A DNA stretch of 36,785 bases from a virus. The DNA is taken from IMG/VR virus record IMGVR_UViG_3300042539_001705, positions 1 through 36,785 of that record; one strand, 5' to 3'. This document shows positions 1-36,785 of the stretch, in pieces. Below the pieces are notes generated by a model. It did no database searches. It was not told where the DNA came from and was given only the letters and a program-made list of their open reading frames with translations. Made by a program: the position numbers and the translations under genes. The stretch's first letter is position 1; each line of letters starts with the position of its first letter.

Positions 1-306
1 CCGAATTCTACCTCCGGTCGTTTCAGAAGGGACGCAAATTATAGTGTTAGTGAATGCTATTCGATAGCTGAACAAACCTGATTCTTCAATCAAGCTTTTC
101 AAGAGTTTTCCGGGTGGGCCGGAAAAAGGTTCTCCCAAAGCAACGTCAATATCGTTTGGCCCATCGCCAACAAATAATATGTCGGATTTAACTTGACCTT
201 GATAATGAATTCGTGTTGCGGATATACAACCGATTAAACACCGATGACACGTAGCGTATCGTCGGATTAATGGTTTTAAAATCGGCGAAATTACTTTATT
301 AGTCAT
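1..306 (-). CDS. Uracil-DNA glycosylase family 4, C-terminus cut by the window edge
   Basis: I translated this frame by hand: it opens at an ATG at 306 and stays open for 102 codons to base 1, so the C-terminal half is missing. Enzymes of this family remove uracil from DNA and carry a 4Fe-4S cluster. The N-terminus has a CxxC pair (CHRCLIGC, about residues 20-27). It is followed by FVGDGPNDID, which aligns with the family motif GEGPGxxED, then GEPFSGPPGKLL, matching the conserved GxPFVGPAGxLL, and NTIICVP, matching the conserved N-x-V-x-C ligand region. Motif A differs from the usual form (GDGPN for GEGPG), so activity on uracil is not certain. It is the last gene of the operon in this window, 15 bases after the preceding small gene. 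No strong ribosome binding site precedes the ATG. Confidence 0.8.
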   Translation of the reverse strand, partial: MTNKVISPILKPLIRRYATCHRCLIGCISATRIHYQGQVKSDILFVGDGPNDIDVALGEPFSGPPGKLLKSLIEESGLFSYRIAFTNTIICVPSETTGGRIR

Positions 307-321
307 TTTGCGAATTAATTC

Positions 322-558
322 TTAATATTTTGATATTTTCCTTTTCAAAATTTGTTTGCGTCTTTTTAACGTGTTACATTCTCGATTTAAATCTCGTTTT
401 AATCCTGATTTCTTGTCTTTTACTTGATCGCCGTATTTTTCGTTTACATGGTCTATTAAAGGTGTAAACAGACCAGCGAGAAAAACTTGCAGAAGTTTTG
501 TTTTACTTCCGTATCCACTACCACCCGGTTTATTTGCTCTTTTTATTAATTCATTCAT
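322..558 (-). CDS. Small basic hypothetical protein
   Basis: A 78-residue protein of unknown function. The start is supported by AGGTGA about 5 bases before the ATG at 558. The N-terminal half holds a short moderately hydrophobic stretch (LLQVFLAGLFTPLI). The C-terminal third is very rich in Lys and Arg (TLKRRKQILKRKISKY), which suggests nucleic-acid binding. It sits between thyX, 8 bases away, and the uracil-DNA glycosylase gene, so a DNA-related role is possible, but I recognise no family. Confidence 0.6.
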   Translation of the reverse strand: MNELIKRANKPGGSGYGSKTKLLQVFLAGLFTPLIDHVNEKYGDQVKDKKSGLKRDLNRECNTLKRRKQILKRKISKY

Positions 559-566
559 AAAATCAC

Positions 567-1643
567 CTATTTACTAAATAGTTTCCCTATAAATTCTTTC
601 CATTCACGATCAGTCATGGCGGCGGGCTTGTCGTTAATTTCAAATCCTTGATCGATGAAATGGGAGATAATTGATTGCAGTTCTTCCATTTCCATGCGAG
701 AAAAGCGTTTAGCGTGAAGAACGTAATCTTCGAATGCTTCACAAGCAACAGGACAAACTTGTTTAACTATTTCAAACATGCAATTAGCAAATTGTCTTAT
801 TTCTAATTGAGCATGGCTATCCATACGCAATCGAAGAAAGTTAAAGATATTATGTAAGTCGCATTTCCAATACGCCCTAGTATAAGTGGAAAGAGGTAAG
901 TCTTTACGTGCTTGCTCTTTGGCGATACCAAATCGAAGTCTTTCCTTGTATATTTGTTGTGCTTGTTTATGAAAAGTATATTCTTCATTAGTCAAATAAT
1001 TTCCTGCATCAGAAAATGGTTGATTGTTGTATTCTTCATAATCAAAATCTTCTGGCCAATCTTTTGGTTGTAGAAATCCTGATGATCCTTGTTTGTTATC
1101 CGTAGCCTGTATTCGCCATTCAGTAGGGTCAGTAACTTGGAAAAAGTCCAAAGCTTCTGTATAACGGGTAGAGTATTCGTTAATAGAGGCAGTACGATGA
1201 CGAACCCATTGACGCCAACAATCCATTGGTGTTTGAACTAGAAAAACTAATTCGCACATTTCAAATGGAGATGTATGTCCATCTCGCATTAAGCGACGAA
1301 TAAGTCCTCGGTCATCTTCATAAGCTTTGGAAAGTTTTGGTGCAATTTCGTCCCAAAAGATCCTATCTTCTGAGGTTTCTTTATAGAGAATACGTTCTCC
1401 ACCATCAAGGGTAATAATAATATCTTCAGATCCTGGATTGAGGCGATCATATTCTAAAATCGGTAATTGTAGACGTTCTGCCCATAGTCTTCTTTTTAAC
1501 TGCAACATGCTTTTCCCATCTCTATTGTAAGATGTTCTTGCACGTTCAGCGATTGTTGTGTCTGTGCCCATGTTGTCGGCCAGGCAGATGAAGGCGTTTT
1601 TGTCGGACAGGGGGTAATACTCTTTCCATTTGACAGTCATCAT
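567..1643 (-). CDS. thyX: Flavin-dependent thymidylate synthase ThyX
   Basis: ThyX makes dTMP from dUMP using FAD, NADPH and methylene-tetrahydrofolate. The signature RHRxxSxNExSxRY is complete at residues 148-161 (RHRTASINEYSTRY). HTSPFEM at 123-129, NKQGS near 183-187, ARKDLPLSTYT near 245 and RMDSHAQLEIR at 273-283 are the other conserved family blocks. At 358 residues it is longer than many ThyX proteins; the extra length lies in the N-terminal 100 residues and around 160-235. Two ATGs lie in tandem (1643, 1640), preceded by GAGAAG. Phages commonly carry thyX to supply dTMP during replication. The middle of the gene (about 960-1140) has far fewer CpG words than its neighbours, which may point to separate acquisition. 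Confidence 0.96.
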   Translation of the reverse strand: MMTVKWKEYYPLSDKNAFICLADNMGTDTTIAERARTSYNRDGKSMLQLKRRLWAERLQLPILEYDRLNPGSEDIIITLDGGERILYKETSEDRIFWDEIAPKLSKAYEDDRGLIRRLMRDGHTSPFEMCELVFLVQTPMDCWRQWVRHRTASINEYSTRYTEALDFFQVTDPTEWRIQATDNKQGSSGFLQPKDWPEDFDYEEYNNQPFSDAGNYLTNEEYTFHKQAQQIYKERLRFGIAKEQARKDLPLSTYTRAYWKCDLHNIFNFLRLRMDSHAQLEIRQFANCMFEIVKQVCPVACEAFEDYVLHAKRFSRMEMEELQSIISHFIDQGFEINDKPAAMTDREWKEFIGKLFSK

Positions 1644-1661
1644 CTTCTCGATTGTAATTGA

Positions 1662-2204
1662 TTAAAAAGTTATTTTACTTAATTCTTCGGGCGAAATTTC
1701 ACTCGGTTTATATTTACGTTTTTGTTTCGTTTTAACTCCTGGAAGGAAAAGGTTAACGCGACAAGGCAAATTGGCTAAATGCTTTTTCATCAAAGGTTTA
1801 ACGTCATCCCACGATAAACCACCAGCGCCGCATCCTAACGCCGGCATGTTTATCACGTAATTTTGATTACTAGCGGAACGCGCAACTAACTTGACGAAGT
1901 TTTCTAACCCTAAATCAACATCAACTAGATTTGATTTATCGTTAAAATGGTGTTTTGTGGGAAAAAACACTATGTCGGATATTTTATCGAACTGCCATGT
2001 ACGATTGGAATATAATAACGGATACCCTAATCGCAAATAATTCCATCTACAAATAGAATAATAGTATTTTACCTCATTTGGTAAACCACGATTTTCTTTA
2101 AATTCTTTCGCAATACCGCATCCTAACACGCCAACGCAATTCACCGGGATGACTATTACGTTGGCGGGAATGTTAAACATATTATCTTTTTTGAAGACTA
2201 ACAT
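1662..2204 (-). CDS. Macro-domain protein, DarG/TARG1-like ADP-ribosyl glycohydrolase
   Basis: A 180-residue single-domain macro protein. The ADP-ribose-binding loop near the N-terminus reads PVNCVGVLGCGIAKEFK (residues 20-36) and the second loop reads PALGCGAGGLSWDDVKPLM (121-139). Between them is FFPTKHHF (80-87) followed by a DKSNLVDVDLGL block. In the DarG/TARG1 branch the lysine of this PTK motif (here K84) is catalytic. DarG removes the ADP-ribose that DarT attaches to thymidine in DNA, so this may be a counter-defence protein. A more general ADP-ribose phosphatase role is the alternative. No DarT toxin is visible nearby. It overlaps the stop of the Nudix gene by 7 bases and is followed by thyX after 18 bases, so the three are probably co-translated. 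The last 25 residues are basic and outside the domain. Confidence 0.85.
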   Translation of the reverse strand: MLVFKKDNMFNIPANVIVIPVNCVGVLGCGIAKEFKENRGLPNEVKYYYSICRWNYLRLGYPLLYSNRTWQFDKISDIVFFPTKHHFNDKSNLVDVDLGLENFVKLVARSASNQNYVINMPALGCGAGGLSWDDVKPLMKKHLANLPCRVNLFLPGVKTKQKRKYKPSEISPEELSKITF

Positions 2205-3031
2205 AACATGCCTTGCGAAATTATTATTTCGCTCCAGGGTTCGTATTCGATTGTTTTCGGAATTTCGCCTATTAAATCAGTAGGAGCTTCTACCGATTTA
2301 ATATCCTGCTCTAATTGATGTTGTGTTTTCCATTTGATGGTTTTTATCGAAGGATCGTTTATTTCAAATAAATTACGATTATATTCCCCTAACTCGTAAA
2401 CATAATTGAAAACAAGTCCTAAATGTACTTTTCCAACTTCCGTAGTTGGATCGTAAATAAAACCGCGAAAAACAAAAAGGCGACTTATGCATTTTTCATA
2501 TTGCGATTTAAGTTCTTCGTTAAATTCGCGATTAATACCAATTTGTAAAATTCGGTGAAAAATGGCTTCATCAAGCGTGAATTTTTTCGCATCCCATATC
2601 ATACCACCGCGATATGCGATTTCTGAATCTCGCTGATTTAAATGTCCGCCAAATCCGATTGAGTATTTATTTTTAAGACGTTGTTCACCGCTTTTATTGC
2701 TACGCGAATACGCTAAAATATATTTTTCGTTTCGGACGTTTAATTGAATTGTAAAATACGGAATTATCTGTAAATAATTTTCATCTTTTTCCGCTAAACT
2801 TCTTGGCATGAAGCCATAACTTTTCCCAATAAAACTAAGTTTTGTTGTCGTTAATTCGCTGTAAGTATGTACTGCGAATTTTTTCGCGTGATGTAACTCT
2901 GGATATTGGTTAATGAAAACCATTTTCGGAATAATTAAAACTTGTTCTTCGGTTGTGGTGGTCATATTTATGATAGTTCGTAAGGTTTGGTAGGCGTTCA
3001 TTAATAACAAATTGTTATTTTGTAAAAACAT
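2198..3031 (-). CDS. Nudix-like hydrolase, COG4112-type predicted phosphoesterase
   Basis: A 277-residue protein resembling the COG4112 MutT/Nudix-like family. Visible family blocks are IIPYFTIQL (89-97), AYSRSNKSGEQRL followed by SIGFGGHLN (124-132), a degenerate Nudix helix INREFNEEL (166-174), and EVGKVHLGLVFNY (198-210), ending in EPWSEIII. The spacing before REFNEEL does not match the textbook Nudix box exactly, so the substrate is unknown. Nudix enzymes often split ADP-ribose or damaged nucleotides, which would fit the macro-domain gene that follows. The longest start is used (ATG at 3031). An in-frame ATG at 2965 (MTTTTEEQVLIIP) matches the usual family N-terminus better and may be the true start; neither has a strong ribosome binding site. 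Confidence 0.75.
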   Translation of the reverse strand: MFLQNNNLLLMNAYQTLRTIINMTTTTEEQVLIIPKMVFINQYPELHHAKKFAVHTYSELTTTKLSFIGKSYGFMPRSLAEKDENYLQIIPYFTIQLNVRNEKYILAYSRSNKSGEQRLKNKYSIGFGGHLNQRDSEIAYRGGMIWDAKKFTLDEAIFHRILQIGINREFNEELKSQYEKCISRLFVFRGFIYDPTTEVGKVHLGLVFNYVYELGEYNRNLFEINDPSIKTIKWKTQHQLEQDIKSVEAPTDLIGEIPKTIEYEPWSEIIISQGMLC

Positions 3032-3069
3032 AATAACGATTTACTCTGAAAATAGACCAATTAAGTCGT

Positions 3070-3438
3070 TCATCTCGCAAGCTCCATCCATTCAGCCTTT
3101 GAGATTTCTTCGGGCGTAGTTGTTGGCTTATTGCCTGCCCTACAATCTTGAAAAATCTTTACCGCCTCGGCGTGCTCCATCGCCACCGCCGAAGCTTTGC
3201 AAAGCTCAACACGCAAATGCCGAATCGTAGCTTCCTGCTCTCGGATTGTGTCGCCATCCTTTACGGCCATTTCGGTCATCTTGCCAAACGAAATTTCTAA
3301 ATTTCGGAATGCTTCTTCCTGCTCAGCAAGTCGACCGGCAACTGCAACCAGTAGCTTATGTAATTCTCCGCCAGAAACTCCGATCACGGCTTCTACCGCG
3401 TCAATTAGCATTGTTGTGTCGATTCTCGGTTGTGTCAT
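3070..3438 (-). CDS. Hypothetical coiled-coil protein
   Basis: A 122-residue protein of unknown function. Residues about 35-95 are a long acidic/basic heptad-like helix (RLAEQEEAFRNLEISF, then IREQEATIRHLRVELCKA), typical of a coiled coil. The gene is visibly more GC-rich than its neighbours. Its ATG at 3438 overlaps the stop of the preceding gene by 4 bases (ATGA), which supports translation in the operon. No catalytic motif or membrane segment is visible. Confidence 0.6.
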   Translation of the reverse strand: MTQPRIDTTMLIDAVEAVIGVSGGELHKLLVAVAGRLAEQEEAFRNLEISFGKMTEMAVKDGDTIREQEATIRHLRVELCKASAVAMEHAEAVKIFQDCRAGNKPTTTPEEISKAEWMELAR

Positions 3439-4169
3439 TGTTTCACCTCGTTAATTCCCGCCGACTTAATCGCGTATTGAAATCCATCTGCAAAAGTTAT
3501 CGAATTGAATAATGGTTTTTTGATATTAGCTTCGACGGTTTCTACTTCAATTTCATTTGGGATTGTCCACGTAGTAAAAGAAGATGGAATATTTTCTTTT
3601 TCAGCTTTCAATAGTTTTTGACGCATTTCACTCAATTCTTTTTTAGTAAAGAATCTAGGATCTGCGAATTTATTCAATTCAACTATCGAACGGCATAAGT
3701 CAAAAGTCATCATGTCTTTACGACGTAAGTGATGACAGATATATCCGTTATCGTTGTAGTAAAACGAATACAGTATTGGGGACGGTTGCCCAGAATAAAG
3801 TTTTCGTTCGTTGTATCGTTTTCGGTATTTTGATATATCTCGAAAAAACGATTTAGCTTGTTTCAATTCCCATTGAGGAAACTCTTTACGCAACTGTCGA
3901 AATATAATGTCTTGTGATACGGGTTTTCCCGTACACGCATTAATTTCATTGCGTAAAAACAATATGGATAAAAATTGCGTTTTCGTTAATCGCGTTGATC
4001 GTCCGATTAAATCTAATCGTTTAAGCGAATTCTTTAACCGCGTATGCGTCTCAACGACTTCGTAAGAGTCTGGAATCGCATACATGGCTCTGGTTATTTT
4101 TCCCGATCCCGGCGAATACTGTAAATCTTCAATTTGGCAAAATGTAGTTTTTGTTGTCATAGGGGCCAC
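3435..4169 (-). CDS. Hypothetical protein, Lys/Arg-rich
   Basis: A 244-residue protein with no family I recognise. It is rich in Lys, Arg and aromatic residues, with a helical middle (WELKQAKSFFRDISKYRKRY) and a charged segment FTKKELSEMRQKLLKAEKEN. The longest start is a GTG at 4169 inside the TAGTG overlap with the stop of the upstream micro-ORF. An ATG three codons later (4160, MTTKTTF) is an equally good start. Helices and basic residues would allow DNA binding, but this is a guess. Confidence 0.6.
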   Translation of the reverse strand: MAPMTTKTTFCQIEDLQYSPGSGKITRAMYAIPDSYEVVETHTRLKNSLKRLDLIGRSTRLTKTQFLSILFLRNEINACTGKPVSQDIIFRQLRKEFPQWELKQAKSFFRDISKYRKRYNERKLYSGQPSPILYSFYYNDNGYICHHLRRKDMMTFDLCRSIVELNKFADPRFFTKKELSEMRQKLLKAEKENIPSSFTTWTIPNEIEVETVEANIKKPLFNSITFADGFQYAIKSAGINEVKQ

Positions 4170-4270
4170 TATCCGGCTACCGATCGTTCCGTCATTACGT
4201 ACCTTCCCCGACCGTGTTTAAGGATGGCACAAATAATTACAAAAAACAATACTGAATAATCATAAAACAT
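4169..4270 (-). CDS. Micro-ORF, 33 residues, one hydrophobic segment
   Basis: This short frame fills most of a 114-base gap. It begins MFYDYSVLFFVIICAI, a clear hydrophobic segment, followed by a basic tail (KHGRGRY). AGGGA lies about 6 bases before the ATG, and the TAG stop overlaps the GTG/ATG start region of the next gene (TAGTG), a layout typical of coupled translation. It may be a small membrane peptide or only a leader that couples translation. Compare the similar micro-ORF at 36004-36078. Confidence 0.4.
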   Translation of the reverse strand: MFYDYSVLFFVIICAILKHGRGRYVMTERSVAG

Positions 4271-4283
4271 AGTGGTCCCTATA

Positions 4284-4691
4284 TTAATAATTATTTGGTA
4301 GTTTAATAATACGTTCTAAATCTGCTAATACCTCACTGTTCTTCGGTAATGGTAAATTGCTATTTCTAAAATGATTAATTATTAATTGTAACCAATGTAA
4401 TTTATTCGATGCGTTGATACCAATTCGCGTTAGACTGAATTTAGCTTCATAACTTAATTCCGTTGAAATTAATTTTTGAACTTCAATCGCGTGTCGCGAT
4501 AATTCAATATCCCATTTTCTAATCGGACATCGCGATTTTAAATTCTTAACACCATTAGGATGAAACAAACTTCCTAATCGAGTCGGGTCATTTGGCACCG
4601 CTACTTTTAAACATCTTTTGGATCGCGGATCGTAATGTTCGCACGAATCACAAATTGTTATTCTTCGCAGAATGATTTCATCTTTATTCAT
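4284..4691 (-). CDS. Small zinc-binding-type protein with an N-terminal Cys cluster
   Basis: A 135-residue protein. The N-terminus carries CDSCEHYDPRSKRCLK (residues 14-29) and then SRCPIRKW (53-60). The arrangement CxxC...C...CPxxKW resembles small zinc-binding proteins often seen in phages, which end that domain in a CP-x-KW motif. The remaining 75 residues are helical and unrecognised. It overlaps the upstream virion gene by 8 bases. A structural or regulatory metal-binding role is likely, but the partner is unknown. Confidence 0.65.
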   Translation of the reverse strand: MNKDEIILRRITICDSCEHYDPRSKRCLKVAVPNDPTRLGSLFHPNGVKNLKSRCPIRKWDIELSRHAIEVQKLISTELSYEAKFSLTRIGINASNKLHWLQLIINHFRNSNLPLPKNSEVLADLERIIKLPNNY

Positions 4692-6792
4692 AAGTCAACG
4701 ATATGATTACAGGGAATGTTTCTAAATGATTTGCGATGTAACGCTGCGCCAACTCTTTTCGAATAACGTCGTAATCCCATCCGGGAGATCCGACCATATT
4801 GAAATAATTGACGGTTGTCGTTCGACGAACACCGGGATCTTCAAACCGCAATGGGAAAGATTGACTAGATGGTTTCGTTGCTCCACGAGGACCTACAAAT
4901 AAACTCGAATCTAAATCAGGGCTAATATTTGAATAAAATCCCGGTGTCGGTGATCCGATATTAAAACTGGAATTAAAATATGCCGCCCATTCAACGCGAC
5001 TAACGGTAGTTGCGAAATTAAATACAATATCTATTTTCTCGAACGTAGTTATCCAAAAGTCTACAATCGCTTCAATGTATTCATCGCCTACTTCAACAAT
5101 CGCCGGAATACTTTCCAAATATTCAATTAATTCTTCTCGCGTAGCTTTCATTTTGAACGTAACGCGACAAGACGGAAATTGTTCTGCCTCTAATTCGACG
5201 TTAAATGCTTTCGGACTTTGATTATTTAATTTCCAAATAATCTCATAAGATTCGTCTGGGTACAGAGGATTAACTTCGTGTGAATCATACGTGTAATCGA
5301 ATATCGGATTAGAATTAAACGATATATCGCTATCGTCGCATTCATAATTGAGATATTCAATCATTTGCGTAATATGCGATACTGCATTTCCGTTATGCAA
5401 TGGTTGAATATTTACATTATCGCTTAACGGCGAATACAGCGATGAGGTAGAGATTGGAACCACTGTATTGTTTGCAATTTGAAACGTGATATCTTTGCCA
5501 ACTATATCGGCAACATTTAATCCGAAGTTACCCGGATTAACCGGTATCGCGTATGTATTAGTTAAATACATATCTCGATGCGGGCTAGATAAATTTCGTA
5601 AATCTTTGACCGTAATCACACCCGGACTCATCGACGTAACCCTACCAACAAAAGTTTCGGTTCTTGTAGTCATTGTCGGCGATGGCATACGATTTAAATT
5701 GCGAGGTTCGTGCCGAACCATTATTGAATAATTATTTTCGGTAAAAGCAAATTGTATTTTTGACCAATCGTTATTATTAATAAAACTACTTGGCAATCGC
5801 CTTGTAGTAAATGCGTAAAATAGAAAACGATTGATAAACGTTTGATTTAACCAATTACGAATAGCGGTACGATCTCCGCCAGCGATTACTTTATCGCATC
5901 GAAGCAACGGCCCCACTAATTGAGATCCCAACGTTGGGGTTTCAAGTCTTTCAAAATCACGATTCGACGGCGTAACAAATGATACGCGATTTAAATTAAT
6001 TTCTTGATGACGAGATTCGTTTGTTTCTTCGGGCCAAACAATCGTATCGTAAATTATGTCAGTTGGTAAATTAACAAATTGTCTTTTCCTCCAGAGTAAA
6101 TTAGTTAACAACGGCGGCGATTGCGAATTCAAAGATTTAATATAAAATGCGTCTGGAATGATTTCGCTACTTTCGATAACCCTACTTTGAAAGTTATACA
6201 ATAAATCGTCTAACCCATCTGCTAAATATAACCCCCGCCAATTCAAATTAACTGGGATAATTGGTGGTTGATTATCCCCATCTGTCGTCGTTAATAGCTT
6301 AACCCCGCGATGCGAAATCAAATCATGAATACCGTTCCAGTCAACTTCGTTCAAAGAATTGTATTTTTCTATTAATTGATACTGTTGAAGAACATGACTC
6401 AGTAAACTTGGGACATTAAAACAATCCGTAAACATAGATCGCGTTAAGATATGTTTATGCTCGTGTAGAATTACGCGAACATAACCATTAGTGTTTTGCA
6501 AAGAACGTTTAGTCGGCATTCCATTAACGTCTAAAATAGGATTACCGTTGTTATCTCGCACGATTACATCAACGTATTCTTCAAATAAAACGTATTTGAC
6601 GTACATCCATTTTTGAAGCATGTATCCGCCAACCGGATCTTTAATCGTTACCCACGCAAGCGAATCTTGAAGTGGCGCATCTTTTTTATCCATCCATACA
6701 ACACTTGGTTCAGAATACGCGTCATCGGTTAATGTTATTTGATGATTAAAGTTTTTGCCTGAAATGACGGATTTAAAATTAACAGATAACAT
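4684..6792 (-). CDS. Large virion-type protein of unknown function (702 aa)
   Basis: The reading frame extends to a TTG at 6798, but the ATG at 6792 (MLSVNFKSVI) is preferred because AAGG lies 7 bases upstream of it. The protein is rich in Asn, Ser, Thr and aromatic residues with few Lys, the texture of a beta-rich structural protein. No catalytic motif or membrane segment is visible. It follows another large orphan protein and the portal, so it is probably a tail-tip, baseplate or head-tail component. The HEHKH segment near residue 110 is not a recognised HExxH metalloprotease motif. I recognise no family. Confidence 0.7.
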   Translation of the reverse strand: MLSVNFKSVISGKNFNHQITLTDDAYSEPSVVWMDKKDAPLQDSLAWVTIKDPVGGYMLQKWMYVKYVLFEEYVDVIVRDNNGNPILDVNGMPTKRSLQNTNGYVRVILHEHKHILTRSMFTDCFNVPSLLSHVLQQYQLIEKYNSLNEVDWNGIHDLISHRGVKLLTTTDGDNQPPIIPVNLNWRGLYLADGLDDLLYNFQSRVIESSEIIPDAFYIKSLNSQSPPLLTNLLWRKRQFVNLPTDIIYDTIVWPEETNESRHQEINLNRVSFVTPSNRDFERLETPTLGSQLVGPLLRCDKVIAGGDRTAIRNWLNQTFINRFLFYAFTTRRLPSSFINNNDWSKIQFAFTENNYSIMVRHEPRNLNRMPSPTMTTRTETFVGRVTSMSPGVITVKDLRNLSSPHRDMYLTNTYAIPVNPGNFGLNVADIVGKDITFQIANNTVVPISTSSLYSPLSDNVNIQPLHNGNAVSHITQMIEYLNYECDDSDISFNSNPIFDYTYDSHEVNPLYPDESYEIIWKLNNQSPKAFNVELEAEQFPSCRVTFKMKATREELIEYLESIPAIVEVGDEYIEAIVDFWITTFEKIDIVFNFATTVSRVEWAAYFNSSFNIGSPTPGFYSNISPDLDSSLFVGPRGATKPSSQSFPLRFEDPGVRRTTTVNYFNMVGSPGWDYDVIRKELAQRYIANHLETFPVIISLTYE

Positions 6793-6794
6793 TG

Positions 6795-8699
6795 TCAACC
6801 TTGCGAAATGTCGTATGTAATGGTGTAAAGCGTTATGTCGGTTTGTTGAGGAATATTATTATTGTCTGTGTAGTTTAACGTATAATAATAAGTCTCGATT
6901 AACGAATTTGAAACGAAATCGTATTTTACTTTTAATCCGGTTGTTGGTAGCAACCAATCTGGATTCGGCGATTGTGATCTAAACGAATACAGAGTTACCA
7001 CGTTATTAAATACATCTGAATCGTTTACATAAAATTTTACTTGTGGAAATACTGTTGGTTTTGTGACGTCGCTACCGAACCAATATTTTGTAGCATAAAA
7101 AGAAGTAGTCGGCTCAATTTTTCGAACGCCGTTCAACGTTTGTAACGTTGTAGTCGGAAAATCAATTACAGCCGAACGTTTGTAAAATAATTCACTTGTA
7201 TCTGAATTTATTATTTTGGTATTTAATTCTACTTCGTTTAAACTCAATTGCCAGCCCGGAACAGCTTGTCTGTTATTTAAATTAAATTCATTGTTACCAA
7301 ATATTGCCGCTTGGTCATAACGTAAGAAATTTTGCGCCCAATAACTTACGCGAATCTGATCGCCGTATCGATGATCTATTTCTTGCGGCAAAAAGTAAGT
7401 TTGATTTTGGCTAATCGTAAAGGGATCAACCGTATGAATCGCTGCTTGAAAGAACGATTCGAAAATACTTGGGATAAAAGCTCCAATGTAATGCGTTGAG
7501 TTATTTGATAAATAACCAGAGTCTTCGGTTTTTAGCGAAATTGGATTCATCCCATAATAAACCGGATCATTCACAAGCGAAGCTTTATCGAATTTTGGAT
7601 TAAATAGAACAACGCTACTTCCGTATTTATTCTGATCGTTATTCACTACACCGTAATTATTATTTCGCCATCGAAATAAATTTTTGCCGGTGTTTACGTT
7701 TGATTGAACGCTGTAAAAATTATCAAGCGGAAAAGACTCTCCATCTAAATCCCAAATTTCAGGATTATAAAAACGAGAAGTATTGTAACGATTAAATACT
7801 CTGTTGTTACTTGGCGTTACGTAAAAAAAGAACCCTAAACGTAAATCAATCGCTAATACTAAATCTTCGCCAACCAAATAAGATCGAATGTCGGTATTTG
7901 TTTTAGCCCAAACTGGATTTCCCTCAACTACTTCTGGAAGAAGGAAATGATGAGGCATTTTGTATGGCAATTTAAACGAATATTTCAAATTGCTATTACG
8001 ATACGTGTTAGGCGTATCCTGGTAAGATCGTAGATCGTAGGTAAGCGTTGAATAATATTCCGCATAGTTTGGCGTGAGTATTGACGTAGGCAATTCATTG
8101 TTCGCATCGAAATATACTATTCGCTGTTCGACTTCATATTGAATAGCTAATAGCCTATTTGAATGCAAATTAAATCGATCAATAGCATCTTGATATAAAA
8201 CAATTAAATCTGTGTTATCGTATTGACCGGTTTGCGTATTAAGAAGCGGTAACGAATACGAATTTTTGTACGCGAGTTTTAATCGATTTATTCGTGATAT
8301 TTCATTTTGATAATACAATATCGCATTTTGATATTGTCTCCACCAAATTTTGATGGTCGCTAATTCGAGCAATAATTTTCGGCGTATTTTACCGTTACGA
8401 ATAAATTCATTTTCAGTATTGGATACCGAGCTATACGGGATCTCTGTGAAAGATGTACCGTTAGCAAATACAGGTGGATTTAATTCTAGGGGCAAATAAA
8501 CATTTTCTGGTTGTTTCCACCAATCATATTCAGATGCTCGAATTAAAAAGAAATCTAGGAAGCAAGGTTTTTTTGTATCCGCGTTACTCGTATTTCGATA
8601 ACTTCGGTTGATTGAAGTATGTAGATACGAAATCGGCGGTAGATACCTTTCGATACCTACCGCCGGCGAATAAATAATTGAGTTTCTAAATTTTGGCAT
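6795..8699 (-). CDS. Large virion-type protein of unknown function (634 aa), Asn/Tyr-rich
   Basis: A 634-residue protein directly after the portal: its ATG at 8699 shares one base with the portal stop (TAATG), so the two are translationally coupled. Asn, Tyr, Phe and Ser are very abundant, and many short alternating hydrophobic/polar stretches suggest beta structure. Residues about 100-200 contain a helical, charged segment (IKIWWRQYQNAILYYQNE). It is probably a virion component made in step with the portal, but no family was recognised. Confidence 0.7.
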   Translation of the reverse strand: MPKFRNSIIYSPAVGIERYLPPISYLHTSINRSYRNTSNADTKKPCFLDFFLIRASEYDWWKQPENVYLPLELNPPVFANGTSFTEIPYSSVSNTENEFIRNGKIRRKLLLELATIKIWWRQYQNAILYYQNEISRINRLKLAYKNSYSLPLLNTQTGQYDNTDLIVLYQDAIDRFNLHSNRLLAIQYEVEQRIVYFDANNELPTSILTPNYAEYYSTLTYDLRSYQDTPNTYRNSNLKYSFKLPYKMPHHFLLPEVVEGNPVWAKTNTDIRSYLVGEDLVLAIDLRLGFFFYVTPSNNRVFNRYNTSRFYNPEIWDLDGESFPLDNFYSVQSNVNTGKNLFRWRNNNYGVVNNDQNKYGSSVVLFNPKFDKASLVNDPVYYGMNPISLKTEDSGYLSNNSTHYIGAFIPSIFESFFQAAIHTVDPFTISQNQTYFLPQEIDHRYGDQIRVSYWAQNFLRYDQAAIFGNNEFNLNNRQAVPGWQLSLNEVELNTKIINSDTSELFYKRSAVIDFPTTTLQTLNGVRKIEPTTSFYATKYWFGSDVTKPTVFPQVKFYVNDSDVFNNVVTLYSFRSQSPNPDWLLPTTGLKVKYDFVSNSLIETYYYTLNYTDNNNIPQQTDITLYTITYDISQG

Positions 8700-9925
8700 T
8701 ATGCGTTATCCGATGGTTTGGACATTGAAGTTTGCGTTCTGCCACCCCCGCCAACTTCTGGTATCGATCGTTTTGGTATAATACGTTTAATTGTATAATC
8801 CAAAGGAAGTCGATTAGCGATTAGTAACGGATTAATAATTTGCGATTTTGTATCGGTTATTAATTCCGTCACAATCGGGCTTAGTGACGCCATGTACGCG
8901 AGCATTGGAACTTTTCTTCCCGACGAAGATCCGAATCCAGTTGAACCGCTAGACTCCACTACTTCTGGCGGAATACCCATACCCTCGAACATTTCTAATC
9001 GTAAATCTCGCGGGTAATCCATTAAACCTTCGGGGGTAGTTGCGCCTTTAGCTGGTTCGTAATCCCAAGACCTATCGTTCTTGGCGGTTCCTGCTTCCGG
9101 TTTAGGGAATACCCTATAGCTACCAGTTTGATTGGCATCCATCATTTCAACGGCAACTTCTAAATTGGAAATTACCCTTCCGGTTGCTTCATCCGTTGTC
9201 GAACCCTCTGGAAAATAAAGAGTTCCGCTGTCATACGAATTTTTGAAAAACCACAACCGGCGAATATCTCTTGCACCGCCTAGTTGCCAAGTTTCATGCC
9301 AAGGAATATGCGCACCGTACAAACGAGACAATCCGACGAACTTATCGTGTTCGCGTTGATGTACGAAAACAGCAGATTTCGGAATTGGGACATATTTATT
9401 CGTCGAATTAAAATTTATTCCAATGAGTTTTCCGCATCTTGCTACGGGTCGTGCAATCGATGGCTTGTATGTTTCCATCGTTTTATATTTAATCATTCCG
9501 GTTTTGGGATCGCGTTCATAAATAACTTGATTAGGTGAAAAGCCCCATTCAATACATTGCATTGCTTTATACAATCCGTCGGCCCAAAAGTCATTTAGTA
9601 AATCTACGACAAATTGTTCGATGACTTTATTATTACTTTCAACTTTATGCGAATAGTAATATTCTAAATCAATGATGGCGTCGTTGATTTGCGGATCGTT
9701 AGCTTCTTCGGAGTTAAAGAATTTCGTATAAGCGTATATCGGACCTTTAATTAAATTTAATCCGAATCGTACACGACTATCTCGCATCATTAATTCTACG
9801 GTGTTGTAACCGAAGAACGGAAAATGATGCGAGTATCGCGGATCATGAAATGGCAAAATGTTATGTTGGCGATATTTAACACGATAAGTGTTTAATAAAT
9901 TAACCGTTCTTTGATGCTGAGCCAT
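8699..9925 (-). CDS. Phage portal protein
   Basis: A 408-residue protein that I assign as the portal, the dodecameric ring through which DNA enters and leaves the head. Features typical of portals related to the DUF935/Mu gp29 and SPP1 groups are the central block GFSPNQVIYERD (near 125-137), the stretch SRLYGAHIPWHETWQLGG and following helix IRRLWFFKNS, and the late segment MFEGMGIPPEVVESSGSTGF, followed by a long helix that ends near the C-terminus. Its length suits a portal. Its start overlaps the preceding tail-chaperone-like ORF by 26 bases. The position is unusual, because portals normally sit between terminase and capsid genes, whereas this one lies about 22 kb downstream of terminase. 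Confidence 0.78.
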   Translation of the reverse strand: MAQHQRTVNLLNTYRVKYRQHNILPFHDPRYSHHFPFFGYNTVELMMRDSRVRFGLNLIKGPIYAYTKFFNSEEANDPQINDAIIDLEYYYSHKVESNNKVIEQFVVDLLNDFWADGLYKAMQCIEWGFSPNQVIYERDPKTGMIKYKTMETYKPSIARPVARCGKLIGINFNSTNKYVPIPKSAVFVHQREHDKFVGLSRLYGAHIPWHETWQLGGARDIRRLWFFKNSYDSGTLYFPEGSTTDEATGRVISNLEVAVEMMDANQTGSYRVFPKPEAGTAKNDRSWDYEPAKGATTPEGLMDYPRDLRLEMFEGMGIPPEVVESSGSTGFGSSSGRKVPMLAYMASLSPIVTELITDTKSQIINPLLIANRLPLDYTIKRIIPKRSIPEVGGGGRTQTSMSKPSDNA

Positions 9926-10151
9926 ATTTATTAGCCTTACTGATTGTTAAAGCATTAACGTATTTTAATGCTTTTTCTTCATCGCCAAAATTAACTAGAG
10001 TTCCAAGTTGAAACGCCCTATCTTCATTCATCACAGGCTTAAAAAGTTCATCTAATTCTTTTTTAGCCATAATATGTCGGTACGCCAGTTGAATACATTT
10101 GAAATCAAGTGGTGTATTCGCAGCTAGCGCACCGACATCAGCAAGAAGCAT
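9900..10151 (-). CDS. Tail assembly chaperone, probable T-part reached by -1 frameshift
   Basis: An 83-residue frame with its own ATG at 10151, but lying exactly in the -1 frame of the upstream 97-residue ORF. A run of nine A residues directly before that ORF's stop would let ribosomes slip into this frame, giving one protein of about 180 residues, like lambda G-T. The sequence is mostly helical (FKCIQLAYRHIMAKKELDEL) with a basic, polar end. It overlaps the portal start by 26 bases. Independent translation from 10151 cannot be excluded. Tail chaperones hold the tape measure during tail assembly and are absent from the finished virion. Confidence 0.62.
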   Translation of the reverse strand: MLLADVGALAANTPLDFKCIQLAYRHIMAKKELDELFKPVMNEDRAFQLGTLVNFGDEEKALKYVNALTISKANKYGSASKNG

Positions 10152-10159
10152 AACCTTCT

Positions 10160-10180
10160 TTACAATTTTTTTTTAATCGC
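10160..10180 (-). promoter_or_regulatory. Candidate -1 ribosomal frameshift site (A9 slippery run)
   Basis: Read on the minus strand, the end of the 97-residue ORF is GCG ATT AAA AAA AAA TTG TAA. The nine A residues (10166-10174) contain an in-frame A AAA AAA heptamer. A slip of one base backwards skips the stop and continues ATT GTA AAG AAG GTT ATG CTT, which is the frame of the 83-residue ORF at 10151-9900. I checked the frames by coordinate: codon starts change from 1 to 2 modulo 3, consistent with -1. Confidence 0.6.
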
Positions 10181-10453
10181 ATTAATGCGATCTCTAACAG
10201 TCAGGTAAAGCCATCGGCATTGATTCGTGGTAAATTCCTTTTTGTATTTTTGTTTTAAAATGCCGGCCAATTCTTCCCAGACCGTATCGCCGCTTTGATT
10301 TGCTTTTTCGTTTGCCGTTGCAACGCAATCATCAAAATCTAGCAATTCGAATTCGATACTTTCGTTTTCGGATATTTTAACCGTTAATTTAGTATCTTCA
10401 TCTGTTGGGAGATAAACACAATTTGCGTTTGTTTGAGTTTGTTTTTTAGCCAT
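10160..10453 (-). CDS. Tail assembly chaperone, probable G-part
   Basis: A 97-residue protein with a beta-rich N-terminus (KLTVKISENESIEFELLDFDD) followed by helices (WEELAGILKQKYKKEF and LYLTVRDRINAIKKK). This fold order and size resemble small phage tail assembly chaperones. It ends in Lys-Lys-Lys-Leu-stop within a nine-base A run, an arrangement expected for programmed -1 frameshifting. It lies after the tape measure and one large tail gene, whereas in lambda the pair lies before the tape measure. The assignment rests on the frameshift layout and size rather than a recognised motif. Confidence 0.6.
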   Translation of the reverse strand: MAKKQTQTNANCVYLPTDEDTKLTVKISENESIEFELLDFDDCVATANEKANQSGDTVWEELAGILKQKYKKEFTTNQCRWLYLTVRDRINAIKKKL

Positions 10454-10465
10454 GTCTAATCTCGG

Positions 10466-13006
10466 TTAGGTGTAAAGGATCGACGAACCTGTAGATTCAA
10501 TCTTAGTTAAAATATCCTCGTTTAACAGTGATTTGTCAACGGTATAAGTTTGTTCCCAACTGGCGGCATAAATAGGGGTACTTCCTTGTAGCCCCATCGG
10601 CTTTAACATCGAACGTCCGGTGCCAACCTTAATAGCAGGGGCACCCGCGATAGAAATTACAGTTGGGATCGAGATTGGGTATTGTGCGCGAATGGCGCGA
10701 CCTTTAACAGTTACAAAATAGCGGCTCCCTTTTAACGCGTAAGTTTTCCGTATCATCGGATTTTGCGATTCAGGATGATTCGGATCGTAATCAACTAGCA
10801 AAGCTTCTGGATTATTTGGGTCAGTTGCTCCCGCATTTGCGTACATACCCGAAGCTAACCGATGTTCGGTTTCGGCGGCTGGGTCAGGAATCGATGATGG
10901 AATATCCGGCGGGGCAACAGCATTTAAATTATCGAACACGTTTGTTTCGGGATTATTAACAAATTGCCGATAAAGCTTTTCTTCGCCATGCCACGCTACA
11001 TCTGCACCGTTTAATCCTTCAACGGGAATAGTCGGGTGCGTTTCGCTAACGTGGTATTCTTCTTCGAATTTAATCCAAGAAAAACGCGGATCAATCGTAT
11101 CGTCGATTATCTCTAAAAACGATTCATCCGTATTAACGTTCTCTGCTAATTGTGGATCAGTTGAGTCTTTAAGCGTTTGATTCGTTTCTGTATTTTTAAT
11201 AAAACGCGTCGTCGCGACTTTTTCCGAAGTTATCTTACTTGGGTTTGGCATCGTGTAAGATTCAACTGGTGTATCAATATCTACATTTTCATTTTTATAA
11301 TCTGGATCTTTTTCATAACGATCTGCGATTAATGTTACGAAAGAATGACGTTGTAAATCTGTATCGTAACGACCTTCGTGTTTTTCAAACGGGTTTATTT
11401 CGCTGGCGGATTCTGTTATTTCTATTCCCGATCCATCATAAAGCATATTACTTAATGCTTGACTTTTATTAGATGGTATTGTTGGGTCAAAATTAGGTCT
11501 TGTACTATCTAGCCATTTATCCCATTGCGTACTTAATTTTTCTGGTCGATAATCTTTATTTAATTGGCCGTCTTCTGTTATCGGCATCGAATATCGACGA
11601 TGATAGTCGTTGTTTAATCTTTCGAAAAAACAAGTTGCCGAAAATACATAGTTCAACGGACAAACAACTAAGTAATCTAAATCAAATGACAATTCACGAT
11701 TAAATACATCATTTGTCAATTTGACTTTAGTGCAAATTGCTTTAATTGTATTTCGTGTTTCCGTCTCATCGTCAGTAGCAGCTTTATTTATTGCACCGGT
11801 AATTTGAGAAGCTGCTGATTTTTTAGACGTTTTATCGATAGTAAAGCTTTTTAATTTTCTTGTTCGTTGTGCGATTAAATACCAAAGAATGTACCAGGCG
11901 TAAGCGGCGTGAAAACGATTTGGTATTCTTATTTTGCCATTAAACGTATTTAGCCAAGATACCATACCGGCACCTTGCATTGCATCGCCAAACAACGTCG
12001 ATTGAACGGTATGTTTAAAATCTATTTTGCGAATTCCGTATGGAAATGCAGAATTAGATTTAATTTGTGTGAACGTTATAGAAAACTTTGCAGTTCTACC
12101 GTTCTTCTCAATGTCAAATGTTGTTTTACGCAAAAATCCATTAAATTGAGTATAAGTATCGATAGTTTTTACTTTTTCATCATCACCTAGTACATTTATT
12201 TTTGTGGATTTATTACTAATTTCAAATTGCAACTGACGCCTAGCTAAAAATAAATCAGCAGGCGTAGTTCCGTAAATTGTTCCTGAAATAATTATTTGCA
12301 GATCACTTTCTTCATCGATGTCTAATCGCATCTCAGAAGATATATCGTATTTTGCCGCCGTATCTAAATCGTAAAGCTCATACGATTCTCGCGGTCCAAT
12401 TGAATACTTTACCTTCCAAACAATTCTGAAATCATTTCCACCAGGTAATGATTGAATTTGAAGACTTAATGGTTTAGGTCCGTTGTACGTATCGACTAAC
12501 CAACCTTTCGGAATTGGTGAAGAAGATTTAGACGGAACGATATTTCGCATTTGTCCGGGGTAGTTGGATAAATCTATAACGACTCCTTGACAAGATAAAA
12601 ACGAATGTAGATATGCGATCAATCCGTTTGTATCTAAATTAGTATTATTTAATTTATTGCCGCCGCGTAAAATATTTGACGTAACTGGTCCGGTAATGTT
12701 ACTACCCGCAAAGGTGGATTCTTTATTCGAACTTACGCCGTGTATCTCACGAAACGTGTCAAGTGTTGTTACCGATGTTTGATTAACGATAGCCTCAATA
12801 GAGACAAGAATGTCTTTACGGACAATTCGCGTATCGCCTTCATCGTATTGGTTTTCACAATCGATCTTAACGCTAGTAACTGTCTTCAAACAAATACCTT
12901 CGCGAATGTCGTCAGGAATAACCAAATTTTCAATTCGCTTTTGCGTATTTAGTTTGTAAATGTAAATACTTAAAACGTTCTCATCTTGACGATACGAGTC
13001 AGCCAT
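10466..13006 (-). CDS. Large tail or baseplate protein (846 aa)
   Basis: An 846-residue protein that follows the tape measure gene after 9 bases. This is where siphophages place distal-tail and baseplate-hub genes, so a tail-tip structural role is likely. The N-terminal 350 residues look beta-rich. The middle has aromatic and helical stretches (AAYAWYILWYLIAQRTRKL), and residues about 530-770 are acidic, Pro/Asn-rich and probably flexible. The C-terminus returns to beta-like sequence (YFVTVKGRAIRAQYPI). No enzyme motif is visible and I recognise no family. The start at 13006 reads MADSYRQDEN. Confidence 0.7.
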   Translation of the reverse strand: MADSYRQDENVLSIYIYKLNTQKRIENLVIPDDIREGICLKTVTSVKIDCENQYDEGDTRIVRKDILVSIEAIVNQTSVTTLDTFREIHGVSSNKESTFAGSNITGPVTSNILRGGNKLNNTNLDTNGLIAYLHSFLSCQGVVIDLSNYPGQMRNIVPSKSSSPIPKGWLVDTYNGPKPLSLQIQSLPGGNDFRIVWKVKYSIGPRESYELYDLDTAAKYDISSEMRLDIDEESDLQIIISGTIYGTTPADLFLARRQLQFEISNKSTKINVLGDDEKVKTIDTYTQFNGFLRKTTFDIEKNGRTAKFSITFTQIKSNSAFPYGIRKIDFKHTVQSTLFGDAMQGAGMVSWLNTFNGKIRIPNRFHAAYAWYILWYLIAQRTRKLKSFTIDKTSKKSAASQITGAINKAATDDETETRNTIKAICTKVKLTNDVFNRELSFDLDYLVVCPLNYVFSATCFFERLNNDYHRRYSMPITEDGQLNKDYRPEKLSTQWDKWLDSTRPNFDPTIPSNKSQALSNMLYDGSGIEITESASEINPFEKHEGRYDTDLQRHSFVTLIADRYEKDPDYKNENVDIDTPVESYTMPNPSKITSEKVATTRFIKNTETNQTLKDSTDPQLAENVNTDESFLEIIDDTIDPRFSWIKFEEEYHVSETHPTIPVEGLNGADVAWHGEEKLYRQFVNNPETNVFDNLNAVAPPDIPSSIPDPAAETEHRLASGMYANAGATDPNNPEALLVDYDPNHPESQNPMIRKTYALKGSRYFVTVKGRAIRAQYPISIPTVISIAGAPAIKVGTGRSMLKPMGLQGSTPIYAASWEQTYTVDKSLLNEDILTKIESTGSSILYT

Positions 13007-13015
13007 AATTTTATC

Positions 13016-15835
13016 TTAAATTGAAGCCATGTTCTGATTAATTTGCCATACGGAATTTCCATTGCCGAATGACCCCTGAATACTTTCTTCTTGGCTTAGT
13101 TTGCCCATGAAGAAATCGTTTATCGATTGTACCAAAGCTGACCCTTGCGGAGCGGTATTTTTCGCCGTGTCTTCGGAATGCGTCGCAATCGAAATCAACG
13201 TATCTAACATTCGTGCAGCTAATCCGGCAAAACCGAAATTAAACGCCCCGAACATATCGCCGACCGGTGTTTCTTTTCCGCCGCCAAAGAATTTAGTCAT
13301 ATACTCAAGTAGATTGACTGCCTTCGTCAACAATTCGATAACGTCAACAATGTTATCACCAAACGCATTAATGAATGCGGTTTTTAAATCCATCAACGCG
13401 CTACTCAACTCCGTTCTAGCTTCGACAAAATCTGCCGTTATTGGATCTAGCGATTGGCCTTGTTCAAGTTGCTTTAAAAGCAAATTGATATTTTCGCCGA
13501 TTCGAGCTTGCGTTGTTTCAGAACCTAATGATTTTTCAACAACCGAATTCAACGAATCAACACCGACTTTTAATGTTTCAACGATAGGATCGATTATTAC
13601 TGTTCCAATCGCTTTACCGATAATAACGCCCCCTAATGCGCCCATCGGATTACCGCCGGATGCAAGTAAACCAATCCCGGCAGATATACCAGTGGTTCCG
13701 GCTTTGGTAGCGCTACCGCCAGCTTGAACAGCCAAATTAGCATTTTGAGGATTAACCATAAGTTGCCCTACGGTTGATAATCCTTCGGTTGCGATTTGCG
13801 ATGCACTAGCTAACGCGGTCAAACCAACGGTCAGTTGAAGAAGTCCTGCTGTGGTGGTTGACATTGCGGGCATAAGTCCGCCAGTATTACCAGATCCCCC
13901 GGTTCCACCAGACCCCCCAGATTGACCCCCGCCAAAACCTCCAAAACTGCCCCCAAAACCGCCGAACCCCGAACCAGGGGGTTTTCCCCCGCTTCCGCCG
14001 CCCGAAGCGTTTCCAGGGGCGAAATTGGGCGTTCCTGATGCGGTTATTGGGCTACCGGTTTCCGATGCGGTTTGATACTCCCTAGTTCCAGGAAAAACCT
14101 CGGTTGCCGGTCCAGGTTTTTGGCCTGTAATCGGTTGCGGTATTCCTTGTCCCGTATCGACAACTCCCCTATTCAAGATTGCTTCGATGTCAGTTTTCAA
14201 TGCTTCAACGTCAACCGGTTCTTCGGTTAACGCCGCTTGCATTTTGGCATTTTCGATTAATTCTTGAATGTCCAAACTTTGAACGGCGCGACGTTCGTTT
14301 GTTGCAGTCTTGGATCTTTCGAGTTCTTGGTATTCTTCTTTCGCTTTCTGATCGGCTTGCAGAGTTAATTCCGAAATGGCTTGTTCGGCTTGTTTGATCT
14401 CCGGTTGAAATAACATGATCTCGGCTAATGCCGTAATCATGCCACCATCGATCCCAACAGCACGACCAATACCGAACGTTGCTAAGCGTCGAATTAACCT
14501 ATCTGATTCTCCTCGATCATATTGTTCTTTAATTTGAGATTTTGCTATTCTTACCCTTTCAGAAATAGCTTCCCTCTCACGACGCCTTTTTAATATTTCG
14601 CGTCGCTTTTGAATTCCTGCTTGAAGTAATGCCCGCCGTTTAATCTGTCCGATCTCACGCGTGGCTAATACTTTTTCCTGTTGCTTTTCTTTATCTGCTT
14701 GTTTTTTCGCATTTTTAGTAAATGCTTGTTTTTGCCTACCCGCAGATATAGTAGGATCACCCGCCAAATTAATTAATGAATTCGGCGGTAATGGTTTAAC
14801 GTTTTCTGTTAAAGGTTCAGCGGGTGGTTGCGATTCACCAAATTGAAATAAAGGGTTATCCTCATCTTCGCCTTCCGGTTCGATTCCACCTGTAGCAATT
14901 GGAGGCGGCGGTGGTGGCGGTTGAATATTTTCAATTGATGGCGTTGGTTCTGTAACAGGTGTTTGCGAAGATGAACTTAATTTTAATTCAGTTATTTTAT
15001 TTCCCGCGTGCCATTTAGAATATTCAATTCCGCCTTTAATTTGTTGCGATTCATTACCTTGCCATAATTCAATCGGATATAGTCCTTCTTTTGGTTCACG
15101 TGAAAACGTAATCCCTTTATCAGAAGGTGCTATGCCCCATTTATTTTCTTTTTCGTTCCACGAAACTGGATAAATATTTTCGCCTTGAACAATGACAGAT
15201 CGTTTGGTTCCCGATACACCGCCAATCATTCCGATACTTCCGGCGGCTTTTTTATCAACATAATAAGTTATGTCTGATTTTTCTTTTTGACCAATATCGG
15301 ATGGATCGTGAAATTGATGTTCGGATTTTGTTCGAATTGTGGAATTATTTTCTAATTCGTAAACTGATCCTTTCGATGTCGAAAAACCAATTACACGTTG
15401 TTTTTCGGGATTAAGTGATTCAGTTTTAAGTTGCTTTAAATCCTTTTTAGCTTTTTTCTTAGCCCCTTCTTTAACAACCTTTTCAATTTCCGTTTTTGAT
15501 TGAAGTTGAGCTTCTAATTCAGTTGGATCAAAACTTATTTTTTCTTCAAAAGTAAGTTTCTTTTTTGGAATCCCTCTACGCGATGGTTTAGGATTCGTTT
15601 TTTCGTTAATAGCATTTTGCAATTGAACCTTGTTCATATTGTGAATGCTTTTAATACCTAAACGCTTTGCTTCAAATACTAATTCATCACGAGATTTAGA
15701 TTTTGTTATTTCGCCGGGAGTAGAAACGCTTTTAGCCCGCCCCTTTGGAGGGGCAGGCTTATCGCGTTTTTCATCATTGTCACGATTAGGATCTTCGTTA
15801 CCGCCGTTAATAAATTCTACTTTAACTCCGACCAT
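13016..15835 (-). CDS. Tail tape measure protein
   Basis: A 939-residue protein, the longest in the window, directly after the tail tube gene. Tape measures set tail length and pass through the tube at infection. Residues about 47-78 (SRDELVFEAKRLGIKSIHN...) resemble a Rho_N/HeH-type helix motif that can bind nucleic acid. A beta-rich part lies around 190-290, a run of eight prolines at about 306-312 and beyond, long charged coiled-coil helices at 370-530, and a Gly/Ser-rich linker at 610-655. The last 280 residues contain hydrophobic, Ala/Gly-rich helices (GLLQLTVGLTALASAS, IGLLASGGNPMGALGGVIIG) expected for membrane insertion. The N-terminal third is atypical for a tape measure. Confidence 0.85.
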   Translation of the reverse strand: MVGVKVEFINGGNEDPNRDNDEKRDKPAPPKGRAKSVSTPGEITKSKSRDELVFEAKRLGIKSIHNMNKVQLQNAINEKTNPKPSRRGIPKKKLTFEEKISFDPTELEAQLQSKTEIEKVVKEGAKKKAKKDLKQLKTESLNPEKQRVIGFSTSKGSVYELENNSTIRTKSEHQFHDPSDIGQKEKSDITYYVDKKAAGSIGMIGGVSGTKRSVIVQGENIYPVSWNEKENKWGIAPSDKGITFSREPKEGLYPIELWQGNESQQIKGGIEYSKWHAGNKITELKLSSSSQTPVTEPTPSIENIQPPPPPPPIATGGIEPEGEDEDNPLFQFGESQPPAEPLTENVKPLPPNSLINLAGDPTISAGRQKQAFTKNAKKQADKEKQQEKVLATREIGQIKRRALLQAGIQKRREILKRRREREAISERVRIAKSQIKEQYDRGESDRLIRRLATFGIGRAVGIDGGMITALAEIMLFQPEIKQAEQAISELTLQADQKAKEEYQELERSKTATNERRAVQSLDIQELIENAKMQAALTEEPVDVEALKTDIEAILNRGVVDTGQGIPQPITGQKPGPATEVFPGTREYQTASETGSPITASGTPNFAPGNASGGGSGGKPPGSGFGGFGGSFGGFGGGQSGGSGGTGGSGNTGGLMPAMSTTTAGLLQLTVGLTALASASQIATEGLSTVGQLMVNPQNANLAVQAGGSATKAGTTGISAGIGLLASGGNPMGALGGVIIGKAIGTVIIDPIVETLKVGVDSLNSVVEKSLGSETTQARIGENINLLLKQLEQGQSLDPITADFVEARTELSSALMDLKTAFINAFGDNIVDVIELLTKAVNLLEYMTKFFGGGKETPVGDMFGAFNFGFAGLAARMLDTLISIATHSEDTAKNTAPQGSALVQSINDFFMGKLSQEESIQGSFGNGNSVWQINQNMASI
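13870..14007 (-). repeat. Gly/Ser-rich low-complexity segment within the tape measure gene
   Basis: About 45 codons encode repeated GGFGG, GGSGG and GGTGG blocks (tape measure residues 610-655). At the DNA level the segment is rich in CC and GG tracts and contrasts with the AT-rich surroundings. It probably forms a flexible linker between the coiled-coil part and the hydrophobic C-terminal part. Such sequence can expand or shrink by slippage. Confidence 0.7.
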
Positions 15836-15854
15836 AATCGTTACTCAATTAAAT

Positions 15855-16499
15855 TTAAGACAATGAAACTAGATGGGCACCGTTGTTTCGGATTGAAGTC
15901 CAAAAACGAAGTTTATCGCAACTCGATGCTCGCGTTACCGTAGGGGGATCATTAGGCGATTCTCCCGAAATAAGCGTAACCGGTAAAATTTGAAGTGTCA
16001 GTGTAATAAATCGCGGCCTATGCGCAAGCAAGACTTCAATATCTTGATCCGGTGCTGGAATTGTTTTGTAAATTGTCATCGACAAAGGATCGATTGTCGG
16101 ATTAGCTGCAAGCGGTCCGGCAGATTCTCCCTCTTGATAATGACAAGCAGTAAGTACCAATGGTTTAGCGAAGTCAAAAGCTTTTTGACCAACACCATCG
16201 GTAACACCCCATTCATATCCAGCAATTCCATCACCGAAACCCATCCACCAACTTAGCGGTTCAATCGCTTGGGCGTTCCAATTCATTAAAGTCATTGTAA
16301 TCGTAGGCAATGTTCCAGTGTGAATCATATCTACGATAGTTTCGCCGGTTATGTCCGCCGTGATTGGAATAGCGGTATTTCTATATCGAAGTTGAAAACC
16401 TTCACCAGTTATCAACCCCATATCATATCCGTTCCAAGCAGATCGATATGCGCCGGCAACAACAGACGAAAAACCAGCAGGTGCAGTTTTTAAAGGCAT
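15855..16499 (-). CDS. Tail tube (major tail) protein
   Basis: A 214-residue protein located just before the tape measure gene, as usual for the major tail protein that polymerises into the tail tube. The start is supported by AGGAAAA about 6 bases before the ATG at 16499. The sequence has the tube-like pattern of an early DMGLITGEGFQLRYRN strand pair, then DITGETIVDMIHTGTLPTIT, and a later beta-rich region (RPRFITLTLQILPVTLIS). No sheath gene follows, in line with a non-contractile tail. Confidence 0.8.
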   Translation of the reverse strand: MPLKTAPAGFSSVVAGAYRSAWNGYDMGLITGEGFQLRYRNTAIPITADITGETIVDMIHTGTLPTITMTLMNWNAQAIEPLSWWMGFGDGIAGYEWGVTDGVGQKAFDFAKPLVLTACHYQEGESAGPLAANPTIDPLSMTIYKTIPAPDQDIEVLLAHRPRFITLTLQILPVTLISGESPNDPPTVTRASSCDKLRFWTSIRNNGAHLVSLS

Positions 16500-16510
16500 T
16501 TTATATTTTC

Positions 16511-16966
16511 CTAAAGTTCAAGCGAAGCGATCAAAATTTCCTTTTCCGTTTCCGTCAAAATTTCTGGAAAAGAAAGAGGTTGGTTCGTTAACGCGGATTT
16601 CATTTCGAAAACCGATTCGTATTTTGATTGTAGCTTTTCCAGCATATCTGCGGGATAGCCAAAATCTTCCCAATTAAAAGATTTCCAATCTTCCAATGAA
16701 GCTTGTTTGTTTTCGGTTGTTGCTGTTCGGGCTTTTAATTGTTTAAGACATTTTGCACAAGTGACACCTACAAGCGAAGACGAAATTAGCAAATTGGCAT
16801 TTTTGGATGGTTTACAGACAACTGTATATTTATCATTAATCTTTTCAGAATAATGAATAGTTGCAATTTCGATTAACTGCATTTTTTCGCATTGTTGTTT
16901 ACCACAAGGAGAATCATCTACGTCAGAGGTTGTTTTATTACAAGAATCGCATCGATATGTAGACAT
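16511..16966 (-). CDS. Zinc-ribbon-type protein in the tail module
   Basis: The frame is open upstream to 17035, but the ATG at 16966 is preferred: AGGAA lies about 9 bases upstream and the protein then starts MSTYRCDSCNK. The 151-residue protein carries CDSC (6-9), CGKQQC (21-26), a single Cys near 51 and CAKC near 71-74, which together could bind one or two zinc ions. The C-terminal half is helical and acidic (FPEILTETEKEILIASLEL). It sits between the connectors and the tail tube. Its role is unknown; a small assembly or regulatory factor is possible. A TATAAT word lies 10-20 bases before the start, but no good -35 was found. Confidence 0.65.
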   Translation of the reverse strand: MSTYRCDSCNKTTSDVDDSPCGKQQCEKMQLIEIATIHYSEKINDKYTVVCKPSKNANLLISSSLVGVTCAKCLKQLKARTATTENKQASLEDWKSFNWEDFGYPADMLEKLQSKYESVFEMKSALTNQPLSFPEILTETEKEILIASLEL

Positions 16967-17071
16967 GATATGTATTCCTATTATAGCTATACTAAGACGC
17001 GCGCCTAAAGCCAGCCCACGCCCCCGCCCTACCACCCTCTAAGGTAATAACTAAAGATAGGAAGGTAAAGA

Positions 17072-17125
17072 GGGGTGTTATCATGAAAAATAGCACCCCC
17101 TTTTTTCGGTCGAAAACCGTTTTTT
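17072..17125 (+). terminator. Tandem rho-independent terminators facing the plus strand
   Basis: GGGGTGTTAT (17072-17081) pairs with ATAGCACCCC (17090-17099) around an 8-base loop and is followed by six T (17101-17106). A second small hairpin CGGT-CGAAA-ACCG (17107-17119) is followed directly by six T (17120-17125). On the minus strand the runs become A tracts in front of each stem, so the U-tract logic works only for plus-strand transcription, although all genes here are on minus. It may stop antisense transcription. The rest of the 17036-17168 gap shows only a GC-rich stretch, continuing from 17000-17040. Confidence 0.6.
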
Positions 17126-17168
17126 GCCATTTCGTGATTGTTGAAATTAAATCAGTTTGTAAGCAAGC

Positions 17169-17714
17169 CTATTTAATTTCAACATCGTCGATCATGTTTT
17201 GAAACGCTTCGGGGAATTGGCCGCATTGAATCGGAATCCATATTCGCGGCATTAACATAGTTATGTCGATTTTCATACCGGCGGGAAGTCGTTCATGAAC
17301 TTCTCTAGCATCGTAGAAATCGGCATAAACTGGGACTGCCCGCAAATCCAAATAATTAACTTCGAATCTTCCATCAATTCCGGCATTACCTGGAATAGCG
17401 GCCCCTATTTTACCTTTAATATTAATATCAGTTAATAGCCAATAATAAAGACTTTCAGCTATGTTTGCGATATGGCAAAAAGGTTCGTCTTGTTTTTGAA
17501 CGGTTGTATTTCTTATGCGTGTCGAGCAAGTTGCTATTATTTGCAATTCTGCTTTTAAAACATCGCCTTCTAAATTTAATGATAAAGAACTACCAGATAA
17601 GCGAATAAATGTTCTTCCGCTAGTAGGGTACGCTTTATCAAAAGGGATAAGAAACGATTCAAATTTTTCATTAATACGACCTTCGACGAGGCGCAGGAGG
17701 GCGGTTGTTATCAT
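17169..17714 (-). CDS. Probable tail completion / tail terminator protein
   Basis: A 181-residue protein following the connector genes and preceding the tail tube, the usual place for a tail terminator. It begins with a helix (ITTALLRLVEGRINEKF) followed by strands (LNLEGDVLKAELQIIATC) and a helix near 85 (ANIAESLYYWLL), an order seen in tail terminator and head-closure proteins. No decisive motif is visible, so the call rests mainly on position, size and predicted order. It overlaps the preceding gene by 44 bases. Confidence 0.5.
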   Translation of the reverse strand: MITTALLRLVEGRINEKFESFLIPFDKAYPTSGRTFIRLSGSSLSLNLEGDVLKAELQIIATCSTRIRNTTVQKQDEPFCHIANIAESLYYWLLTDINIKGKIGAAIPGNAGIDGRFEVNYLDLRAVPVYADFYDAREVHERLPAGMKIDITMLMPRIWIPIQCGQFPEAFQNMIDDVEIK

Positions 17715-18687
17715 CAGATATTCTATCGTTTTGAAGCGATGGTCGGTTTAATAAAGATTCGTAAACTACTTTAGCTGCGCGAATTGCTTTTTCATGCGAA
17801 TCAATAAATGCTTTACCGTCAGGTTGAAGACTTGGCGGAATTAAAATCCGTCGAACAAATTTTGGTCCGTCGTCTTCTTGTTGTTCTTCAATTAAAGATA
17901 AACGTTTAGATTTTTTCTTTTGGCGTTTTTTACGTTCAATCGGTTCTTCGCATTTATCCGCATACGGTACTTTAATTTGCAAATCAAAGTTTAAACCGTA
18001 AGATGCTATTTGTTGATCTGGTCCAGCATAGATTCTACCGTTTGCAATCTCCGCTGGAAAAAACGCACCAAATAATCTACCGGAACGGATATTAATCGGT
18101 GTTCGTCGAACTTCGCGATACATATAATCGTCTTCGTCGCGCATTTCCCCTAGCATTGATCTTTTGCGTAAGACACGTACACCGCCATCGATCTTAGGAA
18201 TATCTTTCAATGCTAATCGTTTTTGCTGACGAACACTTTTAGGTGAAGCGGATTTTTTTAGTTCTTCTAATTTATTTCGATAAATAGCAACTTGGTTTAT
18301 CGACGATACTCGCGTAGCGGGAGCAAGTTGTTTTTTATGCGTAAATTGAGAAAACTTAACTTCGGTGGGATTAGTTGGATCGGCGGGAAATTGCGGTTGA
18401 TTAAATCCTTCGCGATGTTGGTGATATTCGTCTTCGGCATTCCACGGTTCTTGAGTAGCCAATTCATACTGCTTAATCATATCAGTATTTATTGTTAATA
18501 CTGCCCAATCGTTACCGAATTCATCTTTACTCCAAAAAGCTCTATTAGCGAAGCTATTGTAGAGCTTATTCATATATTCGGAATAAAGTACAGTTTTATA
18601 CGTTTGATGAACTCGGCTAAAACCTTTAATGCGATTAAAAATTATATCTTCGGGGACGCCATGAAGATTTAATTTTACGCTACTCAT
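17671..18687 (-). CDS. Probable head-tail joining / tail completion protein
   Basis: A 338-residue protein. The central stretch RTPINIRSGRLFGAFFPAE, followed by IYAGPDQQIASYGLNF, resembles the conserved core of HK97 gp10/Mu-type tail completion proteins, where a Pro-x-x-x-G-x-L segment is followed by strands. Flanking regions are basic and variable: SPKSVRQQKRLALKD in the middle and RKKRQKKKSKR at about 255-265. The C-terminus is Pro/Arg-rich (NNRPPAPRRRSY). It overlaps the upstream connector gene by 8 bases. It is longer than usual for this group, so the family assignment is tentative. Confidence 0.5.
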   Translation of the reverse strand: MSSVKLNLHGVPEDIIFNRIKGFSRVHQTYKTVLYSEYMNKLYNSFANRAFWSKDEFGNDWAVLTINTDMIKQYELATQEPWNAEDEYHQHREGFNQPQFPADPTNPTEVKFSQFTHKKQLAPATRVSSINQVAIYRNKLEELKKSASPKSVRQQKRLALKDIPKIDGGVRVLRKRSMLGEMRDEDDYMYREVRRTPINIRSGRLFGAFFPAEIANGRIYAGPDQQIASYGLNFDLQIKVPYADKCEEPIERKKRQKKKSKRLSLIEEQQEDDGPKFVRRILIPPSLQPDGKAFIDSHEKAIRAAKVVYESLLNRPSLQNDRISDDNNRPPAPRRRSY

Positions 18688-19150
18688 AATATTGATTTAA
18701 AGGTAAACGCGGTAAATTCTGCGAAGGATAAATTCGAGTTGATCCTTGAGGATTAGTTCTTTTTGGATTGTAGAAACGACTATCCAGCATCGGTGTTTGC
18801 GTAATCGCTCTGGCTTTGCTAGACATTCCTGGATTTAAATTTCCGTCTCGAATTTGTTCTAAATCCATTAATCCTTGGGCGTATTTGTCAGAATACAAAG
18901 AAGGATTGCCCGCCCGAATACTTATTTCGTAGCAAGCAAAGTATGTTGCTATTTCTCGGGCAATAATATTATTTTGTATTTCGCTCTCAGCATATTGAGT
19001 TCGTAAATACATATAAACGCGAGCCGACACCCGCGAAATAATGTTATTTAATGCCGTGTCATTATTAATTAAATCTGCTAGATGATTTAGAACAGCATCA
19101 GCAGAAAAAATTTCTTCAATTTCACTTTTAGTTGTCAACGGTCCCGACAT
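18680..19150 (-). CDS. Head-tail connector, DUF1320/Mu gp36-like
   Basis: A 156-residue protein placed after the capsid gene. It follows the pattern of gp36-like connectors: an N-terminal acidic stretch, a helix with ISRVSARVYMYLRTQY, a second helix with REIATYFACYEISIRAG, then YAQGLMDLEQIRDGNLNPG. These proteins sit on the portal and receive the tail. AAGGGG about 7 bases before the ATG at 19150 is a strong ribosome binding site, suiting a fresh translation start after the gap downstream of the capsid gene. The last 40 residues are polar and probably flexible. Confidence 0.65.
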   Translation of the reverse strand: MSGPLTTKSEIEEIFSADAVLNHLADLINNDTALNNIISRVSARVYMYLRTQYAESEIQNNIIAREIATYFACYEISIRAGNPSLYSDKYAQGLMDLEQIRDGNLNPGMSSKARAITQTPMLDSRFYNPKRTNPQGSTRIYPSQNLPRLPLNQYYE

Positions 19151-19293
19151 TTTATTTCCCCTTAAAATTTTTTTGAATTGTGTCAGCTTGTCTGACCGTC
19201 CGGTTATTTAGCCATATCCTTTCAATAGCTCCCAAGTCTCTTATTCCCGATGTGATGCCACTACTCAAGCGTAACGCGATACGCCGACAATTC

Positions 19294-19345
19294 AAAAAAA
19301 AACGGAACTACGGGGGCAACTCTCTTACGAAAATTACCCCCGTAG
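19294..19345 (-). terminator. Rho-independent terminator after the capsid gene
   Basis: Read on the minus strand, a perfect 9-base stem CTACGGGGG / CCCCCGTAG (19337-19345 with 19308-19316) is followed after five bases by nine T (19294-19302 on plus are A). It lies 37 bases past the capsid stop. It would end or dampen transcription there, leaving the capsid message more abundant than the tail message. The rest of the 231-base gap (19151-19381) shows no convincing gene, and only a weak promoter-like match near 19200-19240. Confidence 0.85.
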
Positions 19346-19381
19346 CCACCACCCAACCGACACAGGTTGTTCGGAAATTAA

Positions 19382-20575
19382 TTATGCTTGTTCCGGTTCC
19401 GGTTCAAAAATAACCGTCGGGTTGTAAACAGCAAATTGTTCAACCAGAATCGGGCAACCGTTGTAAAGCATCTTCATATCGATTCGCGGCGGATCGATTG
19501 CTTCTTCGCGACCCATCCCAAGGCCGCTAATGCTTCGAACAGATTCTTTAAGGTTAAATTGTACCGGTTCCGTACCGTGAACTTTTTCGCACCAAGTATC
19601 CGGTTCAGGGGTCATGATGACCTCGTTATCCGGAATAAATTTCTTGATGTTAGCGGGATTAGTTTGCGCGACTTGCGATTCCGAAACTTCGCCCGAAACG
19701 TAAACCTGATTGTAAATATGGAAAATCCGATCAGGCAAACCACGGAAGATAATGTCCACGCCAGTATCGGGATTACGTTGTCCTGGATCAATTTCGCGAC
19801 CCGTCATCGAATCAAAAATTCGAACGGCAACACCGCCAACCTTATGAAGTTGAACATTATTAAACAAATGATTCAGAGTAACACCGTTACCCCAAATATG
19901 TTTAATTTTGCTTCCGTGTCGAATCGCTGTAATCGTATCCAACAACATAAATTGTTCGATGATTGGGCAATCTGGATCATTCCAAGGAACGGAAATAATG
20001 TCGTTTCCTTCAACACCCAACAAAGGAATTTGTCCTTTGTGATCTTCGGGAACTAAAGATTCGACATTAATCGTCGCGCCTGCTGTACCCAATTCAACGG
20101 GATACAAATCTTCGCCGGATGGCTTTAGCGACCAACCACCCCTAAACAAATTAACCGCCATGAATTCATGGAGGTTAGCGAAACGGTCCGATTGAAATTT
20201 AAGCTGTCTGGCGATATATGAAGCGCCAGCGGCATCAACAGTTCCGAATTGACCTCCGATGGGTCGGTTTTGATAAACCCGTTCGTATTCGATTTCCAAA
20301 GCTTCGTAAAACCTCGGAACGGTAATCATTTTATGACCGATCGGTTTACGCCCAGTTCGGCTGGGTCCAGTCATCGGCGCACGCGCAAGCGGCATAGATC
20401 GAGTAGGATTGTAAATATCATAAATCCCAGTTCGACTTGCCAAAGTTTGTCCGGCGGAATCGCGTAAACCCAATTTGTAAAATCGAGAAATTGTTGACCC
20501 GACCGAATTGTATTCTTGAATGACTCCCATAACGTAAGGAACGCGAGTCATCTGTTCGAGGGTATATCCCGGCAT
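19382..20575 (-). CDS. Major capsid protein, lambda gpE-like
   Basis: A 397-residue protein that resembles the lambda gpE capsid family in length and layout. An N-terminal arm is followed by HKMITVPRFYEALEIEYERV, a long helix with ARQLKFQSDRFANLHEFMAV, and a substrate-like middle. The C-terminal part has DTWCEKVHGTEPVQFNLKES and the end block DMKMLYNGCPILVEQFAVYN. It lies after a D-like decoration gene and before connectors, and is followed by a strong terminator, all fitting the most abundant virion protein. Its ATG at 20575 shares a base with the stop of the preceding small gene. Confidence 0.87.
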   Translation of the reverse strand: MPGYTLEQMTRVPYVMGVIQEYNSVGSTISRFYKLGLRDSAGQTLASRTGIYDIYNPTRSMPLARAPMTGPSRTGRKPIGHKMITVPRFYEALEIEYERVYQNRPIGGQFGTVDAAGASYIARQLKFQSDRFANLHEFMAVNLFRGGWSLKPSGEDLYPVELGTAGATINVESLVPEDHKGQIPLLGVEGNDIISVPWNDPDCPIIEQFMLLDTITAIRHGSKIKHIWGNGVTLNHLFNNVQLHKVGGVAVRIFDSMTGREIDPGQRNPDTGVDIIFRGLPDRIFHIYNQVYVSGEVSESQVAQTNPANIKKFIPDNEVIMTPEPDTWCEKVHGTEPVQFNLKESVRSISGLGMGREEAIDPPRIDMKMLYNGCPILVEQFAVYNPTVIFEPEPEQA

Positions 20576-20904
20576 TATTCTTTTTCCGTGTAAAAGTTAA
20601 TTTTGGAAGTATCGACCGACCATTTATTATTTCGGCCAATAATGTTAATTGTTTTATTCCGATTGCACTCTGCACCGGTAACAACTAAACATTGAAAACT
20701 TGTTTTATTGGTTTCCAACCAGACATTCGAATTACAATAAACTCGAATGTCTTGATTAGAATTTTGCGTAATTTTTATCATTTTGCCGTTTTTAAATTCA
20801 GGCAAATAGATATTTATTTCGCAATCAGCATTTGCGGCAATACTAACATGCGCGTTTGATAAATGTTTTGGTATTATCCAAGTTTTATTAATCACAACGT
20901 ACAT
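20575..20904 (-). CDS. Small beta-rich protein between decoration and capsid genes
   Basis: The frame is open to an ATG at 20979, but that start would overlap the decoration gene by 52 bases. The ATG at 20904 (MYVVINKTWIIPKH) clears it and is preferred, giving 109 residues. The protein alternates hydrophobic and polar residues with many Asn, a beta-sandwich-like texture. Its stop overlaps the capsid start (TAATG), so it is coupled to the capsid gene. It could be a second minor head or decoration protein. No family was recognised. Confidence 0.6.
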   Translation of the reverse strand: MYVVINKTWIIPKHLSNAHVSIAANADCEINIYLPEFKNGKMIKITQNSNQDIRVYCNSNVWLETNKTSFQCLVVTGAECNRNKTINIIGRNNKWSVDTSKINFYTEKE

Positions 20905-20927
20905 ATTAATATCAATTTGCCAATTAA

Positions 20928-21449
20928 TTAGTCGAGAACGAATTGCGACGAAAACGCAGCTACCCCAAGGTTTTTGCAAGGATCGTCATCAAACGTAAAA
21001 GTAAATAGCATTTTACGTCTAATAAGGTTTTCGTCAGCACCGACAATGCCTGCGGAAGCATTTCCGGGAATGATGATTCCTTTAGATTTTAGATATCCGC
21101 CAAACATAACGTGTCCCATAAATCGATCTACGTTAGTTCCCGACGCGGTCATCTTCATCGAAAGCAACAAAACACCTTCGATTGGGTCAGTTGCTTTACT
21201 AACGACACTTCCCCAATGGGTAAGCATACCCGTTCCGGGATCAATCGTTAAAAGCAAACCGGGCCTAAGAACATCAGTAAATCCAGTATTACCGACATCG
21301 CGAGTGGAACCGGCCAATTTAAGATTTCGTCCGGTAACTGCACGATGAAGCGGTTGCCAAATAACAGAAGTCAAATCTTGCTCGATAGACTCCAAAGACG
21401 GCATTTGTCCCGGCAACAGCCAAGACGCGTCAAAACTCATTGGAAGCAT
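20928..21449 (-). CDS. Head decoration protein, lambda gpD-like
   Basis: A 173-residue protein with the D-protein pattern: GFTDVLRPGLLLTIDPGTGMLTHW, then DPIEGVLLL, and later strands (MFTFTFDDDPC). The family block is LRPGxvL...G.......G.(A/I).GVL. Such trimers bind the expanded capsid and stiffen it. It is in the expected place, between the protease/scaffold gene and the capsid gene. AAGAGA lies about 9 bases before the first ATG (21449); a second ATG at 21440 is possible. Confidence 0.75.
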   Translation of the reverse strand: MLPMSFDASWLLPGQMPSLESIEQDLTSVIWQPLHRAVTGRNLKLAGSTRDVGNTGFTDVLRPGLLLTIDPGTGMLTHWGSVVSKATDPIEGVLLLSMKMTASGTNVDRFMGHVMFGGYLKSKGIIIPGNASAGIVGADENLIRRKMLFTFTFDDDPCKNLGVAAFSSQFVLD

Positions 21450-21506
21450 ATTTTAATCTCTTGTTTGTGGGTAATGCGAAAAAAGTATTTTGCTATTATC
21501 GAGAAA

Positions 21507-22700
21507 TTACATTTGCGACAAAAGCATTTTTTGCAATTCTTTAACTTGATCTTCCGACAAATCATCCCCGCTGTCGGAAGACATAAGAATCGTATGAGCG
21601 TCATCCGGCATTTTATGAGAATTCGGCGTTTGCTTCGGTTGTGCTGGCGGAAGCTTTTCCAAAGATTCAACAATTACGTCAATCGTATTTGGTTTAAACT
21701 TAGCATTCTCCCCGAGGGAAAGTTCGTAAATATCAATTTGCGGATAAATATTAGATTTTGCAAAATCCTCATTTACCCTACCAGTATCAATAAGGGTTTT
21801 TACGCGAGTTCGCAACTCATTTTTTTTCTGATCCGTAAACTGGCCTGTAATCGCCAACGCATACGTTTCAACCGGATCTTTCTCAATCGTAAAATCTTCT
21901 TTTACGTATGGCTTTTGCGTCTTTGGGTTGATAGCGCCGGAAGTAATAAAAACGTCGGCAACTTGCTTAGTAACTTTCATAGGTTCCTCGTGTGACATAA
22001 AAATGCTTTGAGTATTGATAACTTCCGTATCGTCTTCTTCATCTTCGGATTCGGAAAGTTTCTTTTGCTTCAAAACGGTTAACATGATTTTTGGTAAATC
22101 GGCTAACATCGTATCAGGTGGGATATAAATACCCGCATCTTCCTGTAACGCTTTAGATAATTCGCTTAAATTCTCAATGCTGGTTTCGTTAATCATATCC
22201 GAAGCAGATAACGCAACCGCGTTTTCGACAAGCGAAAATCCTTCTTGTCCTGGAACAATAGGATGAAGAACAGGGGCAACGTGCAAAACGCATGGTCCCC
22301 AACTTCGACCTTTCCCATCAACCCAGGCATCTTTAACGCAAGCTGAAACTTCTTTAATAGTATTTTGAAGTTTTCCGGCTGGCGTTTGCATATCCGCAAT
22401 ATCACCCGGCGCATCGATTACGCCGACTAACGTTGGAATATTCTTAATTGTTCGAACTTCAAACGATTCCCAGTATCCGCCGTTATCGAAAGAATTGGTA
22501 TCAACAACTTCGGTGGGAATGGCTTCTTTCAAATGTTTAAACGGGGCTGGAATTCGTAATCCCGCTTGAATCATTTTGTTCGTGTTTTCAGAAATCTGAC
22601 GAAGCAAAGTTGCGTCAAATCTTTTTTTAGTTCTTCCGCCGTTAGCAGTCGATACTAAAAATTCACCTTCAGGCAAAATTTCTTTTTGTAATTTCGGCAT
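21507..22700 (-). CDS. Probable prohead protease/scaffold protein
   Basis: A 397-residue protein upstream of the decoration and capsid genes. Residues about 1-175 have the look of Mu gpI-like or related head-maturation proteases: strands near EGEFLVSTANGG, FDATLLRQISENTNKMIQAG, VVDTNSFDNGGYWES, VKDAWVDGKGRSWG and LHVAPVLHPIVPGQEGF. The rest is acidic, Gln/Lys-rich and helical (LSESEDEEDDTEV, DLSEDQVKELQKMLLSQM), as expected for scaffolding that is cleaved and lost. A catalytic Ser/His pair could not be assigned with certainty. Its first base overlaps the stop of the upstream fibre-like gene. Confidence 0.6.
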   Translation of the reverse strand: MPKLQKEILPEGEFLVSTANGGRTKKRFDATLLRQISENTNKMIQAGLRIPAPFKHLKEAIPTEVVDTNSFDNGGYWESFEVRTIKNIPTLVGVIDAPGDIADMQTPAGKLQNTIKEVSACVKDAWVDGKGRSWGPCVLHVAPVLHPIVPGQEGFSLVENAVALSASDMINETSIENLSELSKALQEDAGIYIPPDTMLADLPKIMLTVLKQKKLSESEDEEDDTEVINTQSIFMSHEEPMKVTKQVADVFITSGAINPKTQKPYVKEDFTIEKDPVETYALAITGQFTDQKKNELRTRVKTLIDTGRVNEDFAKSNIYPQIDIYELSLGENAKFKPNTIDVIVESLEKLPPAQPKQTPNSHKMPDDAHTILMSSDSGDDLSEDQVKELQKMLLSQM

Positions 22701-23461
22701 TAGGGTTCGTCCGTATAAGGGGCATATTCGACTTCGAATTCATCTTGGCCGAATAACGTGTTGTCGGTTTCGTGGCGTGCCGACCATCGTATCAAACCAA
22801 TCGTATCTGTTACTTCGGACGGCAATGTAAAACTTACCGTATTTCCGCTTTTTGTCAAATCTTCATTTGAAACAATCGCTAAATCTTCACCCCCATCATT
22901 CTCGAAAACAAACTTAATGTCAGTCGATTCGATATTTTGGTTAGCTGTAAAGGTTAGCGTTCTATTAGTCTCCTTAATAAAAACACGGAAATTGCCAGTT
23001 AACGAAGTCGCGATAGATGGGATAGTGAGCATTAAACGTAACGACGTAAGGTTAATATTAAGCTTACCGTCATTACTAATTTGCATGGTTGAAAAGTTGT
23101 TTGGAAACGCTGGCGGTCCAGTGAACGAAACAATGTCGCGTAACGGTTTATTGGTTCCGTAGACAACTTTAAGTAATAAACTTTTTCTAGCAGAAATAGC
23201 ATTATTCGGTAAACCTAAAATGTATTCACCTTCGCTAGAAATGTCTTCATCGGAACATTCGATAAAACCGTTTGAAGTCCAAGAACCAAGCGTACCTTCT
23301 GTTAAAGATAAAAGAACCCACGATGATGCAGATTCATTAAAATAAAAGATCGCTAAATCCGCATCATCGTGGGTAATTCCTGTAATGCCGTTACCATCGT
23401 CGTCGAGAATAGTAATTAGCAAATTGACATTTTGAGCATTCTCGTTAAGAACAATCGGCAT
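22700..23461 (-). CDS. Fibre-type protein, probable receptor-binding or adaptor
   Basis: A 253-residue protein with many beta strands. The N-terminus has repeated DDADLAIFYFNES, GTLGSWTSNGFIEC and GEYILGLPNNAI motifs, a layout common in phage upper-fibre domains that carry the distal part. Residues 155-250 look like two more immunoglobulin-like sheets. No enzyme motif or signal peptide is visible. It starts inside the stop of the preceding gene (1-base overlap), so the fibre genes are expressed together. Confidence 0.55.
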   Translation of the reverse strand: MPIVLNENAQNVNLLITILDDDGNGITGITHDDADLAIFYFNESASSWVLLSLTEGTLGSWTSNGFIECSDEDISSEGEYILGLPNNAISARKSLLLKVVYGTNKPLRDIVSFTGPPAFPNNFSTMQISNDGKLNINLTSLRLMLTIPSIATSLTGNFRVFIKETNRTLTFTANQNIESTDIKFVFENDGGEDLAIVSNEDLTKSGNTVSFTLPSEVTDTIGLIRWSARHETDNTLFGQDEFEVEYAPYTDEP

Positions 23462-23868
23462 TATACAACCGCCTCTGCGTCTCTAAACGCGTGATAGTGC
23501 GACGGAATGTTTACTTCGGAGTCAGTTGTCAAATCGTTAACCGCTACTTTTAACGGAAGCACTTTATACAACACGGAATTAGTTGTATCTATCCACGCTA
23601 GATAAGTCAAGTCGCCCGCCGTGGTAACGTCTACATTATTTATCGCGTTAACTGTTAAGCGTCTTCCATTAACAGGATCATCGGCTAACGTAAACGCGGC
23701 ATTTGTAACAACAGTCTCCCCTAATTTTTTACCGCTGCCCGTTCCTAATGCCGTATTAGCTTCTGTATAAGTCGCGGGTTGTCCTTCGCATAATGTAATT
23801 TTATTTACATTATTTTTTAATTTATTCAAAGCTTCATCTACAACAACGTCATTTAAATAATGCGGCAT
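23461..23868 (-). CDS. Small virion protein of the ExxxxYTEA type
   Basis: A 135-residue protein starting MPHYLNDVVVDEAL. The frame extends to a TTG at 23880, but the ATG at 23868 is preferred because GGAA precedes it by about 5 bases. The block NKITLCEGQPATYTEANTALG fits small fibre-neighbouring proteins found in many phages, with a C..qP..Y.EA motif followed by strands. Its start overlaps the preceding fibre gene by 20 bases. The role is probably structural, and the exact family is not known to me. Confidence 0.55.
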   Translation of the reverse strand: MPHYLNDVVVDEALNKLKNNVNKITLCEGQPATYTEANTALGTGSGKKLGETVVTNAAFTLADDPVNGRRLTVNAINNVDVTTAGDLTYLAWIDTTNSVLYKVLPLKVAVNDLTTDSEVNIPSHYHAFRDAEAVV

Positions 23869-25072
23869 TTCGATTTCCAAATAAATCCGAAGAAAACAAA
23901 TTACGGGTACGCTGCAAAGTTAAGCGAGAGGCTTTTGGTTCATCTGCGATAGAATCAGTATACGCGTTATCAACTAAAATAGAAAATGATATTTTTCCGA
24001 AAATCTCATTCCCAAATGATCGCGTGATACTATTATCCAACAAAATGTTTATTACGAAAGGCGTATTGTCGCCAAATGATTTAGTTTCAGCGTTTTCGGC
24101 ATAACCGTATCTAAAATCTTTAATATACGATGCCGACGTAGTTTCTGTATTATCGAGTAGAACCGGTCCCCGTTTGTTACTCGTATTTGATACAGGCTCA
24201 TCAACAAAATATTCTAAACGATCTGTAGCGTTTTTAAATACTGTAGTAGTAAATGCGCCTCGGGTATGACTTAATGTTATTGTCTCCGTTTTTTCAACCA
24301 TTCTGGAAAGAGAAAAGCGAAGTGTGCTTGTTCCGAATCCTGAAAGATAAGAACACGTTAAAGGCGTTGCCGAAGTTGTTTCAAGTTCTAATCCGTTGTC
24401 ACCATCAAACGCGTCAGCAGTCAAAGTGCCAGAACTAATTCCGCAATCTAAATAAAGTCCGTCGCTCGTAATTACAGTAGAGTCAAACTGGAAATAAGTA
24501 ACGTCGTTTATTGTCCAAGTCATCGATAATGATGGCTCGTTTACATCGCCTATTCCAGTCGCTTCTAAATAATTCGCACTTTCGTAACTAACCGGTTGAA
24601 TTACTACAACAACGTGTTCTCCGCCCAAATATCCGTTTGTTCTGGCTTCATCAAGCATCGCCGTTATATCGATTTCAATAACTGAATAAACATCGGTTAT
24701 CGAATAATCTAAAGCGGGGCTAAAAGTCCCTTCCCCGATTGTTTTAATCGCCGAAGTTAAAGCCAATGAATTTATCGCTGCGCCAGTTGCGGGAATATTT
24801 TGTGTTGCGGAAGCTAAAATACCTATTTTGTGTTTTTGTAAAAACGTTTCAACCGATTGATTTGGAACGCCGCGTCTAACACGTATAGTTAATGTTGCCG
24901 CCGTTATCTGTTGTTCCAAATATTGATTCGGTAATAAAAACCGAATAGCTGACGCAGAAATAACAGTTAAATCAGCGTCACCTGACCAAAGGGGTCCACT
25001 AATAGCGATATCGTTATCACCATCGTATGAGTGAACCCCTTGAGAAATTAAATCTAACGTTGCACTAGGCAT
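23849..25072 (-). CDS. Fibre/adhesin-like virion protein (407 aa)
   Basis: A 407-residue, beta-rich protein, Ser/Thr/Asp-rich, with two visible parts. Residues 1-190 resemble DNRLRE-type carbohydrate-binding sheets (AATLTIRVRRGV, IEIDITAMLDEARTNGYLGG). Residues 195-330 look like another sandwich (FDSTVITSDGLYLDCGI). The C-terminal 80 residues are less ordered and basic. It sits between the large fibre gene and smaller fibre proteins, so a receptor-binding or fibre-attachment role is likely. No enzyme motif is visible. The ATG shares a base with the fibre stop. Confidence 0.55.
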   Translation of the reverse strand: MPSATLDLISQGVHSYDGDNDIAISGPLWSGDADLTVISASAIRFLLPNQYLEQQITAATLTIRVRRGVPNQSVETFLQKHKIGILASATQNIPATGAAINSLALTSAIKTIGEGTFSPALDYSITDVYSVIEIDITAMLDEARTNGYLGGEHVVVVIQPVSYESANYLEATGIGDVNEPSLSMTWTINDVTYFQFDSTVITSDGLYLDCGISSGTLTADAFDGDNGLELETTSATPLTCSYLSGFGTSTLRFSLSRMVEKTETITLSHTRGAFTTTVFKNATDRLEYFVDEPVSNTSNKRGPVLLDNTETTSASYIKDFRYGYAENAETKSFGDNTPFVINILLDNSITRSFGNEIFGKISFSILVDNAYTDSIADEPKASRLTLQRTRNLFSSDLFGNRNAALFK

Positions 25073-27363
25073 TAGATAACCTCAGACAACTGTTGAATAT
25101 TTTGATCCGTTGTTTTAATACGAATACGTTTTACCATAATACTATTATTCATAGTAACCGCTAAATCGTAATCCGTGTTTTTCAACAATATCAATTTAAC
25201 ATACCCATTTTCCGAAGACGTTGCTACATCGATAATATTTAAGTTTAAATCAGCGTTATTGATTAAATATCCGTCAATAAGTTTTGCGGATACTTTCACG
25301 TTCTCTAACGGCTCTACTCCAGTAGTACCTTGCGATTTAACAAAAATATCAAGTTGACATAGCTCAGAGTCAATCGGCGGAATTGATATTCGATTAACAA
25401 CATAGTTTAGCGTAATGTCGTTAATCCCAACTTCAATCGATTCTTCGGGTAATCCGGAATAACCGGGCGGTGTAATAAATCGCAAATTGTAATTTTCGTT
25501 GCGACTTAATTTCAACAAAGCTACACCATTAACATTTGTCGTTTCCGATAAAGCAGTACCTTGAACAGAAATAACTGCGCCGGATACTGCTAAATCATCT
25601 TCGTCTTCAATTGATATTAGCAAATTGACAATATTTGTCGGATCGTCTTCTTCGGCAATAGCCGCGAGAATAAGATCCGTCGATATTTCGATCATTTCCT
25701 CTATCGGAGTAAAGTCAACATCAATTTCTCCGATCCCCTCTAAGATAGAAGTGATTCCAGTTTCCAATGTTTCTTGTTCTGCTAATCCCTCTTGAATTTC
25801 TGCAACCGAATGAACATGACTATCAGGACGAATAAATCCAATTTCACCGATAACAGGAATACCACTTAATGGTTTTTCAAGCACCACCACGCCGTACCCT
25901 GTTTCCTGGGTGTAGGTGATGATGGTGGAGTTCTCTCCTGCTAGGGTCCCTTCTGCGTCCATGTACAAGACGCTGTTTTGGAATGATCCGTTTTCGAATC
26001 CGGTTAGATTAACAGAAAATGTTGTTGCTGTTGCAGTTACATCGTCTGTAATTTCGAATTCGATAACAGGGTTTGCTTGTCTTAATTTCTTTAATGTCCA
26101 AGCAAGACTATGGTTGGTGTCTTCGTAATCCCGAAGATCAGCTTCATGAACACCGTCAACAATGTCAGGAATGTTTGCGGAAATTGCCGCTGCTAAGATT
26201 GCTGGATCGAGAATTAAACCGGTGCCGGTTTGTAAAAATCCGGTATATCCGTAAGTAGTCCCGCTGGCGACGTTTTGAACGGATGGGAGTGTTGGTGCGG
26301 CGAGTTGTAGCGGAAAAGTCCGTGTGTCTAAGCTCGCGTCATTTGACAACACTTGCCCAGCTAGTGATTGTTGTCGGATTTGGGTTGACGAGTCGGAAAC
26401 TATACCAGATTGAAAAATCACCTTGCCGGAATTGTTTAAAATCAAACCAGCCGCTTGTACTGGCCCGAGAAAATTCAGCCTTTTATTCGCAGCTATTGTT
26501 CGGGTTTGATTTTGCCACCGCAATGTGATGAAGTTTGAATTCATTACGCTGCTTGCATTGTTAAAACCTTGATCTAGTTCGCCATTTAAGACGACAACGG
26601 CGTTTCCTCCAGTGCGTGCAAAAATTGAATCGTAATTATTTACAAAGGAGATATTCCCGTTAAAGGTTGTTGTTTTGTTGATAACCTGATTAAAGAATTT
26701 GGCTAATACTCCTTCATTTGTGCTTAACCAGTTCCCATTTATCACTGTTAAGGAAGGTCCGTCAAAGTTTAGGGCATTAGTAAAACGAGATGCGTTCAAA
26801 AGGTTGGTTCCGATACTGTAGTGATTCCAGTCCGCACCGGTGCCAGAAATAAACATTACATGAGATGCCGTGTTAGCGGCCAGATAATTGATAATTCCAG
26901 TTGTGTTAATAGTGCCTAGGGTAGCTGTAAAAATTAGAAATTGAGCGGATGAGATTAGTTCGATTAGTTGCGATGACTGATTGCCTCCGATGCTTGAGAT
27001 ATTGAGCGTTCCGCCAGTTACGTGTGCGATACTGTTTGAGTTCGAAGCACCAGCAGAAATTGTCCATTTTCCGAAAAAGTTGAGAGTCAGACCGGTGGCG
27101 ACGTCGGTTTGGCATAACCGGTTGCCGCCGAGGTTGGCGGTCACAAAAAAACCATTCGTCGCGGTGAGTGTTCGAGTGGTGCCGGTGAATGCGATCCGGC
27201 TCGCCGCGTTGTTGAACGTGACGGTGTTAAGAATTAAATCCGCGTCTAAAGTTAGTGTTGCCGCACCAATTATTAGATCGTCACCTGCTTGCGGAATTTG
27301 GGCCGGACTCCAATTTGTAGAAGTTGTTAAGTTTACATTTCCGGTTGAAGTCAAAGTTGCCAT
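25072..27363 (-). CDS. Tail fibre/adhesin with beta-helix-like N-terminus and Ig-like tail
   Basis: A 763-residue protein. Residues 1-400 are Asn/Thr/Ser-rich and repetitive, with the opening W-S-P-x-x-x-P-x-x-G-D and TLTLDADLILNTVTFNN pattern of a G8/pectin-lyase-like beta-helix. Residues 430-525 form a typical fibre shaft segment (ITDDVTATATTFSVNLTG, ending RPDSHVHSVAEIQ). Residues 580-763 hold two carboxypeptidase-regulatory-like Ig folds (VSGAVISVQGTALSETTNVN). A receptor or polysaccharide-binding role is likely; no catalytic residues were identified. Codon texture changes near 25,870 within the gene, so the two halves may have different histories. Confidence 0.65.
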   Translation of the reverse strand: MATLTSTGNVNLTTSTNWSPAQIPQAGDDLIIGAATLTLDADLILNTVTFNNAASRIAFTGTTRTLTATNGFFVTANLGGNRLCQTDVATGLTLNFFGKWTISAGASNSNSIAHVTGGTLNISSIGGNQSSQLIELISSAQFLIFTATLGTINTTGIINYLAANTASHVMFISGTGADWNHYSIGTNLLNASRFTNALNFDGPSLTVINGNWLSTNEGVLAKFFNQVINKTTTFNGNISFVNNYDSIFARTGGNAVVVLNGELDQGFNNASSVMNSNFITLRWQNQTRTIAANKRLNFLGPVQAAGLILNNSGKVIFQSGIVSDSSTQIRQQSLAGQVLSNDASLDTRTFPLQLAAPTLPSVQNVASGTTYGYTGFLQTGTGLILDPAILAAAISANIPDIVDGVHEADLRDYEDTNHSLAWTLKKLRQANPVIEFEITDDVTATATTFSVNLTGFENGSFQNSVLYMDAEGTLAGENSTIITYTQETGYGVVVLEKPLSGIPVIGEIGFIRPDSHVHSVAEIQEGLAEQETLETGITSILEGIGEIDVDFTPIEEMIEISTDLILAAIAEEDDPTNIVNLLISIEDEDDLAVSGAVISVQGTALSETTNVNGVALLKLSRNENYNLRFITPPGYSGLPEESIEVGINDITLNYVVNRISIPPIDSELCQLDIFVKSQGTTGVEPLENVKVSAKLIDGYLINNADLNLNIIDVATSSENGYVKLILLKNTDYDLAVTMNNSIMVKRIRIKTTDQNIQQLSEVI

Positions 27364-27364
27364 A

Positions 27365-27907
27365 TCAAACCCACAAGGTTGAGATTTCTTCGATTAGAGA
27401 TTCTTCTTTCAGTTTTCCAGAACTAATCAGGTCAACAACTTGATTTGAGAACTGTTGCCACTTATCTCGCAATTGTGATATACGTTGAAATTCTTGGTTG
27501 GCGAGTTGCTGACGATTGTAATTTTCTCTTTCTGATTGAATCCAATCAAGAGTTGGTTCTTGTAAACCTAAGTGCTGCCATTTGGGGCCGGTCCACAAAG
27601 AATATGACAAAATGAAATTTGTTAATTCTTGGGGCCATTTAGCCGAAAAAGCAATTTGCTGTATTTGCTTTTGAGCACTATCTGATGAAAGATTTGCTCC
27701 ACCATTTGAAGCTGCATTAAATACAATTTGTGCTTCAACATCTATTTTTGCTACGGACTGAACCGTACTGGCTACAAGTCGGCGATACCCTTTATCGGGA
27801 AATGCTGTTTCAATATCTTCGAACCGCATTTTCTTACCAGTTGGGATTTTAACAGTAGTAAGAAGATCATCCAAAATTTCTTGATTGGTTAAATTAAAAT
27901 CAATCAT
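27365..27907 (-). CDS. Hypothetical helical protein (180 aa)
   Basis: The frame is open to an ATG at 27958, but the start at 27907 (MIDFNLTNQEILDDLL) is preferred: AGAGGA lies 6 bases upstream and it overlaps the preceding stop by 8 bases. Residues 20-50 include GKKMRFEDIETAFPDKGYRR. A long charged, Gln-rich helix follows residue 125 (ERENYNRQQLANQEFQRISQ). The gene has no recognised family. It stands directly before the fibre gene, so an assembly or fibre-adaptor role is possible. Confidence 0.6.
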   Translation of the reverse strand: MIDFNLTNQEILDDLLTTVKIPTGKKMRFEDIETAFPDKGYRRLVASTVQSVAKIDVEAQIVFNAASNGGANLSSDSAQKQIQQIAFSAKWPQELTNFILSYSLWTGPKWQHLGLQEPTLDWIQSERENYNRQQLANQEFQRISQLRDKWQQFSNQVVDLISSGKLKEESLIEEISTLWV

Positions 27908-28124
27908 GGTTTGTCCTCTGAAATAAATAGCGGTCCAGTAGAAGGGATTCTTTTTCAAACTTGTCTAATCTTTCTTCAAGTTCTCTTTGCTTCTTCCAGA
28001 GGACATAACGATCAAATGCCTTAGAGCAGATAATCAAGAACAAGATGAATGTGACAACAATGTACCACAGAACAATTAGGTTTTCGTCAGACGCAATGGA
28101 TTCATAGTGGGTCTGTTTGCTCAT
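27900..28124 (-). CDS. Single-TM coiled-coil membrane protein
   Basis: A 74-residue protein with one membrane segment (residues 18-36, IVLWYIVVTFILFLIIC) followed by a charged helix (WKKQRELEERLDKFEKESLL). AAGGAA about 6 bases before the ATG at 28124 supports the start. The layout would suit a small holin, an inner-membrane spanin or an accessory lysis protein, but none is proven. It lies four genes after the proteases, and a second protein of the same layout is encoded at 28242-28547. Confidence 0.6.
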   Translation of the reverse strand: MSKQTHYESIASDENLIVLWYIVVTFILFLIICSKAFDRYVLWKKQRELEERLDKFEKESLLLDRYLFQRTNHD

Positions 28125-28245
28125 TTGAAGTTCCTTTGAACCAGGCGATCATATTGAGGGCGAGACGAATCGGGTTCATGTCGAAACTGGGGCACGCCAA
28201 AATCGGCTCGAAAACATATTCATAAACTACGCGGATAATATTCAT
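28102..28245 (-). CDS. Small ORF (47 aa) linking two membrane-protein genes
   Basis: A 47-residue frame found by hand. Its ATG at 28245 overlaps the stop of the upstream TM gene in an ATGA, and its 3' end overlaps the start of the next TM gene by 23 bases. The sequence begins MNIIRVVYEYVFEPILAC and continues with an amphipathic stretch and the word NMIAWFKG. It fills what would otherwise be a 117-base gap. The overlaps support translation; no function is known. Confidence 0.5.
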   Translation of the reverse strand: MNIIRVVYEYVFEPILACPSFDMNPIRLALNMIAWFKGTSNEQTDPL

Positions 28246-28547
28246 TTGGTGTCACCGGGGGTAAAATGTAATTGCAGGTCTTTGACGCGTTCTTCAAGAT
28301 GTTCGCAACTTTTCTTCAACGCCGCTCTATCGATTTCACATTCGCGTCGATATTCCTCTAATTTATCAATATGCTCTTTTCCTTTAGCGACATCTTTTTC
28401 AAGCGTTTCTATGCGGGATGTCATTAATCTCAAATTAACTCCGTAAAGACCGGCAATTACTGTAGCTAAAGCACCGACGACTACTGTTATGGCCCAAGGA
28501 ATATACGATGATAAATTACCAGAATCTTCCGGAATGGTGTTATCCAT
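28242..28547 (-). CDS. Single-TM coiled-coil membrane protein
   Basis: A 101-residue protein with one clear membrane segment (residues 15-37, IPWAITVVVGALATVIAGLY) followed by a long charged coiled coil (RIETLEKDVAKGKEHIDKLE). Two Cys lie in the coiled coil (REC and SCEH). The ATG at 28547 shares a base with the stop of the thioredoxin-like gene. A holin, spanin or membrane anchor for neighbouring exported proteins is possible. It has the same architecture as the 74-residue protein at 27900-28124. Confidence 0.6.
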   Translation of the reverse strand: MDNTIPEDSGNLSSYIPWAITVVVGALATVIAGLYGVNLRLMTSRIETLEKDVAKGKEHIDKLEEYRRECEIDRAALKKSCEHLEERVKDLQLHFTPGDTK

Positions 28548-29503
28548 TATCGACCTACTAATGAATGAAACGCGGATAGAGTTAATTCGCCAGTATGTAT
28601 AAATGTTTTATCTCCGACTTTAATTTCAAAGTACGGATATGCCCGTCGATTGTTTGTCGTCGCCTCTCTTACAAATTTATGTCCTTCTTTTACAATTAAC
28701 GGTTTAACCTCATTGCTAAATTTTATGCATGGGGGACACCCCGGCGTATTTTCGTAAACAATTTCAGCAAATGGCAAATTGGGTTTTAAGCTTACCGACG
28801 ATAACGAAGGTAAAGCTTGCCGTAGTCCTTCTAAAATTTGTTGTACGCAAATTTTTAAAGAAATACCATTTTGAATATTTTTAGCAATTAACGAGTCGAT
28901 AGGTTTTCGCCATCCATCAATCCACGGCTTTTTATCAGATTCGCCTGTTCTATTAATTAAAACTGTATCAATAGCTTGCTGCAATTTAACAGGTGTTAAT
29001 TCTTCCGAAGAATTAATTAAAATATCAAATTGATAAATTAACTTTGAAGTAGTGTCTTTATCATTAAGTTGTTTAATTAATTTTTCGGTTTCAGTTTTAA
29101 GACCCGTATCAATTACAGGTGGTTGAATCGGCGGATCAACCGGGGAAATAATAGGCGGTTTTGGCGGTCCTAGCCATGACGGTAATGTTACCTCAACTGT
29201 CCATTGCGTGAAAGCAATTTCTGCTTGTTTATCGGTAACAACCAAAATGAAGTTAAACACGCCCGGTCCCGGTAAACCAGACCATAGTTCTTTGGCTTGC
29301 TTATCTATTCGTACTGGTGTTGCAAACTTCGGGTCAACAATCCAGTCGTGATTATCGCCGATACTTTCAGCCGCCGAAAGTACCAACAATGATCCAAATT
29401 CAATTTTTGTTGGGCCGTTGATAACCGCTTTAACTTCGCCATAAGCTGTTGAAGCGGTTAATAACAAAATGGTAAATAACGTGTGTCGGAGAGCATTAAA
29501 CAT
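28547..29503 (-). CDS. Exported PKD-like/thioredoxin-fold protein
   Basis: A 318-residue protein with a signal peptide (FNALRHTLFTILLLTASTAYG, cleavage probably after residue 22). Residues 25-110 form an Ig/PKD-like sheet (GPTKIEFGSLLVLSAAES... WTVEV). A Pro-rich linker (GPPKPPIISPVDPPIQPP) follows at 112-130. The last 75 residues have a CPPC motif (256-259) in VYENTPGCPPCIKF and a later YPYF (cis-proline position), as in thioredoxin. It could form or break disulfides outside the cytoplasm, or help fold the neighbouring secreted proteins. Its start overlaps the subtilase stop by 8 bases. Confidence 0.65.
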   Translation of the reverse strand: MFNALRHTLFTILLLTASTAYGEVKAVINGPTKIEFGSLLVLSAAESIGDNHDWIVDPKFATPVRIDKQAKELWSGLPGPGVFNFILVVTDKQAEIAFTQWTVEVTLPSWLGPPKPPIISPVDPPIQPPVIDTGLKTETEKLIKQLNDKDTTSKLIYQFDILINSSEELTPVKLQQAIDTVLINRTGESDKKPWIDGWRKPIDSLIAKNIQNGISLKICVQQILEGLRQALPSLSSVSLKPNLPFAEIVYENTPGCPPCIKFSNEVKPLIVKEGHKFVREATTNNRRAYPYFEIKVGDKTFIHTGELTLSAFHSLVGR

Positions 29504-30443
29504 AATTCAGTTTTCCCTCAAGCATAAGTTTAAGAAGCTTTGTAAAATCGACAACGCCGACACCGTAAATATTATCTTTTCCGGGCGTACCTTTATCGAT
29601 AGCGTAATTAGCCAAGAATGGTCGCCATTCGCGAGCACCGCCTAATTTAGCATATCCTCGACGACGCATCCAAGATCGAAAACTAGCAGTACAACCAGCA
29701 CCATAAGGCGTTGCCATTGACGTACCACTCATTGTTCGAAATGCTTCAAGATTTCGATTATCGCAAGATACTATTTGCGTTCCGGGGAAAACAATATCTA
29801 AACGTTTTCCTGATGAACTAAAATTGCTAATACCACCGTTCTGCGCGTGCGATCCAATACATAACGTAGTTTCGTATCGCCCAGGCCAACCAGTTGTATC
29901 GCGATTATTACTTTGCCCGTCATTTCCGGCAGCAGCTAAAACCAATACATCGTGATCGTGAGCATATTCTAAAGCTTCTTCGGTGGGTAAATAAGGGTCA
30001 GGACCACCTAAACTCATAGATACGATAGTAGCCCCCTCATTAACCGCGATTTTAATTCCCTCGGCAATACCGTCTGAACCGCCTGATCCCCGGTTAGATA
30101 AAACTTTAATGTTAATTAAGTTGGCTTCAAACGCGATACCAATACCATCACGCCCTAAAGCAGTACCCGCGCAATGCGTACCGTGACCAGATTGCGGATC
30201 ATTTGGAGCTTGTCCAGAAATCATCGAACGTTCGAAAATTGGTTTCGGCAAATTTCTATGCGGACTTACACCTGTATCCAAGATGGCGATAGTCTCACCT
30301 TTGCCGGTAGCTCCTTCGCTCCAAATTTTATCCCATACGCGTTCTCGGTCGATATGCCAAACTCTAGGGGTTTCGGCACTTAAAAGCGTAATATGCTCAT
30401 CGCGAAAATCAGGGGGAGTTCCCCAAATAGGTGCTTTACTCAT
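29496..30443 (-). CDS. Subtilisin-like serine protease (S8)
   Basis: A complete subtilase fold in 315 residues. The catalytic Asp is D56 in AILDTGVS, the His is H87 in SGHGTHCAGT, the Asn of the oxyanion hole is N174 in AAAGND, and the Ser is S242 in SGTSMATP. There is only a short N-terminal stretch (about 30-45 residues) and no signal peptide, so export would need another route or release at lysis. Its start overlaps the metalloprotease stop by 8 bases. It may cleave host envelope or virion proteins; a maturation role is the alternative. No inhibitor-like prodomain is evident. Confidence 0.92.
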   Translation of the reverse strand: MSKAPIWGTPPDFRDEHITLLSAETPRVWHIDRERVWDKIWSEGATGKGETIAILDTGVSPHRNLPKPIFERSMISGQAPNDPQSGHGTHCAGTALGRDGIGIAFEANLINIKVLSNRGSGGSDGIAEGIKIAVNEGATIVSMSLGGPDPYLPTEEALEYAHDHDVLVLAAAGNDGQSNNRDTTGWPGRYETTLCIGSHAQNGGISNFSSSGKRLDIVFPGTQIVSCDNRNLEAFRTMSGTSMATPYGAGCTASFRSWMRRRGYAKLGGAREWRPFLANYAIDKGTPGKDNIYGVGVVDFTKLLKLMLEGKLNYV

Positions 30444-31188
30444 TTACGTTACCCGGAATATTCCAAATTGGTATTTGTGTGACTGGTAAACCGCCAAACC
30501 AAATTTTTAAAGAATTAAACAACGGATCATTTTTCCATGCGTCTTTCGTGAAAACCCCTGGAAGAATAGAGGCATTCATTATCCCACCACGAGAATGCGA
30601 CAAACCGCAATTATGCCCAACTTCATGCGAAAGTAATCTTGCCCATTGATTTAATAAATCGCTAGGCTTGTATACCGTGTCAAACTTAGCCCAAATTTTA
30701 GTTCGACACGTATGATTATTTCCGACAATAGCCAACCCGATCCAACCACGACCTTTTTCAAACGTAACTAAGCTATTGTAGTTCGAAGTCGTGTCGTCGC
30801 GAATAATCACTAAACCTATTTCAGCATAGGCTTGCCGCATTAAATCCCACGCTGCTTCAAACGTATCTCGAAGAAACAACGGCATTCGTGTTTTATCGAC
30901 ACGATAAACGACGGAATGATTATTCGGAAATCTGGCATCGCATCCCTTTTTCCAAGAAGTGCGAGAAGCTTGTACCCCAAAATCCGGTTGACCGCATCTA
31001 GGAATAGCAAAAAGCGAATTTATGTCTAATGTTGTAGGGCCAACATATTGACGATAACTATAAATTGCGTCTTGTACTACGGGTAAATCTAAAGACAACC
31101 GATCAACGGTAGATTCTTTAAGCTTTAAATGTCCGTAGCGAATAAGCAATCTAAGAATTTGACTTTTAGAAAAGTTGGGAGAAGACAT
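30436..31188 (-). CDS. Matrixin-type metalloprotease with cysteine-switch motif
   Basis: A 250-residue protein with the zinc site HEVGHNCGLSH (188-198) and Met-turn GGIMNAS (M204), the M10/matrixin-type signature HExxHxxGxxH. Near the N-terminus PRCGQPD (63-69) matches the vertebrate and bacterial matrixin cysteine-switch motif PRCGxPD, which keeps the enzyme latent by binding zinc. The preceding 50 residues (ILRLLIRYGHLKL... VVQDAIYSYRQYVG) look like the peptidoglycan-binding-like propeptide helices of such zymogens. No signal peptide is seen. It is overlapped by a micro-ORF upstream and the subtilase downstream. The role may be envelope digestion during lysis or entry. Confidence 0.9.
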   Translation of the reverse strand: MSSPNFSKSQILRLLIRYGHLKLKESTVDRLSLDLPVVQDAIYSYRQYVGPTTLDINSLFAIPRCGQPDFGVQASRTSWKKGCDARFPNNHSVVYRVDKTRMPLFLRDTFEAAWDLMRQAYAEIGLVIIRDDTTSNYNSLVTFEKGRGWIGLAIVGNNHTCRTKIWAKFDTVYKPSDLLNQWARLLSHEVGHNCGLSHSRGGIMNASILPGVFTKDAWKNDPLFNSLKIWFGGLPVTQIPIWNIPGNVNE

Positions 31189-31309
31189 ATAAATAAATTA
31201 TCGCGTTATCTAACATTAAATCCCACCAAGCTAGGCTATCCGACAAAGAATAACCTAGCGTAAATAACGTGACGATAATTATTTCGTCAACTTGTTTAAA
31301 AAGCATCAT
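31166..31309 (-). CDS. Micro-ORF (47 aa), hydrophobic
   Basis: This frame was found by hand. It starts at tandem ATGs (31309, 31306) overlapping the stop of the upstream gene and ends 23 bases inside the metalloprotease gene. The sequence is strongly hydrophobic (EIIIVTLFTLGYSLSDSLAWW then AIIYLYVFSQLF), so it may be a small membrane protein. It fills a 117-base gap between genes, and overlap on both sides is typical of real genes here. A short hairpin (GCTAGG/CCTAGC) lies inside it. Confidence 0.5.
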   Translation of the reverse strand: MMLFKQVDEIIIVTLFTLGYSLSDSLAWWDLMLDNAIIYLYVFSQLF

Positions 31310-31623
31310 CCGAAAAGCTGCAACAAAAGAGGCAATAGCTTTTCAAGAAATGCGAAAATCGCGTTCCAATCGACTAACGCAACCATTTCTCCGTCGCGAT
31401 CCCCAATCAATTTTTCTTCTGCGAGCTTTTCAGTCGCGGAAAGAATAATTTGTTCCTTCATGCGTGGAAACAAATTATGTTTAAAAATCAAATTGGCTCG
31501 CAAACGCTGGCGTGCCTTAAGTTGCGGAATCGCTTTTAGAATCATCTGTTCTACGCGATCACCGGTAACTTTAGCATCCCAATTTTCGGCAATAAAATCT
31601 TGTCCTAAAGCAACAGTAGTCAT
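31306..31623 (-). CDS. Small hypothetical protein with hydrophobic C-terminus
   Basis: A 105-residue protein of unknown function. Residues 20-55 are basic and helical (VEQMILKAIPQLKARQRLRA). The C-terminus is amphipathic to hydrophobic (FAFLEKLLPLLLQLFG) and could bind a membrane or pack in a coiled assembly. It follows the previous gene by 4 bases and precedes the micro-ORF with an ATGATG overlap. No motif links it to a known family. Confidence 0.55.
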   Translation of the reverse strand: MTTVALGQDFIAENWDAKVTGDRVEQMILKAIPQLKARQRLRANLIFKHNLFPRMKEQIILSATEKLAEEKLIGDRDGEMVALVDWNAIFAFLEKLLPLLLQLFG

Positions 31624-31627
31624 TTTG

Positions 31628-31885
31628 TTATTTCTCAGTTGGGGTTCGTAGTTGGGTGATAATCACGAATATCGCCGAGCGAATGCTCACCCAATTCGAC
31701 ATTCTAAACACTGAAAATTGATCGCACAAGTCTTTTTCATGTGATTCATTTACCTCGCGAATCAATACGTCAAGCTGACGAAACACTGTGATGTTATCCG
31801 CATTACTTTTCAGCAATTTGACAATTTCTAAAAGCAATACATCAATGACAATTTCTGATTTTCCGAAAAGAATAAAGCTTAGCAT
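31628..31885 (-). CDS. Small hypothetical protein after terminase
   Basis: An 85-residue protein whose start lies just after the terminase stop. It is mixed helical (VLLLEIVKLLKSNADN) with a hydrophobic C-terminal part (SAIFVIITQLRTP). No family was recognised. Its place in the terminase-to-protease interval suggests a small regulatory or accessory protein, but nothing firmer can be said. Confidence 0.5.
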   Translation of the reverse strand: MLSFILFGKSEIVIDVLLLEIVKLLKSNADNITVFRQLDVLIREVNESHEKDLCDQFSVFRMSNWVSIRSAIFVIITQLRTPTEK

Positions 31886-31886
31886 G

Positions 31887-33479
31887 TTAGTTACGATTTC
31901 TTAAAGGATGTTTTTTTCGAGAACCTAAAGTTAGTTGCGGTGATTTATTTCGCAAAGTCGGTACATAATGAAATTTCGACTTGAGTCTAGTCGTATCGAT
32001 AACTTTCTCTAACGTGCTTGATGTAGGACCGACTTCGTTAGCAGCATCGCTAAGATTATCGATAATATCATCTGTTTCCGAAGGTAAGCCGATCCACGAG
32101 AAAACTTCGTCTTCAACTTCTTCTATGAAAGGGGCATTCATCGGAAAATATATTTTGCCATTTTTCATTAAAAGCATGGCACCAATACTATTATCTAATT
32201 TGTCCGATCCTTTGACATTTTTCTTTATCGGTATCCCCAGTTGTTGAAGATATTGCGTAGGTCCAGCACCAACCCCATTAGTTTCGGATTTTAGAAATCT
32301 AATGTTTTCATCGGTCCATTTAGTCCATAGTCGCGAAACTTCTTCGACTATCGTAGGCACTTCACAACGATCTCTCCAAAAATCTAATAAGAATAAATCT
32401 TTAGTTTTAGTTATCCCCCAAATAGATCCAACCGAATAAGAAGGGGCTTTATTATGAATTTGGTTGTCAATGATGCCTTCTTTTGCTGTAGACGCATAAT
32501 CCGTTGTTGCAAAAATAAGCTTAAATTCCTGAAAAGGAAACATTGTTCCGTTTACACGAAATCCAAACGGAAAAATATCATAATACCGAATCCAATTACG
32601 TTTAAATCGACTATCCGCCCTAGCTTCCCAATTACCGTCACGAAGTTGGGCACGAAGTTCCGGTTCGAGATCGTTTAAGAATTCTGCGTAATCAGCTAAG
32701 TCCAAGTGCGGATTATCGTTGATGTAACTTGGTACAAATTTTCGAGTGGGATGCGATCCAATAAACGGAACTCTTATTCCCGCTGTAGCCGCCGCTATAG
32801 CTTCTCGCCGATCAGGATAAATCGTCGGATCAGGAATAATGCAAAATCGTTTTTTAATCCAATTACCGCCACGACCACCGGGGTTTGTAGCGGCGCGTAA
32901 TCGAACCGGAATACTTCGTTTTAAATCGCATTCCGGGCAACCTTTAACCCAATTCGGCTCACCATCTGGCGTTTTGCCGTGAGTTTGACAAGTTGTTCGG
33001 CGAAGTCGCGTTGTCATGAACTCGTAATCTTGCGGCGTATCCCATTGCGAAATTTCGTCAAACGCAATGGTTTGATATTCCGAAGATTGATAACGGTCTT
33101 TAGCGTTAGCATCGCCGATATAGCAAAATACTAATTTTGCATCTTCACCTTTTGTTCCGTCGGGGTAATAAGTCGGAAAGCAATAAGTATGATCGCTTGG
33201 AATGTATTTAACGCCATGTTTTTTCCATTTATCTAACCATTTGCTTGCTCTATCGAGCAAAGCACCAGGTTGTTTCAAGTCAGTTAATTGTTTTCGGAAA
33301 ATTGCTGACGCATATCCAGGTACGTCCATGTATTGCAAACACGACATAAGCAAAAAATCGCTTTTACCGCCGCCTAACGCACCGCCGAACAAAAGTTCCT
33401 TGGCGTTCGACTGCAACGCGATTAATTGTTTTTCTGTAGGCTTATGCGGAATGTATTTAATCCACTTCAAAGTAGCCAA
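31887..33479 (-). CDS. terL: Terminase large subunit
   Basis: A 530-residue packaging motor. The Walker A motif is GGALGGGKS (32-40), Walker B is TIAFDE (D141 E142), the coupling block is RAATNPGGRGGNWIKKRF, and the nuclease domain begins with IFATTDYAST and includes DDIIDNLSDAANEVG. The ATPase part holds a possible zinc-binding insertion C164-x-x-H167...C181-x-x-C184. The first codon is TTG at 33479, supported by AGAGG about 9 bases upstream; there is no nearby ATG. It overlaps the preceding gene by 23 bases. No small terminase subunit was clearly recognised, though genes at 33.8-34.8 kb or the right-end basic protein are candidates. Confidence 0.93.
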   Translation of the reverse strand: MATLKWIKYIPHKPTEKQLIALQSNAKELLFGGALGGGKSDFLLMSCLQYMDVPGYASAIFRKQLTDLKQPGALLDRASKWLDKWKKHGVKYIPSDHTYCFPTYYPDGTKGEDAKLVFCYIGDANAKDRYQSSEYQTIAFDEISQWDTPQDYEFMTTRLRRTTCQTHGKTPDGEPNWVKGCPECDLKRSIPVRLRAATNPGGRGGNWIKKRFCIIPDPTIYPDRREAIAAATAGIRVPFIGSHPTRKFVPSYINDNPHLDLADYAEFLNDLEPELRAQLRDGNWEARADSRFKRNWIRYYDIFPFGFRVNGTMFPFQEFKLIFATTDYASTAKEGIIDNQIHNKAPSYSVGSIWGITKTKDLFLLDFWRDRCEVPTIVEEVSRLWTKWTDENIRFLKSETNGVGAGPTQYLQQLGIPIKKNVKGSDKLDNSIGAMLLMKNGKIYFPMNAPFIEEVEDEVFSWIGLPSETDDIIDNLSDAANEVGPTSSTLEKVIDTTRLKSKFHYVPTLRNKSPQLTLGSRKKHPLRNRN

Positions 33480-33819
33480 GATCGATAACCTCTATTCTAG
33501 GAGTCCATCGGATGGCTTTTCCACCACGTTTAACTTTTAAACGACGCCATCCCCAAAACTCGATTCTACCACCAGATTCTAACCACGTAATAGCATTTTG
33601 TTTTTCTTTCTCCAAAACTGCAAAGTGTTTAGACCACGTAGTAGTAAAACATTGAATACCGGTAAAACCTTCACCTGGTTTAATCGCTAATAAGTCGAAT
33701 AAACCAAATAAGTCTTTTCGAACTCCGGAAAAACCTGATCGTGGAATAAAGCGTTCGACAACATCTACAAGATACCCGTCTTCGCGAAGTTTTTTTAACG
33801 TGCGATGCGTAGCGGTCAT
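33457..33819 (-). CDS. Probable PD-(D/E)XK-like nuclease
   Basis: A 120-residue protein immediately before terminase. The order LREDGYLVDVVERF, DLFGLFDLLAIKP, GIQCFT resembles small PD-(D/E)XK nucleases related to Holliday-junction resolvases (Glu in the first helix, Asp before a strand, then Q-C in place of E-x-K). The missing acidic-Lys pair is a reason for caution; it could be inactive or another fold. Its stop lies 23 bases inside the terminase gene, so it may be a packaging-linked nuclease. Confidence 0.5.
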   Translation of the reverse strand: MTATHRTLKKLREDGYLVDVVERFIPRSGFSGVRKDLFGLFDLLAIKPGEGFTGIQCFTTTWSKHFAVLEKEKQNAITWLESGGRIEFWGWRRLKVKRGGKAIRWTPRIEVIDLGYFEVD

Positions 33820-34121
33820 TACATTAATTCTTTAAATTCTTGGCGATAAATAGCAATATATCGTTTTGCTAATTTCAAATGCGAACGAATATGCGAATCA
33901 ATAATATTTGCGTGATCGGTAACATGCCGATGAGGTAACGAATTTACTATCGAAACCGATGCTTGAATTACGGCCGAAACAATTAATGCTTCGACAGTGT
34001 GTGAAGATGGTTCCGATAATTCAATAGATTGTTCTAGGGTTTGTTCTAAAGCCGTAGCGATTTCTTGAACAACGTTTGGTTCACGCGTCTCGCGTGATCT
34101 AATATTTCGAGACTTAGCCAT
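33819..34121 (-). CDS. Small hypothetical helical protein
   Basis: A 100-residue protein, mainly helical: ATALEQTLEQSIELSE, then VEALIVSAVIQASVSIV, then HSHLKLAKRYIAIYR-type basic helices. Stop and next start share one base (TAATG). It lies two genes before terminase and its size would allow a small terminase subunit, but no helix-turn-helix is clear. Confidence 0.5.
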   Translation of the reverse strand: MAKSRNIRSRETREPNVVQEIATALEQTLEQSIELSEPSSHTVEALIVSAVIQASVSIVNSLPHRHVTDHANIIDSHIRSHLKLAKRYIAIYRQEFKELM

Positions 34122-34467
34122 TTTTAGTTTGCTTTATTAACGAGTTGACTTCTTCAATTTTTGAATATTGACCGGGATACCAATAAACTTTAGATACGCC
34201 GGCAGAATTTGTTGCGATTTTAAAAGCTTTGTACCAAAAAATCGTATAATTTCGAATTCGTGTTTTGTATTCCGTTAAATATAAATTCGTAACGTAATTT
34301 CGTGCCCCTGGAACGGGTAGAGAGTACATCTGATTACATTTTAACTCTAACTTTAACGGTTTAAATCCGCGATGAATTAACCACGCCCCGCTTAAACTGT
34401 GTTTAATGTAATCGCCGGGATCATGTGTTGCCGATATTGGTAAAACTGGTCCTGAGTTCATAATCAT
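34114..34467 (-). CDS. Small hypothetical protein
   Basis: A 117-residue protein. It contains HSLSGAWLIHRGFKPLKLEL and later aromatic and basic residues (LTEYKTRIRNYTIFWYKAF). The ATG at 34467 is preceded by AAGGA about 9 bases upstream, at the cost of a 47-base overlap with the preceding gene. An in-frame ATG at 34461 is near. It overlaps the next gene by 8 bases. No function was recognised. Confidence 0.5.
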   Translation of the reverse strand: MIMNSGPVLPISATHDPGDYIKHSLSGAWLIHRGFKPLKLELKCNQMYSLPVPGARNYVTNLYLTEYKTRIRNYTIFWYKAFKIATNSAGVSKVYWYPGQYSKIEEVNSLIKQTKNG

Positions 34468-34765
34468 GGGGAACTTTCCTTTGGTCTATGCCAATTAAAA
34501 CCTCAAAATAATTATTTTTATATCGCCAAATTAATAAAAGACCTTTATTTTCTTTGGGGTATAGTTCAGTTGGTGGGGGAAACCCCAAATCTTTATGGCG
34601 TTGCAACAATTTTCTGGAAGAAGAAAGGACTCGATGGTGAATCTCGCCTTTTTCTTTCAGCGATTTTAATGCGGAAAATACATTTTCCCATTTTGAGTCA
34701 TCGCATTTCTTTTCAAAAGCCCACGTAGCTACGCCTTGCATCGTTAAAAATACATATCTTTTCAT
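34421..34765 (-). CDS. Small hypothetical protein
   Basis: A 114-residue protein of unknown function. The N-terminus (KRYVFLTMQGVATWAF) and the middle strand (GLLLIWRYKNNYFEVLIG) look like parts of a small alpha/beta fold. The ATG at 34765 overlaps the stop of the hydrolase gene by 4 bases (ATGA), a strong sign of coupled translation. No catalytic motif is evident. Confidence 0.5.
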   Translation of the reverse strand: MKRYVFLTMQGVATWAFEKKCDDSKWENVFSALKSLKEKGEIHHRVLSSSRKLLQRHKDLGFPPPTELYPKENKGLLLIWRYKNNYFEVLIGIDQRKVPHDYELRTSFTNIGNT

Positions 34766-35274
34766 AATCCCCAGTTAATTGATTCGAGATATTCTACCGA
34801 ATTAACAAATTGATGTTTATTGGCGATCATGAATTTCTGAAATACCCACGCGGCATCTTCTTGGTGATCTTCATTAAACGGAAACTCGTGGAATTCGGTA
34901 GTTCGCTTTTCAGAAAAATATTCTGCGAGTGTTTTAGTCGAATTGTAACATACGCGATCCCCTGTTGTGGCAAGGAACGTGTATTTACATCGCGAAGGAC
35001 CGAAATCATCGCTACGCCGTAACGTTCCCTTTCCAGGACTATGGGCGATAACGTGTTCAATATTCTTATCGGGGAAGTCTAAGGAGGCGCGAATAACAAT
35101 TTCGGCTCCCCACGAAAACCCCAATAATGTAATTGGCCCGTTAGCATTAGCAATCAGGCTAGTCAAATTTTGTCCGCCGGTACGAATAGGCATAAAATGT
35201 CGAAATTTTGTCGGGACAAACTTTTCGATCGAATATCCTAAGCCGCCTACGGCAATAGCGAGTCGATTACTCAT
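34762..35274 (-). CDS. Small alpha/beta hydrolase-fold protein
   Basis: A 170-residue protein with a nucleophile elbow GFSWGAE (S54), an acid candidate D106 in TTGDRVCY, and a His candidate H137 in NEDHQED, in the order Ser-Asp-His expected of an alpha/beta hydrolase. It is small for the fold, which usually has 200 or more residues, so the cap is minimal. The substrate is unknown: an esterase, thioesterase or carbohydrate deacetylase role is possible. It overlaps the SNase-like gene by 8 bases. Such enzymes are uncommon in this part of phage genomes. Confidence 0.7.
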   Translation of the reverse strand: MSNRLAIAVGGLGYSIEKFVPTKFRHFMPIRTGGQNLTSLIANANGPITLLGFSWGAEIVIRASLDFPDKNIEHVIAHSPGKGTLRRSDDFGPSRCKYTFLATTGDRVCYNSTKTLAEYFSEKRTTEFHEFPFNEDHQEDAAWVFQKFMIANKHQFVNSVEYLESINWGL

Positions 35275-35806
35275 TAAACACCTTTTTGTAATTTTCTAAA
35301 TGCTTTGGGATAAGTAGATTGCGGTTAATCGGCTTTTCGTAACGTACCGCTAGATACAATCTAACGAGCAATTGGGTTAAAAAAATATGCGAATTTTTGT
35401 AATTATAATCAGTCAATTCTATATCGATAGGAAATCGCCCGAACTTTTCTTTTTCCAGAACGTATTGAATTCCGTGATCGGCAATTTCGTTAAGGGTAGC
35501 TCCATCCGTAGGACGTTTAACGTAATACGAATAAACCAAAATGGGTTTATTTAACGGTATTACATTTTCAACAAATCTTTTAGCCGCTAAACCTAATGCA
35601 GCTAATCTAGGATCTTTCGAATCCTTTTCAGCACAATCGATATTTCGCAATCGAAGCGATACATCGAGTTGCCAGATATTATGCCCTTTGTCGAAGTCTC
35701 CGACAATGGTATCCCCGTCGCTTATACGTCTAGGGATAAATGTAAATTGCATTTTTTCGTTGGGGCTAAGCGGTGCATATTGCTCACTAGCTCGTGTAAT
35801 TTTCAT
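35267..35806 (-). CDS. Staphylococcal-nuclease-like (SNase) protein
   Basis: A 179-residue protein with the SNase pattern: RISDGDTIVGD (28-37), LRLRNIDCAE (51-60) with the Arg and acidic residues of the active site, GLAAKRFVEN (72-81) and KFGRFPIDI (121-129) with the second catalytic Arg. SNase-fold enzymes cut DNA and RNA with calcium. No signal peptide is visible, so it probably acts in the cytoplasm or in the virion, perhaps on host DNA. Its ATG shares a base with the stop of the upstream gene (TAATG). Confidence 0.8.
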   Translation of the reverse strand: MKITRASEQYAPLSPNEKMQFTFIPRRISDGDTIVGDFDKGHNIWQLDVSLRLRNIDCAEKDSKDPRLAALGLAAKRFVENVIPLNKPILVYSYYVKRPTDGATLNEIADHGIQYVLEKEKFGRFPIDIELTDYNYKNSHIFLTQLLVRLYLAVRYEKPINRNLLIPKHLENYKKVFNE

Positions 35807-35997
35807 TATTCGCAGTCTTCTTTGGTTAGGTTGTTTGAATTAAATCCGGCTTTATCCGCTACGTCATTTACGGCATTTGCAATTTGATCGCCGGAAAAGC
35901 CTTTTTCTTTCAGGTAATCGCATAGATGAGACCATTGACCAATCTCGGCGATAAATTCAGTTATCCAATACAAAATTTCAGCGTCTTTACGACTCAT
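35806..35997 (-). CDS. Small hypothetical protein
   Basis: A 63-residue protein, acidic and helical (LYWITEFIAEIGQWSHLCDY then KGFSGDQIANAVNDVADKAG). AGGTGA about 7 bases before the ATG at 35997 is a clear ribosome binding site. It is the first gene of the tightly packed run leading to the terminase. No family was recognised. Confidence 0.6.
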   Translation of the reverse strand: MSRKDAEILYWITEFIAEIGQWSHLCDYLKEKGFSGDQIANAVNDVADKAGFNSNNLTKEDCE

Positions 35998-36003
35998 TTT
36001 AAA

Positions 36004-36078
36004 TCACCTTCGGGACGTTAGGTTTACGGCGACCGTAACTATTGCAGCAAAATACCAAAATGTCAAATTATTAAACAT
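36004..36078 (-). CDS. Micro-ORF, 24 residues, one hydrophobic segment
   Basis: This frame was found by hand. The peptide begins MFNNLTFWYFAAIVTVAV and ends in two Arg, so it has one membrane-type segment. Its TGA stop lies in the ribosome binding site of the next gene, so it could act as a leader or coupling peptide. It resembles the micro-ORF at 4169-4270 in size, composition and start context (MF..., preceded by a C/G-rich box). A TTGACA word lies inside the frame with AATAGT 17 bases later, a possible promoter for the downstream genes. Confidence 0.35.
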   Translation of the reverse strand: MFNNLTFWYFAAIVTVAVNLTSRR

Positions 36079-36341
36079 AGGGGGTACAATTAATAAAATG
36101 TTAATATGGAGATCCTAAGCCGGAGTCCCATAAATAGTAAAATGCTAATATGGAGATCCTATAGGAGTCCCGAGATGGGACCCTAAAAGCAAAATGATAT
36201 TTAATCGGGGCGTGAGGGATTTTTTATAAAAGAGTTACAGTGTGTTGCAACGGGACTCCGATCTATCATTTCGCCTACCGATCAGGCCGAGCCGTCACAA
36301 TATAACAAAATGATAAATCGGGGTCGATTAATACCAAAATG
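36057..36341. repeat. Dispersed AAAATG motif cluster in the non-coding region
   Basis: On the plus strand, a motif close to NNTANNAAAATGNTAATA occurs six times, with AAAATG at 36057, 36095, 36139, 36191, 36307 and 36336, and once more at 36745. Read on the minus strand each is CATTTTRNTATT or close to it. The copies at 36191 and 36307 share CAAAATGATA followed by AATCGGGG. The spacing is 29-116 bases. The surrounding stretch (about 36079-36380) has no credible gene. It may hold promoters, operators or iteron-like sites. Confidence 0.55.
36091..36171. repeat. Two tandem copies of a 37-39 base repeat
   Basis: Copy one (36091-36129) and copy two (36135-36171) share TAATAAAATG/TAGTAAAATG, then TAATATGGAGATCCT, then GGAGTCCC, with a period of 44 bases. 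The box GGAGTCCC appears inverted as GGGACTCC at 36251-36258, and GTCCC-GAGAT-GGGAC forms a short hairpin near 36167-36181. A direct/inverted repeat mix of this kind suits protein binding sites in a promoter or origin. Confidence 0.65.
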
Positions 36342-36350
36342 GGGTAAGGG

Positions 36351-36394
36351 GTTGCGGTCGCAACTATCTACGCCTCCCCTCTACGTTGCGGTCG
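36351..36394. repeat. Short direct repeat and hairpin beside the right-end gene
   Basis: GTTGCGGTCG occurs at 36351-36360 and again at 36385-36394, the second copy inside the 3' end of the basic-tailed gene. The first copy forms a hairpin with the following CAAC (GTTGCG-GT-CGCAAC, 36351-36364). It sits just past that gene's stop, but no U tract follows, so it is not a convincing terminator. Confidence 0.4.
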
Positions 36395-36707
36395 ATCGTG
36401 GTTTGTTGTCCTCCTTAATTGTCGTACGCTTGCGGGGTTTGCTGGGTTTCTTCGTGTCAATCTGCGGGCGTCCGTGTGGTCGTGTTCTCCGCTTGACGGG
36501 TTCGGGTTCGGTGTCGTCGTCATTGGTCGGGGTTAGAAAATTTGCGGTGACCTTGTTAATGTCATCGAAAACCTTTCTTCCGAATTCGATTCTGTAATGC
36601 AAGGCGGCGTTTTCACTCGCAATAATGAATGCGGCGGCTACTGAATAAGTTGAGACGTTAAAAACGTTCGCGAATTGAATTAAGGCGTTTTGCTGCTTGG
36701 GTGTCAT
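36381..36707 (-). CDS. Small protein with basic, AT-hook-like tail
   Basis: A 108-residue protein from the ATG at 36707 (MTPKQQNALIQFAN). The frame extends to a TTG at 36746 inside a repeat, which is less likely as a start. The first 55 residues are helical. The last 50 are highly basic and acidic by turns, with PHGRPQ and KPSKPRKR, which resemble an AT-hook GRP core. DNA binding is plausible, for example as a regulator or small terminase, but unproven. It is the most upstream gene here, and the sequence is more GC-rich than in the rest of the window. Confidence 0.5.
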   Translation of the reverse strand: MTPKQQNALIQFANVFNVSTYSVAAAFIIASENAALHYRIEFGRKVFDDINKVTANFLTPTNDDDTEPEPVKRRTRPHGRPQIDTKKPSKPRKRTTIKEDNKPRSTAT

Positions 36708-36785
36708 GGTTTGCGGCGCTCCGTGGTCGTGGGAAGGAAATAGCAAAATGCGAATAAAGCCCCACCCCCCCGCGATGGTGCAGGG

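Follow-up and report, generated by a model that had tools for sequence, protein, structure and literature searches.

A transferable phage gene cassette with a pro-MMP-like metzincin as a candidate for protein-cutting exit from the host cell

Phage lysis is usually understood as the cutting of peptidoglycan. In Listeria, a phage-derived metzincin (Mtz) and its exported partner (Tim) raise the sensitivity of cells to phage lysis in a manner that depends on protease activity, and in prophages their genes lie downstream of the holin and lysin genes (PMC8235301). Here we describe a metzincin gene beside that of an exported protein in IMG/VR virus record IMGVR_UViG_3300042539_001705. The stretch analysed ("the window", 36,785 nt) covers the entire record, which is a linear fragment with an ORF cut through at its left end. 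No earlier description of phage pro-MMPs was found in a limited search of the open-access literature, which does not prove absence.

The cassette genes all lie on the minus strand, in the order matrixin, subtilase, PKD-thioredoxin (PKD-Trx) protein and TM coiled-coil proteins, and neighbouring genes overlap by 8, 8, 1, 4 and 23 nt (Table 1). A first-pass annotation had read this run as a candidate protease-based lysis or envelope-attack module. The compact run of metzincin, subtilase, exported PKD-Trx protein and two single-TM coiled-coil proteins is real, and it is more than a chance arrangement, as a diverged phage (locus L103) repeats the order matrixin-subtilase-PKD/Trx-TM-TM. The hydrophobic micro-ORF that had been placed at the head of the module has neither a homologue nor a counterpart in L103 and is unproven as a gene. 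The 105-aa protein preceding it is a possible further member by position, but unsupported as one, its likeness to an 89-aa protein beside the matrixin of locus L102 not being significant.

Table 1. Features of the cassette and landmark genes of the window
Feature	Position	Strand	Basis or remark
397-aa protein, just upstream of decoration and capsid genes	21507..22700	-	presumptive capsid maturation protease/scaffold
Single-TM protein, 74 aa (TM 16-34), charged C-terminal helix	27900..28124	-	no family match above cut-off; holin-like candidate
47-aa ORF between the two TM genes, overlapping both	28102..28245	-	ORF list; no family match
Single-TM protein (TM 19-37), C-terminal coiled coil	28242..28547	-	sub-threshold Pfam/PHROGs coiled-coil matches only
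Exported PKD-Trx protein	28547..29503	-	partner-family profile, AF2, Foldseek PKD
Subtilase S8, 315 aa	29496..30443	-	PF00082, PDB phmmer, L103 homologue
Pro-matrixin (best reading), 250 aa	30436..31188	-	alignment of relatives, PDB profile, AF2 model, fold search
47-aa hydrophobic ORF	31166..31309	-	unsupported as gene
105-aa protein, hydrophobic C-terminal tail	31306..31623	-	position only
Terminase large subunit, upstream, outside the cassette	31887..33479	-	phrog_979, 8.4e-53; 39 % identical to G002

The metalloprotease allowed a more specific description than the matrixin type assigned to it at first. It carries the zinc site HEVGHNCGLSH (aa 188-198), a Met-turn MN (204-205) and a cysteine-switch-like motif PRCGQPD (aa 63-69, with C65), and is made up of a PG-binding-like helical prodomain, the cysteine switch and a metzincin catalytic domain, without a signal peptide. 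The family was opened by a degenerate zinc-site pattern requiring Cys at position 194, and the cysteine-switch residues lay outside every search pattern used. When 16 relatives were aligned (alignment A4), R64 was kept in 15 of them and C65 and D69 in all, G66 and P68 were variable, and H188, E189, H192, H198 and M204 were invariant. Two additional cysteines, C83 and C161, are invariant in the family; a set of four invariant cysteines was dismissed as search bias, because the pattern demanded Cys194, a residue found in 10/16 of the A4 sequences. A profile search of the PDB matched the protein to pro-MMP-1 (4.2e-6) across the prodomain, and with the AF2 model (pLDDT 86, pTM 0.84) the top 17 PDB matches in Foldseek were all pro-MMPs, aligned over the full length including the prodomain, at 18-20 % identity for the best. 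Pfam M10 stayed below cut-off (E 0.054), as did PF01471 (PG-binding), three of whose four weak matches fell in matrixins. Because the switch residues are conserved outside the search patterns, and both the profile and the prodomain-inclusive fold matches point to pro-MMPs, the best reading of the effector is a latent pro-matrixin with pro-MMP architecture, its latency and switch chemistry being predicted from the motif and the model. An uncharacterised phage protein in BFVD, A0A6J5RTD2 (32 % identity to the matrixin, TM score 0.81), looks like a true member of the same family.

For comparison, 17 loci were assembled, comprising 16 virus records (the window included) and a prophage-like contig of the planctomycete Thalassoglobus neptunius KOR42. 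The subtilase call was borne out by PF00082 (2.9e-40), by a phmmer match to KerA in the PDB (7e-38) and by the catalytic triad D56/H90/S242, whose motifs are conserved in the window and L103; the protein has the N-terminal tail APIWGTPPD and neither a signal peptide nor a recognisable prodomain. The protease pair does recur in L103, but just two matrixin-carrying virus records, the window and L103, have a subtilase. The pair is therefore not core, and the core consists of the pro-matrixin and the exported partner.

The partner likewise agreed with its initial description, having a signal peptide (by eye), a PKD domain, a proline linker, a helical domain and a thioredoxin-like domain with CPPC, which the AF2 model places in an alpha/beta C-terminal domain. 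Its best fold matches are PKD domains (ColG PKD, E 1.2e-4), and visual inspection showed no lipobox. The partner-family profile matches the window protein at 8e-60, the window protein having been among the profile's own members. In the window the partner is a fusion of the exported family with a thioredoxin that other phages encode separately; the separate one in L111 matches PF13098 (1.6e-8), and in many relatives it is separate or absent. The exported family adjoins the matrixin in 16/17 loci, two of them weakly, with an unscored candidate in L114, and the density of exported proteins is 9.4 times higher near the matrixin (p 1e-8). A putative papain-like C1 partner with a CW motif in L117 and L118 had no Pfam C1 match and gave a PDB E value of 0.0018; it was kept as a lead only.

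Single-protein searches of IMG/VR with the matrixin, subtilase, PKD-Trx protein and terminase gave no match, and INPHARED contained no relative of the matrixin, PKD-Trx protein or MCP. The phage of L103 (genome G003), whose virion is unrelated, has in common with the window essentially only the matrixin (42 % protein identity), the subtilase (53 %) and the PKD-Trx protein (31 %), in the same order. Genome G002 has the window's capsid and virion genes and, of the cassette, only the matrixin and no subtilase. The sharing of the cassette alone in one case, and of virion genes without the subtilase in the other, indicates that the cassette moves independently of the virion. Phages employ proteases in head assembly, and the two enzymes could on that ground be virion maturation proteases, an alternative the first-pass annotation had itself raised. 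However, the window already has a presumptive capsid protease or scaffold at the usual place. This 397-aa protein, assigned by its location and motif and without a Pfam match above cut-off, has homologues that precede the MCP in G002 and G009. G003 has the two proteases, and no capsid gene, in common with the window. With the cassette moving between phages with unrelated virions, a role in maturation is barely credible. The same spread, together with partner signal peptides that suit a protein made in the host and exported there rather than one that is packaged, makes it very unlikely that the proteases serve entry as components of the tail or of the virion interior, clearing host surface protein at infection, even though large fibre or adhesin genes adjoin the cassette in the window and in relatives.

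Among 392 planctomycete genomes a clear matrixin match was found in one, on a contig with phage-like genes; judged by these sequences, the matrixin cassette is phage-borne. That copy on the prophage-like Thalassoglobus contig, the exported parts and the travelling of the cassette as a unit would also suit a non-lytic module of host interaction or lysogeny conversion, serving phage exclusion, an altered cell surface or attack on neighbours or predators. We hold this to be quite unlikely, as in several relatives late genes (those for terminase, head or tail fibres) surround the matrixin locus, and proteases without a signal peptide need the cell to be opened before they can act outside.

The earlier statement that no endolysin of the usual kinds is recognisable in the window held against PHROGs (all proteins), Pfam (nearly all proteins) and six-frame searches. 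The latter covered seven families (SLT, Amidase_2, Phage_lysozyme, CHAP, M15_4, M23 and NlpC/P60), which were likewise absent from the 15 related virus records (about 0.81 Mb for all 16). Whole-Pfam scans of several records showed no endolysin among the matches listed, two of the lists reaching down to E values of about 1e-6 and 3e-10. The virus records are all classed as linear and of unknown completeness, and an endolysin could sit in missing parts or belong to an unrecognised family. Two candidates were rejected: the phrog_938 "endolysin" match on a 939-aa protein (13016-15835), which covers residues 150-299 only, one 150-aa stretch of a 2185-position profile, and has no Pfam or PDB support; and a gene resembling NlpC/C92, upstream in Thalassoglobus, for which neither Pfam nor the PDB gave a match.

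The matrixin and its partner could be an accessory pair, weakening or modifying the envelope or releasing a fragment of the partner while an unrecognised endolysin cuts the wall. The Listeria pair downstream of holin and lysin genes is a precedent (PMC8235301), of all genes next to the matrixin, that of the exported partner recurs most constantly, and the records may be fragments; against this, the seven families are missing from every virus record, and the whole-Pfam matches listed add none. We regard the accessory role as a possible but doubtful explanation. In this incomplete genome, the cassette may replace an endolysin or assist one.

The two single-TM proteins were found as first described. 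In the larger, the charge pattern suggests an N-out/C-in orientation, and both have a holin-like topology and count as holin-like candidates; a TM coiled-coil protein also gave a weak Rz-like match (phrog_739, 0.005), with no lipoprotein spanin partner seen and no lipobox by eye. None of the cassette TM proteins matched a Pfam holin family above cut-off, and those of the window cannot be aligned with those of L103 and are not homologous to them. Small TM proteins are 3.1 times denser near the matrixin (p 0.002), and 5 of 11 records have no such gene within 3 kb of it.

The first-pass reading is upheld in part, by the conservation and mobility of the module, the lack of a recognised endolysin, a signal peptide on the partner but on neither protease, and the denser small TM genes nearby; a use of the module in opening the envelope by proteolysis stays a candidate. 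We put at about even the chance that it is a transferable cassette for attacking the envelope, most probably to lyse the cell when infection ends, with a latent pro-MMP-like metzincin as effector. From its position beside the terminase and tail genes the cassette would be expressed late. The PKD/Trx partner, by its predicted signal peptide, would reach the periplasm via Sec, and the matrixin and subtilase would build up in the cytoplasm, the former kept inactive by its prodomain and a Cys65-zinc switch, as the conserved motif and pro-MMP-like model suggest. One or both single-TM coiled-coil proteins may give the proteases passage through the membrane. Furin activates some animal MMPs by cleaving the prodomain; outside the membrane, such cleavage would open the phage switch, the adjacent subtilase being a candidate activator, or the exported CPPC protein might open it through thiol chemistry. 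The active matrixin, for which its PG-binding-like domain and the partner may act as guides, would then cut envelope proteins until the wall fails. Since the subtilase is missing in most relatives, its steps would be an add-on in the window phage and one other. Typical matrixins cut ordinary peptide bonds and not peptidoglycan cross-links, which counts against the lysis model. A bolder version, which we think unlikely, is that a phage lineage, at least in part infecting planctomycetes, dropped its endolysin and uses an MMP cascade as a lysis clock, the cysteine-switch pro-MMP passing out via a small membrane protein and being activated beyond the membrane by the subtilase or an exported thiol oxidoreductase.

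As a whole, the cassette is a good, unproven candidate for a protein-cutting exit from the host cell. If this is true, a mobile latent-MMP cassette would be a protease-based lysis route, with an MMP cysteine switch working in bacteriophages, and the exit route of planctomycete phages and the age of the MMP prodomain and cysteine-switch design become testable. Even an accessory cassette would extend the metzincin-partner theme of Listeria phages to a different branch and add a zymogen lock.

Of the known systems, vertebrate pro-MMPs (MEROPS M10A: pro-MMP-1, -3, -7, -9 and -10) resemble the phage matrixin in the helical PG-binding-like prodomain, the R-C...D switch, HExxHxxGxxH and the Met-turn; the phage protein differs in being phage-encoded, in lacking a signal peptide and hemopexin domain, and in its extra invariant C83 and C161. 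The insect-virus MMPs (ascoviruses, granuloviruses, nudiviruses, entomopoxviruses) are also virus-encoded matrixins and match the model in BFVD, but they belong to eukaryotic viruses and match much more weakly than A0A6J5RTD2. Like intracellular subtilisins and phage subtilases (phrog_3677; Moorella and Bacillus phages), the window's subtilase is an S8 domain without a signal peptide, with 31.7 % identity to the protease of Moorella phage MTATph1; unlike in other phage subtilases, it is coupled to a pro-matrixin, and this only in the window and L103. Canonical holin-endolysin-spanin cassettes have in common with this one the compact overlapping genes, an enzyme without a signal peptide and small TM proteins, whereas here there are proteases, no recognised peptidoglycan hydrolase and an exported PKD/Trx partner. 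Listeria Mtz-Tim likewise sets a phage-derived metzincin beside an exported partner, with the envelope and lysis effect shown there and proposed here (PMC8235301); compared by description, Mtz is a secreted protein and its partner Tim a TIMP-like lipoprotein, while the metzincin of the cassette has no signal peptide and a cysteine-switch prodomain, and its partner is a PKD/helical protein.

Metzincin matches of the window matrixin in Pfam were all below threshold. Relatives were collected with a degenerate zinc-site pattern over IMG/VR and then by profile searches, and 16 sequences were aligned. H188, E189, H192, H198, M204, N205 and the cysteines C83 and C161 were invariant; C194 varied. The cysteine switch of pro-MMP prodomains, PRCGQPD (63-69) in the window, was conserved at R64 (15/16), C65 and D69 (16/16 each), residues lying outside every search pattern. 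The alignment profile matched human pro-MMP-1 at 4.2e-6, spanning both the switch and the zinc site. An AlphaFold2 model (pLDDT 86, pTM 0.84) had pro-MMPs as its first 17 PDB fold matches, with about 250 columns aligned including the prodomain; its best BFVD match, at 32% identity and TM 0.81, was an uncharacterised phage protein, with insect-virus MMPs far behind. The matrixin-type metalloprotease of the first-pass annotation was thus confirmed as a metzincin, and is more specifically predicted to be a cysteine-switch pro-matrixin, a look-alike of pro-MMPs. At locus L114 (9461-10479) three overlapping ORFs share the matrixin frame, through a frameshift or through decay of this copy.

Features of the window
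Feature	Position	Strand	Remark
Uracil-DNA glycosylase fragment	1-306		at cut end; PF03167
Thymidylate synthase	567-1643		phrog_85
939-aa protein	13016-15835
Second single-TM protein	27900-28124	-
47-aa ORF	between the two TM-protein genes	-
TM-coiled-coil protein	28242-28547	-
Exported PKD-thioredoxin protein	28547-29503	-	signal peptide by eye, MFNALRHTLFTILLLTASTAYG-E
Subtilase	29496-30443	-	no signal peptide
Matrixin	30436-31188	-	no signal peptide
Terminase large subunit	31887-33479	-	upstream of cassette

The window, a whole IMG/VR record, is a linear 36,785-bp fragment coding nearly all on the minus strand. The compact run described earlier was found as stated, with overlaps of 8, 8, 1, 4 and 23 nt; its hydrophobic micro-ORF exists as a 47-aa frame that gained no support. 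Between the run and the terminase lie two small genes, of 85 and 105 aa, and one further gene precedes a large fibre-like protein on the other side. Both single-TM proteins carry more positive charge C-terminally. A PIWxxP motif occurs in the matrixin C-tail (aa 240 and 245) and subtilase N-tail (aa 5 and 4) of both pair-carrying phages (window 30410-30480; locus L103, about 5450-5520), and might be a shared peptide for docking or for inhibition, or a coincidence.

At 14 of 17 loci by clustering, and at two by weak profile matches, the matrixin adjoins a gene whose exported product has a signal peptide, often a PKD domain, a proline linker and a helical domain; L114 has a further, unscored candidate. 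By crude predictors in 11 records, the ratio of density within 3 kb of the matrixin to density elsewhere was 9.4 for exported proteins (p 1e-8) and 3.1 for small TM proteins (p 0.002). In the window and L103, partner and CPPC thioredoxin form a single fused protein; in L032, L106, L111 (PF13098, 1.6e-8), L092, L105 and L115 a separate CxxC protein or domain comes after the partner. By sequence and model, the cassette joins a zymogen-type metzincin without signal peptide to an exported partner and single-TM proteins in tight gene coupling. In L112 (11247-12119) and L115 (5604-6743) the matrixin is followed by a protein that oddly combines a CxxC motif and, by eye, a SAM-methyltransferase-like stretch. 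Near the matrixin of two phages without subtilase lies a papain-like CW-motif protein (L117, 10871-11767; L118, 12405-13316; PDB mexicain, E 0.0018), a possible alternative second protease.

The protease pair, proposed for a search in related phages, was recovered in L103 of virus record G003, in the same order (matrixin-subtilase-PKD/Trx-TM-TM), and not in G002, which has the matrixin (44% identity) without subtilase. Between G002 and the window, the terminase, portal, capsid and capsid-protease-like genes are 31-39% identical. G003 has in common with the window only matrixin (42%), subtilase (53%) and PKD-Trx (31%), besides a weakly matching 73-aa piece of another protein; its TM proteins resemble those of the window in shape only. 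By these comparisons the cassette is a conserved travelling unit, moving by itself. That the proteases serve capsid maturation is unlikely, since the module is kept whole between phages whose virions are unrelated and varies among phages whose virions are related.

The sole clear match in genome collections was Thalassoglobus neptunius KOR42 (Planctomycetota), the one genome among 392 planctomycetes searched in which the family was matched along the greater part of its length; the contig concerned also holds terminase-like and portal-like genes (both labelled by eye). This ties that relative, not the window's own host, to planctomycetes. In the related phages G004 and G008 (L124-L129), Pfam matches to a 5-hmdU DNA kinase and a TET-associated glycosyltransferase suggest hypermodified DNA.

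The reported lack of a usual endolysin was borne out by profile. Six-frame searches for SLT, Amidase_2, Phage_lysozyme, CHAP, M15_4, M23 and NlpC/P60 found none in the window and related records (16 virus records, about 0.81 Mb, possibly incomplete); the Thalassoglobus genome has a single Amidase_2 match, located elsewhere. In whole-Pfam scans, no endolysin stood among the matches listed for G002 and G003 (down to 1e-6) or G004 and G008 (down to 3e-10), nor among those for G009, G016 and the rest of the window proteins (complete at 1e-5). Residues 150-299 of the 939-aa protein match phrog_938, labelled endolysin, a label left unsupported by Pfam and PDB. This protein, possibly a tape-measure protein, also matches a 2.4-kb gene of G002 through residues 736-842 in its C-terminal part.

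Lysis is the best-fitting reading of this conserved, mobile module, at about even odds. The cassette would be expressed late, the TM proteins would permeabilise the membrane, and the matrixin, once activated outside either through the subtilase or through thiol exchange, would cut envelope protein. The original observation was right, and gains in interest since its metalloprotease is a predicted cysteine-switch pro-matrixin and the cassette a travelling unit. One precedent comes from Listeria, where expression of a phage-derived metzincin-TIMP-like pair increases sensitivity to phage lysis, an effect that depends on the protease (PMC8235301). It is improbable that the cassette truly replaces an endolysin; the strongest rival is that it would assist lysis, because the Listeria pair works beside a normal holin-lysin set (PMC8235301).
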